Made by a program: the position numbers and the translations under genes
Source of the DNA: Bacteroidia bacterium
GTDB lineage: Bacteria; Bacteroidota; Bacteroidia; Bacteroidales; Bacteroidaceae
Assembly (NCBI GenBank): GCA_009929715.1
Contig: RZZX01000002.1
Location: forward strand, 1 to 64,000
Reading direction: 5' to 3'
Length of the DNA stretch: 64,000 bases
Shown here: piece after piece, positions 1-64,000 of the stretch
How the letters are laid out: every line of letters begins with the position of its first letter
How positions within the stretch are numbered: the stretch's first letter is position 1
The notes under the pieces: generated by a model
The model's input: only the letters and a program-made list of their open reading frames with translations
Database searches by the model: none
Told to the model about the DNA's origin: nothing

Positions 1-124
1 AGGTGAATCTTGGAACATATCCAAACCTTGAGAATGATATTCATTCTCAAGGGGTTGGATTTAGGAAATATTAATTAGTTGCGGATTTAAGGTTTTATTA
101 AAGAATGCTCATGAAACACTGCCT

Positions 125-1192
125 TTGACAGCTGCTGTTAAACGAGTAGCTGTGGTTGGTCCCTTAGCCGATGCACCTTACGAACAATTGGGCACATGGG
201 TCTTCGATGGTGACAAGAACTATAGTCAGACTCCGTTGGCTGCCATTAAAGCCTTGGTAGGCAAAGATATTGAGGTGATTTATGAGCCCGGACTGACTTT
301 TAGTCGAGATAAGAACATGGCAGGAGTAGCCAAAGCTGTTCAAGCTGCTTCACGGGCGGATGTGGTGTTGGCTTTTGTTGGTGAAGAGTCTATTTTATCG
401 GGTGAAGCACACTGTCTGACCGATTTGAATTTGCAAGGAACCCAACGAGAGCTTATTGCGTCATTAGCTAAAAGTGGCAAGCCACTGGTTACGGTCGTTA
501 TGGCCGGTCGCCCGTTGACTATTGGTACTGAGGTTGCTGCCTCTTCGGCAGTGCTGTATGCCTTCCATCCCGGTACGATGGCCGGACCTGCTTTAGCCGA
601 TTTACTTTGGGGGCAAGCCGTACCTAGTGGAAAAACCCCAATAACCTTCCCTAAGACAGTGGGACAAGTTCCTATTTACTACTCCCATCATAATACCGGT
701 CGGCCGGCTAATGGAGAAGAAGTTCTGCTGAATGATATTCCAGTTGAAGCGGGGCAAACCTCTTTAGGGTGTCGGTCGTTCTATTTGGATGCCGGTGTAG
801 AACCTCTCTATCCTTTCGGATACGGTTTATCGTACGCCACCTTTAAATACAGTCAGCCGACGTTATCGTCCAAGACATTAAAGAAAGACGATGTTTTGAC
901 CGTCACTTGCGATTTGGAAAACATCGGTCGATATCAAGGAACCGAAGTGGTACAACTTTACGTGCGTGATAAGGTCGGTTCTATTGCCCGTCCCGTGAAA
1001 GAACTCAAACGGTTTATGCGTGTAACATTGAAACCAGGCGAGAAGAAAAAGGTTCTTTTCGAACTACCGGTCGGTGAACTAGCCTTCTGGGGTATTGATA
1101 AAGTCAAGACTTTAGAATCCGGCGATTTCTCACTTTGGGTAGCTACGGATAGTCAATCGGGTGAACCTTGTGACTTTAGCTTAGTAGATTGA
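125..1192 (+). CDS. C-terminal part of a glycoside hydrolase family 3 beta-glucosidase (GH3 C-terminal plus fibronectin-III-like domains), 5'-truncated, possible pseudogene
   Basis: VAVVGPLAD, GEEAxLSGEAHxRTDLxL-like and YPFGYGLSYATFKYS motifs; GH3-like reading (VLLKNAHETLPL) extends to about 92 but meets an in-frame TAG at 62-64. Confidence 0.85.
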   Translation: MTAAVKRVAVVGPLADAPYEQLGTWVFDGDKNYSQTPLAAIKALVGKDIEVIYEPGLTFSRDKNMAGVAKAVQAASRADVVLAFVGEESILSGEAHCLTDLNLQGTQRELIASLAKSGKPLVTVVMAGRPLTIGTEVAASSAVLYAFHPGTMAGPALADLLWGQAVPSGKTPITFPKTVGQVPIYYSHHNTGRPANGEEVLLNDIPVEAGQTSLGCRSFYLDAGVEPLYPFGYGLSYATFKYSQPTLSSKTLKKDDVLTVTCDLENIGRYQGTEVVQLYVRDKVGSIARPVKELKRFMRVTLKPGEKKKVLFELPVGELAFWGIDKVKTLESGDFSLWVATDSQSGEPCDFSLVD

Positions 1193-1375
1193 TGTTTGTT
1201 TTCAGGTAATTTTGTCCTGAGTTGGATCGACTATTGGTCCGATTCAGGACATTTTAATGGTATAAGGGGCGTCGTCAATAGATTGATTACAATCTTGTCG
1301 ACTAGATTTTCTTTATGCCTTTTTTTCTATTTCCCCTTTTCATTCCAAAGAAAACCTTACTTTTGTGTCATTAAA

Positions 1376-2320
1376 ATGCGATTACGGAACATTGATTTAT
1401 TAAAAGGGCTACTTATCATTTTAGTGGTGATAGGGCATGTCATTCGTGAAGATATGAGTCACTCTATCTTCCGCACTCTCATCTACAGTTTCCACATGCC
1501 AGTTTTCATTGCAATAAGCGGTTATCTCTTTCATGCTGAGCGTTGGGAAACCGTTGGAAAACTCGTTCAGAAATATACCGCCCGACTGATGCTCCCTTGG
1601 GTCATTGCTGTGGCAGTCTATTACTGGCTTATTCACTTCCATCAGATAGAAACACTTGGGTTGGGCGGCTTGCTCCAAGCCTACACCCATCCTTACTATC
1701 ATCTATGGTTTGTTCCAGCTTTTTTGAGTTGGGTTTTGATCACTTGGTTTTTGAAACGCCTAGGTCTCAGTACCAAACAGCTACTTTTATGCGGAGGCAG
1801 TATAACGCTGATTAGTATTATTATACAGCAGTTGTCTTTATTGCCCGATAAAAGTTGGGAACAGACCTTGTTTTATACCTTCCGTCCCTATTTTTACTTT
1901 TATTTTGTCCTAGGAATCAGCTATCAGGAAAAAAAACGATTGAAACCACGGTGGGTAGACTATTTATATCCGACGCTCTGTCTATTGAGCCTTATCTATC
2001 TTTATTACGTGCCCTATCCACTTCTTCAGACAGTGATCAGCCTTGTGTTTTGCCTGACGCTTATTCATTTACTATTTAAGTTGGCCGTGAACCAAACTCT
2101 CCCTTGCTGCCGAGGAATAGAATGGATTGGAAGCCACTCGTTTGCCTTTTATCTGTGGCATGTTATTCCGGTGACTCTTTGCCTGCCAGTTATCAGCAAG
2201 GCTTATCTACTTTTCTATTATTTCACCGTCACGATACTGGAACTCCTACTTATACCGATCTATAAGATCCTGCTGACTGTTAGTCCTTTCCGTCGATACC
2301 TTTTCGGTATTCAAAAATAA
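1376..2320 (+). CDS. Acyltransferase family 3 (fucose 4-O-acetylase-like) membrane protein
   Basis: MRLRNIDLLKGLLIILVVIGH...SFHMPVFIAISGYLF typical of acyltransferase 3; ATG at 1376 preferred over the ORF-track start because a -7 box lies just upstream. Confidence 0.85.
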   Translation: MRLRNIDLLKGLLIILVVIGHVIREDMSHSIFRTLIYSFHMPVFIAISGYLFHAERWETVGKLVQKYTARLMLPWVIAVAVYYWLIHFHQIETLGLGGLLQAYTHPYYHLWFVPAFLSWVLITWFLKRLGLSTKQLLLCGGSITLISIIIQQLSLLPDKSWEQTLFYTFRPYFYFYFVLGISYQEKKRLKPRWVDYLYPTLCLLSLIYLYYVPYPLLQTVISLVFCLTLIHLLFKLAVNQTLPCCRGIEWIGSHSFAFYLWHVIPVTLCLPVISKAYLLFYYFTVTILELLLIPIYKILLTVSPFRRYLFGIQK

Positions 2321-3117
2321 GCGTATAATGTCTCCGCAAACCCCTCGAAAGAATCAAAACGATCACCTATAAGATGAACTGTTAACCCTAATTTAGACGC
2401 ACACCCAGCGGTGTATGGACCTAAACAAGCGAGGGTGAAATCTGTAGGAAATTTAAAACTCGGTTCCACTTGCTGTATAGCATCCATCAAACTCTGCACT
2501 TCGCCACCACTTGTGAACGCAATGCCATTGATTCGGCCGTTTTTGATTTCTGTTATAATCGTTCTGATGGTTGAATCCAGGCAACTATAAGTGGTGTAAG
2601 CCGAAATGCGATCTGTTATCAGGCCAATCGTTTGTAGTGCGACCAATAACTGTGGTACAGTTGGAGGTTCTTCCATTCCGATAACCTCAGGTGCAAGTAC
2701 TCCTATGCGCTGTCCTTTACACCCACCGTTCTCTGATAGCCAACGGACAACTCCCATGGGGCTTGGCTCGACCGGAATAAAAGCCGGCTCGGTGTGCAGA
2801 CGCTCCCTCATGTAAGAAATATCAGCTCCAACGGCACACATCTTAACCTGTTTAGGTAGACTTTTTTTGTTTTGTTTGAGACTCTCCCACAGAGCATCTA
2901 TTGCTTTTCGGCTTGAAAGTAGTAGGTAATCATAGCACTCTAAATGCTCGATTAGTCTTTGCATATCTATATGCTGCGGCGATAATTCATGAGCTATTGC
3001 CGGTATATAGAGCACCTCTATGGAAGTTTTAGTCTTTCCATTAGCCTGTTGCATCGCTTTTTCAAATCGCTCTGCATAGCCTTGAGGCGTCGTAACTAAC
3101 AGTGTAATATTCCTCAT
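2311..3117 (-). CDS. hemD: Uroporphyrinogen-III synthase
   Basis: HemD-like sequence (LLLSSRKAIDAL, IAFTSGGEVQSL) next to hemG and hemN. Confidence 0.8.
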   Translation of the reverse strand: MRNITLLVTTPQGYAERFEKAMQQANGKTKTSIEVLYIPAIAHELSPQHIDMQRLIEHLECYDYLLLSSRKAIDALWESLKQNKKSLPKQVKMCAVGADISYMRERLHTEPAFIPVEPSPMGVVRWLSENGGCKGQRIGVLAPEVIGMEEPPTVPQLLVALQTIGLITDRISAYTTYSCLDSTIRTIITEIKNGRINGIAFTSGGEVQSLMDAIQQVEPSFKFPTDFTLACLGPYTAGCASKLGLTVHLIGDRFDSFEGFAETLYAYF

Positions 3118-3126
3118 AAGTTGTCT

Positions 3127-4521
3127 TTATAGTTCCAGCCCGATGTGTGTGCCTTGTTTGATGCGATCGGCCATACCGATACCATCTCGGATATTGCCTG
3201 CAAGAATCAAGCCCGGGTAACTTTGTTGGATACGCTCGATCGCCTCTAGCCGCTCACCACTCCCCATCTCATACTGCGGAATGGCCTTTTCATGGCGGAA
3301 GATACGAATCAAATCAGGCTCTTTCTGCTCGGGATAATGTAAAAGTTCGGTTAAGTTGTGCCGCATCAGTTTACTCAGCGTCTCATCACTCTGCTCTACT
3401 AATTCCGGGCGACGAACACCGCCTAAGAAACAAGCATGCAAGGCTCCGTCTTTTGGTGCACGATCACTGAAACAGGCCGATGGAAAAAGAATCCCCAAGG
3501 CTTGTTTATGCTCGCACGAGGGAATAAGCCCTCCAAAAGCATTGTACTCTATCCCATCGGTCGAACGGACTCCAACAGCTATTTGAACCACCGGCGCATA
3601 GGTCAGGTTGCTTATCAGGTTCATCTCTTCAGGAGCAACAAAAGGCAAGAGAGTTGGTAAGGCATACGCCCTAATGGTGGTGACCACCTTCTGGCAACAG
3701 ATCTGTTCCTCTTCGCCTTCTCGATTCGTATAGGTAACCTGGAAACCTTCTTCTAATGGAGTAACCCGAACACTCGAAGCATTCAGTGTGATACGTTCAT
3801 CCCCGATGCGGTGACACAGCCCCTTGATCAGCTCTTCCAATCCCCCTTTAACCGAAAAAACCTGTTTGGTAGCTAAGCGGTCGCGCTCACTTTTCGGCTC
3901 TTTAGCTTTGGCGATTGCCCCTTTGATGAAACTACCATGTTCTTGTTCCAACCGGTAAAGTTTGGGTAAAGCATATCGGGTGACCAGCGTTAGCGGGTTT
4001 CCGGCATAAACCCCCGATAAGAAAGGGTCGACGGCATAGTTTAGGAAAGACTTTCCTAGACGCCGACGTGCCAAAGCCCCCACACTCTCGTTGGGGTCTT
4101 TTCCTTTTGCCCGAAAAGGCTCACCAAGAATGCGGAACTTATCAGGCCAACTGAATAGGGGTGTAAAGAGTGCACTCATTAGCCCTGATGGTAGGGCATG
4201 AAACCGCTTGCCTTTCCAAATAAGTCGTTTTTTGGCACTTTCTAGAGCCGTTTCGAGTGTACATTCGTCCTTTAGCGCCTCGAATAGTTCGGCCACTTCG
4301 GGGTGAGAGATCACACCGGTATTGGGGCCACTTTCAAAGGTAAATCCATGTTCATGAAACGATCGGATCTGTCCGCCTGCTCGATCCTGACTCTCCAAAA
4401 CTTCTATATCTTTACCTTTTTGGCAGGCGTAAAAGGCAGTGGTGAGGCCTGTTAACCCCGCACCAATAATAACGACCTCGCGTTGGCGACTCTGCTGTTT
4501 GGTTCTATTCTTATTCTCCAT
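3127..4521 (-). CDS. hemG: Protoporphyrinogen oxidase
   Basis: FAD-binding GAGLTGLTTAFYACQKGKDIEVLESQDRAGGQIRS; HemY/HemG-type length and C-terminus. Confidence 0.9.
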   Translation of the reverse strand: MENKNRTKQQSRQREVVIIGAGLTGLTTAFYACQKGKDIEVLESQDRAGGQIRSFHEHGFTFESGPNTGVISHPEVAELFEALKDECTLETALESAKKRLIWKGKRFHALPSGLMSALFTPLFSWPDKFRILGEPFRAKGKDPNESVGALARRRLGKSFLNYAVDPFLSGVYAGNPLTLVTRYALPKLYRLEQEHGSFIKGAIAKAKEPKSERDRLATKQVFSVKGGLEELIKGLCHRIGDERITLNASSVRVTPLEEGFQVTYTNREGEEEQICCQKVVTTIRAYALPTLLPFVAPEEMNLISNLTYAPVVQIAVGVRSTDGIEYNAFGGLIPSCEHKQALGILFPSACFSDRAPKDGALHACFLGGVRRPELVEQSDETLSKLMRHNLTELLHYPEQKEPDLIRIFRHEKAIPQYEMGSGERLEAIERIQQSYPGLILAGNIRDGIGMADRIKQGTHIGLEL

Positions 4522-4560
4522 GTCTGTTTTGATTTGTTACAGGGTTGTTTGACGCAAACC

Positions 4561-5931
4561 TTAAATCGGTTTCGAGAAACTTTTACCATTATGCAACATC
4601 AATTTATCGAGTGAAGCAGCAATGTTACGCACAAAAGGTGATCCCTCTTCAGTCATCTGAATCGTGTTCTCGTTGAAACGAATCAATCCATCGCCCGCAA
4701 ACTCTTCTAATTTCTCTTGATTGAATGCTGTGGCATGCTTTAGCTCCTCTACCGAAGTCTGAAGATGCGTAGCCAACTCCGCCCAATCGATGCTGTAATT
4801 ACACATTAAACTTTCAATCACCTCGCGCGTGAGCTGTTCCTCACGATTGAGCGTATAACCTTTGGCAATAGGCAGCCGATCTTCCTCTACGCTCTTCATA
4901 TAGCTCTCTATCTCTTTCGTATTCTGTGCATACGCCGAATGAAGCTGACTGATTCCTGTTACCCCAAAAGCATACACTTGAGCCGTGGTACGTCTCGTAC
5001 AATAGCCTTGGAAGTTACGGTGCAACTTTTTAGTTTGTAGAGCGATGTTCAGCTCATCGTCCGGTCGTACAAAATGATCCATCCCGATAGATTGATAGCC
5101 TGCTTGGTGAAGCAAAGCCGAAGCCTCACTAAACAAGTTGCTTTTCAACGCACTGTCCGGCAACCCGGCCTTTTCGAGTATCAATTGTCGCTTATTAACC
5201 CAAGGCACATGGGCATAACTGAATGTCACCAAACGGTCTGGAGCCAATGCGATCGCCTTGCGGATACTCTCCGAAAAACTCTCTACCGTTTGCAACGGCA
5301 AGCCATAGAGCAAATCCATGTTGATCTTAGCCTGATGCTGTCGTAGAATCTCAAAAATCTTCTCCAAGGGTAGGAGAGAAGGGCGTCGGTTAACCACTTT
5401 CAGTACTTCCGCATTGAAATCCTGTACCCCTAGGCTATACCGATTAAACCCACACTGGGTGAGTCCATACCAATCCTCTTCCGTAAGGTATCCCGGATGG
5501 CACTCAATAGCAATCTCCGGTTGGTCGATGGTTTGAAACCCTTCCAACAAGTGAGCGTTCAACTCCCTCAAAGCACTCACTGGCAGAGAAGTTGGGCTAC
5601 CACCCCCATAATGGATTTGTGCGACTAAACGGTCACGCTTCAAGAGCGGCAACACCAAATCTATTTCCCGATGCAGCGCTTTTACATACCGAGTCACCAC
5701 CTCCGGTCGCATCATTGGGAACGAGTTACATCCGCAGTAATGACACAGATGCTTGCAAAATGGGATATGAAGGTAAAAAGAGATGCGGTTGTCCGGCGCT
5801 TCGTTCGAGTCCGTTACCGCTTTTCGGTAAGCCTCTTCCGAGTACGCTTCAAAGTAATTGGCTGGTGGATAGCTGGTATAGCGAGGCACCGGAATATTAT
5901 ATTTCTGAATTAATGTAGCATTCATAAGCAC
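4561..5931 (-). CDS. hemN: Oxygen-independent coproporphyrinogen III dehydrogenase (radical SAM)
   Basis: PRYTSYPPA N-terminus and CKHLCHYCGCN radical SAM motif. Confidence 0.93.
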   Translation of the reverse strand: MLMNATLIQKYNIPVPRYTSYPPANYFEAYSEEAYRKAVTDSNEAPDNRISFYLHIPFCKHLCHYCGCNSFPMMRPEVVTRYVKALHREIDLVLPLLKRDRLVAQIHYGGGSPTSLPVSALRELNAHLLEGFQTIDQPEIAIECHPGYLTEEDWYGLTQCGFNRYSLGVQDFNAEVLKVVNRRPSLLPLEKIFEILRQHQAKINMDLLYGLPLQTVESFSESIRKAIALAPDRLVTFSYAHVPWVNKRQLILEKAGLPDSALKSNLFSEASALLHQAGYQSIGMDHFVRPDDELNIALQTKKLHRNFQGYCTRRTTAQVYAFGVTGISQLHSAYAQNTKEIESYMKSVEEDRLPIAKGYTLNREEQLTREVIESLMCNYSIDWAELATHLQTSVEELKHATAFNQEKLEEFAGDGLIRFNENTIQMTEEGSPFVRNIAASLDKLMLHNGKSFSKPI

Positions 5932-5940
5932 AGATAAAAT

Positions 5941-7173
5941 TTAAATGTCCGCCTTCTTCCGAAAGACAGTCAAGATATATAAAAAAGAGATACAAGCTAA
6001 AACGGCCTCAAAGAAAAACAACCCCTCATAACCCAGATGATCGGCTATACATCCACTGATAACCGCTATCAGCAATCCACTCAGGTGAGTAATAACCGTC
6101 TGTATGGTAAAGTCCGTTCCCTCTTTGCCCGGGCGCACACAATCCATGGCCGTGGTATAAACCACGATGGTAGCCATACCGTAACTGCTCCAAAGCAAGA
6201 TGATACCGATATAGATCAATAGCGTGGTAGGCTGCGTGTAAGAGAGCGCCACGAAATAAAACGTGGTGAGTACGATAAAGAGCGCAAAGAGTAGGCGAGA
6301 AGATTCCCGTCCAATTCGTCTGACGATAAAGCCCGCTAAAAAGGAGGCCATAAAAGCGGCTGCCGTACCGACCACTCCGCTCATGATCCCGATCTCCTTC
6401 ATGGAATACCCCAGATCCACCAAGTAAGGACGAAGCACAGAAAGCGTGCCGATGATGCTCGAATAATAGAGCACCAAAAAGCCGATCTGTTTCCAAATGT
6501 TTCGGCGCGTAAAGAACCAGATAAAATCTGTCAGTTTAGCCCGATGGCGTTCCTCTTTCTTTTCGATGCGAATGGTCTTATTTAGGAGCAGGGGGATCAA
6601 CGCAATCAGTACAAAGATGCCTAACCCCGGGGTAACCCGTTGCCAACCATGGTGGTCGAGAGCCAAAAGCAGTACACCACCACCGATCAATGTTCCGCCG
6701 AAGCTTCCCATCGACTGCATGCTGTTGATCAGACTCTTATCTTTCCGGTTGAATGAGAGCACTGCCAGCGCATCTGTGGCAATATCTTGCGTAGCCGAAG
6801 CCGTTAACGCTAATACAATAAGCCCGATAATCAGGTAAAAATGGTCACTGATTCGGAAGAATCCCACCGATAAAATGAGCAAAGCATAAATCAGTTCAAA
6901 CGCAATGATGCACCGTTTATAACCCGTATACGTGTTGCAATACCGATCCACCATGGGCGACCATAAGAACTTTAAGATCCACGGCAACTTGATAATTTGC
7001 AATAACGCAATGGCGGCAAGCGAGTAATTCTCTTGCCGCATCACCACCTGTATAGAGGTTGAGAAAAAACTCATCGGAATAGCCTGAGCGATGTAGAGAA
7101 AGAAAAAAGTCCCTAGATTCAGTGTTTTAGCCGATGGATAAAAAGACGGTTGTTTCGTGTTCAGTTCAGTCAT
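5941..7173 (-). CDS. MFS transporter, AmpG/PAT-like
   Basis: 12-TM MFS protein; LPWILKFLWSPMVDRY and QDIATDALAV are AmpG-like motifs. Confidence 0.8.
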   Translation of the reverse strand: MTELNTKQPSFYPSAKTLNLGTFFFLYIAQAIPMSFFSTSIQVVMRQENYSLAAIALLQIIKLPWILKFLWSPMVDRYCNTYTGYKRCIIAFELIYALLILSVGFFRISDHFYLIIGLIVLALTASATQDIATDALAVLSFNRKDKSLINSMQSMGSFGGTLIGGGVLLLALDHHGWQRVTPGLGIFVLIALIPLLLNKTIRIEKKEERHRAKLTDFIWFFTRRNIWKQIGFLVLYYSSIIGTLSVLRPYLVDLGYSMKEIGIMSGVVGTAAAFMASFLAGFIVRRIGRESSRLLFALFIVLTTFYFVALSYTQPTTLLIYIGIILLWSSYGMATIVVYTTAMDCVRPGKEGTDFTIQTVITHLSGLLIAVISGCIADHLGYEGLFFFEAVLACISFLYILTVFRKKADI

Positions 7174-7179
7174 GTTTCG

Positions 7180-9246
7180 TTAGAAATTATAAATCACCGA
7201 TGTGCCCAAGGCGAACGGATTCCCCTTTTGCGCATAAGCGCTCGAAGATACGAAATAATAACTTAAATATGGCGTATTGGTGAGGTTTTTACTCCATACC
7301 TCCCAAGTAAAATGTCCGATGTCGGCAGTCAGCTTCAAGTTCAGTAACGCATAAAAGTCTTGGCGAGCAGCGTTGTCCTCGCACCAATAGATGGCCCCTG
7401 CGCCTGTCAGACTGCTGCTGATGGTGAGCCGGTCTACAGTCTCTAGCAGGTTATAAAATGAATAATCGGCATTGACAGAGAGCGTATGTTGTGGTACCAT
7501 CGGCAGATAATTGCCCGCATAATCGGTCTTTTCGTTTTTCTTGTACTCCAAGAATGTAGCCTGCGTATAACCATAGTTGACCGATAAGCCAAACTCTTTA
7601 GTTGGCCGTGAGGTGAGCGAAAACTCCACCCCTTTACTTACCGAATGGCCAGCATTGCGTTGGATATTTCCCACACCAGGCACCGTCTGTGCTATTTGCT
7701 GGTCGCGCCAGTCGATATAAAACAGCGAAAGATCCATCGTTAGTTTCCGATTCCAAAACGATAATTTAGTACCCAACTCATAATTCCAGTTGTATTCCGG
7801 TTTAAACGTCCGTTCATCATCGGTCTGGAAGCTCGTGTTAAAGCCACCCGCTTTATAGCCACGTGACACAGCTCCGTAAACCATTCGGTCTTTTGGGAAA
7901 AGGTACTGTACCGTAACCTTTGGCGTCAATTGTTTAAATGAAAGCTTACTATCGAACTGTGAGGTCTGTTCGCCGATTCCTTCGGCATCAATAGCCTTTT
8001 TATAAGCCTTATAATGATCCTTGGCATGCTCATAATCATAGCGTAACCCCAAGCTAGCCGTTAGCCCTTTCCAAAGTTTATAACTCGACTGATGATAAAG
8101 AGCAAATCCCCTAATCGGTATCTCATAAAATTTCGGCGTTGAATACTTTTTGCTGATAAATTGCGTTTCCAGTTTATTCTCCGTATCCTGATAAAAGCCA
8201 AACACCCCTGTGACCCATTGGTAGCGACTCTCGTTGGTCGATTTAAGAGTCAACTCCTGACTATACATCTGTTGATTCATTCTTAGCACCACATAATACA
8301 AATCCTGCGGTGTAAAATCCTGATCAATACCCTGCCGGTCGTTTAGATGTTGGAAAGAGGTCTGGCTATTAAAACTAAATCCCTCCCCTTTATAATTGGC
8401 TGTTAGCCCCGAGGTGAGCAATGCCCGTCGATAAGAACTATACCGGTTATAATTCACATCCGCCGTCTCTCCCGTTTCAGCATGATACTTTCCATACGGG
8501 TACCCCCCTTGCGTTGCATAATTAAACGATGTATTCCACTTCCACGACCAGCGTTCACTCGGTTGCCAAACCAAGCCTACACGTCCCGAAGCCTCCTTCA
8601 AGTTGTCCGCTTTCCGTTTGGTCGATAAATTGGTAAAGACCCCATCGTTCTGGTGATACCCGCCCGAAACAGAATAGCCGAAACGTTCAGTCAGCTTTCT
8701 GTAATCAGCAGCCTGTATAACCAAGTCATTCCGACTACCATACCCCACTTTCAAACGCGTGTTCTGAAAGTCGAGTGGAGAGTGCGTATAAATATTAATA
8801 ATCCCACCGATGGCATTCCGACCGTAAAGTGTGCCCTGCGGGCCACGTAGAATCTCGATGTTGCTGATGTCCGACAAGTCGATATCGAAAGCCGATTTCT
8901 CGAAATGCGGCACCCCGTCCACATAAAAGCCCACCGAAGGCGCATTAATCTTCGAACCGATACCCCGGATATAGATGGGAGCATTCTGTTTCGACCCATA
9001 ATCCGGCATGTAAAAATTAGGAAGCAAAGCACTCAGATCCTTTACACTACCGATGCCGTTATTCTTTAGAAACCGTCCATTCAGTGTAGAGATAGAGAGC
9101 GGTTCCAAGCGGTTGTCACGTTGCTTAAATCCAGTGACGGTAACCTCTTCTAGTTTGATGAGTTTCGTTTGCACGGTATCCGGATTATTTTCCAGAGCAG
9201 GTCCAGGCGATGAAAAAAGAGGGAGCAGACAGAGTAATTTGATCAT
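7180..9246 (-). CDS. TonB-dependent outer-membrane receptor
   Basis: Plug domain (LEEVTVTG, IYIRGIGSK, EILRGPQGTLYGRNAIGGIINI) and beta-barrel ending in aromatic F. Confidence 0.92.
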   Translation of the reverse strand: MIKLLCLLPLFSSPGPALENNPDTVQTKLIKLEEVTVTGFKQRDNRLEPLSISTLNGRFLKNNGIGSVKDLSALLPNFYMPDYGSKQNAPIYIRGIGSKINAPSVGFYVDGVPHFEKSAFDIDLSDISNIEILRGPQGTLYGRNAIGGIINIYTHSPLDFQNTRLKVGYGSRNDLVIQAADYRKLTERFGYSVSGGYHQNDGVFTNLSTKRKADNLKEASGRVGLVWQPSERWSWKWNTSFNYATQGGYPYGKYHAETGETADVNYNRYSSYRRALLTSGLTANYKGEGFSFNSQTSFQHLNDRQGIDQDFTPQDLYYVVLRMNQQMYSQELTLKSTNESRYQWVTGVFGFYQDTENKLETQFISKKYSTPKFYEIPIRGFALYHQSSYKLWKGLTASLGLRYDYEHAKDHYKAYKKAIDAEGIGEQTSQFDSKLSFKQLTPKVTVQYLFPKDRMVYGAVSRGYKAGGFNTSFQTDDERTFKPEYNWNYELGTKLSFWNRKLTMDLSLFYIDWRDQQIAQTVPGVGNIQRNAGHSVSKGVEFSLTSRPTKEFGLSVNYGYTQATFLEYKKNEKTDYAGNYLPMVPQHTLSVNADYSFYNLLETVDRLTISSSLTGAGAIYWCEDNAARQDFYALLNLKLTADIGHFTWEVWSKNLTNTPYLSYYFVSSSAYAQKGNPFALGTSVIYNF

Positions 9247-9423
9247 AAGTGTTTTTTTCTATTCTTTTTTTGACGGCACAAAAGTAGTTTAATATTCTGC
9301 GGCATTCAATCCTCATTTCTTATGATTTTGAAGAACGTTTATGATCCATAGAATGAAAAAAACCTCCTCCTTCATTGATATTCAAAAAATAACGCCTATT
9401 TTTGGTGTAGTAAACACAACGTT

Positions 9424-9978
9424 ATGAGAACACTTCTTTACATCTGTCTGGCTGTCATCTTCTGCTCGTGTGCAGAGACCGCCCATCACCGTTTGAGTAC
9501 CCTTCAGAGAGAGTGGACTGGGAAAACCGTCTACTTTCCGGCAGATACCCTTTTTGAGTCTTTTCGGACCGATTCCATTCGGTCCTACACCTTAAAGCGC
9601 ACCACCTATACCGTGGTGACCTATTTGGATTCGGTTGCTTGTACAGAGAGCGATTTAAAGTTGCCGGCTTGGAACCGTTTCCTGAGTGAATTACGCCAAT
9701 TTCCCCAAGGACATGTTACTTGTCTTTTCTTTTTCCATCCGGAAAAACGTTCCACTTTGGTTGAGCAACTCCGGAGTAGGCAGTTTGATTATCCCGTCTG
9801 TATAGATGAAGACGACTGTTTTAATCAGCTTAATCACTTTCCTGTAGAAGAACCGTTTCGCACCTTCTTGTTAAATGCTGATCGGGAAGTCGTGGCTTTT
9901 GGTAACCCCATTACCGACCAAGCAGTGAGAGAACGCTATCTGAAGATTATCGGGCAAGGTGACGTAGCAGTGGGGTGA
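9424..9978 (+). CDS. Putative lipoprotein with thioredoxin-like fold (Bacteroides type; no CxxC)
   Basis: Lipobox-like CLAVIFCSC; resembles N-terminal half of Bacteroides DUF1573-containing lipoproteins. Confidence 0.6.
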   Translation: MRTLLYICLAVIFCSCAETAHHRLSTLQREWTGKTVYFPADTLFESFRTDSIRSYTLKRTTYTVVTYLDSVACTESDLKLPAWNRFLSELRQFPQGHVTCLFFFHPEKRSTLVEQLRSRQFDYPVCIDEDDCFNQLNHFPVEEPFRTFLLNADREVVAFGNPITDQAVRERYLKIIGQGDVAVG

Positions 9979-10048
9979 GAAGGTTATACAAACCTACCGT
10001 CGTTTTGAGTTCTATCATCCGACGGTAAGTGTTTGGTATGCTGATATT

Positions 10049-10870
10049 TTAAAAAGAATTCAGGCTTTTATTAACCTCAACGTATGAATTATAGAACTTC
10101 CGCGGTGAGTAGATTCTGAAAATAGATCTTTTCGTTGCCATATCTCTCTCACACTCTTTGTATATCACTATTTCACAAGCCTCTTTCTTTGAATAATTGA
10201 TAAATTCTGATACCCAGAATTTATTAACGATGTAGTTTAGACCATCTCCTTTTTCGTTAAAGGCATAAGCCATACGGTTCGAGAATACCAATGGAGAGCT
10301 TAATTCTGTATATTTAATAGGAGTTGACTTTCTTTTCGGATAAGCTTGTTCCTTATCGCAATTTCTTATTAATCTATCCCAAAGACTGAATTTAGAAAAA
10401 GATTTTTGACTGTGTGGTGGAATACAAACAGTTTCACGCTCTTTTTCGACGAGTGTGTAAACCGTTCCCCGAGTGTTTTTCTTGTTTTGAATGGCTGAAA
10501 TCGCTCCATCATAGTATGATCCTAAATGAAGCATTGTACCGTAAATGGATGAAGAAGTCGATCTCTCTGAAGAGGTCGATAAAGAAACTGTGCGTCTATA
10601 CTCTTTGTTTTCGAAATAGTCATAGGCCGTACCGTTTTTGATAAAAAAACTTTGTGGGAGGAAGATGAATAAATCTTGTTCCGTTTTGTTGTAAACGGTA
10701 TATCCCAATGTTCCGTCTTCAGCCCATAGGTTGTATTTAACAATGCAATCTTTGTTTTCGTAAATCAAGGCATTATCCTTTTCAACCAATTCTGGAGCTT
10801 CGGTTGTATAAACTTGATAAAACTGTTTGGAACAAGATGTTAGAGCCAGTGCAGCAGCCATGATAGGCAA
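10049..10870 (-). CDS. Hypothetical lipoprotein
   Basis: AAALALTSCSK lipobox; no family recognised; start codon uncertain. Confidence 0.6.
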   Translation of the reverse strand: MPIMAAALALTSCSKQFYQVYTTEAPELVEKDNALIYENKDCIVKYNLWAEDGTLGYTVYNKTEQDLFIFLPQSFFIKNGTAYDYFENKEYRRTVSLSTSSERSTSSSIYGTMLHLGSYYDGAISAIQNKKNTRGTVYTLVEKERETVCIPPHSQKSFSKFSLWDRLIRNCDKEQAYPKRKSTPIKYTELSSPLVFSNRMAYAFNEKGDGLNYIVNKFWVSEFINYSKKEACEIVIYKECERDMATKRSIFRIYSPRKFYNSYVEVNKSLNSF

Positions 10871-10914
10871 TAAGAGTGTTTTTCTTATAAAAAATTAAAC
10901 TAAAGTTATAAAAA

Positions 10915-10941
10915 AAGCACTTACATTGATTGTAAGTGCTT
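10915..10941 (-). terminator. Intrinsic terminator of tRNA-Gly(CCC)
   Basis: AAGCACTTACA / TGTAAGTGCTT hairpin followed by a T-run on the minus strand. Confidence 0.75.
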
Positions 10942-10952
10942 GATTATCTGTT

Positions 10953-11026
<74 letters not shown>

Positions 11027-11062
11027 ATTTTGTTTAAGACCGATGCTTCTCTTAAAGCATTG

Positions 11063-11070
11063 CAAAGGTA
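11063..11070 (-). promoter_or_regulatory. Bacteroidetes -7 box (TACCTTTG) of tRNA-Gly(CCC)
   Basis: CAAAGGTA on plus strand, 37 nt upstream of the tRNA. Confidence 0.7.
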
Positions 11071-11163
11071 ACGATTAATTTATTACGTTGTTACTCTTCG
11101 ACGCATTTTTTTTTTGAAAAAAAACTTTTTGTGTGCGCTTATCTTTAGGTTCCATTTAACCGT

Positions 11164-11171
11164 TATCTTTG
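11164..11171 (+). promoter_or_regulatory. -7 box TATCTTTG of the PfpI-family gene
   Basis: TAnnTTTG consensus upstream of 11227 ATG. Confidence 0.65.
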
Positions 11172-11226
11172 GAGTGTAATTATTCGGCGAGACAAATCCC
11201 CTCGTCGTTTTATAATCCATAAACCA

Positions 11227-11832
11227 ATGTCTAAGATGAAACAGACTATTCTATTAGTTTTGCTGAATGAATTTGCCGATTGGGAAGGAGCTTTTATTGC
11301 GCCCAGCCTCAATCAAAGTGTTGAACCAGGTACGCCTATGAAGTACCGTGTTAAAACGCTGTCGGTCACCAAAGACCCAGTGATCTCTATCGGTGGGATG
11401 CGTGTGTTGCCCGATTATGACCTGCATTCTCTACCGGAGGATTATGTCGGATTGATTTTAGTGGGCGGGATGCAGTGGTTTTCACCCGAAGCAGAGCTGT
11501 TAGTGCCGTTAGTGGAACAAGCCATAAAGGAGCACAAATTGGTTGCCGGTATTTGTAACGCATCGGTTTTCTTGGGAAAGTACGGTTTCCTGAACAAAGT
11601 AAAACATACCAGTAACACCTTGGAATACCTGAAACAGTTTGCCGGTGAAAAATACCATGGAGAGTTGCACTACATCAACAAACAAGCCGTTAGAGATGGG
11701 TTAATCGTCACTGCCAATGGTTCTGGTTATTTAGAATTTTGTCGAGAGATTCTTTATGCCTTAGAAGCCGATTCGGATGAAAAGATCGAAAGTAACTACC
11801 TTTTCATGAAGAACGGTTATTTTCCCAACTAA
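11227..11832 (+). CDS. DJ-1/PfpI family protein
   Basis: LVGGMQWFSPEAE...VAGICNASVFLGKYGFL nucleophile-elbow cysteine. Confidence 0.9.
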   Translation: MSKMKQTILLVLLNEFADWEGAFIAPSLNQSVEPGTPMKYRVKTLSVTKDPVISIGGMRVLPDYDLHSLPEDYVGLILVGGMQWFSPEAELLVPLVEQAIKEHKLVAGICNASVFLGKYGFLNKVKHTSNTLEYLKQFAGEKYHGELHYINKQAVRDGLIVTANGSGYLEFCREILYALEADSDEKIESNYLFMKNGYFPN

Positions 11833-11903
11833 AATGGACTTAAAAGATGGTTGGCTGCCACCTGCCACCTTTTAAGAAATAATGCCAACTGAATCACTGA
11901 CTT

Positions 11904-11938
11904 AAATCTGTTGCAGAGACTTGATTTGCAACAGATTT
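11904..11938. repeat. Perfect 11-bp inverted repeat (hairpin) AAATCTGTTGC...GCAACAGATTT
   Basis: Seen directly; 13-nt loop. Confidence 0.7.
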
Positions 11939-12104
11939 GCTATGCCGGTTTGGTAAACGTTAATCATGACTTAACTTGATTCTCCTCTGATTTAAACTCT
12001 TTAATGCCTTCTTATCCACTCGTTTATGCGTGTTGTTAAGGTGAAATTGAATCGACATTATTTGCGTAACCTCTACTGTTAAGTCATTTTATGCGCTCTA
12101 TTTC

Positions 12105-12171
12105 TATACTTCACCTAGGTGAAGTATACACGTCACCTAGGTGAAGTGTACACTTCATGCAGGTGAAGTGT
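12105..12171. repeat. Array of three 22-bp palindromic units (consensus ACACTTCACCTAGGTGAAGTGT)
   Basis: Palindrome centres at 12116.5, 12138.5 and 12160.5; first unit is a perfect 24-bp palindrome. Confidence 0.9.
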
Positions 12172-12337
12172 AGAAGGTCACGGCTCTTTGACAGTTATCC
12201 GAGCAGTGGTAGGGACTAACAAAGGCGTAGACGCAGTTAAAACTGCCCGAGGAAGAGGAGGAAGTCAGAAAAAGAGCAAAGAGACGCTTATAGAGATGGA
12301 GCGTAAGCTTTTATAGTTGCGCATTTAGCGGATGAAC

Positions 12338-12364
12338 AAAAAAAAAGGAGTACCGCTGTACTCC
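12338..12364 (-). terminator. Intrinsic terminator (GGAGTAC/GTACTCC hairpin plus T9)
   Basis: Hairpin 12347-12364 and A-run 12338-12346 on plus strand. Confidence 0.8.
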
Positions 12365-12402
12365 AACCTTTGTTAACCTTAAAATCTAATACTATGAAAA
12401 AC
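12338..12402 (-). ncRNA. Candidate small RNA gene (promoter, about 65 nt, intrinsic terminator)
   Basis: Minus strand: TTG-N19-TATCTTTG promoter, then GGAGTACAGCGGTACTCC hairpin followed by nine Ts. Confidence 0.55.
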
Positions 12403-12408
12403 ACAGTA

Positions 12409-12416
12409 CAAAGATA
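12409..12416 (-). promoter_or_regulatory. -7 box TATCTTTG of candidate small RNA
   Basis: CAAAGATA on plus strand; TTG -33-like element 19 nt upstream (12436-12438). Confidence 0.6.
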
Positions 12417-12533
12417 CAGCTATTTGCCTCAAATGCAAGACTTAGCCCCCTTAACCCCCTGTTTTATAATGTATATTAACAGTATAGCTATTCTATTGCA
12501 GGTTTTTTAAGAAAGAGGAGATGCGAAAAGATT

Positions 12534-14567
12534 CTATCCCCACTTTTCTTTAAACAACTCTTCCATCTTTAACAATTCGTCTCTATACTGAGCCGCCTCG
12601 ATGAACTCCAGTTTCTTTGCAGCCTCCCGCATCTGTTTGCGGGTACGTTCCATGGTCTTTTCCATTTGCGCTTTAGTCATGTACTGCACGATTGGATCGG
12701 CTGCAATGGTTGAGTTAGTCGGTTCCACATAAGCACTGCCCGATTTAAATTCCTCTTCATTAGGCGTGTTATGCCCGAAGACCGATAAGTTTCGCGCCTT
12801 TTTAATCTGCTGCGGGGTGATGCCGTGCGCTTCATTGTAAGCCAGCTGCTTCTCTCTTCTTCGGTTGGTCTCCTCGATGGTGATTTTCATGCTGTTCGTC
12901 ATCTTATCGGCATACATAATCACCTTCCCATTGACATTTCTTGCTGCACGTCCGGCCGTCTGTGTGAGTGAGCGATGTGAGCGTAAGAATCCCTCTTTAT
13001 CGGCATCTAAGATAGCCACGAGCGATACTTCAGGTAAGTCTAGTCCTTCGCGAAGAAGATTTACCCCAATGAGAACATCGTAAATCCCTTGTCGCAAGTC
13101 GTCCATGATTTTAATACGATCCAACGTGTCGACATCACTGTGGATGTAATTACAGCGTACCTGGTTGTTGAGTAGATACTCCGACAACTCTTCCGCCATG
13201 CGTTTAGTCAGCGTGGTAATCAGCGTGCGTTCTTCCTTTTCGATACGGAGTTGTATCTCCTCCATTAAATCATCAATCTGATTCAGACTTGGGCGAACCT
13301 CAATCACCGGATCAAGCAGTCCCGTAGGTCGGATCACCTGATCCACGACCACACCTTCCGATTTTATCAGTTCATAATCGGCTGGAGTGGCACTGACATA
13401 AATCACCTGCTTGGCCAGTTCTTCGAACTCTTCAAACCGAAGCGGACGGTTGTCCATTGCTGCCGGCAATCGGAATCCATACTCCACCAAGTTAATTTTA
13501 CGAGCCCGGTCGCCTCCATACATGGCGCGGATTTGCGGTACACTTACGTGACTCTCATCAATCACAATCAGGAAATCCTCTGGGAAAAAGTCGAGTAGAC
13601 AGTAAGGACGCGTCCCTGCTTCCCGCCCATCGAAATACCTTGAATAATTCTCAATGCCCGAACAATGCCCCAACTCCCGAATCATCTCCATGTCATAAGT
13701 CACCCGCTCGTACAGCCGTTTGGCTTCATACGGCTTACCGATCGATTCAAAGTAAGCCACCTGCTTCGTTAGGTCGTCTTCAATCTGATGAATAGCCCGC
13801 AACGTAGCCTCTTTCGTTGTCATAAAGAGGTTGGCCGGGTAAATCTTATACTCCTCGAATTTAGCGAGAGAGACTCCGCTTATCGGGTCAACCTCCTCGA
13901 TTGAATCAATCTCGTCGCCCCAGAAACTCACGCGCAACAGATGATCCGTGTAAGCCAAGTAGATATCCACCGTATCTCCCTTGACCCGGAAATGGCCTCG
14001 GTTCAGATCGATGTCATTGCGCACATACAAGCTATCTACTAATCGGCGAAGAAAGACATTCCGGTCGAGCATCCGTCCGCAAACGATCTCGATCACATTG
14101 CTGTAGAAATCGGATGGATTCCCCATACCGTAGATGCACGAAACAGACGAAACCACGATCACATCTTTCCGTCCCGAGAGGAGTGAAGAGGTAGCGGCCA
14201 ACCGGAGTTTATCGATCTCGTCATTGATAGCCAAATCCTTTTCGATATACGTATCGGAGTTGGGCAGATAAGCCTCCGGTTGGTAGTAGTCATAATACGA
14301 TACGTAATATTCTACCGCATTATTGGGAAAGAAACCTTTGAACTCACTATACAACTGTGCCGCCAACGTCTTATTGTGACTTAAGATCAGCGTTGGTTTA
14401 TTCATCTGAGCAATCACATTGGCAATGGTAAAAGTCTTACCCGATCCAGTTACTCCCAAGAGCGTTTGTGCAGGTATTCCCTGACGCAACCCCTCGGTGA
14501 GTTGCGCAATCGCCTCCGGTTGGTCGCCCGTAGGCTTATAAGTTGAAGTCAGTTCAAAGTTCGTCAT
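12534..14567 (-). CDS. uvrB: Excinuclease ABC subunit B
   Basis: [31 protein letters not shown]-terminal UVR motif. Confidence 0.98.
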
Positions 14568-14577
14568 CTCTTTTTCT

Positions 14578-15873
14578 TTATCCGATAATTAATTTCAGTA
14601 TAAACAAGACCGATAAAATATACATGGTCAGTGAAACCTCTTTGTAGCGGCCGGTAAACACCCGGATAATCACATAACTCAGCATACCCAAGATAATTCC
14701 ATCGGCAATGGAGTAAGTGAGCACCATCATCAGCATGGTCACAAAAGCCGGCAGAGCCTCTGAGATATCGTCCAGTTTAACGTTTGGTATGTTGCTAATC
14801 ATCAAAACACCAACAATAAATAGAGCTCCCGTTGTAGCCGCACTTGGAATAACCAAGAAGATGGGCGCAAAGAAGAGCGACAAGAGGAAGAGTCCTGCTA
14901 CTACCAGTGATGTCAGTCCCGTTCGTCCACCTTCACTGATGCCCGATGCACTCTCTACATAAGAACCAACAGTCGACGTGCCCACCATCGCACCAAACGT
15001 GGTGCCGATGGCATCGGCCAATAACGCTTGTTTGATACGCGGCACGTTTCCTTTTTCGTCCATTAGTCCCCCTTTGGCTGTGACACCGATCAAGGTACCT
15101 ATGGTATCGAACAGATCCATGAAGATGAGGGCAAAGATAACAATTGCCATATCAAGAGAAAAGATTTGGTCGAAATTAAATTTCAAAAAAGTGGGCTCGA
15201 TAGAGTGAGGCAACGAGATTGGAGAGAAGTTGTCCGGAAGTTGGGTAACCCCCATTGGGATGCCCACAATGGCGCAGATGATTATGCTGTAAAAGAGCGC
15301 TCCACGTACTCGAAGAATCATGAGAATACCACTCAACATGATGCTTCCTACTGCTAAGAGTGATACGGCATTGAACTTGCCCAACATCACAAAGGTTGCT
15401 TCGTTTGAGACAATAATCCCAGCGTTCTTGAGTCCGATGAAGGAGATGAACATGCCGATACCGGCAGAGATCGCATACCTTAAACTCAGCGGAATACTGT
15501 TGACGATGGCTTCGCGGATATTGAATGCGGTGATTAAGATAAAGACTAATCCTTCGATGAAGACAGCAGTTAGCGCTGTTTCCCAGCTTACCCCCATGCT
15601 CTGTACGATGGTGAATGTGAAAAACGCATTGACTCCCATAGCTGGTGCTAGTGCAATAGGCAGCTTGGCTAATACAGCCATCAGAAAGGTAGCCAAAGCC
15701 GCCGATAGGGCGGTTGCCGTAAAGACAGCCTCTTTATTCATACCGGTTTGTGCAAGAATATCGGGGTTGACCGCAAGGATATAAGACATGGTTAGGAAGG
15801 TGGTCAGCCCAGCAATACATTCGGTGCGGATACTGGTTTGTCCCCGGTACCCAACAAGTTCAAGTAGTTTCAT
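14578..15873 (-). CDS. NCS2-family purine permease (AzgA/PbuG-like)
   Basis: [58 protein letters not shown]. Confidence 0.92.
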
Positions 15874-16068
15874 AAAAGTTAGTTTGATTAGGATGTTTTA
15901 AAAAAAAGATGCAATATTCGTTAAAATAGTTGAGATATACAAATAGTTGGGCTATTTGTTTTATTAGGAATCGATAAGATATCTTATGAGAAAGTTAAAT
16001 TGCATAACATTATAATTATATAGATAATATTATAAAAATGATAAGTTGTTTTAGACGTAATTAATAGA

Positions 16069-16076
16069 TATATTTG
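16069..16076 (+). promoter_or_regulatory. -7 box TATATTTG of HTCS gene
   Basis: TAnnTTTG 29 nt upstream of ATG. Confidence 0.6.
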
Positions 16077-16104
16077 CATACATTTTACCTCTTTTTTATA
16101 AAAA

Positions 16105-19100
16105 ATGAAAACACGACAAGTTGTATTATCTTTTATTTGCTCTCTGTTCTGTCTCTCTTTGCATGCCGAATACTTTAAACATATCGGACAGGAGGACGGA
16201 CTCTCTCAGTCGTCTGTGATGGCGATTTACCAAGATGTGCTCGGACGTATGTGGTTCGGTACACGTGAGGGTATTAACGTTTACGACAAAGAGAAGATTA
16301 CGGTTTATCGAGGTGTCATCGGCAACGGTCCTCAGAAAAGCGACCGATTTGTGATCGGCAATGAAGTTTCTGCCATAACTGGCCATCGGTGCGGGGATGT
16401 TTTCATGATAATAGATTACTCCTTAATTAAATATGATATTCATCAAGACTCTTTTCAGAGAAAGAAAGAGGGGGCTGTTTATGCCTTGACTGCCGATGAT
16501 GAAACCGTCTGGGCGGCCTTTCACGATTCGATCTTTAGATACGACCACTCGACGGATGAACTTGTTTTCTCTTATAAGACTGGGCTCTCTTCTATCAATT
16601 ACATGAAACGGGTAGGGGCTTCTTTTTATATTGGTACGAAAACTGGATTATACCTCCTTACTAGCGGGGGCAAAGTGAAGTGCTTGATTCCTAAAATAGA
16701 TGTCTATCGCATTTTCGAAAGTTCACAGAAAGAACTTTGGGTGGGCTGTCGTACACAAGGCCTTTATCGCATAGATAGAGCTGGGCGAATAACTCAAGTG
16801 CCTTATTCTCCTTTGAACAACGAGGGACTTTCGAGTTTACAGATACGGGATTTTGTAGAAGATTGGAATGGCAACATTTGGTTTGGCACTTTTGATGGGT
16901 TACAGAAATATAACCCTCGAACTAAGCGTTATAGCCTTATCAACCAGACTCATAACTGGGGGCAGCTAGCTCATAAATCAATCTTTTCACTGTATCAGGA
17001 TGCACAAGGAACCATCTGGGTGGGGAGCTATTACGGTGGGGTGAACTATTTTAACCCTCAGAACAACTCGTTTACTTATTACCCTTATAACCCCAATAAG
17101 AAGGATGGACTGACCTATCCTTTTGCTGGTGAGATGGTAGAGGATAAACGGGGTGATCTTTGGGTTTGTACGGATGGTGGCGGATTGGCTTGTTTAGATC
17201 GGTCGACCGGTAAGTTCGAGACACAAGTCAGCGGTGGTGAAAATTCATTGCCACATAATAACTTAAAAGGGATTTGTTATGATCCTGATCGAGATGTGCT
17301 TTATATTGGTACGCACATGGGAGGGCTTTCGCGGTATGATCTTCAAACCAAGCGTTTTTATAACTACATGAGTGACTATCGGCGGACAGGGAAAGGGCCT
17401 AGTGATGTTATTTTTCAGGTGACTTATGAGAAAGGAGCGTTGTATGTGTCGGCGCGTAACGGGCTTTTCAGGTTGAATCCCGATACGCATGAATTTGAAT
17501 TACTGAAAGGCGGAGCTTATTTTATCTCTTTTGCTGTGGCATCCAATAGAACGGTTTGGCTAGCAACAGGTACCACGCTCTCTTGTATAGCCGAAGGGAG
17601 CAAAAAGCTCATAACGAGTGTTGATTTAAGGAAATTTGGTTGTCAGTTTCCTATTGGTAAACTCTTGCTTTCAGAGGATGGGTTGTTATATGCCGCAACC
17701 CTTGGATCGGGTCTCTTTTGTTTGAATACGCAGACGAAAATGTGCACCAAGTACTCTTTGGAACAGAAGCAGTTGTTGAGTAATTACTGTTATAATTTGG
17801 TTCAAACGGATAGGCATCAAGTATTAGTCACCACCGATAATGGCATTACTTTCTTAAACTCTAGTCGTCAAACGGAGCGGTCTATCGAACTTCAAAACGG
17901 GTTATTGCTCTCTTCGATAATTAACGGATGTGGGGCGTATATGGCTAAGGATCGGACCATCTTTATCGGTGGGACAAGTGGAATTATTGCGTTTAAGGAG
18001 AAAAATCTGACGCTTAATAATAAAGATCCGAAGCTGTATTTCTCTAAATTATGGGTCAACAATGCCGAAGTTTGTCCCGGTGATGAGACGCAAATACTCA
18101 GTGCATCGTTGCCTTTTCTTGATAAACTAAATCTGAATGCTTCACAGAACAATATAACGATTGAGTTTGCTAGTTCCAATTACATGGACATCCTGAATGG
18201 CAGTTGGTATGAGTATAAGTTGGAGGGGTTTGATACGCAATGGATCAGTACGTCTCAAACGCGTTTGAGTTATACCAATTTAGATCCGGGTACTTATGTG
18301 CTACACCTACGCAACAGAACGAATCCGTTGCGCAACCAAATGAGGCAGGAGATCGCTTTGCGCCTAGTGGTACATCCGTATTGGTATAACACGTGGTGGG
18401 CTTTGTTGCTTTTTGCTCTTCTGCTTTTTGGCTCTACGTGGTGGGTCTATCGGATGCTGATGGCTCGAAAAAAGCTTGCTTTGTCTTTGGAAGAGGAGCG
18501 GTTGGAGAAGCAAAGAACGGAGGAGATGAACCAAGCTAAGCTGCTTTTCTTCACCAATGTGAGTCATGAATTTCGCACCCCGTTGACGCTGATTATAGCC
18601 CAGATAGAGGCGTTGCTTCAGCATAGAGCGATGGCCGAGGAGTTGCGTCAGGCGGTGTCGAAGATTAATAAGCAAGCTAAACAGATGAAAAACTTGGTAT
18701 CGGAATTGCTCGATTTCCGGAAGTTCGATCAGGAGCACATGGTACTGAATATCTCTGAAGTCGATTTAGGCCCTTTCGTGAAGGAGGTCTATGAGGCTTT
18801 TAGGGAGTATGCAGCGAACCGTCATTTGGTCTTTACGTTAGAAAGCCCATCGGAACCGGTTCGAGTTTGGGTTGATCAGCGTCAGTTGAGAAAGGTGCTG
18901 TATAACCTGTTGTCTAATGCGTTTAAATATACTTCTGATAATGGAGAAATAGGTTTGCATCTGGCATGTGCCGAGGAAGGAGTTGTTATTCGGGTAACGG
19001 ATAATGGTGCCGGTATTGCTGCGGATGAGATAGGGCGAGTGTTTGACTGCTTTTATCAGGCCACCAATAAGCAGCGAGCTTTGGAAGAGCACCCTGGAAC

Positions 19101-20112
19101 GGGACTTGGATTGGCGTTGAGTAAGAGCATTGTCGAGAAGCATGGCGGTTCTCTTTCGGTGGAGAGTGCACTGGGGTGCGGCAGTTGCTTTACGGTGCAG
19201 CTAAAAAGGGATCGGTCGCATTTTGAAAATCGCTCGGATGTAGCATGGGTCGATGGGGATTCGGAACCTCTGTATCTGTTGGACGTGACTACCGAATGCC
19301 AGAAGGGTCCGCAGCTGATTCCTGACGAGTTGATGGTTCAGGGCTTGAAAAACTACACGGTGCTGATTGTGGAAGATCATGCGGAACTTTTGGAGACATT
19401 GTATGCGCTCTTTATACCGTTTTATAATGTGGTGTTAGCTAAAAATGGCGAAGATGGTTTGCAAAAGATGATGGAGCATCAGATCGATTTGGTGATTAGT
19501 GATGTGATGATGCCGGTGATGAGTGGCACGGAGATGTGTTTGCAGATTAAAACAAATCTTGATTTGTGTCATGTTCCGGTGGTGCTACTGACGGCTCTTG
19601 ATCTGGTGGAGCAGAACATAGAGGGACTAGGTAGAGGGGCCGATGATTATATTACTAAACCGTTTGAACCTCGGTTGTTGCTTGCGCGTTGCAATAGTTT
19701 GATTCGCAACAGGGTCTTGCTCAAAAATCAATTTGCTAAGAGGCCGATCGAAGATATCGATCTTGTTGCCGTGAATGCACTCGATAAGGAGTTCTTGGAA
19801 CGTGTTGTTGCCATCATTGATACGCATATCGCCGATGAGAAATTTGATATTGGTGTGTTGTGCAAAGAGATCGGCATGGGACGCACCTTGCTTTACTCTA
19901 AATTTAAGGCATTGACTGGCATGACACCGAATAATTTTATCTTGAATCATAAGCTTAAACGTGCTGCTGCTCTGTTGAAAAACGACTTGTCGCTTCAGGT
20001 GGCCGATATTGCTTTCAGCCTAGGGTTTGGCTCGCCAGTTTACTTTAGCCGCTGTTTCAAAGCGCAGTTTAAGGTGGCTCCCATAGAGTATCGAAAGCAG
20101 TCAATGACTTGA
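16105..20112 (+). CDS. Hybrid two-component system regulator (propeller, Y_Y_Y, HisKA, HATPase, receiver, AraC HTH)
   Basis: GQEDGLSQSSVMAIYQD propeller repeats, FFTNVSHEFRTPLTLI, GTGLGLALSKSIV, DLVISDVMMPVMSG, AraC C-terminus. Confidence 0.96.
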   Translation: MKTRQVVLSFICSLFCLSLHAEYFKHIGQEDGLSQSSVMAIYQDVLGRMWFGTREGINVYDKEKITVYRGVIGNGPQKSDRFVIGNEVSAITGHRCGDVFMIIDYSLIKYDIHQDSFQRKKEGAVYALTADDETVWAAFHDSIFRYDHSTDELVFSYKTGLSSINYMKRVGASFYIGTKTGLYLLTSGGKVKCLIPKIDVYRIFESSQKELWVGCRTQGLYRIDRAGRITQVPYSPLNNEGLSSLQIRDFVEDWNGNIWFGTFDGLQKYNPRTKRYSLINQTHNWGQLAHKSIFSLYQDAQGTIWVGSYYGGVNYFNPQNNSFTYYPYNPNKKDGLTYPFAGEMVEDKRGDLWVCTDGGGLACLDRSTGKFETQVSGGENSLPHNNLKGICYDPDRDVLYIGTHMGGLSRYDLQTKRFYNYMSDYRRTGKGPSDVIFQVTYEKGALYVSARNGLFRLNPDTHEFELLKGGAYFISFAVASNRTVWLATGTTLSCIAEGSKKLITSVDLRKFGCQFPIGKLLLSEDGLLYAATLGSGLFCLNTQTKMCTKYSLEQKQLLSNYCYNLVQTDRHQVLVTTDNGITFLNSSRQTERSIELQNGLLLSSIINGCGAYMAKDRTIFIGGTSGIIAFKEKNLTLNNKDPKLYFSKLWVNNAEVCPGDETQILSASLPFLDKLNLNASQNNITIEFASSNYMDILNGSWYEYKLEGFDTQWISTSQTRLSYTNLDPGTYVLHLRNRTNPLRNQMRQEIALRLVVHPYWYNTWWALLLFALLLFGSTWWVYRMLMARKKLALSLEEERLEKQRTEEMNQAKLLFFTNVSHEFRTPLTLIIAQIEALLQHRAMAEELRQAVSKINKQAKQMKNLVSELLDFRKFDQEHMVLNISEVDLGPFVKEVYEAFREYAANRHLVFTLESPSEPVRVWVDQRQLRKVLYNLLSNAFKYTSDNGEIGLHLACAEEGVVIRVTDNGAGIAADEIGRVFDCFYQATNKQRALEEHPGTGLGLALSKSIVEKHGGSLSVESALGCGSCFTVQLKRDRSHFENRSDVAWVDGDSEPLYLLDVTTECQKGPQLIPDELMVQGLKNYTVLIVEDHAELLETLYALFIPFYNVVLAKNGEDGLQKMMEHQIDLVISDVMMPVMSGTEMCLQIKTNLDLCHVPVVLLTALDLVEQNIEGLGRGADDYITKPFEPRLLLARCNSLIRNRVLLKNQFAKRPIEDIDLVAVNALDKEFLERVVAIIDTHIADEKFDIGVLCKEIGMGRTLLYSKFKALTGMTPNNFILNHKLKRAAALLKNDLSLQVADIAFSLGFGSPVYFSRCFKAQFKVAPIEYRKQSMT

Positions 20113-20149
20113 TTATGACTTATTTGTTTTAGACCTGCACTTATTCTCC

Positions 20150-20180
20150 GTACAATTTTATCTGTTCTACCTGTACAATT
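20150..20180 (+). promoter_or_regulatory. Direct repeat GTACAATT-N15-GTACAATT, candidate HTCS operator
   Basis: Two GTACAATT copies with 23-bp spacing between HTCS and susC-like gene. Confidence 0.4.
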
Positions 20181-20278
20181 CATGCCTCTTTTGAGTAGGA
20201 ATCTAACGGGTGGGGTTTGTCTATTTTTCACTCCTTTGTCGAGCTTTTAAATGCTTTTAAATTTAAAGTCTTGTTATT

Positions 20279-23200
20279 ATGAAAAATTACAAACGAACAG
20301 TTAAGACCTTTCTCAGAAGGTCGTTTGCCGGATTCACTTTGCTGATGACGGTGGTGGAGAGTAGTGGGGGGACTACTCCGGTCTCTAACTTGAATCTCTC
20401 TCCTTCTCCAAACGCTAGTGTGACGCAACAACAGAAAACGATCAAAGGGGTGGTTCGGGATGCTAAAGGGGAACCGATCATCGGAGCTAATGTGATGGTG
20501 AAAGGAACCACTAATGGGGTGATTACCGATCTGGATGGAGCGTTTACGCTGATGCGTGTGCCTGCGGGAGCTATTATCCAGGTTTCATATATCGGCTATC
20601 AGCCTAAAGAACTCAAAGTTGGTGCGCAGTCGAAAATTGAGTTTTTACTCGAAGAGGATGCGCAGGCACTGGATGAGGTGGTTGTGGTGGGGTATGGCAC
20701 GCAAAAGAAGGCCAACCTGACGGGGGCTGTCTCTTCTGTGGACTTTGAGGAACAGGCTAAGTCGCGCCCTATAACGACTGTCTCTGCAGCATTGGCTGGT
20801 ATGAGTGCGGGGGTACAGGTGATGCAGAACTCGGGACAGCCAGGGAGCGACGGAGCGACTATCCGTATCCGAGGTGTCGGTACGTTGAATAATTCGGCTC
20901 CACTCGTTATTGTTGATGGCATGGAGGGGTCTATGGACAACTTGAATCCGCAGGATATCCAGTCTATGTCTATCTTGAAAGATGCTGCAGCTTGTGCCAT
21001 CTATGGGGTGCGTGCAGCCAATGGGGTGATTCTGATCACAACTAAAAAGGGAAAAGGACGGATTAATGTGAGTTACAGTGGTAGGGTCTCTTATGCGCAG
21101 CCGACTCGCATCATCGATCTGGTTTCAAATTATGCGGATTATATGGAACTGATTAATGAGTCTTGTGCCAATATCGGGGTTAAAAGTAATTTTGACCAGT
21201 CGACGATTGATTTATGGCGCGAGAAGTCTAAAGATCCGAATGCTGTGAATGAGCTTGGGGTGCCTAATTATGTGGCGTTCCCGAATACGGATTGGCAGGA
21301 TGTGATCTTTAAACATGGTATTGTTAATGACCATTCGGTGTCTGTGAATGGAGGTACGGAGAATACGCGATTCTTGCTTTCGGCAGGGTATTTGGATAAT
21401 CCGGGGTTAGTGGATCTTACTGGTATTAAGAAGTATAATATCCGTGCCAACATTGAGACGGATGTTACTCATTGGCTTACTGTGGGAACACGTATCTATG
21501 GGTATATGCAGGATAAAGAGGTAGGCGACTTCAGTAATGCAAATAATTACTTGAGACAGACTACACCTGGACTTTACCCGGAATGGAAAGGACAATATGG
21601 TTTCCCGGAGGCGAATGGCGAGAGTGCTACGGCTAATAATTTATTGCTTAAACTGAATAGTAATAATGGGTATCAGAAGAAGACGAATGTGAACACAACC
21701 TTGTATAGCAAGGTCTCTTTTATGAAGAATTTTACTTGGAGTTTTAATTTTGATTATAAGCGGTATTGGTATGAAGCGAGATCGTGGACGCATGCTATGG
21801 AGCAGGTGAAGTTTAGTACAGGTGAGGTGAAAAGCCCAGCTACAAGCCCAGATAAGATGACTACTTCATTTAGTAATAATGGCGATTGGGCGTATACTCT
21901 CGAGAACTTATTGAACTATCATACGGTAATTGCGAAGGATCATGACCTTTCTGTGATGGCGGGTTACCAAGAATGGTATAAGTTCTGGAACTCTTCATCG
22001 GCTAGCTTGCAAGGATTGATTGATGAATCGATTAATGTGCCTGGTTCGGCTACGGAGATGAAAAGCATTGGTGGTACTGAACAGGAACGGGCTACGCGTT
22101 CATTCTTCGGACGGGTGAATTATTCGTACTTGGATCGCTATTTGTTTGAAGCTAATTTGCGTTATGACGGAAATTCTCGTTATCATAAGGATCACCGTTG
22201 GGGGGCTTTCCCATCGTTCTCATTTGGCTGGCGTTTGTCGGAAGAGCCGTTTATGAAAAGCTATCGTTCATGGTTGGACAACTTGAAGGTGCGTTTGTCG
22301 TGGGGTAAATTGGGTAATGATGGCGGAAATGATGTAAGCAACTATCCTTATCAGTCGACCTATGGCATCACGGATTATTCGTTTAATAATTTGCAAATCA
22401 GCGGACTGGCTCAGCTTGGTATCGCCAATAGCATCCTTTCTTGGGAGAAGTCTCAAAGTACAAACATCGGATTTGATGTGAGCGTGCTCAGTAATCGTTT
22501 GAATCTAGAATTTGATATTTACCAAAAGAAGACTACCGGTATTTTATATACTCCTTCTATTCCTATTACAATGGGGGGATTGAATCCACCGTTGATGAAT
22601 ATTGCAGCGATGAATAATAAGGGGGTTGAGTTCAATTTGGGCTGGAGAGATAAATGGGGTAAACTGAATTATTCGGTATCGGCCAACTTTGGGTATAACA
22701 TGAATGAGGTAACGAAGTATAAGGGGGCGTATGAGGCCGGATGGACTGAAGACGCTAATGGTAATAAGGTCTATTCTAATAATTTAGGTCTTGTGGGGAG
22801 TGATACCGGTATCGCCCCAATTGTAGAAGGAAATAGAAAGAATGAGTATTACCTTCGTAGCCCGTATCATGGCAACCAGAACTATTTTAATGGCGATGGT
22901 ACGGTGAATATTCATGGTGGACCGAAGGATGGTATTATTCGGACTGAGAAAGATATGGATTGGGTGAAGGCGATGATGGCTGCTGGTTACGAGTTCCAAC
23001 CTAATAAAACGATCGGAAAGAATAAAATTTGGTATGGTGATATGATTTATGCCGATACGAATGGTGATGGAAAGTATGGAAACTCTTATGATGCTGAATT
23101 TCAAGGAGTCTCTTCTGATCCTAAGTATGTGTTTGGGTTGCAGGCTTCTGTTGCTTGGAAAGGATTCGATTTCTCTATGTCTTGGGCCGGAGCGGCTGGA

Positions 23201-23626
23201 CGTAAGTTGTATTGGGGAGCTACCAGTGGGTATAACGGTACTGGTACACGTGTTGGCATTGGCTTGAGTAAGGAGGTGGCTAATAACCACTATTTCTATG
23301 ATCCTGAAAATCCAACTGATGCGCGTACAAATATTCATGCGAAATATCCGCGTCTGACGTTGGGAGAGTCTGGTTCGCAGAATGTGGCGTCTAGTACTAA
23401 TTTCTTGTATAATGGTAATTATATGAAGCTGAAGAATCTGACGATCGGATATACGTTGCCTGCTAGAATTGCCAAGAAGATGTTTACGCAGAATGTTCGA
23501 TTTTATGTCTCTGGCGAGAATTTGTTGAGTATCGATAAGTTCCCTGGTCAAGATCCGGAGATTGGATCTACTCCGAAATACACCTCTGTGAGATCGTTTG
23601 CTTTTGGTACAAATATTACATTTTAA
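20279..23626 (+). CDS. SusC/RagA family TonB-linked outer membrane protein
   Basis: KGVVRDAKGEPIIGANVMVKGTTNGVITDLDG carboxypeptidase-like domain, DEVVVVGYGTQKKANLTGAVSSV. Confidence 0.97.
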   Translation: MKNYKRTVKTFLRRSFAGFTLLMTVVESSGGTTPVSNLNLSPSPNASVTQQQKTIKGVVRDAKGEPIIGANVMVKGTTNGVITDLDGAFTLMRVPAGAIIQVSYIGYQPKELKVGAQSKIEFLLEEDAQALDEVVVVGYGTQKKANLTGAVSSVDFEEQAKSRPITTVSAALAGMSAGVQVMQNSGQPGSDGATIRIRGVGTLNNSAPLVIVDGMEGSMDNLNPQDIQSMSILKDAAACAIYGVRAANGVILITTKKGKGRINVSYSGRVSYAQPTRIIDLVSNYADYMELINESCANIGVKSNFDQSTIDLWREKSKDPNAVNELGVPNYVAFPNTDWQDVIFKHGIVNDHSVSVNGGTENTRFLLSAGYLDNPGLVDLTGIKKYNIRANIETDVTHWLTVGTRIYGYMQDKEVGDFSNANNYLRQTTPGLYPEWKGQYGFPEANGESATANNLLLKLNSNNGYQKKTNVNTTLYSKVSFMKNFTWSFNFDYKRYWYEARSWTHAMEQVKFSTGEVKSPATSPDKMTTSFSNNGDWAYTLENLLNYHTVIAKDHDLSVMAGYQEWYKFWNSSSASLQGLIDESINVPGSATEMKSIGGTEQERATRSFFGRVNYSYLDRYLFEANLRYDGNSRYHKDHRWGAFPSFSFGWRLSEEPFMKSYRSWLDNLKVRLSWGKLGNDGGNDVSNYPYQSTYGITDYSFNNLQISGLAQLGIANSILSWEKSQSTNIGFDVSVLSNRLNLEFDIYQKKTTGILYTPSIPITMGGLNPPLMNIAAMNNKGVEFNLGWRDKWGKLNYSVSANFGYNMNEVTKYKGAYEAGWTEDANGNKVYSNNLGLVGSDTGIAPIVEGNRKNEYYLRSPYHGNQNYFNGDGTVNIHGGPKDGIIRTEKDMDWVKAMMAAGYEFQPNKTIGKNKIWYGDMIYADTNGDGKYGNSYDAEFQGVSSDPKYVFGLQASVAWKGFDFSMSWAGAAGRKLYWGATSGYNGTGTRVGIGLSKEVANNHYFYDPENPTDARTNIHAKYPRLTLGESGSQNVASSTNFLYNGNYMKLKNLTIGYTLPARIAKKMFTQNVRFYVSGENLLSIDKFPGQDPEIGSTPKYTSVRSFAFGTNITF

Positions 23627-23637
23627 ATTTGAGTGCT

Positions 23638-25389
23638 ATGAAACTATATAAAAAAGTCATTTTATTATCAACGGTTGTTGCCGGGTTGGCTGCTTGTCGA
23701 GGCGATTTGATGGATTTATCCTCGCGAACGGCTATCGGATCAAATACCATGTGGACTACAGAAAACTTGGCCGATAAAGGGGTCAATGCTATTTATTCAA
23801 CCTTGTTTAAGGATTATGTGGGCATTGGTTTGTATAAGTTGGATTGTTTCGGGGTCTCTTCGGACTGTCGCGACGCCGATTATCCGCTGCTGACAGCAAA
23901 AATAGAAACCGGGAATTCTCTTTTTTCAGGTTATTGGATGCAGCATTATGCTGGTGTTCATCGGGCTAATGATGCGATTGCGCATTTGCCTGGTGTGGCT
24001 ATGGCCGATGGGAAAAAGAACCGTCTTGTGGCTGAGGCTAAGATTCTACGGGCTTATTTCTACTATAAATTGAATGGTGTCTTTAAGGGAGTGCCTGTTT
24101 ATTTAGAACCGATCGAACTTGCGGAATGTACCAAGGGAAGAGCGACGGAGGCTGAGGTTTGGACGGTTGTTTTGGCCGATCTGACGGATGCTATTAATAC
24201 AACTGATTTGCCTGATCGTTACCAAGCAAAGGATGCAAACTACGGTAGAGTGACTAAGTCTTTGGCTTATGCGTTGCGTGGAAAGGTTTACTTGTACCAG
24301 AAGGAGTGGGCGAAAGCGGCTTTAGATTTTGAACAAGTGGGCCAAATGGGACACTCTTTATTCCAAGGTGGATATAAGCAGTTGTTTAAAGAGGCTAACG
24401 AGCAAAGTCCTGAGATGATTTTCTCGGTACAATGTATCGGGCTAAGTGGCTTTGGCAATGATATCAGTTTCCGTTATGGTGGTCGTAATGCGTTTGGGTC
24501 TTGCTGGAATAGCTATTTGGTGAATACAGACTTTGTTGACTCGTATCAGAATCTGGATGGTAGTTCTTTTAACTGGGATGAGGTGATTCCGGGATATAGT
24601 GCCATGACGCCTAAAGCGCGTGCGGTCTATTTCTTCCGTGATGGACTGACGGCTAAGGAGATTGAGTCTCTTTCTAGTAAGGGAGCGGATATGACGAAGT
24701 ATCTGCCAACGGGGAATGAGGAGCGTATTAGAAAAGTGTATGAGAGTCGTGACCCGCGGTTGGCTGCTTCTATTATTACACCGTATTCCACATATCTGGG
24801 GGCAGTGAGCTCGACGTCGTACACGTATACCTTGCGTTGGCCATATCGGGGTAGTGATGCGGCTGAACCGTTCGATTTAAGAACGGATACCAATAATCGT
24901 TTTTACTATTTGTTCCGCAAGTTTGTGGCCGAAGGGGCGTTTGAAATTCCTAATCGCTCTTATTCTCCGATCGATGTTCCACTCATTCGGTATGCTGATG
25001 TGCTTCTTAATTTGGCAGAGGCGTATAATGAAATGGGGGAGACTGGAAAGGCTGTTGAGTGTGTGAACCTTGTTCGCTTGCGTGCTGGTGTGGCTGCATT
25101 GAACTCTAATGCCAAGACGCAGGTAGCCGGACAGGATGATTTGCGTGCCCGTATCCGGAATGAACGTCGGTGGGAGTTTAATGGTGAAGGGGTTAATTTC
25201 TTCGATGAAATGCGCTGGAAAACCTGGCATGAAAGTAAATTCTTCGAAAATGCAGGTCTGAAAGAGATCTGGGGAGAATTGATTTATGGGTATGATTGGG
25301 ATGGCGATTTCTTATATACTTGGCCAGTGCCACTGGCTGAACGTCAGAAGAATCCGAACTTGTCTCTCGAACCTGGATGGGATGATTAA
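23638..25389 (+). CDS. RagB/SusD family nutrient uptake lipoprotein
   Basis: Lipobox GLAACRGD; LRAYFYYKLNGVFKGVPVY, IRYADVLLNLAEAYNE, NERRWEFNGEGVNFFDEMRW. Confidence 0.95.
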   Translation: MKLYKKVILLSTVVAGLAACRGDLMDLSSRTAIGSNTMWTTENLADKGVNAIYSTLFKDYVGIGLYKLDCFGVSSDCRDADYPLLTAKIETGNSLFSGYWMQHYAGVHRANDAIAHLPGVAMADGKKNRLVAEAKILRAYFYYKLNGVFKGVPVYLEPIELAECTKGRATEAEVWTVVLADLTDAINTTDLPDRYQAKDANYGRVTKSLAYALRGKVYLYQKEWAKAALDFEQVGQMGHSLFQGGYKQLFKEANEQSPEMIFSVQCIGLSGFGNDISFRYGGRNAFGSCWNSYLVNTDFVDSYQNLDGSSFNWDEVIPGYSAMTPKARAVYFFRDGLTAKEIESLSSKGADMTKYLPTGNEERIRKVYESRDPRLAASIITPYSTYLGAVSSTSYTYTLRWPYRGSDAAEPFDLRTDTNNRFYYLFRKFVAEGAFEIPNRSYSPIDVPLIRYADVLLNLAEAYNEMGETGKAVECVNLVRLRAGVAALNSNAKTQVAGQDDLRARIRNERRWEFNGEGVNFFDEMRWKTWHESKFFENAGLKEIWGELIYGYDWDGDFLYTWPVPLAERQKNPNLSLEPGWDD

Positions 25390-25617
25390 TGGATGAGGCT
25401 TTTTATTGTTACAGCAGTTCCTTGACTCATTTCAAAGGAACTGTTGTAATAATAAAATAAACGTTATTTATTGGTCTGATGGTAGGCGTTTCTTTGGAAA
25501 AACGGATTATTATATGGATCTTTTCACCAGAATCGTCTGAATGAATCAATGTGCAACAAATGGGAGCTTGTCTGAAATGGGGCTCTTAATCGAATACAAA
25601 TTAAAGCAGATAAAACG

Positions 25618-26823
25618 ATGAATTTTAAATGGAGTCTTACAATAATGGGTTTTATTGTATGTGTGATGTGCGGGGGGGGAGACCTTTATGGGCAGGTGTC
25701 AACTGATGTTGTACAAGCTCGCCAACAGTTGGATTTGGCTATTGGGGCCATTGAAAAAAGTGGTAAATGTTTAAACCCGGTGACGTTGAAACCGGATAAA
25801 TCGGTCTATTATTGTGGATATGCTGATTGGCGAAGTGGCTTTTTCCCAGGGAGTGTGTGGTATTTGTATGAGCTGACTGGTGATGAACGGTATTTACCGC
25901 TTGCTGAGAAATATACGGAAGCTATTCAGAAAGCTCAGTACCTTACTTGGCATCATGATATCGGCTTTATTATTAATTGTAGCTTCGGCAATGGTTTGAG
26001 ACTGACGGGCAACAAGGGGTATGAGTCGGTGATGGTGCAAGCAGCGAAATCGTTGGTTACACGTTTCAGACCGGCTGCTAAGGTTATCCAAAGCTGGGAT
26101 GTGAATGGCAATAGCTGGCAGAGCCAGCGTGGGTGGCAATGTCCGGTGATCATTGATAACATGATGAATCTGGAATTGCTCTTTGAGGCAACGAAGTTGT
26201 CGGGCGATTCAACCTATTATAGGGTGGCTGTGGAGCATGCCGACAGAACACTGGCTGAGCATTTTCGCTCAGATGGGAGTTGTTACCATGTGGTCGATTA
26301 TGATTTAAAGGATGGGCGGGTCCGATACAAACAAACGGCACAGGGATTTTCGGATGAATCGATTTGGTCGCGTGGACAGGCATGGGCTATTTATGGATTT
26401 ACTGTTTGTTACCGTGAAACTAAGCAACGGAAGTATTTGGATCAGGCGTTGAAGACGTTGGTGATGATGAGGGATCATCCGCGACTGCCTAAGGATTTGA
26501 TTCCGTATTGGGATATGGATGCGCCACAAATACCTAATGAGCCTCGTGATGTCTCTTCGGCTTCGTGTATTGCTTCGGCACTTTATGAACTCGCTACGTT
26601 CGATATCCCGGAAGCAAAACAGTGTAAGGAGTATGCCGATCGGATCTTAACGTCACTTGCTACAAGTCAATACCGGGCTGCTTTGGGAACCAACGGAAAC
26701 TTTATCTTGATGCATAGTGTGGGGAGTATTCCACACAAGAGCGAGATTGATGTTCCACTCAATTATGCCGATTATTATTATTTAGAAGCACTCAAACGCA
26801 AAAAAGAGATAGAATGTCAGTGA
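25618..26823 (+). CDS. Glycoside hydrolase family 88 (unsaturated glucuronyl hydrolase)
   Basis: YADWRSGFFPGSVWYLYELTGDERY, HHDIGFIINCSFGNGLRLTG, DNMMNLELLFEA, SRGQAWAIYGFTVCYRET. Confidence 0.92.
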   Translation: MNFKWSLTIMGFIVCVMCGGGDLYGQVSTDVVQARQQLDLAIGAIEKSGKCLNPVTLKPDKSVYYCGYADWRSGFFPGSVWYLYELTGDERYLPLAEKYTEAIQKAQYLTWHHDIGFIINCSFGNGLRLTGNKGYESVMVQAAKSLVTRFRPAAKVIQSWDVNGNSWQSQRGWQCPVIIDNMMNLELLFEATKLSGDSTYYRVAVEHADRTLAEHFRSDGSCYHVVDYDLKDGRVRYKQTAQGFSDESIWSRGQAWAIYGFTVCYRETKQRKYLDQALKTLVMMRDHPRLPKDLIPYWDMDAPQIPNEPRDVSSASCIASALYELATFDIPEAKQCKEYADRILTSLATSQYRAALGTNGNFILMHSVGSIPHKSEIDVPLNYADYYYLEALKRKKEIECQ

Positions 26824-26847
26824 TCTCACTGACGCCTGATAACTTAT

Positions 26848-26874
26848 AAGTCCGGTTATGCCGGACTTTCTTTT
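26848..26874 (+). terminator. Hairpin AAGTCCGG-TTATG-CCGGACTT plus T-rich tail between GH88 and GH2
   Basis: Perfect 8-bp stem. Confidence 0.6.
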
Positions 26875-26883
26875 AACTTATTT

Positions 26884-28914
26884 ATGATAACCATGAAAAG
26901 AAAAGCGTTGTTTTTTTGTTTGTGTCATGTGCTGACTGTTGTGTTTGCTCAGCGTCAGGATATTCTTTTAAATCATCAGTGGATGTTCCGGTTCTCACAT
27001 CAGGTGGATGGGGCAACGAAGCGGGTGGATTTGCCTCATACGTGGAATGCAACCGATGCTCTTTCCGGTAAGTTGGATTACAAACGGGGTATCGGTAATT
27101 ATGAAAAGGAGTTGTTCGTTGCTCCCGAATGGAGGGGAAAAAGACTTTTTCTTCGTTTTGAAGGGGCAAATAGTGTCACGAATGTTTTTGTCAACCGTAA
27201 GCATGTTGGGGAACATCGTGGGGGGTATGCTGCTTTTGTCTTTGAAATCACGGACTTAGTGGAGTATGGAGCAAAGAATAAAGTACTGGTTCGAGTGAAC
27301 AATGGCGAACAGCTTGATGTCATGCCTCTAGTGGGCGATTTTAATTTTTATGGTGGTATTTATCGCGATGTACATTTGTTGGTCACTGATCGGACGTGTA
27401 TTTCACCTCTTGATTATGCCTCTCCGGGTGTTTATTTAACTCAGCAGCAGGTTAATGAAGATCAAGCCACAGTTGGGGTGGAGGTGGTTCTTTCTCATCA
27501 CTCCAAAACCGAGGAGGTTGAACTTTCGGTCGATGTGTTTGAGGGGGTAAAGCGTGTTTGTAGCCAAGTAAAGATGGTGCAGTTGGCTCAAGAGGGTGAG
27601 GTGCGTGAAAAGTTAGTGCTTCATCTCTTGAAGCCACGCTTGTGGAACGGGCGTGAGGATCCGTTTTGCTATCGGACGGTTGTTTCAGTAAAACAGGCGG
27701 GAAAGGTGATTGATGTGGTGGAACAACCTTTGGGACTTCGGTGGTTTGCGGTTGATCCAGAAAAGGGTTTTTTCTTGAATGGTAATCATTTGCCACTGCA
27801 TGGAGTTTGTCGGCATCAAGATAGAGCGGAGCTTGGAAATGCTTTGCGACCGCAACACCATGTTGAGGATGTGGCACTGATTATGGAGATGGGGGCTAAT
27901 GCTATCCGCTTGGCACACTATCCACAAGCAGCGTTGATGTACGATGAGATGGACCGACGGGGAATTATCACTTGGGCGGAGATTCCGTTTGTTGGCCCGG
28001 GTGGGTATGCCGATAAGGGGTTTATTGACCAACCATCTTTCAGAGAGAATGGTCAATTGCAACTGATTGAGTTGATTCGTCAGAATTACAACCATCCTTC
28101 TATTCTCTTTTGGGGGTTGTTTAATGAGCTGAAAGAGGTGGGCGATAACCCTATCGACTTTGTGAAGGAGCTGAATGCTCTGGCTAAAAAGGAGGACCCT
28201 TATCGGCTAACTACAGCCGCTAGTAATCAGAGTGGTGAGCTTAACCGGATAACTGAGTGTATCGCTTGGAACCGTTACGACGGTTGGTACGGAAGTACGG
28301 TGAAGAGTTTGGCTGATTTTTTAGACGAGACGCATCGGACTTATCCGTCGCTGAATATCGGGATTAGTGAGTATGGGGCAGGTGCAAGCATTTATCATCA
28401 GCAAGATTCTTTGAAACAACCGGTACCTAATAGCTGGTGGCATCCTGAGAATTGGCAGACCTATTATCACATGGAGAATTGGAAAATAGTGCATGATCGC
28501 CCGTTTGTTTGGGGAAGTTTTATCTGGAACATGTTCGATTTTGGTGCAGCTCATCGGACGGAAGGAGATCGACCTGGAATAAATGACAAAGGGTTGGTAA
28601 CGTTCGATCGAAAGATTAAGAAAGATGCATTCTATTTTTATAAAGCAAACTGGAATAAGAGGCATCCGATGGTCTATTTAGCCCAGAAACGGTGTGATAA
28701 GCGTTCAAAACCGCTTCAGGAGTTTATGGCGTTTAGTACCGAAAAAGAGTTGGAGTTGATCGTGAATGGGGTGAACTATGGAAAATGCTCAACGGATAGG
28801 TATGCGACGGCATTATGGCGTGAGGTGCCTTTGAAAAAAGGGGCTAATCAGGTGTTGGTAGTTGCTACAAAAAATAGAAGTTTAACAGATCAAATGGTTG
28901 TTTATTATGACTAA
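26884..28914 (+). CDS. Glycoside hydrolase family 2 (beta-galactosidase/beta-glucuronidase-like)
   Basis: VDLPHTWNATDA, GVCRHQDRAELGNALRPQHHVEDVALIMEMGANAIRLAHYPQ, FWGLFNELKE, GISEYGAGA. Confidence 0.92.
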   Translation: MITMKRKALFFCLCHVLTVVFAQRQDILLNHQWMFRFSHQVDGATKRVDLPHTWNATDALSGKLDYKRGIGNYEKELFVAPEWRGKRLFLRFEGANSVTNVFVNRKHVGEHRGGYAAFVFEITDLVEYGAKNKVLVRVNNGEQLDVMPLVGDFNFYGGIYRDVHLLVTDRTCISPLDYASPGVYLTQQQVNEDQATVGVEVVLSHHSKTEEVELSVDVFEGVKRVCSQVKMVQLAQEGEVREKLVLHLLKPRLWNGREDPFCYRTVVSVKQAGKVIDVVEQPLGLRWFAVDPEKGFFLNGNHLPLHGVCRHQDRAELGNALRPQHHVEDVALIMEMGANAIRLAHYPQAALMYDEMDRRGIITWAEIPFVGPGGYADKGFIDQPSFRENGQLQLIELIRQNYNHPSILFWGLFNELKEVGDNPIDFVKELNALAKKEDPYRLTTAASNQSGELNRITECIAWNRYDGWYGSTVKSLADFLDETHRTYPSLNIGISEYGAGASIYHQQDSLKQPVPNSWWHPENWQTYYHMENWKIVHDRPFVWGSFIWNMFDFGAAHRTEGDRPGINDKGLVTFDRKIKKDAFYFYKANWNKRHPMVYLAQKRCDKRSKPLQEFMAFSTEKELELIVNGVNYGKCSTDRYATALWREVPLKKGANQVLVVATKNRSLTDQMVVYYD

Positions 28915-30139
28915 GAGAGTTTATTTAGGATTATGGTTGGTTTGTAGTTTGGTGTGGAGCGGGATTTGCCGTGCCGAGACCGCTGTGGTGAAACGAACAG
29001 ATCGGGCTGTTTGGGTGGAAACACTGGTGCGCATCGCTGATCCGGTGTTGACTCATTTGGCTCAAGAAACGTTGAAGGCCGAGATGCCCTATGAGTCGTT
29101 ATCCACAAGTCGCAAACATTTTTCTTATCTGGAGGCGTTTGGACGGACTGTCTGTGGTATCGCACCCTGGCTTGAACTAGGTGCTGATGAGACTTGGGAA
29201 GGGCAGCTGCGCCGGAAGTATATTGAGCTAACAGTGAAGGGAATATCGAATGCTGTTAACCCGGATTCGCCCGATTACCTTGCCTTCGATGCCAAAACTC
29301 AGGCGCTGGTCGATGCAGCTTTTTTAGCAGAAGGATTGTTGCGTGCTCCTGTACAGCTTTGGGGGCGGTTGAACGAGCAAACGCAGTTGCGAGTCATTAA
29401 GGAGCTGAAACGAACTCGCACTATTAAGCCGAATGAGAGCAACTGGTTGTTGTTTACCTCGACTATCGAAGCGGCTTTGTTGGAATTTACAGGAACGTGT
29501 GATAAAGAACGCTTGCTTTATGGCGTGAAACGATTCCGTGACGATTGGTATTGTGGTGATGCGCAATATAGTGATGGTGAGAAGTTTCATGTGGATTATT
29601 ATAATAGCTTTGTGATTCATCCGATGCTGACTGACGTGTTGCGAGTGATGCAAAAACACGGGATGGATGAAACCAACTTCCTGACAATTCAAAATAAGCG
29701 GTTGGGACGTCTAGCAGAACAGTTGGAACGCCTCATCTCTCCGGAAGGAACCTACCCAGTAGTGGGGCGATCGATCGTTTATCGCACAGGTGTTTTTCAT
29801 GCTCTCGGACAAGCTGCTTTGTTGCACCAATTGCCCTCTGATATTGCGCCTTCACAAGTTCGTTCTGCGCTGACAAGCGTCATAAAGAGGCAGTTCGGAG
29901 GAAAACGCAATGCCAACTTTGATGCCAAAGGGTGGCTTACGGTTGGCTTCAATGGACATCAGTTGGGCTTATCTGAAGCTTATATTAATACCGGAAGTAC
30001 TTATCTCTGCTTGGCGGTCTTTTTACCTCTAGGCTTACCGGAAGAAGATCTTTTCTGGAAAGCCCCTTTTACACCTTGGACCACGTTGAAGGCTTGGGAG
30101 GGTGGAACGGTTAAAGCCGATCGAGCACTGTCGGATTAA
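28907..30139 (+). CDS. DUF2264 domain-containing protein
   Basis: EAFGRTVCGIAPWLELGADE, YGDAQYSDGEKFHVDYYNSFVIHPML; ATG overlaps the GH2 stop. Confidence 0.85.
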   Translation: MTKRVYLGLWLVCSLVWSGICRAETAVVKRTDRAVWVETLVRIADPVLTHLAQETLKAEMPYESLSTSRKHFSYLEAFGRTVCGIAPWLELGADETWEGQLRRKYIELTVKGISNAVNPDSPDYLAFDAKTQALVDAAFLAEGLLRAPVQLWGRLNEQTQLRVIKELKRTRTIKPNESNWLLFTSTIEAALLEFTGTCDKERLLYGVKRFRDDWYCGDAQYSDGEKFHVDYYNSFVIHPMLTDVLRVMQKHGMDETNFLTIQNKRLGRLAEQLERLISPEGTYPVVGRSIVYRTGVFHALGQAALLHQLPSDIAPSQVRSALTSVIKRQFGGKRNANFDAKGWLTVGFNGHQLGLSEAYINTGSTYLCLAVFLPLGLPEEDLFWKAPFTPWTTLKAWEGGTVKADRALSD

Positions 30140-30301
30140 TTGATATGACGCTTTTTTAGAACAGACAGATCGACTCCTATTTGCCTGGATCAGCAGTTTG
30201 TCGTTGGTTGGAATAAACACTTTTTTGCTTTTTCCTTCATCAATCTCTCTCTTTTTTGTATAAAAAAACATTGATTAATTGGTTAATTCCATACGAATAA
30301 G

Positions 30302-30309
30302 TAACTTTG
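30302..30309 (+). promoter_or_regulatory. -7 box TAACTTTG of bamD operon
   Basis: TAnnTTTG upstream of 30328. Confidence 0.65.
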
Positions 30310-30327
30310 CGCATTATTTAAAGAAGA

Positions 30328-31131
30328 ATGAAGAAAAACATCGTTATAACATTGCTTTTTGCTGCGACTTTATCCTCTTGTGGAGAGTATAATAAATTGT
30401 TGAAGAGCACCGATTATGAATACAAGTACGAAGCTGCGAAGAACTACTTTGCTAAAGGGCAGTATACCAAGGCTTCTACGTTGCTGAATGATCTGATAAC
30501 TATTTTAAAAGGTACTGATAAAGCGGAGGAATCGCTTTATATGTTAGGAATGAGCTATTATAATCAGAAGGATTATACCACTGCTGCTCAAACCTTTATG
30601 ACCTATTATAATACTTATCCACGAGGTACTTTCTCTGAATTGGCACGTTTCCATGCAGGAAAAGCGCTCTATTTAGATACGCCTGAGCCACGTTTGGATC
30701 AGACGAGCACGTACCAAGCGATACAACAGCTGCAAATGTTTATGGAGTATTGTCCTACTAGCTCTAAAAAGCAGGAAGCACAAAAGATGATTTTCGATTT
30801 GCAGGATAAACTGGTATTGAAAGAACTTTATTCGGCGCGGTTATATTATAATTTAGGAAATTATATGGGTAATAACTTTGAGTCTTGTGTGATAACAGCT
30901 CAGAATGCTTTGAAGGATTACCCTTATACCGAATACCGCGAAGAGCTCTCTATCTTGATTCTACGTGCTAAGTACAGCATGGCTGTTTATAGTGTGGTAG
31001 ATAAAAAGGCAGAGCGTTATCGCGATACGATTGATGAGTTTTATGCTTTTAAAAATGAGTTTCCTGAAAGTAAATACTTAAGAGAAGCCGAAAAATTATT
31101 CAATCAATCAAAGAGTGTCATTAAAGATTAA
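30328..31131 (+). CDS. bamD: Outer membrane protein assembly factor BamD
   Basis: Lipobox LSSCGEYNKLLKSTD and TPR pattern. Confidence 0.93.
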   Translation: MKKNIVITLLFAATLSSCGEYNKLLKSTDYEYKYEAAKNYFAKGQYTKASTLLNDLITILKGTDKAEESLYMLGMSYYNQKDYTTAAQTFMTYYNTYPRGTFSELARFHAGKALYLDTPEPRLDQTSTYQAIQQLQMFMEYCPTSSKKQEAQKMIFDLQDKLVLKELYSARLYYNLGNYMGNNFESCVITAQNALKDYPYTEYREELSILILRAKYSMAVYSVVDKKAERYRDTIDEFYAFKNEFPESKYLREAEKLFNQSKSVIKD

Positions 31132-31145
31132 ATTTAAATAGATTT

Positions 31146-31481
31146 ATGGATTACAAAAAAACAAATGCTCCTACTACTACTGTAACGCGTGACATGATGG
31201 AATTGTGTTCTGATACAGGTAATGTTTATGAAACAATTTCCATTATCGGTAAACGTGCCAATCAGATCAGTGTGGAAATCAAAAGTGACTTGTCAAAGAA
31301 GTTGGCAGAGTTTGCTTCTTATAACGATAACTTAGAAGAAGTGTTTGAAAATAGAGAGCAAATAGAGATTTCTCGCTATTATGAAAAATTGCCTAAACCT
31401 GATTTGATCGCTACACAAGAATATCTTGAGGGTAAGGTTTATTACAGAAATCCTGCTAAAGAAAAAGAAAAATTGCAGTAA
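31146..31481 (+). CDS. rpoZ: DNA-directed RNA polymerase omega subunit (Bacteroidetes type)
   Basis: GNVYETISIIGKRANQISVEIKSDLSKKLAEF; directly after bamD. Confidence 0.88.
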   Translation: MDYKKTNAPTTTVTRDMMELCSDTGNVYETISIIGKRANQISVEIKSDLSKKLAEFASYNDNLEEVFENREQIEISRYYEKLPKPDLIATQEYLEGKVYYRNPAKEKEKLQ

Positions 31482-31593
31482 TATTACTGCTGCAAAAGAT
31501 AGGTAGATAGTCAAGTGATATGTCGGGAGAGTATACTGCCGAATCTTATTACTTGACTATTATTGTTTAACTAAATGACTATTTAAAACAACT

Positions 31594-32037
31594 ATGATTC
31601 AACGTATTCAATCCGTTTATTTACTTTTAGTGACTGCTTTGCTTATTGTTGCCGTGTGTTTACCTATGGGAACATTTATGGATGCTATGGGACCACACGC
31701 GTTTAAGGCAAGTGGAGTTGATGTGAACGGAACTTTTCAGTCCACTTGGGGATTGTTAGGATTGCTTTTATTGAGTGCTATGGTGGCATTTGCTACTATT
31801 TTCCTTTTTAAAAATCGCATACTTCAAATTCGTCTGTCAGTTTTCAATTCTTTGGTGTTGATAGGCTTTTATCTGGCTTTTGTGGTCTTTTATTTTAAAT
31901 TAAAGACCGATGTCAACACGTTTAAAATGAATTGGTCGCTTTGTTTGCCTTTGATTGCTGTTATTTTAAACTATCTTGCTATTCGTGCTATCGGACGGGA
32001 TGAGGTGATGGTAAAGGCAACTGATCGATTAAGATAA
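31594..32037 (+). CDS. DUF4293 family membrane protein
   Basis: MIQRIQSVYLLLVTALL, four TM segments. Confidence 0.85.
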   Translation: MIQRIQSVYLLLVTALLIVAVCLPMGTFMDAMGPHAFKASGVDVNGTFQSTWGLLGLLLLSAMVAFATIFLFKNRILQIRLSVFNSLVLIGFYLAFVVFYFKLKTDVNTFKMNWSLCLPLIAVILNYLAIRAIGRDEVMVKATDRLR

Positions 32038-32229
32038 AATTGTAATGGTCTAGAAGCAGCTTTTCTTGAGCTGTTTGGGCTTGAATATAGGTCGTTTACT
32101 TATGGTGTTACAGCTGTTTCCCATAAGTAAACGATTTTTTTTGGGCTTTAATGACTTCTTTCTTGCAAATAAATGAGAAAGACTTCGCTTGTTTTGGTTT
32201 GACTTTCCTGAAGTTTCTTTGAAAATCCG

Positions 32230-32237
32230 TATCTTTG
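32230..32237 (+). promoter_or_regulatory. -7 box TATCTTTG of YigZ gene
   Basis: TAnnTTTG ending 5 nt before ATG. Confidence 0.7.
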
Positions 32238-32242
32238 CACGT

Positions 32243-32848
32243 ATGAGTGAAGAAGATAGTTATAAAACCATTGCCGAACCGGCTGAAGCCATTTATACGG
32301 AGAAGCGGAGTAAGTTTTTGGCTTTTGCTTTGCCTGTACGCTCTGTCGAGGAGATTAAGGGACACTTGGATACTTTTCAGAAGAAGTATTACGATGCTCG
32401 TCACGTTTGTTATGCTTATATGCTTGGAGCCGAGCGAACAGATTTTCGGGCAAATGATAATGGAGAGCCTTCTGGAACAGCCGGACGTCCTATTTTGGGT
32501 CAGATTAACTCGAATGAGCTAACGGATATTTTGGTCATTGTGGTGCGTTATTTTGGTGGAATCAAATTAGGAACGAGTGGTTTGATTGTAGCCTATAAAG
32601 CAGCAGCGGCTGAAGCACTTGCTGCTGCTCAAGTCATAGAGAAGACTGTAGATGATGAACTCTCTATCATGTTTGAATACCCTTTTATGAACGATGTTAT
32701 GCGCATCGTCAAAGAGGAAGAACCTGAAATAGTCTCTCAATCGTATGAGACGAATTGCTGCATGACTTTACGGATTCGGCGGATGCTTATGCCTAAACTT
32801 CGTGCACGTTTAGAGAAGGTAGAGACTATTCAGTTTGTAGAAGATTAA
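32243..32848 (+). CDS. YigZ/IMPACT family protein
   Basis: KRSKFLAFA, DNGEPSGTAGRPILGQI, VVRYFGGIKLGTSGLIVAY; start corrected to 32243. Confidence 0.93.
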   Translation: MSEEDSYKTIAEPAEAIYTEKRSKFLAFALPVRSVEEIKGHLDTFQKKYYDARHVCYAYMLGAERTDFRANDNGEPSGTAGRPILGQINSNELTDILVIVVRYFGGIKLGTSGLIVAYKAAAAEALAAAQVIEKTVDDELSIMFEYPFMNDVMRIVKEEEPEIVSQSYETNCCMTLRIRRMLMPKLRARLEKVETIQFVED

Positions 32849-32876
32849 TTTCGTATAAAACCTAATATATTATTTT

Positions 32877-33962
32877 ATGGCATTTGAAGCTACTAAAAGA
32901 GAATGGAGTGAAATTTATTGCTTTTTTCGTTTGTTGTCCGAGGGGAGAGTGGTTATGGGAACCACCAAAGGAGGAAAAGGTGAGAGCTATCGACCGATAG
33001 CGATGATTCAACGGGAGGAACATGACGGAACTCGTTGCTATTATATTGAAGAGGATTCTATCCGCATTGAAGGAGAGCAAATCAGCAAACAAGTTTTACG
33101 TGAAGATTTTGCTGTGGTAGCCGATTTGATTCTGGAAGCTGTTAAAAACTCTTCAGAATATGAGGTGACTTCACCGGAGGCTGTAGAGGCTTTCTTGGAT
33201 GAGATTGCTATTTTTGATTTGGAAGCTAAAACAACTGATCGAACAGACTTTTCGGTTGCTTTTTATCATTCTCAAGCACCGCTTCAAGGACTTTGTGTCC
33301 GGTCGCGTTTGGCTGCTATGAATCCACTGCTTGATGGTGGTCGTGCAGCTAATATTAAGTTGGAACAGACTGGAGTGAAGTTTGCTGTACCCACAGTGAA
33401 TAAAGTTAATGCTTTGCCGGAGTCGGCCGAAGAGGTTGCTGAACGTATGTTGATGATCGAACGTTTGGGTGGCGTTTTGAAATATTCGGATGTAGCCGAC
33501 CGTGTGTTTCGCTCTAATCTATTGATGATTGATTTACATTTTCCTCGTCTGCTGACGGAGATGGTGCGTACGATGCACTTAGATGGTCTTTCGCGTGTCA
33601 GTGAGCTGACTGAATTGATGAAGCAGGTTAATCCTTTAAAGATCAAAGATGAGCTAATAACAAAACATGGTTATTATGAGTTTAAGATGAAGCAGTTTCT
33701 GATGGCATTGGCTTTAGGAATGCGTCCTGCTAAAATCTATAATGGCACTGATTCCGCTATCACTGGGCTGTTGTTGGTCGATGGGAGTGGGGATGTCTAT
33801 TGCTACCATGTTTCTGAAAGAGAGGTCTTTGAGAATTTCTTATATCTAAATACGCGTTTTGAAAAAGGGTCTGTCGATAAAGATAAGTATGGCTTTTTGG
33901 AAAGAGAGAACGGCGTGTATTATTTTAAATTGAATATTAAAATCGGGCTACTAAAGCGCTAA
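32877..33962 (+). CDS. HpaII-family restriction endonuclease-like protein
   Basis: Recognised from memory as the RE_HpaII-annotated family (MAFEATKREWSEIYCFFRLL...IAMIQREEHDGTR..., about 360 aa). Confidence 0.65.
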   Translation: MAFEATKREWSEIYCFFRLLSEGRVVMGTTKGGKGESYRPIAMIQREEHDGTRCYYIEEDSIRIEGEQISKQVLREDFAVVADLILEAVKNSSEYEVTSPEAVEAFLDEIAIFDLEAKTTDRTDFSVAFYHSQAPLQGLCVRSRLAAMNPLLDGGRAANIKLEQTGVKFAVPTVNKVNALPESAEEVAERMLMIERLGGVLKYSDVADRVFRSNLLMIDLHFPRLLTEMVRTMHLDGLSRVSELTELMKQVNPLKIKDELITKHGYYEFKMKQFLMALALGMRPAKIYNGTDSAITGLLLVDGSGDVYCYHVSEREVFENFLYLNTRFEKGSVDKDKYGFLERENGVYYFKLNIKIGLLKR

Positions 33963-33975
33963 ATACTGCTGGATT

Positions 33976-34539
33976 ATGACTGAATTGCTACATCTAATTA
34001 AATCGCGTCGGAGTGTGCGGAAATATACCGGGCAACAAATTAGTGAGAAGGATTTATTGGCTATTCTTGAAGCAGCAACACAAGCTCCTAGTGGTATGAA
34101 TTATCAGACGTGGCATTTTACTGCGATTCAGAATCCGGATATTTTGGTGGAACTCAATAATCGGATTAAACAAGCGTTTGGACGAACGGATCAGCCGCAA
34201 CTTCAGGAACGTTCGAAAAGTACAACTTATTGTTGTTACTACCATGCACCAACGTTGGTGATTGTGTCGAATGAGCCGACGCAATGGTGGGCAGGGATGG
34301 ATTGTGCTTGTGCCATCGAAAACATGTTTTTGGCTGCACAGGCATTAGGTTTGGGGTCTTGCTGGGTCAATCAGCTTGGTACCACGCATCAAGATCCCGA
34401 AGTTAGAGCCTTGCTCAATTCGCTTGGAGTTCCTCCCAGTCATCATGTTTATGGCTGTGTAGCATTGGGTTATCCGGACTTGTCTGTTCCTATGAAAGAA
34501 AAGGCGTTGAACCCTAACACTTATACCATTATCAAATAA
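33976..34539 (+). CDS. Nitroreductase family protein
   Basis: IKSRRSVRKYTGQQIS, AATQAPSGMNYQTWHF, AIENMFLAAQALGLGSCW. Confidence 0.95.
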   Translation: MTELLHLIKSRRSVRKYTGQQISEKDLLAILEAATQAPSGMNYQTWHFTAIQNPDILVELNNRIKQAFGRTDQPQLQERSKSTTYCCYYHAPTLVIVSNEPTQWWAGMDCACAIENMFLAAQALGLGSCWVNQLGTTHQDPEVRALLNSLGVPPSHHVYGCVALGYPDLSVPMKEKALNPNTYTIIK

Positions 34540-34557
34540 GATAAAAAGTACTTTTCT

Positions 34558-34605
34558 AAAAATAAAGGCAACTTATTCCAAGTGGATTAGTTGCCTTTAT
34601 TTTTA
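34558..34605. terminator. Bidirectional intrinsic terminator between nitroreductase and gcvP
   Basis: AAAATAAAGGCAACT / AGTTGCCTTTATTTT inverted repeat. Confidence 0.8.
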
Positions 34606-34648
34606 GTTATGAATGTCAAACACGTTTTTAAGTCAGCGTGTCCTTCAT

Positions 34649-37501
34649 TTAAATCTCAGATTCACCATAAAGTGTTGCTTGAAGATTGCGGTCGCCCAAG
34701 GTGTTATCTACACGAGCCACATTAACCCAGAACTTATTCTCGCGTACACTATCGATAGGATACGCTGCTTTCTGACGCGAGTAGGCATGATTCCACTCAT
34801 CAGCAACCACCTCATATTCAGGGTGTGGTGCATTAATCAGAACATTATCATCTTTGTTGGCTTCACCACTCTTAACTTCCTGTATTTCTTTCCAGATTTG
34901 AAGCATGGTGTCGACGAAATTATTGAGTTCAGCTAAGCTTTCACTTTCAGTAGGCTCAATCATTAAAGTACCATGTACAGGGAAAGAGAGAGTAGGAGCG
35001 TGGTAACCATAATCCATGAGTCGTTTAGCGATGTCATTTTCACTGATGCCCGTTTCTTGATGAACATTACGACATTCTAGAATCATTTCATGACCTACAA
35101 AGCCTGTTTTTCCTCGATAAACAATGCCATACGTCTCATTTAAACAAGCAGCCAAGTAGTTGGCATTAAGAATTGCAGTCCGTGTGGCTCTAGTCAATCC
35201 CTCGGTACCCATCATACGGATATAACCGTACGTGATAGGTAAGATACCGGCGCTACCAAAAGGAGCAGCCGAAACTTGATTTTGTGAGTTGCCAAAGCAA
35301 ACATGTCCGGGTAAGAATGGAACCAAATGAGCAGCCACGCCAATAGGGCCTGCACCAGGACCACCTCCACCGTGAGGAATTGCAAACGTTTTATGCAGAT
35401 TTAAGTGACACACATCTGCCCCGATAAAGCCCGGATTAGTCAGCCCCACTTGCGCATTCATGTTCGCGCCATCCATATAAACTTGTGCGCCACAAGCATG
35501 GATAATGTTACAAATCTCTTTTATTTCAGTTTCAAAGATACCGTGAGTCGAAGGGTAAGTTATCATCAGCGCAGCTAAATCCCCCTTGTTCGCCTCTGCT
35601 TTAGCGCGAAGATCGTCGACATCCACATTTCCCTTTTCATCACAAGCACACGTAATTGTTTCAAAGCCAGTTTGTATAGCCGATGCCGGATTCGTTCCGT
35701 GTGCCGATGCCGGGATCAAGACCTTATTACGATGTCCCTCACCAATACTTTCCAGATAAGCTCGGATCACACGAAGTCCTGCATATTCACCAGCAGCCCC
35801 AGAATTCGGTTGCATACTAATACCCGCAAACCCTGTAATTGTTTTAAGTTCTTCGCTTAGGTTCTGAATCAATTCACGGTAACCTTCAGTTTGTTCTTCC
35901 GGTGCAAGCGGATGGATGCCCATCCATTGTGCCGAGCTGAGCGGTAACATTTCAGAAGCAGCATTTAGCTTCATGGTACAAGAACCCAGAGAAATCATGG
36001 AGTGTGCCAATGAGATATCTTTGCGATCAAGTCGTTTCATGTAGCGCATCATCTCCGTTTCCGTGTGGTATTTAGAGAAAACCTCATGAGTCAAGAATGT
36101 GCTAGTACGTTTAAAAGGTTCCGTGATGATTGACAGTTCAGTGAACTCTTCTTTCTTGGGGCAATCTTTTTCTGCAGCAATGCTAAAGATAGACAATAAC
36201 ACGTTCACTTCATGCAAAGTCGTTGTCTCATCAATGCTAAAACCTACATCACCGTTGTCGAAATAACGTAAATTCACCTCTTTGCTTAGTGCAATCGTCC
36301 GGATCTGTTGAGCAGAAATTGATTCCGGCAGCACAAAACGCAGCGTATCAAAATACTCTTTGTTGAGCTGTGTATACCCCAACTTCTGCAGTTCCTTATC
36401 GAGTAGAACAGCAAGGCTATGTATGCGTGATGCAATCGCCTTTAGCCCTTCTTGCCCATGGTATACGGCATAAAATCCAGCCATTGTAGCCAGCAGAGCC
36501 TGTGAAGTACAAATATTCGATGTTGCTTTTTCACGCTTAATATGTTGTTCACGTGTTTGCAAAGCCATGCGGTAACAACGTTTACCATATTTATCTTTCG
36601 ACCAACCGATGATGCGCCCCGGCATGTAACGTTTAGACTCTTCGCGAACCGCAAAGAATGCCGCCGACGGGCCACCAAAGAACATCGGGATACCCAAGCG
36701 CTGTGTACTCCCAAAGACAATATCAGCCCCCCATTCTCCCGGAGGAGTCAGTAAAGTCAAACTCAAAATATCGGCAGCAACAGCCACCTTACATCCAGCT
36801 TGATGTGCCTTTTCTGTCAATGCGCGGTAATCTTCGATGCTACCGCTTGCATTAGGATATTGCACGATACAGCCAAAGACATCCGGTGTCAATTCGAATT
36901 CGCTATATTTTCCAAGGCGGATGCTAATACCTTGCGGTACAGCTCTAGTGGTCATAACAGCCAACGTTTGAGGAAAGACTTGTTCATCGACCAACACAAC
37001 GTTGGCACCCGTTTTTTGTTGGGTGCGTGAACGCATTGCATACATCATAGCCACTGCTTCGGCAGCAGCTGTTGCCTCATCGAGAAGCGAACAGTTGGCC
37101 AGTGGCATGCTAGTTAAGTCAGACACCACCGTTTGAAAGTTCATCAGCGCCTCTAAGCGTCCTTGAGAAACCTCTGTTTGATATGGGGTATAAGACGTAT
37201 ACCACACCGGGTTCTCAAACACATTACGTTGGATAACAGCCGGTGTGACTGTATTATACCATCCCATGCCAATAAAGGTATGGAACAATTTATTCTTATC
37301 CCCCAATTGGGCGACATGTTTGGCATATTCATATTCCGTCATTGGTTTTGGAAGATCCAAAGGCTCTTTCAGGCGAATGTTAGTCGGAATAGTTTTGTCA
37401 ATCAACTCATCGAGTGAGCCTACGCCAATTTTGCGAAGCATCACCTCAGTGTCTTTTTCATTGATGCCGTTGTGACGGCAAGTTAACAAATCGGTTTTCA
37501 T
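34649..37501 (-). CDS. gcvP: Glycine dehydrogenase (aminomethyl-transferring)
   Basis: Full-length P protein; GSCTMKLNA, HKTFAIPHGGGGPGAGPIGV. Confidence 0.98.
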   Translation of the reverse strand: MKTDLLTCRHNGINEKDTEVMLRKIGVGSLDELIDKTIPTNIRLKEPLDLPKPMTEYEYAKHVAQLGDKNKLFHTFIGMGWYNTVTPAVIQRNVFENPVWYTSYTPYQTEVSQGRLEALMNFQTVVSDLTSMPLANCSLLDEATAAAEAVAMMYAMRSRTQQKTGANVVLVDEQVFPQTLAVMTTRAVPQGISIRLGKYSEFELTPDVFGCIVQYPNASGSIEDYRALTEKAHQAGCKVAVAADILSLTLLTPPGEWGADIVFGSTQRLGIPMFFGGPSAAFFAVREESKRYMPGRIIGWSKDKYGKRCYRMALQTREQHIKREKATSNICTSQALLATMAGFYAVYHGQEGLKAIASRIHSLAVLLDKELQKLGYTQLNKEYFDTLRFVLPESISAQQIRTIALSKEVNLRYFDNGDVGFSIDETTTLHEVNVLLSIFSIAAEKDCPKKEEFTELSIITEPFKRTSTFLTHEVFSKYHTETEMMRYMKRLDRKDISLAHSMISLGSCTMKLNAASEMLPLSSAQWMGIHPLAPEEQTEGYRELIQNLSEELKTITGFAGISMQPNSGAAGEYAGLRVIRAYLESIGEGHRNKVLIPASAHGTNPASAIQTGFETITCACDEKGNVDVDDLRAKAEANKGDLAALMITYPSTHGIFETEIKEICNIIHACGAQVYMDGANMNAQVGLTNPGFIGADVCHLNLHKTFAIPHGGGGPGAGPIGVAAHLVPFLPGHVCFGNSQNQVSAAPFGSAGILPITYGYIRMMGTEGLTRATRTAILNANYLAACLNETYGIVYRGKTGFVGHEMILECRNVHQETGISENDIAKRLMDYGYHAPTLSFPVHGTLMIEPTESESLAELNNFVDTMLQIWKEIQEVKSGEANKDDNVLINAPHPEYEVVADEWNHAYSRQKAAYPIDSVRENKFWVNVARVDNTLGDRNLQATLYGESEI

Positions 37502-37518
37502 GTTTATAGTGGTTAAAT

Positions 37519-38157
37519 TTATCTGAAAAAAGGATTTTCTGATTTTTCGTTGCCAATGGTTGTCGGTGCACCATGCCCCGGGTAAACCACGGTTTCATTA
37601 GGCAAAGTAAACAGTCTGTTTCGGATATGGTCAATCAACTCATTAAAGTTGCCTCCTTCTAAATCTGCTCGTCCGATACTTCCTTGAAAAAGGACATCGC
37701 CCGAAAACATGCAATGGTCTGCTTCACAATAATAAACCAGACTTCCCGGTGAGTGTCCCGGTACGTGTATTGCTTCAAAGGTAGTCTGTCCAAAAGTAAT
37801 GCGGTCGCCATCATTGATATAATGGCCTAACGGCACCGGTGCTTCCTGTAAGCGAAATCCGAACATGCGGCTCTGTCTAGGTGCCTCATCGATCCAAAAC
37901 TCATCCGCCTGATTGGCTGATGCTGATAGACCGAACTCCTGAAGCATAAATGGATTACCAAAGATATGATCCAGATGTAAATGTGTATTAAGCAAGTGTT
38001 TCACTTGAAGCCCGTTTGATAGAATAAAGTTCTTCAACGTCTGTTTCTCTTCGTCATAGAAACATCCCGGGTCAATCACTACTGCTTCCTTTGTCTCGTC
38101 CCATAACACATAACAGTTTACGGGAAACATATTAAATTCAAATCGTTTAATTTTCAT
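37519..38157 (-). CDS. MBL-fold metallo-hydrolase (glyoxalase II-like)
   Basis: NTHLHLDHIFG, PGHSPGSLVYY, FSGDVLFQGSIGRAD, VYPGHG. Confidence 0.93.
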   Translation of the reverse strand: MKIKRFEFNMFPVNCYVLWDETKEAVVIDPGCFYDEEKQTLKNFILSNGLQVKHLLNTHLHLDHIFGNPFMLQEFGLSASANQADEFWIDEAPRQSRMFGFRLQEAPVPLGHYINDGDRITFGQTTFEAIHVPGHSPGSLVYYCEADHCMFSGDVLFQGSIGRADLEGGNFNELIDHIRNRLFTLPNETVVYPGHGAPTTIGNEKSENPFFR

Positions 38158-38187
38158 AAATGAGAGTCTACATGGTCAGATTACTTT

Positions 38188-38832
38188 TTAAAGCGGTACA
38201 TAGACCACTTTTTTTGTTTCAAAGAACGGTTCTTTGAACTCATCGCTTAAATTGTAAATCATTGTTTTATGTTTGAAAGGCATCGTTTCATGTTCCAATT
38301 CACCGCCTTTCAAGCAAATAAGGCCATTGGGTAGGCTATTTGATTGTTTAGATACAATATTCTTTTTAATGATTTTAATTAAATCGGCTAATGGCATCAC
38401 CGCCCGGCTCACCACAAAGTCGAACAGCTGTTTTTCCTCCTCTGCGCGTGCATGTCTAAACGTGACATTAGTCAGTCCGATAGCATCTGCGATCTCTTTA
38501 GCTACCCGTACCTTTTTGCCGATACTATCCACCAAGTGAAACTTCACCTCAGGAAATAAAATAGCCAATGGTATGCCTGGGAATCCCCCTCCAGTACCTA
38601 AATCCATGACAGATGATCCAGGGCGGAATTGGATGATTCGAGCTATTCCAAGAGAGTGTAAGACATGATGTTCATACAAATTCTCAATATCTTTTCTGGA
38701 AATAACATTAATTTTAGCGTTCCAATCGAGATATAGATCATATAGAGCAGCAAATTGCCGCTGTTGTTCCGCTGTTATAGTTGGAAAATAGTGGAGTATA
38801 ATCTCCTTGTTGTTTGATGATAAATCAGTCAT
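38188..38832 (-). CDS. rsmG: 16S rRNA (guanine527-N7)-methyltransferase
   Basis: LYLDWNAKINVISRKD, DLGTGGGFPGIPLAI, SRAVMPLADL. Confidence 0.95.
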   Translation of the reverse strand: MTDLSSNNKEIILHYFPTITAEQQRQFAALYDLYLDWNAKINVISRKDIENLYEHHVLHSLGIARIIQFRPGSSVMDLGTGGGFPGIPLAILFPEVKFHLVDSIGKKVRVAKEIADAIGLTNVTFRHARAEEEKQLFDFVVSRAVMPLADLIKIIKKNIVSKQSNSLPNGLICLKGGELEHETMPFKHKTMIYNLSDEFKEPFFETKKVVYVPL

Positions 38833-39684
38833 TTAAGCTTTTAATTCTTTTAATGTTAAGTTTTCCCCCAATAAGTGTTCAAGCATTGTAAAGGGAATCG
38901 TTACTTTTACCGGCCCCATTGAGTAAGGGGTAATGTCATATACATTATAATAAAAAGTAATCTCTGTTGGGCTTAGATAAAAGTTTTCTGTCGGGGCGAT
39001 ATCGCCGGTTGAACCATACCCTAAATCTTCCAGAGTCTCATGAGTGGTGACTTTGTTATCGGCCATCAGCTGATTCCATATTAAATCAGTCAAGGCTTCT
39101 TTGTAATCGCCTGCAAAAATGTCATCTAAATGTAGTATTCGTTTTTGCTTCAAATCAACATTAAGGTAATTAGTGGTATATATTCCGTGGGCTCCTCCCG
39201 TATATTCATTGTAGTCGATGCGGTATACCAAAAGTGATTTGGTATAAAGCTGCACATGGCTTTCAATGTTTTTGTAATAAGAGTACCATCCCCCTATGAA
39301 TCCGCTATTCTCTTTGTTCTTAGCATCTTCCGCATACATTGGTTCTAAGTCTCGTAAATAATCATTAACATAACTATCCGAAACCAGTTTGACAACATCC
39401 GTTGTTTTCTCACCCATGTACTTTTCACCAAAGCAAGCTGAAATAAAGTGTGCTTCCAGGCTATCTTTTAGAACCGGGTCTGTCGATTTAACTGGAAAAG
39501 CAAAGTTGATCGTCAAGTTACAAGCAGGTTTGGCCGTATCGTTGAAGAGATGAACGGTCTTATTGACTTGTATACTATCGAACGTTAATTCGCCCGTATT
39601 CTTATTCATTTTGCTATGACATGAAAATAAAAAGCTGCTTGCCGAAACAAGAATTATAAGCAGGCTTACATATTGTTTTTTCAT
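38833..39684 (-). CDS. DUF3298/DUF4163 (RsiV-like) lipoprotein
   Basis: MKKQYVSLLIILVSASSFLFSCHS lipobox; YTGGAHGIYTTNYLNVDL. Confidence 0.8.
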   Translation of the reverse strand: MKKQYVSLLIILVSASSFLFSCHSKMNKNTGELTFDSIQVNKTVHLFNDTAKPACNLTINFAFPVKSTDPVLKDSLEAHFISACFGEKYMGEKTTDVVKLVSDSYVNDYLRDLEPMYAEDAKNKENSGFIGGWYSYYKNIESHVQLYTKSLLVYRIDYNEYTGGAHGIYTTNYLNVDLKQKRILHLDDIFAGDYKEALTDLIWNQLMADNKVTTHETLEDLGYGSTGDIAPTENFYLSPTEITFYYNVYDITPYSMGPVKVTIPFTMLEHLLGENLTLKELKA

Positions 39685-39878
39685 AAGTTTTTCTTCTTTA
39701 AATTCAACATATGATTTTATCTTCTTATACGGCAAATATAGACGAAATAAGTGAATCGGCGAATAAAAAAGGAAAATTAATTTGCCCTAAGCCAAAAACC
39801 TGACCGATTGAATCAGTTTCTGCTGAATAGATAAAAAAAGGTTTGGTTATAATTCTTTTTTTCTTACTGTATTTTTTG

Positions 39879-39886
39879 TATATTTG
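39879..39886 (+). promoter_or_regulatory. -7 box TATATTTG of copA
   Basis: TAnnTTTG 50 nt upstream of ATG. Confidence 0.55.
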
Positions 39887-39936
39887 CGAAAACGCATAAG
39901 GAGATTATTAGTTTTAACTTAAACCCAAGTAAATAT

Positions 39937-42147
39937 ATGAGTGAAGTGATCAAGAAGGCTTATCCGGTGCTTCATATGCATTGTGCTGGATGTGCTGCTA
40001 ATGTTGAAAAAACGGTGAGGAAATTACCCGGAGTGACAGATGCTTCGGTTAATTTGGCTACAAAGACCTTATTTGTTTCTTATTTTGATGAGAAACTCTC
40101 TTCTGGTGAACTTCGTGTGGCGATATTGGCTGCCGGGTATGATTTGATTATTTCTGAAGAAGGTCAAGAGGAACAGAATACAGAAGAAAAAGCTTATTAT
40201 AAAAGCTTGAAAAAGAGAGTTATCGGCGCATGGCTCGTTGCGCTCCCGATGCTTTTTCTTTCCATGGTCGTTGAGAATACCTTTTTTTCTCAACTAGCCC
40301 AATTCTTATTAGCGATGCCGGTGCTGCTCTATTTTGGCAACTCTTTTTATGTTGGTGCATGGAAGCAAGCTAAGCTGGGGCGGACCAATATGGATACGTT
40401 GGTGGCTTTAAGTACTTCTATCGCTTTTCTTTTTAGTGCTTTTAATACCTTTTTCCCGAATTTCTGGATTCAAAGAGGGTTGGAACCTCATGTCTATTAC
40501 GAGGCTTCGGTTGTTATTATTGCCTTTGTGCTGACAGGTAAGTTAATGGAAGAACGTGCCAAAGGTAATACCTCTGAAGCCATCAAAAAACTGATGGGGA
40601 TGCAACCGAAAACGGCGCGTGTGGTACGTGGTGATAGTGAAGTCGACATCCTTGTTGGCCAACTACAAATAGACGATTCGGTTGTCGTTCGCCCTGGCGA
40701 ACAGATACCAGTGGATGGCTATCTTTCTAAAGGAACCTCTTATGTTGATGAAAGCATGATTAGTGGTGAGCCCTTGCCGGTAGAAAAAAAGATTGGCGAC
40801 AAAGTATTGGCAGGCACTATTAATCAGCGTGGCTCCTTCGTTGTTCAAGCCAAAGAAGTTGGTTCCGCTACTGTCTTGGCGCGTATCATTCAGATGGTTC
40901 AGGAGGCGCAAGGCAGTAAAGCACCGGTTCAGCGTATTGTAGACCGTATAACCTCTTTCTTTATTCCGGTGGTACTCGGCTTTTCCGTGTTGACACTCTT
41001 TTTATGGGTGACTATCGGTGGTACTGATTATCTCTCTTATGGTATGCTTTCTGCTGTTTCTGTTTTGGTTATTGCCTGTCCATGTGCTTTGGGGTTAGCA
41101 ACTCCAACCGCTTTAATGGTCGGCATCGGTAAGGCTGCTAGTCATCATATCCTGATAAAAGATGCTGTTGCCTTGGAACAAATGCGTCAAATAAACGTTG
41201 TGGTTTTAGACAAGACCGGAACGTTGACCGAAGGCCATCCAGCAGTGTCGGGCTGGCTGTGGGCATGCTTTCAAGATCCTCTTTATAAAAGTGTACTACT
41301 ATCGGCCGAGATGCACTCTGAACATCCGTTTGCCGGAGCGATTGTTTCTGCTTTAGTCGAAGATGAAAAAGTCACAGCAGTAGAGCTTGATTCTTTTGAA
41401 AGCCTTACCGGGAAGGGCGTTCTTGTCTCTTATCAGCAGAAATCCTATTGGGTAGGCAGTCATAAGTTATTGAAAGACTTCAACGCCAATTTGCCAGATG
41501 TGATGACTGCGATGATTATCCAATATGAATCCGAAGGGAATGGCATCATCTATTTCGGCTGTGGAAAAGAGCTATTAGGTGTTATTGCTGTTTCCGACCG
41601 CATTAAATCAACTTCGGCAGAAGCGGTGAAAGAGCTAAAACGTCAAGGAGTTGAACTCTACATGTTGACTGGTGATAGCGAACGTACCGCCCGATCGGTC
41701 TCTAATCTAGTTGGCATCGATCATTTTATAGCCGATGCTTTGCCTGATGATAAAGAGAATTTTATACGCGAGTTACAGATGCAAGGTAAGCGCGTAGCCA
41801 TGGTAGGTGATGGCATTAATGACTCTCAAGCTTTGGCTTTGGCCGATGTCAGCATCGCTATGGGTAAAGGCACAGACATTGCGATGGATGTGGCCATGGT
41901 CACACTGATGACCTCCGATTTATTGCTACTGCCGCAAGCCTTCGAGATCTCTAGGCAGACCGTCAAACTGATTCATCAAAATCTATTTTGGGCTTTCATA
42001 TACAACCTAATAGGTATTCCTATTGCCGCTGGTATTTTGTATCCCCTTAATGGTTTATTATTAAATCCCATGCTTGCGAGTGCAGCGATGGCTTTTTCGA
42101 GTGTGAGTGTCGTACTTAACTCCTTAAGCTTAGGTCGCAAGAAATAG
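39937..42147 (+). CDS. copA: Heavy metal (copper) translocating P-type ATPase
   Basis: [16 protein letters not shown] domain, [21 protein letters not shown]. Confidence 0.95.
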
Positions 42148-42171
42148 CCCGGTCTTTTTGGCTCAGAATGT

Positions 42172-42221
42172 TTTAAAGCCTGCTTCTGCTGTTATATCAC
42201 AGCATCGAAGCAGGCTTTTAA
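42172..42221 (+). terminator. Intrinsic terminator downstream of copA (possibly bidirectional)
   Basis: TTAAAGCCTGCTTC...GAAGCAGGCTTTTAA. Confidence 0.7.
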
Positions 42222-42241
42222 TCGTTTAGCTTGGTTCGTGT

Positions 42242-43036
42242 CTATTTGGAACGTTTCTTATAAAACCTCACCCAATCGATCCGCATTTCGGCGGGTAGTT
42301 CCGCTGGGTTGACAGCGCCGACCCAGCTGCCTCCGAGCTGAGAATCGAGGTATAAGAAAAACGGATCATACGCAAACGGGAATTGTCCGTCTTTGCCACC
42401 GTTGATTTTAGGATAACAAAGCGTCTTCTCCCCATTGGTATAATAGACTACACTGTCTTTATACAACTCTACTGCATAGGTATTATATTCATTCGGGTTG
42501 ATAGGTGTTGTGGCATACCGCTTCGGTTCCTCTTTCTTTAAGTTGATCGTGTAGTGGCTGTGCACCGTTTGGTAAACCACATTGTCATGATTCAGGTGCT
42601 CCATGATGTCGATTTCGCCACCGTAAGGATAGGGGATAGGTCCGGGAACCATCCAAATGGCCGGCCAATACCCTTGTGCACTTGTAAACTTCGCCCTCAC
42701 CTCTAGTCGCCCATTCTCAAAAGCTTTTTTATCCTTTGTCCATATACCGCCCGTAAGATACGTTGCCGTATCTTGTGGAAAAGTCTCATTTTCGATGGCT
42801 TTGAGTATCACATTCCCATCTTTTACTTCCACCAGCCCCTCATGTAGAGCCATGTAATTGTTCCAATCCGATCCTCCCCGTGGGATACGCGACCAATGAG
42901 CCGTATCGAGTTCAGATCCATTGAACTCCTCTTGCCACACCAGTGTCCATTGCTTTTGCTCCTTTTTAGGACGCTCAATACTAAATAGGTAAGCCGAACA
43001 AAGGAGTGTTGTGGCTAAAATAAAAGTTATTTTCAT
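42242..43036 (-). CDS. Glycoside hydrolase family 16 (secreted)
   Basis: LVWQEEFNGSELDTAHW, WPAIWMVPGP, GEIDIMEHLNHD (catalytic ExDxxE); start corrected. Confidence 0.93.
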   Translation of the reverse strand: MKITFILATTLLCSAYLFSIERPKKEQKQWTLVWQEEFNGSELDTAHWSRIPRGGSDWNNYMALHEGLVEVKDGNVILKAIENETFPQDTATYLTGGIWTKDKKAFENGRLEVRAKFTSAQGYWPAIWMVPGPIPYPYGGEIDIMEHLNHDNVVYQTVHSHYTINLKKEEPKRYATTPINPNEYNTYAVELYKDSVVYYTNGEKTLCYPKINGGKDGQFPFAYDPFFLYLDSQLGGSWVGAVNPAELPAEMRIDWVRFYKKRSK

Positions 43037-43061
43037 CTGTCTTATTTTCAAATTAAGAGAG

Positions 43062-45545
43062 TTATTTTCCAGCTTTAAAACCATAAACATTGCCCGAGAA
43101 ATCGGCTGCATAGAGCGCTTGCCCGGAGATCAGGACTGTAGAGAAAAAGGGCGCTCCTGTAGTCTGTTTCCAAAGTAATTTGCCGGTAGATCGGTTTAAG
43201 CCGTAAATAACCCCATCGGAAGCAGCAAAGAAGACCCCATCTCCCGATAATACCGGGCTCGTTTCGACCGTTGCTGATGGATTTCGGACATATGGTGCCG
43301 AATAGATCAGCGCTGGTCCGGTTTGAAACGCCCATTTTTCAACGAGTGTCTCTTTATCCAAAGCAACCACCCCTCTGGCTGCAGTTCCGAAAATAATCTC
43401 TTTATCGGTCACTAGTGGTACCGAGCTAACATTCACATTGTAACCCAAAGGTTTTCTTACCAGCACATTTCCGGTTTGCGTTTCGATGATAAAGAGCGAT
43501 TCATCGGACAACATGTAAAGTACCTGGCCTACCATCGCTCCGGGAGAAGCCCGATGTCGGAGTCCATTCTCGGCATGTTGCCACAACAGCCGCCCCGTTG
43601 TAGCATCGTTAGCGTAGAGCGCTTGCCAGTGAGCATGCCCGATCAAGACATTTTTATTCAATGACAGTGTGGCGGTGCATCCCTCTCGTCGTTGCCACTC
43701 TTTGTTGGTCCATACCGTTTCACCGCTATCTGCTTTCAAAGCACATAACCCCAAGCCTGTGCCCGCATAAACCACGCCGTCCGTTGCTATCAACCCTTCG
43801 TTGAGTGCCGGGATAGCACTGAGGTCCAACTTCTTTTCCCAAGCCAATGCTCCGGTGGTAGCATTAAGTGCATAGAGATAACCGTAGCTATCTTGTGCGA
43901 AAAGTATTCCCGCTGTAATAGCCATGCTGTTTTTGATAGAACCACGAACTTTATAGCTCCAGCGTATCTTGCCATTTATTCCATCCATACAAGCAATACC
44001 TGCTTTTTCGGTACAGTTCTCATCGATAGAAGCTACATAGACCGCTTTATTATAAAATAGTGGAGAGCACATATAAATATTCGAACCGATGTTCTTCACC
44101 CATTCCAACTGAAGTGGGAGAGCCAACGTGTCATTTTGAGCACCCGCATGTGTCGGATTTCCTAAAAGATTCAGAGAGTTTTGGTGCGGGTTGATTGCAG
44201 CGTCTGGTGTGCGGTGATAAAAGAATGTCTTTTCGCTTTTAATTCTTTCGCCGTTGCTCAGTAGTGCCGTTGCGCAGACCGTTACCAACTTCTTATCCCA
44301 CTGGCGAGGCAAGGCAATCTCTGTATACCAATTAAAATCAGTCAGCTTATTCAGTTGGCGGTGCGCACCTCCGCTCTCTCCTTCGCACGAATAGCTACAA
44401 CTCACCTCTTTGGTTGGGGCACTTGTAGAATAGACATTGACTGAAAGTGGAATAGCTCCATCTTTTAAAACCGGACTTTGGTTATTATCAATAGACGCTA
44501 TTTCGATTAGTCGATTAATATACGCATATCGAAGTTCCGAACTCAAATCACCTTTCTCGTTGACCTTCATCACCCTGAAGCCCGACGACGCATGATCAAT
44601 GCCACCTCGTACTAAAGTCGACGTACAAATGCTATAAATACCCGATTGGGGGTATTGAATCATGTGATTGATATGCCAGTGACCATAAAGCCAAGCCTTC
44701 AGGTTATGTGCTTTCAAATCGATGACTTCGTTCTCCTTTAAAGTAAAACAAAAATTTCCCGTTTGATCCAATAAATCATGGTTAAAGACTACCACCGATT
44801 TAGACGGGGCAACTTGTGCTAAATCATTCTTTAGCCATTGAAGAACCTCATTCATCTGGTAAGACGGTCGGTGGTCACCTCCCGGCATCGGCGTGACGAT
44901 GTAGTGCGTATTTCCCGCATCAAACGAATAAAAGACCGGACCATAAAGTTGTTCGAACACCTCTTCGCCATACTTACCTTGAACAAGATCATGATTCCCG
45001 ATACAATAGAACACCGGTGTGTTCATGTTCGCTGTATTCATCAGTTTAATATGACTCTTTAGTCCCGGTATGTAGCAAATATCGCCGGTGTGAATGATGA
45101 AAGCCGCTTTCTCATTCGAAGCATACCGTCGCAAGTCGGCTGTCCAATCCTCGTGCCCATTTAGTTCGCCAATCTCCGTATCCGAGATGTGAATAAAACG
45201 GTGTGCTCCGGTGCGTTGGATTCCCCCGTCATAAGGCACTACTCCAAAGTCATACGATTTTGTTTCGGGCAACAAAGGGCGGTAGTAAGCATTGTTCGTT
45301 TTGTAGCCCGAAGGCGTTGTGATAAAGATAAATTTAGCTTTCTGGTGCCCCATCAGTTGGAACGTACCGTTGCCTGTTGTTTTCGTTACATTTAAACCAT
45401 CGGATACAACGATTCCCTTTAAAAGCTTTTCGCCGGCATCGAATTGGCCGTTTTGGTTAGAATCAACGAAGACCCTACCGTGATACTGTGCGTGGAGAGT
45501 CAGAAAAGAAAAAAGGAATAAACCGGATAGAATAACTCTTTTCAT
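43062..45545 (-). CDS. Calcineurin-like phosphoesterase fused to PQQ-like beta-propeller (secreted)
   Basis: Signal peptide; HISDTEIGEL, HTGDICYIPG, IGNHDLVQG, GHWHINH, then W-rich propeller repeats (GKIRWSYKVRG, GALAWEKKLDL, GRLLWQHAENG, GKLLWKQTTGA). Confidence 0.88.
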   Translation of the reverse strand: MKRVILSGLFLFSFLTLHAQYHGRVFVDSNQNGQFDAGEKLLKGIVVSDGLNVTKTTGNGTFQLMGHQKAKFIFITTPSGYKTNNAYYRPLLPETKSYDFGVVPYDGGIQRTGAHRFIHISDTEIGELNGHEDWTADLRRYASNEKAAFIIHTGDICYIPGLKSHIKLMNTANMNTPVFYCIGNHDLVQGKYGEEVFEQLYGPVFYSFDAGNTHYIVTPMPGGDHRPSYQMNEVLQWLKNDLAQVAPSKSVVVFNHDLLDQTGNFCFTLKENEVIDLKAHNLKAWLYGHWHINHMIQYPQSGIYSICTSTLVRGGIDHASSGFRVMKVNEKGDLSSELRYAYINRLIEIASIDNNQSPVLKDGAIPLSVNVYSTSAPTKEVSCSYSCEGESGGAHRQLNKLTDFNWYTEIALPRQWDKKLVTVCATALLSNGERIKSEKTFFYHRTPDAAINPHQNSLNLLGNPTHAGAQNDTLALPLQLEWVKNIGSNIYMCSPLFYNKAVYVASIDENCTEKAGIACMDGINGKIRWSYKVRGSIKNSMAITAGILFAQDSYGYLYALNATTGALAWEKKLDLSAIPALNEGLIATDGVVYAGTGLGLCALKADSGETVWTNKEWQRREGCTATLSLNKNVLIGHAHWQALYANDATTGRLLWQHAENGLRHRASPGAMVGQVLYMLSDESLFIIETQTGNVLVRKPLGYNVNVSSVPLVTDKEIIFGTAARGVVALDKETLVEKWAFQTGPALIYSAPYVRNPSATVETSPVLSGDGVFFAASDGVIYGLNRSTGKLLWKQTTGAPFFSTVLISGQALYAADFSGNVYGFKAGK

Positions 45546-45726
45546 AATAGTTTATAATTTGTTTGTTAGGGTTAACGTATCTCACATCAATCATGATAAG
45601 CACCTATTTGTGTTTGCCTGACAAAGGTACACAAATAACTCTATAAGCCATTCCTCTAAAACGTGAAAAAATGGCGTTGCTTTTTATAAATCTGTTCATT
45701 TCCGCATGAAATCGGCAGATAATCTC

Positions 45727-45734
45727 TATTTTTG
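45727..45734 (+). promoter_or_regulatory. -7 box TATTTTTG of nspC
   Basis: TAnnTTTG upstream of 45772. Confidence 0.6.
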
Positions 45735-45771
45735 TAGCCGTTATATAAACCTAATGATCGATTAAAAAAGA

Positions 45772-46914
45772 GTGATGACCGATTTTACCCCATTCCCTTC
45801 TCCTTGTTACATCCTGGAAGAAGATCTCTTGAGAAAGAACCTCAGCTTAATTAAGCACGTAGCCGATGCGGCTGGAGTAGAAGTGATATTAGCCTTCAAA
45901 TCGTTTGCTATGTGGCGTTCCTTTCCTATTTTCCGTGAATATATCACCCATTCTACAGCAAGCTCTCTTTATGAAGCCCGTTTAGCTTTAGAGGAATTCG
46001 GCAGTAAAGCACATACCTATTCTCCAGCCTATACCGAGCAAGAATTTACAGAAATTATGCGATGTAGTAGTCATATCACCTTTAACTCCTTGTCGCAGTT
46101 TGAGCGTTTTTATCCCTTGGTGAACACTTTTGAAGAGAAGCTGTCTTGCGGAATACGGGTTAATCCCGAATATTCGGAAGTTGAAACCGATCTCTATAAT
46201 CCTTGTGCCCCCGGTACCCGTTTTGGTATCACAGCCGATCTTTTACCTGCTACACTGCCCGCAGGTATCGAAGGATTTCATTGTCACTGCCATTGTGAAT
46301 CATCTTCTTATGAATTAGAACGCACGTTAGAGCATTTGGAGGCGAAGTTTGCTCCTTGGTTCGCTCAGATTAAATGGTTGAATCTTGGTGGTGGACACTT
46401 AATGACCCGTAAGGATTACGATGTAGAGCATCTGATAAAACTGTTGCTTGGGTTGAAAGAGCGATACCCTCACCTTCAATTGATACTAGAACCCGGTTCG
46501 GCCTTCACTTGGCAAACAGGTGTGCTAACCTCCGAGGTGGTCGATGTTGTTGAGAGCCGTGGTATTCGGACTGCCATTCTTAATGTTAGTTTTACTTGTC
46601 ACATGCCCGATTGTTTAGAGATGCCTTATCAGCCAGTGGTTCGTGGAGCCAAGGTGGGCGAGGAGGGACCGTTTGTTTACCGATTAGGAGGCAACTCCTG
46701 TTTAAGTGGCGATTACATGGGTAGTTGGAGTTTCGATCACGAATTACAAATAGGCGAACGTCTTGTGTTTGAAGATATGATACATTATACCATGGTTAAG
46801 ACCAACATGTTTAATGGTATTCATCATCCAGCTATCGGTTTGTGGAGCTCTGATGGTAAAGCAACGATCTTTAAAGAATTTGTTTACGAAGATTATCGCA
46901 ATAGAATGAGCTGA
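45772..46914 (+). CDS. nspC: Carboxynorspermidine decarboxylase
   Basis: PCYILEEDLLRKNL, ILAFKSFAMW, NLGGGHLMTRKDYD, EPGSAFTWQTG. Confidence 0.94.
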   Translation: MMTDFTPFPSPCYILEEDLLRKNLSLIKHVADAAGVEVILAFKSFAMWRSFPIFREYITHSTASSLYEARLALEEFGSKAHTYSPAYTEQEFTEIMRCSSHITFNSLSQFERFYPLVNTFEEKLSCGIRVNPEYSEVETDLYNPCAPGTRFGITADLLPATLPAGIEGFHCHCHCESSSYELERTLEHLEAKFAPWFAQIKWLNLGGGHLMTRKDYDVEHLIKLLLGLKERYPHLQLILEPGSAFTWQTGVLTSEVVDVVESRGIRTAILNVSFTCHMPDCLEMPYQPVVRGAKVGEEGPFVYRLGGNSCLSGDYMGSWSFDHELQIGERLVFEDMIHYTMVKTNMFNGIHHPAIGLWSSDGKATIFKEFVYEDYRNRMS

Positions 46915-47005
46915 TAATCAAAAAGTTCGTTTTTTTTCTTGCTTTAGTTGAAATAAAAAGTCTCAAAAAACACGGTAGAATATTTGCAGGTTAATGAAAA
47001 ATGTC

Positions 47006-47013
47006 TACCTTTG
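47006..47013 (+). promoter_or_regulatory. -7 box TACCTTTG of tRNA cluster
   Basis: TAnnTTTG 19 nt upstream of first tRNA-Gly. Confidence 0.7.
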
Positions 47014-47031
47014 CAACCGCAAACGAAAAGT

Positions 47032-47104
47032 GCGGAAATAGCTCAGTTGGTAGAGCATAACCTTGCCAAGGTTAGGGTCGCGAGTTCGAGTCTCGTTTTC
47101 CGCT
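47032..47104 (+). tRNA. tRNA-Gly(GCC) copy 1
   Basis: Cloverleaf, loop TTGCCAA. Confidence 0.96.
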
Positions 47105-47131
47105 CTCTTCTTAGAATAAAGGTAGAGAGTT

Positions 47132-47139
47132 TATCTTTG
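47132..47139 (+). promoter_or_regulatory. -7 box TATCTTTG immediately before second tRNA-Gly
   Basis: TAnnTTTG 7 nt upstream of 47147. Confidence 0.5.
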
Positions 47140-47146
47140 ACATGCT

Positions 47147-47219
47147 GCGGAAATAGCTCAGTTGGTAGAGCATAACCTTGCCAAGGTTAGGGTCGCGAGT
47201 TCGAGTCTCGTTTTCCGCT
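47147..47219 (+). tRNA. tRNA-Gly(GCC) copy 2
   Basis: Identical to copy 1. Confidence 0.96.
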
Positions 47220-47250
47220 CTTTTTCTTTGAAATATTGGTTTATTATCTT

Positions 47251-47332
47251 GCCCAGGTGGCGGAATTGGTAGACGCGCACGTTTCAGGTGCGTGTGTCGC
47301 AAGGCATGCAGGTTCGAGTCCTGTTCTGGGCA
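47251..47332 (+). tRNA. tRNA-Leu(CAG)
   Basis: Type II tRNA; anticodon loop TTCAGGT. Confidence 0.93.
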
Positions 47333-47355
47333 CTTGATAATATGAAAATCTGAAT

Positions 47356-47439
47356 GGAGAGGTGGCGGAATTGGTAGACGCGCTACTTTGAGGGGGTAGT
47401 GACAGTTATGTCGTGGGAGTTCGAGTCTCCTTCTCTTCA
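47356..47439 (+). tRNA. tRNA-Leu(GAG)
   Basis: Type II tRNA; anticodon loop TTGAGGG. Confidence 0.92.
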
Positions 47440-47449
47440 CATCAGTTTT

Positions 47450-47522
47450 GCGGAAATAGCTCAGTTGGTAGAGCATAACCTTGCCAAGGTTAGGGTCGCG
47501 AGTTCGAGTCTCGTTTTCCGCT
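47450..47522 (+). tRNA. tRNA-Gly(GCC) copy 3
   Basis: Identical to copies 1 and 2. Confidence 0.96.
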
Positions 47523-47530
47523 CTAGAATT

Positions 47531-47572
47531 AGACGTAATGTTGTAATAAAAACAATGTTACGTCTTTTTTTT
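47531..47572 (+). terminator. Intrinsic terminator of tRNA cluster
   Basis: AGACGTAA...TTACGTCT followed by T-run. Confidence 0.75.
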
Positions 47573-47877
47573 GTGTTGAGAATCAGCGTTTTGTATGTTT
47601 GCCTTTATGCTTTTAATGTATTGAGTGGTTTTCCGCATGAGCTAATTGAAGGGATCGGTCCGAAAACCGGGCGGATCTGTTCTATTTAAATGACTGGTTG
47701 GCCTCATCTAAAAAAGACCGAATCACCTGGAAAAGTGGCACTCTAATGGTCTAGAAATAAAAAGTCAGTCTGAAATAAAGCTGACTTTTCAACTTCATCT
47801 CGGCATTATTAAGCGGAGATAAAACTTTTATAAACAGATGTCTCACAGAGGTTAATTCATTTCTCACGATCTTTTCT

Positions 47878-47965
47878 ACACTTCACCTGCATGAAGTATA
47901 CACTTCACCTGCATGAAGTATACACTTCACCTGCATGAAGTGTACACTTCACCTGCGTGAAGTAT
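47878..47965. repeat. Array of four 22-bp quasi-palindromic units (ACACTTCACCTGCATGAAGTAT)
   Basis: Four contiguous units at 47878, 47900, 47922 and 47944. Confidence 0.95.
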
Positions 47966-47984
47966 AGAAAAGTCTGACCTTTTT

Positions 47985-48026
47985 TGACTTAATCTAACGG
48001 CGATCTGACTTAATTTAACGGCGATC
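47985..48026 (+). repeat. 21-bp tandem duplication TGACTTAAYTTAACGGCGATC x2
   Basis: Two adjacent 21-mers with one mismatch. Confidence 0.85.
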
Positions 48027-48259
48027 GGCATGAAGTTGAAAATACTTTTGAAACTCTTTAAATCTGGCGGTTATTTAATAGCTTTATTTTGTTCTCGAAC
48101 AGATTCATCATGTTTGGGTGAGATCGCATTTATTCTCTCCGAGAGGAAGTTATTTTTTGACTCTAGCATATCTTAGAGTCTCCTTTTTCAGGATGGCTTA
48201 TTTCTTAAAATCTCTAAATAAACGTTCTGGATTTCAACGTCTTTTTGATTTTTTTTGGT

Positions 48260-48267
48260 TATCTTTG
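48260..48267 (+). promoter_or_regulatory. -7 box TATCTTTG of EEP-family gene
   Basis: TAnnTTTG upstream of 48296. Confidence 0.6.
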
Positions 48268-48295
48268 TGCTGTTTTAATCAATCAAACAATAAAC

Positions 48296-49156
48296 ATGAT
48301 GACACGAAATTTAGTTCTTTATGCATGCATTTCTTGTATGCTTTACTGCCTTACGGCCTGTCAGCCTTCCCCGACGAAGATCTGTGTAACAACTTTCAAT
48401 ATTCGTTATGATAATCCGGCAGATAGTGCTAATAATTGGGCATTCAGAAAAGACTCTGTCTATGCTTTTATTCAAGCGTCTCACCCCGATGTGGTTGGCA
48501 TGCAAGAGGTCTTGAACTCCCAATTGATCGATCTGCAGGCTGCTTTGCCAGATTATGCTTATGTGGGAGTAGGACGTGATGACGGTAAGACAGCAGGCGA
48601 GTATGCGCCTATATTTTACCGGAAAGATCGCTTTGAATTGAAAGATGGTTCAACCTTTTGGCTTTCGGAAACGCCCGATAGCGTAGGTTTAGGATGGGAT
48701 GCCGCTTGTGTGCGAATAGCGACTTGGGTTAAACTCCAAGACAAACAGACAGGTAAGGAGTTTGTGATGCTGAATACACACTTTGATCATGTGGGAACGG
48801 AAGCCCGCCGCCAAAGTGCTTTGTTGATTATTCGCAAAATTAAAGAGATTGCAGGCGAAGAACCGGCCATTGTAACGGGCGATTTCAATGTTTCCGAAAA
48901 GTGGGAAGCGTATCAAACGATGACGACCAATACTTTTGTTTTGAAGGATGCTTGGAAGGTGGCGGCAAAGCACGAGGGAGTGGAGTATACTTTCCACGAT
49001 TTTGGACGCTATCCGATGGAGAAGCGCGAAAAGATTGATTTTATCTTTGTAACGCCTAATGTTCAGGTGAAGGAAGCCGATATTAAGTCGGCCGCTTTAA
49101 CTGATTCACTCTATTTGAGTGATCACAACCCACACTCTGCTTATTTGGAATTTTAA
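48296..49156 (+). CDS. Endonuclease/exonuclease/phosphatase family lipoprotein
   Basis: Lipobox LTACQPS; TTFNIRYDNPAD, DVVGMQEV, NTHFDHVG, TGDFNV, SDHNPHSAYLEF. Confidence 0.93.
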   Translation: MMTRNLVLYACISCMLYCLTACQPSPTKICVTTFNIRYDNPADSANNWAFRKDSVYAFIQASHPDVVGMQEVLNSQLIDLQAALPDYAYVGVGRDDGKTAGEYAPIFYRKDRFELKDGSTFWLSETPDSVGLGWDAACVRIATWVKLQDKQTGKEFVMLNTHFDHVGTEARRQSALLIIRKIKEIAGEEPAIVTGDFNVSEKWEAYQTMTTNTFVLKDAWKVAAKHEGVEYTFHDFGRYPMEKREKIDFIFVTPNVQVKEADIKSAALTDSLYLSDHNPHSAYLEF

Positions 49157-49172
49157 ATCAATAAATTAGTCT

Positions 49173-51191
49173 ATGAAGCATTTATTAATCTCTTTTTCTC
49201 TCATAGCACTGTTATTCGGATGGTCTGCTTGCGGAACGCCTAAAACAGAACTGACATCGCCCGATGGGCATCTTAAACTTGTTTTTGAAACCGATCAAGA
49301 GGGTCAACTTTTTTATCGGGCTTCGATGAACGACTCTCTTTTAATCGATCTTTCGCCCATGGGGCTTGAGGCCAAAGATGGGATCAACCTCTCTTCGGGC
49401 TTTAAGGTTAAAGAAACTACGTTCGATTCTAAAGATGAGACTTGGACGCAACCGTGGGGAGAGAATAAAACCAATCGCAACCATTATCGTGAGATGGCGG
49501 TCAGCTTGACCAATGCCGATCAGGTTCATTTGGTGGTACGTTTCCGATTATTCAATGACGGAATTGGTTTTCGGTATGAATATGATGTGCCACAAGCGGA
49601 CTCTTTGTTGATTACTGATGAATTGACTGCTTTTAACTTTCATACCAGCGGTACGTCATGGTCTATTCCGGCCAGTGCCGATACCTATGAGCTGAAGTAT
49701 GTGGAACAACCGATAGATAGTGTGAAAACAGCCAATACCCCGTTTACGTTTAAGACCACGTCGGGGGTTTATGGAAGTATTCATGAAGCGGCACTTTATG
49801 ACTTTCCGGAGATGACGTTAAAGCAAGTTGGCCCGTTGGCTTTCAAAGCCGATTTAGCTGCATGGCCCGATGGGGTTAAGGCACGTAAAAGCAGCCAGTT
49901 TACTACGGCTTGGCGGACTATACAGTTAACTCCAGAGGCGATCGGATTGATCAACTCTGCATTGATCTTAAATTTAAATGATCCTTGTGTACTCAAAGAG
50001 ACCGATTGGATTAAGCCGATGAAATATGTTGGCGTTTGGTGGGGTATGCACCTCGGTATCCAAACATGGAAAATGGATAGCCGTCACGGTGCTACAACCG
50101 TCAATGCGAAGAAGTACATTGATTTTGCAGCAGCCAACGGTCTTGGTGGAGTTCTTTTTGAGGGTTGGAATGAAGGTTGGGAAGACTGGGGTGTGAAGCA
50201 AGGCTTTAACTTTACCCGTCCGTATGCCGATTTCGACATGAAGGAGATTTCTGCTTATGCTGCTCAAAAAGGGATTCAGATCATCGGCCATCATGAAACG
50301 GGAGGGAACATCCCGAATTATGAACGTCAGATGGAGGAGGCCATGAAGTGGTATACCGATTATGGAGTCCGTAATTTGAAAACAGGCTATGCTGGTGGGT
50401 TCCCTGATGGACACTCTCATCATGGACAGTATGGGGTGCGTCACTATCAGAAAGTGGTGGAGACAGCTGCCCGTTACAAGATGACAATTGATGCGCATGA
50501 ACCGATTAAAGATACCGGTATTCGTCGCACATGGCCTAACATGATGACCCGTGAAGGGGCTCGTGGCATGGAATGGAATGCTTGGAGCGAAGGCAATTCA
50601 CCAGCGCATCATGAAGTGTTGCCTTTTACTCGTTTACTTGCTGGCCCGATGGATTACACGCCGGGTATTTTTGATATTTTGTTTCTTAAGTCGAAGGACT
50701 CTCCATTACGTCAGCCTTGGAATCCGCTTGATCAAGGTAACAGCCGGGTGAATACCACACTTGCTAAGCAGTTGGCCAATTGGGTGATTCTCTATTCTCC
50801 TTTGCAGATGGCGTCGGATTTAATAGAGCATTATGAAGGTCATCCAGCGTTTCAGTTCTTCCGTGATTTCGATCCAGACTGTGATTCTTCAAGAGCTTTG
50901 GCTGGCGAACCGGCAGAGTTTGTGGTGATTGAGCGGAAAGCGAAACAGAATTATTATCTGGGAGCATCGACCAATGAACAAGCTAGAACAGTTACTGTGA
51001 AGTTGGATTTTCTAGAACCCGGAAAGAGTTACAGAGCGGTGATTTATGCCGATGGCGAGAAAGCCGACTGGAAGACGAATCCTACCGATTATGTGATTAC
51101 GGAGAAGCGTGTTTGTTCCACTGATAGTTTGACCATACGTATGGCAGCTGGTGGGGGACAAGCCATTTCATTTCGGCCAATAACCGAATAA
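49173..51191 (+). CDS. Glycoside hydrolase family 97
   Basis: SPDGHLKLVFETD; YVGVWWGMHLG; LFEGWNEGWEDW; DAHEPIKDTGIRRTWPNMMTREGARGMEWNAW. Confidence 0.95.
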   Translation: MKHLLISFSLIALLFGWSACGTPKTELTSPDGHLKLVFETDQEGQLFYRASMNDSLLIDLSPMGLEAKDGINLSSGFKVKETTFDSKDETWTQPWGENKTNRNHYREMAVSLTNADQVHLVVRFRLFNDGIGFRYEYDVPQADSLLITDELTAFNFHTSGTSWSIPASADTYELKYVEQPIDSVKTANTPFTFKTTSGVYGSIHEAALYDFPEMTLKQVGPLAFKADLAAWPDGVKARKSSQFTTAWRTIQLTPEAIGLINSALILNLNDPCVLKETDWIKPMKYVGVWWGMHLGIQTWKMDSRHGATTVNAKKYIDFAAANGLGGVLFEGWNEGWEDWGVKQGFNFTRPYADFDMKEISAYAAQKGIQIIGHHETGGNIPNYERQMEEAMKWYTDYGVRNLKTGYAGGFPDGHSHHGQYGVRHYQKVVETAARYKMTIDAHEPIKDTGIRRTWPNMMTREGARGMEWNAWSEGNSPAHHEVLPFTRLLAGPMDYTPGIFDILFLKSKDSPLRQPWNPLDQGNSRVNTTLAKQLANWVILYSPLQMASDLIEHYEGHPAFQFFRDFDPDCDSSRALAGEPAEFVVIERKAKQNYYLGASTNEQARTVTVKLDFLEPGKSYRAVIYADGEKADWKTNPTDYVITEKRVCSTDSLTIRMAAGGGQAISFRPITE

Positions 51192-51761
51192 GATAAGTAG
51201 AGGCATATAATCCTTGAGCGCTAGTCGGAGTTGCTTTAAGGCTTGTCCAATGCGATAATTGACAGTTTGCGGGGAAACGTTTAGTTTCTCCGCAATTTCT
51301 TTATGCGTCAGGTGTGCATTGCGGTTTAGTTCATACGCTTGTCTAAACTCCTGAGGGAGCTTTTCTATTGCTCTTTTGTAGAGGGCAAATAGTTCGTTTT
51401 GCAGATAGAAGTCGGGCGACGAGAACTCTTCTTGGTATTTATCGACAATCTCTTGGTGAACTTTTCGGCGCACCTCGAAATGCGTTATCCGATTGAGGGC
51501 TTTGTTTTTGACAATGGTAAACAACAAGGTGTGTAGCATAAGTTCCGGGATCAGGCTAGACCGGTTTTCCCAAAGCCAAATCATGGTTTCTTGTACAATC
51601 TCTTCAGATTCATCGAAGTCTACATATTGCGAGCAAAAGGCGCATAATCTCTTGAAATAGTGTCGGTAGATGGCATCAAACATCTTTTCATCATTTGCTT
51701 TTAGGGCTTGAATGATGTGCTTATTGTATTCTGGTTCTATCGATTGTGTTTGAATTTTCAT
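51168..51761 (-). CDS. ECF (sigma-70 family) RNA polymerase sigma factor
   Basis: FDAIYRHYFKRLCAFCSQYVDFDESEEIVQETMIWLWENR; LTHKEIAEKLNVSPQTVNYRIGQALKQLR. Confidence 0.92.
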   Translation of the reverse strand: MKIQTQSIEPEYNKHIIQALKANDEKMFDAIYRHYFKRLCAFCSQYVDFDESEEIVQETMIWLWENRSSLIPELMLHTLLFTIVKNKALNRITHFEVRRKVHQEIVDKYQEEFSSPDFYLQNELFALYKRAIEKLPQEFRQAYELNRNAHLTHKEIAEKLNVSPQTVNYRIGQALKQLRLALKDYMPLLILFGYWPK

Positions 51762-51785
51762 TGAAATAAGTGCTTTTGCGTTAGG

Positions 51786-51793
51786 CAAATGTA
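51786..51793 (-). promoter_or_regulatory. -7 box TACATTTG of ECF sigma gene
   Basis: CAAATGTA on plus strand. Confidence 0.55.
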
Positions 51794-51848
51794 AGCAATG
51801 TTATAGAAAAATAAAATAATAGAGACTTTTTTTGTTGTCTGGGTTTAG

Positions 51849-51856
51849 TATCTTTG
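51849..51856 (+). promoter_or_regulatory. -7 box TATCTTTG of FecR gene
   Basis: TAnnTTTG upstream of 51891. Confidence 0.6.
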
Positions 51857-51890
51857 TCGTAATAACTGTTTTATTTATAAAGCCTAGCTT

Positions 51891-52907
51891 GTGGAGTTTA
51901 AAAATATGGATGAATCACTCTTATTAAAGTATTTAAAGCATCAAGGAAGTGAAGAGGATTTTCAAAAGGTGGAAGCCTGGTGTGAGCAGTCGCCCGAAAA
52001 CCGGAAGGTCCTTGAACAGCTTTATTATCTTCAGTTCGTCGGAACACGTGTGGAAGCGATGGAGCAGGCCGATACGGAGCAGTCGCTGTGTGACTTGAAA
52101 GCACGGATGCATAGGCGCGGCAACAGCCGTTCATCGGCGCCCTCTTCTTGGTGGAGTGGACGAAAAACATGGATGCCTCTTGCTGTGGCTTTTCTTGCTG
52201 GGCTTCTCTTTATGGGGGGGCTTGGTTGGGGTTGGTTTTCTGGCCGGATGGAACGTTATGCGGTGCTGACTGACCCTGGGCAGCGGGCGCAAGTGGTGCT
52301 GCCTGATGGTAGTAAGGTTTGGCTCAATTCATCGACCAAGCTAACTTATAAGCACTCTTTTTTTAGTCGGGAACGTTTAGTCGATCTTACCGGTGAGGCT
52401 TACTTCGAGGTGGCTCACGAGGATGCCCATCCGTTTATTGTTAACGCTCGGAATATTCAAACGCATGTGCTTGGTACGCACTTCAACGTACGCGCCAGAC
52501 TGGATGAATCGACCGTGGTTACGACACTTTTCAAAGGAAAGGTTCGGGTAGACTCGCCGCTCAACAGTGAACAAGGAAAGGTGCTCAAACCTGGACAAAC
52601 GCTCTTGGTGAATGCTCAGAATTATCAAACAGAGTTGTTGGAGTATCCGTGCCCTGACGAAGTGTTGCTCTGGATTAAAGGGACTCTTCATTTTGAGCAA
52701 AAGACTTTGAAAGAGATTACCGAAACACTTGAACGACTGTATGATGTTCAGTTCATCTTTAAAGAGACGTCCATCCAACAAGAACGTTTTACGTGCGATT
52801 TTTCGACCGATATGAAACCAGAGGTTATCTTGTCTATCTTGGCACAGACGAACCGGTTGAAGTATGTTGCCCAAGGGCGTATCATTACACTTTCTAAAGC
52901 TCAGTAG
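51891..52907 (+). CDS. FecR family anti-sigma factor (with DUF4974)
   Basis: Single TM; VVLPDGSKVWLNSSTKLTY, VDLTGEAYFEVAHEDAHPFIVNA, VLGTHFNVRA. Confidence 0.93.
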   Translation: MEFKNMDESLLLKYLKHQGSEEDFQKVEAWCEQSPENRKVLEQLYYLQFVGTRVEAMEQADTEQSLCDLKARMHRRGNSRSSAPSSWWSGRKTWMPLAVAFLAGLLFMGGLGWGWFSGRMERYAVLTDPGQRAQVVLPDGSKVWLNSSTKLTYKHSFFSRERLVDLTGEAYFEVAHEDAHPFIVNARNIQTHVLGTHFNVRARLDESTVVTTLFKGKVRVDSPLNSEQGKVLKPGQTLLVNAQNYQTELLEYPCPDEVLLWIKGTLHFEQKTLKEITETLERLYDVQFIFKETSIQQERFTCDFSTDMKPEVILSILAQTNRLKYVAQGRIITLSKAQ

Positions 52908-52976
52908 TGGCTACTTCTGATTGTTTGTGTTCGACTTTTTGCTTACCCCGAGAAGTGATTCGGCGGGAGAAGGTAG

Positions 52977-54431
52977 CTATTCTTCTGTCTTGTTTTTCTC
53001 GGAAATAAGTAACAGCACATCGTTGGCTTTTAGTTTGAGCGAGCCGTTGGGAATCAAAAACTCTTCTCCTCGTTTAACAATCATGACGAGCGTTTTGGCT
53101 GGCAGATCCATAGTTTGGAGTGTGTCTGCCTTTTCAATCATCTCTTTAGTTACAAGGATACTAGATAGATCACTATCGATCTCTTCTGGAAGTTCCACGC
53201 CAAAGGTGTGGTTCGACTCTTCAAATGGCACAGAGAGCTTTAAGAGTTTAGCGACAGCCGAGACAGTCGTTCCTTGTAGGATTAAGGATAGGATGGTTAT
53301 GAAGAAAACAATGTTGAAGATGAGTCCGGAACCTTCTACGTTGGCTACTACCGGGTAGGTGGCGAAGATGATAGGTACGGCTCCGCGAAGGCCCACCCAC
53401 GATAGAAATAGACGGGATTTAAAGGTGATTTTCCGGAAAGGTAGCAGGGACAGAAAGATGCTTAGTGGACGAGCCACTAGGATCATAAAAACGCCTATCA
53501 GTAAGGCTACGAGGGCTACTTCAAGCATCTCGTGTGGGTTCACTAATAAGCCTAAACAGAGAAACATGATTATCTGAAACAGCCACGAGAGCCCGTTCAA
53601 AAAGGTGTCGATCTCTTTCCGGTGGATGATTTTGTGGTTACCCACCATCATGCCGGCAATATAGACTGCCAAGTAGCCGTTGCCATGAAGCAGATCAGTG
53701 ATAGCAAACGTGAAGAAAATAAAAGCGAGTAAGAGGATGGGGTAAAGTGATTCGTTGTCGATATTTATTTTATTGAGTATATATATAGCTAGCTTGCCTA
53801 GTAAATAACCGCCTGCTGCACCAACGATGAATTGAACCACAAAAGACCAAGCAATGGTGGAGGTGGCCATCCCCGAGGAGTTAATGACCTGAATGATGAC
53901 AATGGTGAGCATATAAGCCATCGGGTCGTTACTGCCACTTTCAAGTTCCAACATGGGCCGAAGGTGGTGTCTCAGATTTATTTTCTGTGAGCGTAGGATG
54001 GCAAAGACTGAAGCAGAATCGGTAGACGACATGGTGGCTGCAAGAAGCAAAGAGGTGGTCAGTGGCATGGCGATGTTGCTCCAGCTCATGCCCGAAAGCC
54101 ACCAGATAAAGAGGCCGGTGAAAAGTGCCGTGAGCAGTACACCTACCGTAGAGAGAACGATGCCAGGCCCTAAGATAGGTCTGACTTCTTGAAATTTCGT
54201 ATCCATCCCACCAGTAAAAAGAATCACACTTAAAGCGATCATCCCGATAAATTGTGCCTCTTTGGCATTATTAAATTGAAGACCGAGCCCATCACTCCCA
54301 AAGAACATGCCTACGAGTAAGAAGAGAAGGAGGGCCGGCACACCGAACCGGTAGCCCGTTTTTCCAGCCAAAATGCTGACAAAGAGTAGTATGGATCCGA
54401 TGAGTAAACTGTTTTCTGCTGTAAATATCAT
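52977..54431 (-). CDS. Potassium/proton antiporter (CPA1, NhaP2/CvrA-like, TrkA_C)
   Basis: VGMFFGSDGLGL, ATMSSTDSASVFAILR, LELESGSNDPMAYMLT. Confidence 0.92.
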   Translation of the reverse strand: MIFTAENSLLIGSILLFVSILAGKTGYRFGVPALLLFLLVGMFFGSDGLGLQFNNAKEAQFIGMIALSVILFTGGMDTKFQEVRPILGPGIVLSTVGVLLTALFTGLFIWWLSGMSWSNIAMPLTTSLLLAATMSSTDSASVFAILRSQKINLRHHLRPMLELESGSNDPMAYMLTIVIIQVINSSGMATSTIAWSFVVQFIVGAAGGYLLGKLAIYILNKINIDNESLYPILLLAFIFFTFAITDLLHGNGYLAVYIAGMMVGNHKIIHRKEIDTFLNGLSWLFQIIMFLCLGLLVNPHEMLEVALVALLIGVFMILVARPLSIFLSLLPFRKITFKSRLFLSWVGLRGAVPIIFATYPVVANVEGSGLIFNIVFFITILSLILQGTTVSAVAKLLKLSVPFEESNHTFGVELPEEIDSDLSSILVTKEMIEKADTLQTMDLPAKTLVMIVKRGEEFLIPNGSLKLKANDVLLLISEKNKTEE

Positions 54432-54615
54432 AATCGAAGTTTGTTTAGGGTTAAAAACGGATCCTGTTTTAATGCGAGATTAAATGTGGAGACGTTTCGG
54501 ATGAATGGGGTTGCCCGCTATTTTTTAAGTAGCACGAAGTTAGTCATTGAACCGAAAAAAAGAAAGAAATGTCGCTATTTAAGTGAAAAAAGAGGGTTAA
54601 ATAAACTGAAATAGT

Positions 54616-54623
54616 TATTTTTG
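54616..54623 (+). promoter_or_regulatory. -7 box TATTTTTG of uraA
   Basis: TAnnTTTG upstream of 54645. Confidence 0.6.
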
Positions 54624-54644
54624 CATTCAAATAACTAAATACTT

Positions 54645-55826
54645 ATGGATTCGAACAACCTTTCTCCTTTTCGTAAAGGGGTGGTCGGCGTACAGTTCCT
54701 TTTTGTGGCTTTTGGGGCCACAGTACTCGTCCCTCTGTTAGTGGGTCTTGACCCGTCGGCGGCTTTATTTACAGCCGGTATTGGTACTTTAATTTTTCAT
54801 GCCGTGACGCGCGGCAAGGTTCCTATTTTCTTAGGAAGTAGTTTCGCTTTTATTGCGCCTATTGTTAAGGCTACAGAGCTTTACGGACTTGCTGGCACGC
54901 TATCGGGTATGCTTGGAGTTGCGTTGGTCTACTTTGTGATGAGTGCCTTGGTGAAATGGCAGGGGGTTAAACTGATTGAACGCCTTTTTCCTTCGGTGGT
55001 TATCGGTCCTGTGATTATCTTGATTGGGTTATCGCTTGCTGGTACGGGCGTCACGATGGCCAAAGAAAACTGGGTGCTTGCTTTGGTCTCCTTGGTAACA
55101 GCTGTTGTGGTATCGATGAAAGCCAAAGGGCTTTTAAAGTTGATTCCTATCTTTGCAGGCATCGTTGTTGGCTACGTCGTGGCTTGTTTGGGGTACGGCA
55201 TTGATTTCACGGGAGTGCGAGATGCTGCTTGGATCGGCTTACCGCAATTTGTGTTCCCAGTTTTTTCGTGGGAGCCTATTTTGTATATGATTCCCGTGGC
55301 TATCGCTCCTGTTATTGAACATATCGGTGATGTTTATGTGGTTAATACCGTCACTGGCAAGGATTTTGTGAAGGATCCCGGCTTACACCGGACGTTGCTT
55401 GGCGACGGATTGGCTTGTTTGGCAGCTGGTTTCTTGGGTGGCCCTCCTGTGACTACTTATTCAGAGGTGACTGGTGCGATGTCTTTGACTAAGATAACTA
55501 ATCCACAAGTGATTCGTATTGCTGCTATCACGGCGATTATCTTTTCGGTTATTGGTAAGATAAGTGCCTTGTTGAAATCCATTCCAAGTGCTGTGTTGGG
55601 TGGTATTATGTTGCTGCTTTTTGGAACCATCGCTTGTGCCGGTATTGCCAACTTGGTGAATAGTTGCATCGATTTGAGTCGTACGCGAAACATTGTCATT
55701 GTATCACTGACTCTGACTATCGGTCTTGGTGGTGCAGTCTTATCGTGGGGACAATTCTCTTTGTCTGGCATTGGATTAGCAGCTCTCGTTGGCGTGGTTT
55801 TAAATCTTGTGCTGCCGAAAGACTAG
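54645..55826 (+). CDS. uraA: Uracil permease (NCS2)
   Basis: QFLFVAFGATVLVPLLVGLDPS, IEHIGDVYVVNTVTGKDF. Confidence 0.92.
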   Translation: MDSNNLSPFRKGVVGVQFLFVAFGATVLVPLLVGLDPSAALFTAGIGTLIFHAVTRGKVPIFLGSSFAFIAPIVKATELYGLAGTLSGMLGVALVYFVMSALVKWQGVKLIERLFPSVVIGPVIILIGLSLAGTGVTMAKENWVLALVSLVTAVVVSMKAKGLLKLIPIFAGIVVGYVVACLGYGIDFTGVRDAAWIGLPQFVFPVFSWEPILYMIPVAIAPVIEHIGDVYVVNTVTGKDFVKDPGLHRTLLGDGLACLAAGFLGGPPVTTYSEVTGAMSLTKITNPQVIRIAAITAIIFSVIGKISALLKSIPSAVLGGIMLLLFGTIACAGIANLVNSCIDLSRTRNIVIVSLTLTIGLGGAVLSWGQFSLSGIGLAALVGVVLNLVLPKD

Positions 55827-56023
55827 TTATTTATAGCTGGGATTAATTCCTTTTTTTTAACCAACACGATGCGGGTTTTGCTAAAGTTTTCGGGAATACC
55901 ATACTCCTTTGCTTCTGCAGCAATCTGAACGTTACGTTCTGTGCTGCTCTTCCTGCTTCAAACAGAGTTGGAGTTGAATTAGAGGAAAATAATAATTGCC
56001 CTAATATTGGAAAAGGGCATAAG

Positions 56024-56064
56024 ACTAAGCGTGAAGCCGATTTGGAATCACGCTTAGTTTTTTT
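56024..56064 (+). terminator. Intrinsic terminator
   Basis: ACTAAGCGTGA...TCACGCTTAGT plus T-run. Confidence 0.8.
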
Positions 56065-56102
56065 ATCACTCTTTTTGCTTTTGTCTCTTTTTTCAACTCT
56101 AC

Positions 56103-56792
56103 TTAGAACAACTGAAATTTGACACCGAACGATAAACTTAGGTAGTCGCTTGGCTTCAGAGAACTATTCGTTGCGGCACTTACCACATAGAGATCGCATG
56201 TACTGATTTCATAAAAGAGAGTCATCTCTTTGGCAAAAAAACGTTTAGGTGAATCAATCTTGTACGTGAGCCGTTGCCCTAAGAAGACATGTGTTCGGAT
56301 CTTACTCGAAAAGCCATAATACCCTCGTGGGTATCTTTCCGGTTCTTTGACCCAAAACTCATCACCAAATACAGTGTTGAAGTAGAGGCCACATTCCAGA
56401 GGCTCAGCCGAGATATTTTTGCCTAAACAGACGCTCCATGGGATGTAGTTTTGTTTGAGCGTCATGGCGATTTTCGCTCTTTGAGAAGAGTAGGTGGGGA
56501 TAAACCCAAAAAGCCAATCTGTTTCCCATTGGTTATGCTTACCATAATCCCAACCCATTCCCATAGAGAGTAGTCCCATGTTGCCAGCAAATTGTAGTTT
56601 GCTGTGTGTGGGGATCAGTTTTTCCCAATGTTTACGGTAGCGTTCTACACGTCGGTCGTACCGATTAACAGACGCATTGGGTGTTACTTCTGTATCCATG
56701 TATTTATTCTCTGTTGGTTCATTGGCTTGGATAAAACCAGATAAACAGATTAAGTCCATCACGAGGAACATTTTAAAAAGGGACCACTTCAT
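56103..56792 (-). CDS. Hypothetical secreted protein, possibly outer-membrane beta-barrel
   Basis: Signal peptide, alternating aromatic strands, C-terminal SFGVKFQLF. Confidence 0.65.
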   Translation of the reverse strand: MKWSLFKMFLVMDLICLSGFIQANEPTENKYMDTEVTPNASVNRYDRRVERYRKHWEKLIPTHSKLQFAGNMGLLSMGMGWDYGKHNQWETDWLFGFIPTYSSQRAKIAMTLKQNYIPWSVCLGKNISAEPLECGLYFNTVFGDEFWVKEPERYPRGYYGFSSKIRTHVFLGQRLTYKIDSPKRFFAKEMTLFYEISTCDLYVVSAATNSSLKPSDYLSLSFGVKFQLF

Positions 56793-57576
56793 AAGTATAG
56801 CCGTTGGGGGTTATGGTGAAACATAAATAACTGCGACCTTTCATGCAGTCGCTTTGATAATAAAGTATCCCATCATTAAAAAGATCATTTACACTGACGC
56901 CGTGTCCATGGGCTACTGTACAGAATTGTAGGCCGGGATATTGTTTGATACAGTAGTGGAAATACTTTGCTACATTGTCATTGAACACATCGGAATAAGG
57001 GCGTGCATGCATGCTCACGACTGTTTTGTTGAACTCCTCTTTTCTGTTGCCCAACTCTTGTTCCATGAAGTTGCAGTCGGGTATCGGTTCTGAATAGTCG
57101 TACTCTAAAGCGTTGGTGTTGAGACACACAAATTTAACTTTTCCGGCAATGAAAGAGAAGTTTGTAGCACCGAATATGGCTTGGTAGGTATCTCTGCCCG
57201 TTCCCAAACAGTCGTGATTACCTATGATGACCACATAAGGAACGCGCAGTTTATTCATAATATCGCGCTGCCAAATAAACTCTTTCGTCACTCCAAAGTC
57301 ACTGATGTCGCCCCCGTGGATGACAAAATCAATATCATCTCGCCTATTTATGGCTCTGACAAAGGCGTTGGTCTCGTCATACCAACGTTGAGAATCCCCC
57401 ATCGTAACAAAGCGGATAGTTGTTTTGTTACGGCAGTTTTTCTCGATTTCTTTGATGTTGTGGGCGTTGACTTCACGTTCGCCAGTGATGTGTACGTCGT
57501 AAGGGTGATAATCAATCAATTCACATCCCGACAAACCAAATAGTAAGCCGAAGATGTATCCATACGTTTTTACCAT
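56773..57576 (-). CDS. Calcineurin-like metallophosphoesterase lipoprotein
   Basis: Lipobox LLFGLSGC; VTMGDSQRW, VIHGGDISDFG, VIIGNHDCLG, VAHGHG. Confidence 0.85.
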   Translation of the reverse strand: MVKTYGYIFGLLFGLSGCELIDYHPYDVHITGEREVNAHNIKEIEKNCRNKTTIRFVTMGDSQRWYDETNAFVRAINRRDDIDFVIHGGDISDFGVTKEFIWQRDIMNKLRVPYVVIIGNHDCLGTGRDTYQAIFGATNFSFIAGKVKFVCLNTNALEYDYSEPIPDCNFMEQELGNRKEEFNKTVVSMHARPYSDVFNDNVAKYFHYCIKQYPGLQFCTVAHGHGVSVNDLFNDGILYYQSDCMKGRSYLCFTITPNGYTYEVVPF

Positions 57577-57683
57577 GTTATTTTACCTTTTTATGAAAAC
57601 TAAATGCGAAGATAGAGTTTTCTCTTTGATGTTGTGCCAAAGAGGGGGCAAATAGGAAAAATAGAACAGTAAAAAGGTTTTTT

Positions 57684-59045
57684 TTATGGTTCTGTGTGAG
57701 TGGCTTCGGGGCTGTATTTTTTGATATAAATAAGGAGGCTGGCCATGGCGGTAAGGAAGGCCAACCCATCGGATACAGGCATACTCATCCAAATCCCTTT
57801 AAGGCCAAACCATTGCGGAAAGAGCATTAAGCAGGGTAAGAGGTAAACCAATTGTCGGGTGAGCGACAAGAAGATACTGATTTTAGCTTTCCCGATGCTT
57901 TGAAAGAAGTTGGATATGACAATTTGGACGCCAACGAATGGGAACATCAGTATGCAAATTCGCACCCCTTCTGCTGCCATATCGATGAGGGTGTTATTAT
58001 CTGTGAAAACGGCCGATACGGTATGTGGGAAAAGTTCGCAAATGACAAACCCACTGCTGGTGATGATTAATCCGGATAGAATGCCCAGGCGCAAGGTTTG
58101 TTTAACGCGGTGGTGTTGTTGTGCACCAAAATTGTAGCCGATGATGGGTTGCATGCCCATAGTTAGCCCGATCACAATCATGACATAAAGCGTGAGTAAA
58201 CGGTTGATGATGCCATAAGCTCCTATGGCCATATCGCCTCCATGGTGCTGTAGCCCGTTGTTAATGAGAATCACAATGGCGCAAGCGCACACATTCATCA
58301 GGAAGGGCGACATACCGATGGCAAAGATGTTTTGAACAATTTTTCTTTTCATGTGCCAGAAAGCACCTTCGAAATGAATCATGGTGTCTTTTCGCATAAA
58401 GTGGCTGATGACCCAAACCATACCGATGGTTTGAGAAATGACAGTTGCCGTAGCAGCCCCTCGCATTCCCCATTTCAGGTAGAAGATAAAGAGAGGAGCA
58501 AGGATGATGTTTGCAAAGACTGTAACCATCGATGTCAGCATCGCTTTTCTTGGATAACCAGTGGCGCGCATTAAGTTGTTAAGCCCAATCATGGTGTACG
58601 AGATAGGAGTACCTAAAAGGATGATTTGCATAAAGCTCCGGGCATAAGGCAGGGTATCATGGCTAGCTCCGAAAAAGAGCAGAATCTCATCGAGGAAGAT
58701 AAAAGAGAGGGTGCCAAAAAAAACCGAATTGGTTAGGCAAAGCATCAGGGTGTGCGATAGGATTTCGGTGGCTCCCTTGACATCTTTTTGTCCTAAGCGG
58801 ATAGAGGCGAGTGTTGATCCACCAGCCGATACGAGCATACAAAAGGCGATGACTAGATTCATGAGCGGAAAGCTTACAGCCAAACCGGCAATAGCGATTG
58901 CTCCAACACCATGACCGATAAAAATACTGTCGATGATGTTGTACATAGAAGTTAGTGTCATGCCGATAATGGCCGGAACGGAGTATTCTAAGAGTAGTTT
59001 GCCAATGCGCTCTGTTCCTAGAATATGTGGGTTATTCTTATTCAT
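57684..59045 (-). CDS. MATE family efflux transporter
   Basis: YSVPAIIGMTLTSMYNIIDSIFIGH; QPIIGYNFGAQ. Confidence 0.94.
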   Translation of the reverse strand: MNKNNPHILGTERIGKLLLEYSVPAIIGMTLTSMYNIIDSIFIGHGVGAIAIAGLAVSFPLMNLVIAFCMLVSAGGSTLASIRLGQKDVKGATEILSHTLMLCLTNSVFFGTLSFIFLDEILLFFGASHDTLPYARSFMQIILLGTPISYTMIGLNNLMRATGYPRKAMLTSMVTVFANIILAPLFIFYLKWGMRGAATATVISQTIGMVWVISHFMRKDTMIHFEGAFWHMKRKIVQNIFAIGMSPFLMNVCACAIVILINNGLQHHGGDMAIGAYGIINRLLTLYVMIVIGLTMGMQPIIGYNFGAQQHHRVKQTLRLGILSGLIITSSGFVICELFPHTVSAVFTDNNTLIDMAAEGVRICILMFPFVGVQIVISNFFQSIGKAKISIFLSLTRQLVYLLPCLMLFPQWFGLKGIWMSMPVSDGLAFLTAMASLLIYIKKYSPEATHTEP

Positions 59046-59180
59046 TCAATGGGTGTTACAATGTTGTGTGAGTTGTTATTTTCTCTTTTTGGTGCGACAA
59101 AGGTACGAATTATTTGTCTGCTTGGTTAATATTTCGGAACTTTGCATTTATTATTAACGTTTATAAAGAGAGGCTAATTT

Positions 59181-59831
59181 ATGAGTTTATCGAACGAAAA
59201 GGTGGTGGCGTTATTCGATTTTGATGGCGTTATTATGGATACAGAATCACAATATACTGTTTTTTGGAATAGAATGGGACGTGAGTATCTGCAAGTTGAA
59301 AATTTCGGTCCTGGCATTAAAGGGCAGACTATGATGCAGATTTATGAGCGTTATTTTAAAGAAAAGAAGGAGGAGCAGAAAGTTATTAGTCAGTTGCTGT
59401 ATCAGTACGAGCGGGAGATGACCTATAATTACATACCGGGTGTGGTCGACTTTATTGAGGATCTCAAACGGCAAGGGGCTAGGGTAGCCATCGTTACGAG
59501 TTCCGATGAGACGAAGATGGGTACTATTTATTCGTTTCATCCGGAGTTGAGGGAACTGACAGAACGGGTGCTGACCGGTGAGATGTTTACGCGTTCCAAG
59601 CCAGCTCCAGATTGTTTCTTGTTGGGTATGGAGTTGCTAGGTGGAACACCAGAGTGTACCTATGTTTTCGAGGATTCGTTTCATGGTTTGCAAGCAGGCA
59701 TGGATTCGGGGGCAACAGTTATTGGACTTGCCACAACCAATTCGCGCGATAGCATTGTCGATAAGGCGCATTTTGTTATTGATGACTTCCGCGAAATGAC
59801 TTTCGATAAGTTGGTGGCGATGAGGCATTAA
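59181..59831 (+). CDS. HAD-family hydrolase (beta-phosphoglucomutase-like)
   Basis: ALFDFDGVIMDTES, VTSSDETK, KPAPDCFLLG, VFEDSFHGLQAG. Confidence 0.93.
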   Translation: MSLSNEKVVALFDFDGVIMDTESQYTVFWNRMGREYLQVENFGPGIKGQTMMQIYERYFKEKKEEQKVISQLLYQYEREMTYNYIPGVVDFIEDLKRQGARVAIVTSSDETKMGTIYSFHPELRELTERVLTGEMFTRSKPAPDCFLLGMELLGGTPECTYVFEDSFHGLQAGMDSGATVIGLATTNSRDSIVDKAHFVIDDFREMTFDKLVAMRH

Positions 59832-59916
59832 TTTGTTTCTCTTGATACTGAGTGCCTTGGGCGAGGGACTATTGAAAACTTTATGGTTTCTTTGTTTGTT
59901 CTTAATTAAATGTTGT

Positions 59917-59924
59917 AACTTTGC
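59917..59924 (+). promoter_or_regulatory. -7 box TAACTTTG of panB
   Basis: TAnnTTTG upstream of 59987. Confidence 0.6.
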
Positions 59925-59986
59925 AGCCAATTTTTATTTTGATGGAATTTACTTATAATTTATAACTCACAAAATTTAATAAAGAC

Positions 59987-60808
59987 ATGGCTGGTTATAT
60001 ATCAGATGATACAAGAAAAGTGACGACTCATCGCCTCGTAGAAATGAAACAAAGAGGAGAGAAAATATCTATGCTAACTTCTTACGACTATACGATGGCA
60101 CAAATCGTTGATGGCGCAGGCATCGACGTTATTTTGGTAGGCGATTCGGCTTCTAACGTGATGGCTGGGAATGTCACGACATTGCCCATTACTCTTGATC
60201 AGATGATTTATCATGGTAAGTCGGTTGTGCGTGGCGTTAAGCGCGCGATGGTAGTGGTCGACATGCCTTTCGGGTCTTATCAAGGCAATGAAATGGAGGG
60301 ATTGGCTTCGGCTATCCGGATTATGAAAGAGAGTCACGCCGACGCCCTTAAGTTAGAGGGAGGAGAGGAAGTGATTGCTTCTGTTAAACGGATTTTAAGT
60401 GCCGGTATCCCGGTAATGGGACACTTGGGACTAATGCCTCAATCAATTAATAAATATGGTACTTACACCGTTCGGGCTAAGGACGAAGAGGAGGCTGATA
60501 AGCTGATTAAGGATGCTCATCTCCTCGAAGAAGCAGGTTGTTTTGCACTCGTGCTTGAAAAAATACCGGCTGCTCTTGCTGAACGTGTGGCTTCTGAATT
60601 GACTATTCCGGTGATTGGTATTGGCGCCGGTGGGGCTGTGGATGGCCAAGTATTGGTGGCTCAAGATATGTTGGGGATGAATAATGGTTTCCGTCCGCGT
60701 TTCTTGCGTCGCTATGCTGATTTGCATACCGTGATGTCCGATGCGATTAGTCGCTATGTTTCGGATGTGAAGAATTGTGATTTTCCTAATGAGAAGGAAC
60801 AGTATTAA
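59987..60808 (+). CDS. panB: 3-methyl-2-oxobutanoate hydroxymethyltransferase
   Basis: [42 protein letters not shown]. Confidence 0.97.
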
Positions 60809-60816
60809 TAAGGTGT

Positions 60817-61968
60817 ATGACCGTTAACTTGTGGACCAAGCATTTTATGCGCATATCTGTCGCTAATTTATTATTGTTTATTTCACTTTATATGTTGTTG
60901 CCTGTCCTACCGATGGAACTGGCGGAGCAAATAGGGTTGAAATCAGAACAAACCGGCTTGATGTTTCTCTTTTTTACATTAGGGATGCTATTTGTCGGCC
61001 CGTTTCATGCTTATCTGATTGATGTGTATAAGCGGAAATATATCTGTTTGTTTTCGACGTTGCTTGCTACGGGGGCAACGGCCGGTTACTTGTATGTGGG
61101 TGCTCTTCGAGAGCTGTTCTTGCTCGCTGCTTTCCAAGGAGCGATGTTTGGGCTAGCTACCACGGCAGGGATTACATTGGCTATTGATATCACTCATTCT
61201 GGCAGTCGAAGCATCGGTAATCTTAGCTTTGCTTGGATGGCTCGTTTGGGAATGGTTATCGGTATTGCCCTCGGAATTTGGTTATATCAAATGGTGTCAT
61301 TTGCTCATTTTATAGCCATATCTGTTGGTGCAGGCTTGTTGAGTGTCTTGTTAACCTCGATGGTCTATGTGCCTTTCCGTGCGCCTATAGTGACCTGTTT
61401 GTGTTCATGCGACCGCTTTTTGCTTCTTCGTGGCTGGGTGCCGGCTCTCAACTTAGTGATGATTAGCTTTGTGCTTGGATTGCTCACGGCAATTCCTCAT
61501 TTGTTTACGTCGTTTACACTCAATGAAACCACGTTCGTTTTGCCATTTTTCGCAGTTACTGTGATAGGCTTTATCGTCTCATTTTGTTGTTCGCGTATCC
61601 GGTTGGTGCAGGATAAACTTTTTCACACAGTGGTATTGGGCTTATTCTTATTCGTTTCAGCCCTTTTTATGATCAGTTATGGTATGTTTACTTTAGTGGC
61701 CTTTTTGGTGCTTGGTATCGGACTTGGACTTGTTACACCGGAGTTTCTGACGATGTTTGTCAAATTATCGAAGCACTGTCAACGCGGAACAGCCAATACC
61801 ACTCATTTGCTGTGCTGTGAAATAGGTATCGCTTTGGGGGTTGCTTTGACGTATGCGTATGATGACATGGGGCAGATTCTCTTTTTTGCTCGAATAAGCG
61901 CTTTGGTTGCTTTGGTGTTTTTTGCTGTATTTACATATCCTTATTATATTAAAAAGAAAGTGCGATGA
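60817..61968 (+). CDS. MFS transporter
   Basis: 12-TM protein; LFFTLGMLFVGPFHAYLIDVYKRK. Confidence 0.88.
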   Translation: MTVNLWTKHFMRISVANLLLFISLYMLLPVLPMELAEQIGLKSEQTGLMFLFFTLGMLFVGPFHAYLIDVYKRKYICLFSTLLATGATAGYLYVGALRELFLLAAFQGAMFGLATTAGITLAIDITHSGSRSIGNLSFAWMARLGMVIGIALGIWLYQMVSFAHFIAISVGAGLLSVLLTSMVYVPFRAPIVTCLCSCDRFLLLRGWVPALNLVMISFVLGLLTAIPHLFTSFTLNETTFVLPFFAVTVIGFIVSFCCSRIRLVQDKLFHTVVLGLFLFVSALFMISYGMFTLVAFLVLGIGLGLVTPEFLTMFVKLSKHCQRGTANTTHLLCCEIGIALGVALTYAYDDMGQILFFARISALVALVFFAVFTYPYYIKKKVR

Positions 61969-62008
61969 TCGAAAGAGAGCGCACTGACAATCATTTTTTG
62001 AAAATAAG

Positions 62009-62464
62009 ATGGAAGATAGAATAGAAAAAGCAGTCACTTATTTTAAAAGTGGCTATAATTGCTCGCAATCTGTTGTGGCGGCATTTGCCGATTTGTACGG
62101 ATTCGATAAGGAACAATCTTTGCGTATGGCAGCTTCATTTGGAGGAGGCATCGGTCGGATGCGTGAAACTTGTGGAGCGGCTTGCGGTATGTTTTTATTG
62201 GCCGGTTTAGAGAATGGAGCTGTTGAGGCTGCTGACCGGCAAGGAAAAGCTGCCAATTATGCCTTGGTACAGGAGTTGGCCGAAGAGTTTAAAAAAAGAA
62301 ACGGGTCGCTCATTTGTGCCGAATTATTGGGATTACGTAAAAGTGATACCATCTCTTCGAACCCTGAGGAACGTACTACACAGTATTATGCCAAAAGACC
62401 GTGTGTTAAGATGGTTGAGGAAGCCGCTACTATTTGGGCGGAATACCTTCAAAAAGAGCGTTGA
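62009..62464 (+). CDS. C_GCAxxG_C_C family protein
   Basis: YNCSQSVVAAF...FGGGIGRMRETCGAACGMFLLAG. Confidence 0.93.
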   Translation: MEDRIEKAVTYFKSGYNCSQSVVAAFADLYGFDKEQSLRMAASFGGGIGRMRETCGAACGMFLLAGLENGAVEAADRQGKAANYALVQELAEEFKKRNGSLICAELLGLRKSDTISSNPEERTTQYYAKRPCVKMVEEAATIWAEYLQKER

Positions 62465-62607
62465 CGATTCATGTTAAGCTTCTTTTATTACATTTCTATT
62501 AAAAAGAAGTCTTGTAAGGTGTTGTGTAGCTTATAAATCCATATATTTGCTCCGAATAAAGTATAAAACTTATTTTAACCGAAAGGTTTTAAGTATGTCT
62601 AACTTAA

Positions 62608-62820
62608 ATGACTAAGCAAATGTGGAAAGAAAAAGCAGGTGAAACTGCGGGTAGAATCTGGACAGCACTGAATGGTACTGAGGGAATGACAGCTAAGAAG
62701 CTTAAAAAGGAGGCCAAGTTAAATGAGAAAGAGTTACATCTTGGTTTAGGTTGGCTTTTGAGAGAAGGTAAGATCTCGATCGAAGAGATCGAAGGCGAAC
62801 TTTTTATGAAATTAGATTAA
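62608..62820 (+). CDS. Winged helix-turn-helix domain protein (DUF2582)
   Basis: GRIWTALNGTEGMTAKKLKKEAKLNEKELHLGLGWLLREGKI. Confidence 0.88.
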   Translation: MTKQMWKEKAGETAGRIWTALNGTEGMTAKKLKKEAKLNEKELHLGLGWLLREGKISIEEIEGELFMKLD

Positions 62821-62840
62821 GTTGGCTTTTAGGAAAATCA

Positions 62841-62888
62841 AAAAAAAAGATGCGTTGAGGCTTTAGGGTTGTCAACGCATCTTTTTTT
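62841..62888. terminator. Bidirectional intrinsic terminator
   Basis: AAAAGATGCGTTGA...TCAACGCATCTTTT. Confidence 0.85.
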
Positions 62889-62892
62889 GTTA

Positions 62893-64000
62893 TTAGTTAT
62901 CAGCTCGTCTACTTAGTAGGGCTAGCCCGATAAAGGTGAATAAGGCATTGAATATCAACAACTCATAACTGAATTGGTAGCCATTGAACCATGCTTCTGA
63001 ATGGGTATGCAGTATGTAGCAGAGTAGTGGCGAACAGAGGGCTACCAAAGGCGTGTAGCGATCGGCTACTTTTCTTCGCGTGAAAATACCAAAGGCAAAG
63101 AACCCTAAGATTGGACCGTAGGTGTAGCTTGCTAGGATGTAGACGGCATCAATCACATTCGTATTGTTGAGCGCATTAAAGAGGAGGATGACTAGCCCCA
63201 TGGTGGCTGCCATCGCTAAGTGAATACGTTGACGTAACCTTACAACTTGTTGTTCGTTTTTGTTTTTTGTGCCGATAATATCGACGGTAAATGAGGTTGT
63301 TAGGGCTGTCAGTGCTGAACCGGCCGCTGAGTAGGCCGATGATATAAAGCCGATAATAAAGAGTATGCCTACGATTATCGGGAAATAGCCACCAGTGGCA
63401 ATCATCGGGAAAAGTTCATCGCTCTTCTGAGGCGCTTGAATGTTGTTTTGTGAAATATACGTATAGAGTAGTACGCCTAACGCTAAAAAGAGCAGGATGA
63501 TGAAAAACTGGCAGACTACACTAGTAATCATATTCTTTTGGGAGTCTTTAAAGTTTCGGCAGCTAAGGTTTCGTTGCATCATATCTTGATCCAATCCAGT
63601 CATGGCAATCATGGTAAATATACCTGCAAAGAATTGTTTGAAGAAGTAACGTTTGTCATTTGCGTCATCGAAAAAGAATAAACGGGAGAGCCTGCTTTCT
63701 GTAATGCTTTTAAAGGTGTCTGTAAAGCTAAATTGCAGGTCGGAAGCGATGTAGTAGATGCAAAGTCCCACCGATACAATTAAGCAGAAGGTTTTAAGAG
63801 TATCGGTCCAGATGAGTGATTTAACTCCGCCTCGAAAGGTGTAGAACCAGACGAGGGCAACGGTTAGGCCGACGTTGGCAACAAAAGGGATATGTAGAGG
63901 CGTAAAGACTAAAAACTGTAAGGTAATACAGACCAGGAATAACCTTACAGCTGCTCCTAACATCTTTGAAATAAAGAAAAAGTAAGCCCCTGTGCGGTAA
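62893..64000 (-). CDS. Sodium:solute symporter (SSS family), N-terminus beyond window
   Basis: Frame stays open to 64000 (YRTGAYFFFISKMLGAAVRLFLV); TGLDQDMMQRNLSCR and GFISSAYSAAGSALTALTTSF motifs. Confidence 0.9.
   Translation of the reverse strand, partial: YRTGAYFFFISKMLGAAVRLFLVCITLQFLVFTPLHIPFVANVGLTVALVWFYTFRGGVKSLIWTDTLKTFCLIVSVGLCIYYIASDLQFSFTDTFKSITESRLSRLFFFDDANDKRYFFKQFFAGIFTMIAMTGLDQDMMQRNLSCRNFKDSQKNMITSVVCQFFIILLFLALGVLLYTYISQNNIQAPQKSDELFPMIATGGYFPIIVGILFIIGFISSAYSAAGSALTALTTSFTVDIIGTKNKNEQQVVRLRQRIHLAMAATMGLVILLFNALNNTNVIDAVYILASYTYGPILGFFAFGIFTRRKVADRYTPLVALCSPLLCYILHTHSEAWFNGYQFSYELLIFNALFTFIGLALLSRRADN

What the first reader, a model, noticed from the sequence alone, without database searches (positions are those of the whole stretch)
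32877..33962. HpaII-like endonuclease gene with no methyltransferase beside it
The gene sits between YigZ and nitroreductase genes, with no C5 methyltransferase visible anywhere in the window. CCGG sites are common here (for example 2772 and 2783). In DRTDFSVAFYHSQAPLQGLCVRSRL, where I would expect a catalytic lysine in a PD-(D/E)XK-type core, there is an arginine, though my memory of the family motif is uncertain. A domesticated or repurposed nuclease fold, or a divergent defence protein, is plausible.
Basis: partly seen in the sequence, partly recalled or inferred. Interest (0 to 1): 0.6.

Follow-up and report, generated by a model that had tools for sequence, protein, structure and literature searches.

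The report
Solitary HpaII-like protein, rebuilt active site
Most gut Bacteroides species carry a long-conserved relative of the DNA-cutting enzyme HpaII that has lost its protective methylase partner and the lysine every paired HpaII relative keeps, and has gained a new invariant motif beside it, so it has probably taken on a new, still unknown, cellular job.

Summary
The one C5 methyltransferase found in its genome is only 26-37% identical to HpaII-linked ones and is followed by a different type II endonuclease. The gene belongs to a solitary clade found here only in Bacteroidaceae (60 rows, 100/100 support), separate from methyltransferase-linked HpaII enzymes. All 20 R-M-type sequences have the GFSIKS lysine; none of 62 solitary ones does (R49, Y5, Q5, C, F, L). 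The candidate acidic residues (E12, D124) stay, and a new DGGRxANxK motif is fixed (R156 and K161 in 62/62, K161 in 0/20 R-M). The gene is in 80 of 90 good Bacteroides genomes, mostly between yigZ and nitroreductase/gcvP, under purifying selection (median dN/dS 0.07). CCGG is not depleted. Ershova et al. 2012 (PMC3488263) had already noted solitary HpaII-like proteins in Bacteroides, one (BthVORF1149P) without activity per REBASE, and suggested a changed function. I found no published account of the lysine loss or the new motif in the papers held. Best reading: a repurposed, non-restricting derivative. Whether it only binds DNA or cuts another substrate is open.

The parts
32877..33962 (+). 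Solitary HpaII-like gene, 361 aa
   Evidence: PF09561 434.6 bits over positions 1-359/359; AlphaFold mean pLDDT 94.4, pTM 0.91
32901..32912 (+). E9..E12 in helix 1: acidic residues kept in both clades
   Evidence: E12: 19/19 R-M rows with a residue, 61/62 solitary
33246..33248 (+). D124, kept acidic residue (candidate PD-(D/E)XK aspartate) at the start of strand 125-129
   Evidence: D 20/20 R-M, 59/62 solitary; strand
33288..33305 (+). Degenerate half of the motif: GLCVRS (residues 138-143) in place of GFSIKS; R142 replaces the invariant lysine, C140 the invariant serine
   Evidence: K142 20/20 in R-M, 0/62 in solitary; S140 20/20 versus variable; conservation ranks
33333..33359 (+). New clade-specific motif DGGRAANIK (residues 153-161)
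   Evidence: R156 and K161 62/62 in the solitary clade, not conserved in R-M (K161 0/20); D153 61/62 versus N 20/20
32243..32848 (+). yigZ (UPF0029/IMPACT) immediately upstream, conserved Bacteroides neighbour
   Evidence: Pfam UPF0029; synteny
33976..34539 (+). nitroreductase immediately downstream, probably co-transcribed (13-base gap, terminator-like hairpin at 34620-34641)
   Evidence: Pfam; synteny; hairpin (consensus match only)

Best explanation
This is a vertically maintained, solitary derivative of the HpaII type II endonuclease, restricted in these samples to Bacteroidaceae, that has left restriction-modification. Shown here: it has no partner methyltransferase beside it; the GFSIKS lysine is replaced in every solitary member; the serine two residues before it has become one of the most variable positions; the helix-1 glutamates and D124 are kept; a new invariant DGGRxANxK motif was fixed directly after the degenerate strand; the gene is under strong purifying selection. 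Inferred: it does not cleave host CCGG sites, and it works as a DNA-binding protein on the old HpaII scaffold whose substrate site has been rebuilt around R156 and K161. I put about 0.5 on non-cleaving binding (regulatory or DNA-protecting) and about 0.33 on a nuclease with a relocated lysine acting on another substrate. The confidence given is for the shared core: repurposed, not an R-M enzyme.
For: Clade separation with 100/100 support and a stem of 1.56. A C5 methyltransferase lies directly upstream of 17 of 18 R-M rows in the tree, and next to none of the solitary genes (L102's solitary gene lies 7.7 kb from the methyltransferase of a separate complete pair). K142 20/20 versus 0/62; R156 and K161 62/62. 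Position 140 ranks 331/361 and position 142 ranks 199/361 in variability in the solitary clade, while both are invariant in R-M. Median dN/dS 0.069, maximum 0.127, over 44 pairs. Present in 80/90 good genomes of the genus. Window CCGG observed/expected 0.97. The only C5 methyltransferase found in the genome has its own different REase_II partner. REBASE reports no activity for BthVORF1149P, as cited in PMC3488263.
Against: Loss of the lysine alone does not prove inactivity: active enzymes have E (BamHI), Q (BglII, NotI) or N (MspI) at that position (PMC4081073). The lysine loss is a single event on one branch, so it cannot be tested as a repeated association. The fold has no significant solved relative, so 'PD-(D/E)XK' rests on motif and secondary-structure order. 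The assembly has 437 contigs, 92% completeness and 8% contamination, so a missed methyltransferase is possible. Methylation was not measured. About 10% of good genomes in the genus lack the gene.
Confidence: 0.82

Rival explanations
1. A still-active solitary nuclease with a relocated lysine (K161) that cuts a different or modified substrate, i.e. a type IV-like defence or repair enzyme that needs no methyltransferase. (This is a sub-case of the repurposed reading.)
For: E12 and D124 are kept as in active enzymes while K161 and R156 become invariant. A solitary state without self-harm fits a modification-dependent target. K161 lies on the strand following the one that carries R142.
Against: Near-core distribution at a stable housekeeping locus is unlike patchy defence genes. 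BthVORF1149P is reported inactive, though the substrates tested are not stated.
Confidence: 0.33
2. An active HpaII endonuclease of a separated R-M system whose methyltransferase lies elsewhere in the genome.
For: Ershova et al. predicted probable cognate methyltransferases for 5 of 11 Bacteroides members. The window's genome has one C5 methyltransferase.
Against: That methyltransferase is 26-37% identical to HpaII-linked ones, which are mostly 54-83% identical to L078's, and has its own REase partner. Of 41 genus genomes searched, only two had a near-full-length match, at 47-51%, yet 80/90 good genomes carry the gene. The lysine is absent from the whole clade.
Confidence: 0.05
3. A decaying remnant of an R-M system with no function.
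For: The lysine is lost and the methyltransferase is absent.
Against: dN/dS 0.07 and intact frames in nearly all of about 115 genus copies. By contrast, true R-M copies without a methyltransferase in view are truncated or fragmentary (L115, L096, L098). New residues have become invariant.
Confidence: 0.02

Closest known systems
Solitary HpaII-like REs of Bacteroides (group 37 and groups 6/7 of Ershova et al. 2012, PMC3488263; includes BthVORF1149P)
   Same: Very probably the same proteins: HpaII-like, Bacteroides, no adjacent methyltransferase, suspected change of function, one reported without RE activity.
   Different: That text gives no active-site analysis, clade structure, selection or neighbourhood data; it proposed separated R-M systems for 5 of 11, which the lysine loss makes unlikely.
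Methyltransferase-linked HpaII R-M systems (L077-L086 here; Acinetobacter plasmid L122; Lactococcus plasmid L123; katablepharid mitochondrial and Algibacter HpaII, PMC8099122)
   Same: Same Pfam family (not tested for the mitochondrial and Algibacter enzymes), similar length and predicted secondary-structure order; acidic residues E12 and D124.
   Different: They have GFSIKS, an adjacent C5 methyltransferase and a patchy, sometimes plasmid-borne distribution; the katablepharid and Algibacter enzymes slow growth when expressed in E. coli.
HinP1I (PDB 2fkc, 1ynm)
   Same: Only restriction enzyme among the top 50 PDB fold hits of the R-M-type model (ranks 4 and 31).
   Different: Not significant (E 0.28, probability 0.20, TM 0.25), and not among the listed top 50 for the window protein's own model.

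Membership tests
HpaII restriction endonuclease (PF09561) | Full-length match to the family profile above its cut-off | tested here: met
   434.6 bits against a cut-off of 25, profile positions 1-359 of 359
HpaII restriction endonuclease (PF09561) | Conserved S-x-K catalytic half-motif (GFSIKS) | tested here: not met
   GLCVRS here; K 20/20 in R-M members, 0/62 in this clade
HpaII restriction endonuclease (PF09561) | Cognate C5 methyltransferase, normally adjacent | tested here: not met
   None in the window; the one C5 methyltransferase in the genome is distant in sequence and has its own endonuclease
HpaII restriction endonuclease (PF09561) | Cleavage of CCGG | not testable with these tools
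   A B. thetaiotaomicron HpaII-like protein (BthVORF1149P) is reported inactive in REBASE, as cited in PMC3488263
PD-(D/E)XK nuclease superfamily | Significant structural match to a solved member | tested here: inconclusive
   No hit at E<=0.001; HinP1I at E 0.28 for the R-M model only
PD-(D/E)XK nuclease superfamily | Acidic residues and lysine of the motif | tested here: inconclusive
   E12 and D124 present; the lysine is replaced by R

The most novel reading that the evidence does not exclude
A type II restriction endonuclease was domesticated once in the ancestry of Bacteroidaceae and rebuilt into a near-core housekeeping protein: its lysine moved or was dropped, a new DGGRxANxK site was fixed, and it now performs a conserved non-defence DNA transaction in gut Bacteroides.
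Probability: 0.45. Interest if true: 0.75.

Novelty: new variant of a known kind. Interest (0 to 1): 0.55.

Why it matters
Restriction enzymes are textbook selfish or defensive genes; a clear case of one converted into a stable, near-core chromosomal gene with a rebuilt active site would be a rare example of domestication and could reveal new DNA biology in abundant human gut bacteria. It also warns that automatic annotation as 'HpaII family restriction endonuclease' is probably wrong for this Bacteroidaceae clade, which affects defence-system counts and predicted barriers to genetic engineering.

Tried and rejected
NCBIfam gave no match for the protein, and phmmer and profile searches of PDB found no relative. 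Foldseek against PDB and BFVD gave no match at E<=0.001. I looked for a conserved partner gene outside Bacteroides: the neighbours change by genus (umuC-like polymerase and an S24 peptidase, alpha-amylase/acyltransferase/kinase, chorismate synthase and others), so I rejected an obligate neighbour. Phage origin: the record MT837575.1 carries yigZ, nitroreductase and gcvP beside the gene, i.e. it is bacterial DNA. The B. finegoldii 'plasmid' hit looks chromosomal, as it carries serC, gcvP and rsmG. Promoter scans were uninformative (counts at chance level). Papers naming BT_1149 or BthVORF1149P: only the 2012 study was relevant.

Full report
Observation. The ORF at 32877-33962 is real, a full-length PF09561 protein, and lies between yigZ and a nitroreductase, with no methyltransferase motif in the window.

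Distribution. The window's genome appears to belong to Bacteroides: the closest named relatives of the protein are in B. fragilis (78%) and B. nordii (76%). The family is present in 117/151 genomes of the genus, 80/90 when only good genomes are counted, in 114/301 of the family, and in 20/395 of the class. Within Bacteroides the gene usually follows yigZ and precedes a nitroreductase and an opposing gcvP. Of five good genomes without it, three (G745, G704, G712) have yigZ within about 40 bases of gcvP, with both the HpaII-like gene and the nitroreductase cleanly absent. In other genera the gene mostly sits at other loci.

Two clades. A maximum-likelihood tree of 78 proteins separates 60 solitary Bacteroidaceae rows from 18 R-M-type rows with 100/100 support. 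In the R-M clade 17 of 18 rows have a C5 methyltransferase directly upstream; no solitary gene has one next to it. Several genomes hold both kinds (G514, G672, G429). The R-M clade also holds plasmid genes of Acinetobacter and Lactococcus with adjacent methyltransferases, so the R-M form is taxonomically widespread and the solitary form local. The direction R-M to solitary is inferred from that; the root is not proven.

Active site. R-M members share GFSIKS; position 142 is K in 20/20. In the solitary clade it is R49, Y5, Q5, C1, F1, L1. The serine at 140 (20/20) becomes variable. N153 becomes D (61/62), and R156 and K161 are invariant (62/62), while K161 is absent from all R-M rows. Position 140 is among the most variable of the solitary protein (rank 331 of 361) and position 142 is middling (199), against full invariance in R-M. 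The acidic residues E9, E12, E48 and D124 are kept. So one half of the presumed site is released and a new motif is fixed next to it. That is what a changed function predicts and what simple decay does not.

Selection. Among solitary pairs of 80-98.5% identity, median dN/dS is 0.069 (44 usable pairs, Nei-Gojobori). R-M-type copies with no methyltransferase in view are truncated or fragmentary (L115, L096, L098), a useful contrast.

Methyltransferase elsewhere. The window's genome holds one PF00145 match. It is 26-37% identical to the HpaII-linked enzymes, while those are mostly 54-83% identical to L078's, and the gene after it matches a different REase_II profile. A search of 41 genus genomes with an HpaII-linked methyltransferase found only two near-full-length matches, at 47-51% identity. 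The assembly is fragmented, so absence is not absolute.

Structure. AlphaFold gives confident models for the window protein (pLDDT 94.4) and an R-M relative (95.2) with nearly the same order of elements. PDB fold search gives nothing significant; HinP1I appears at E 0.28 for the R-M model. PD-(D/E)XK membership is therefore plausible but not shown.

Prior knowledge. Ershova et al. 2012 (PMC3488263) list solitary HpaII-like proteins of Bacteroides, report that BthVORF1149P has no activity according to REBASE, and say these proteins may have changed their function. A functional CCGG-specific HpaII pair is described in PMC8099122. PMC4081073 notes that the catalytic lysine is replaced in some active enzymes, so the substitution alone is not proof of inactivity. 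I found no description of the clade-wide lysine loss or the DGGRxANxK motif in the papers held.

Judgement. The gene is a repurposed, non-R-M derivative (0.82). Between a non-cleaving DNA-binding protein and a nuclease with a rebuilt site I lean to the former because of its near-core, stable-locus distribution and the reported lack of activity, but the kept acids and the invariant K161/R156 keep the latter open.

Noticed in passing
L125 (MT837575.1) 1-6605: A GenBank 'Bacteriophage sp.' record (marked UNVERIFIED) is Bacteroides-like chromosomal DNA: yigZ, HpaII-like, nitroreductase and gcvP in order.
   Followed up: partly
L121 (NZ_OY725969.1): A 125-kb 'plasmid' of B. finegoldii carries serC, gcvP and rsmG at the conserved locus, so it looks like a chromosome fragment listed as a plasmid.
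   Followed up: no
L076 1381-3859 (G000:C200): The window's genome carries another type II R-M pair: a C5 methyltransferase followed by an unrelated REase_II (PDLC03508); the assembly has 8% contamination, so its origin is unsure.
   Followed up: partly
L068, L100, L102: In some Phocaeicola-like genomes the solitary gene lies close downstream of a Y-family polymerase gene (umuC-like) and an S24 peptidase gene on the opposite strand, a possible damage-response neighbourhood.
   Followed up: partly
G788:C2:36712-37254 and G788:C38:85921-86399: The family gene is split over two contigs in this good-quality Bacteroides genome, perhaps an interrupted copy or a contig break.
   Followed up: no
L116 7804-8883; L101 5647-6720: Some HpaII R-M systems in Bacteroidaceae have a second C5 methyltransferase directly downstream of the endonuclease.
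   Followed up: no
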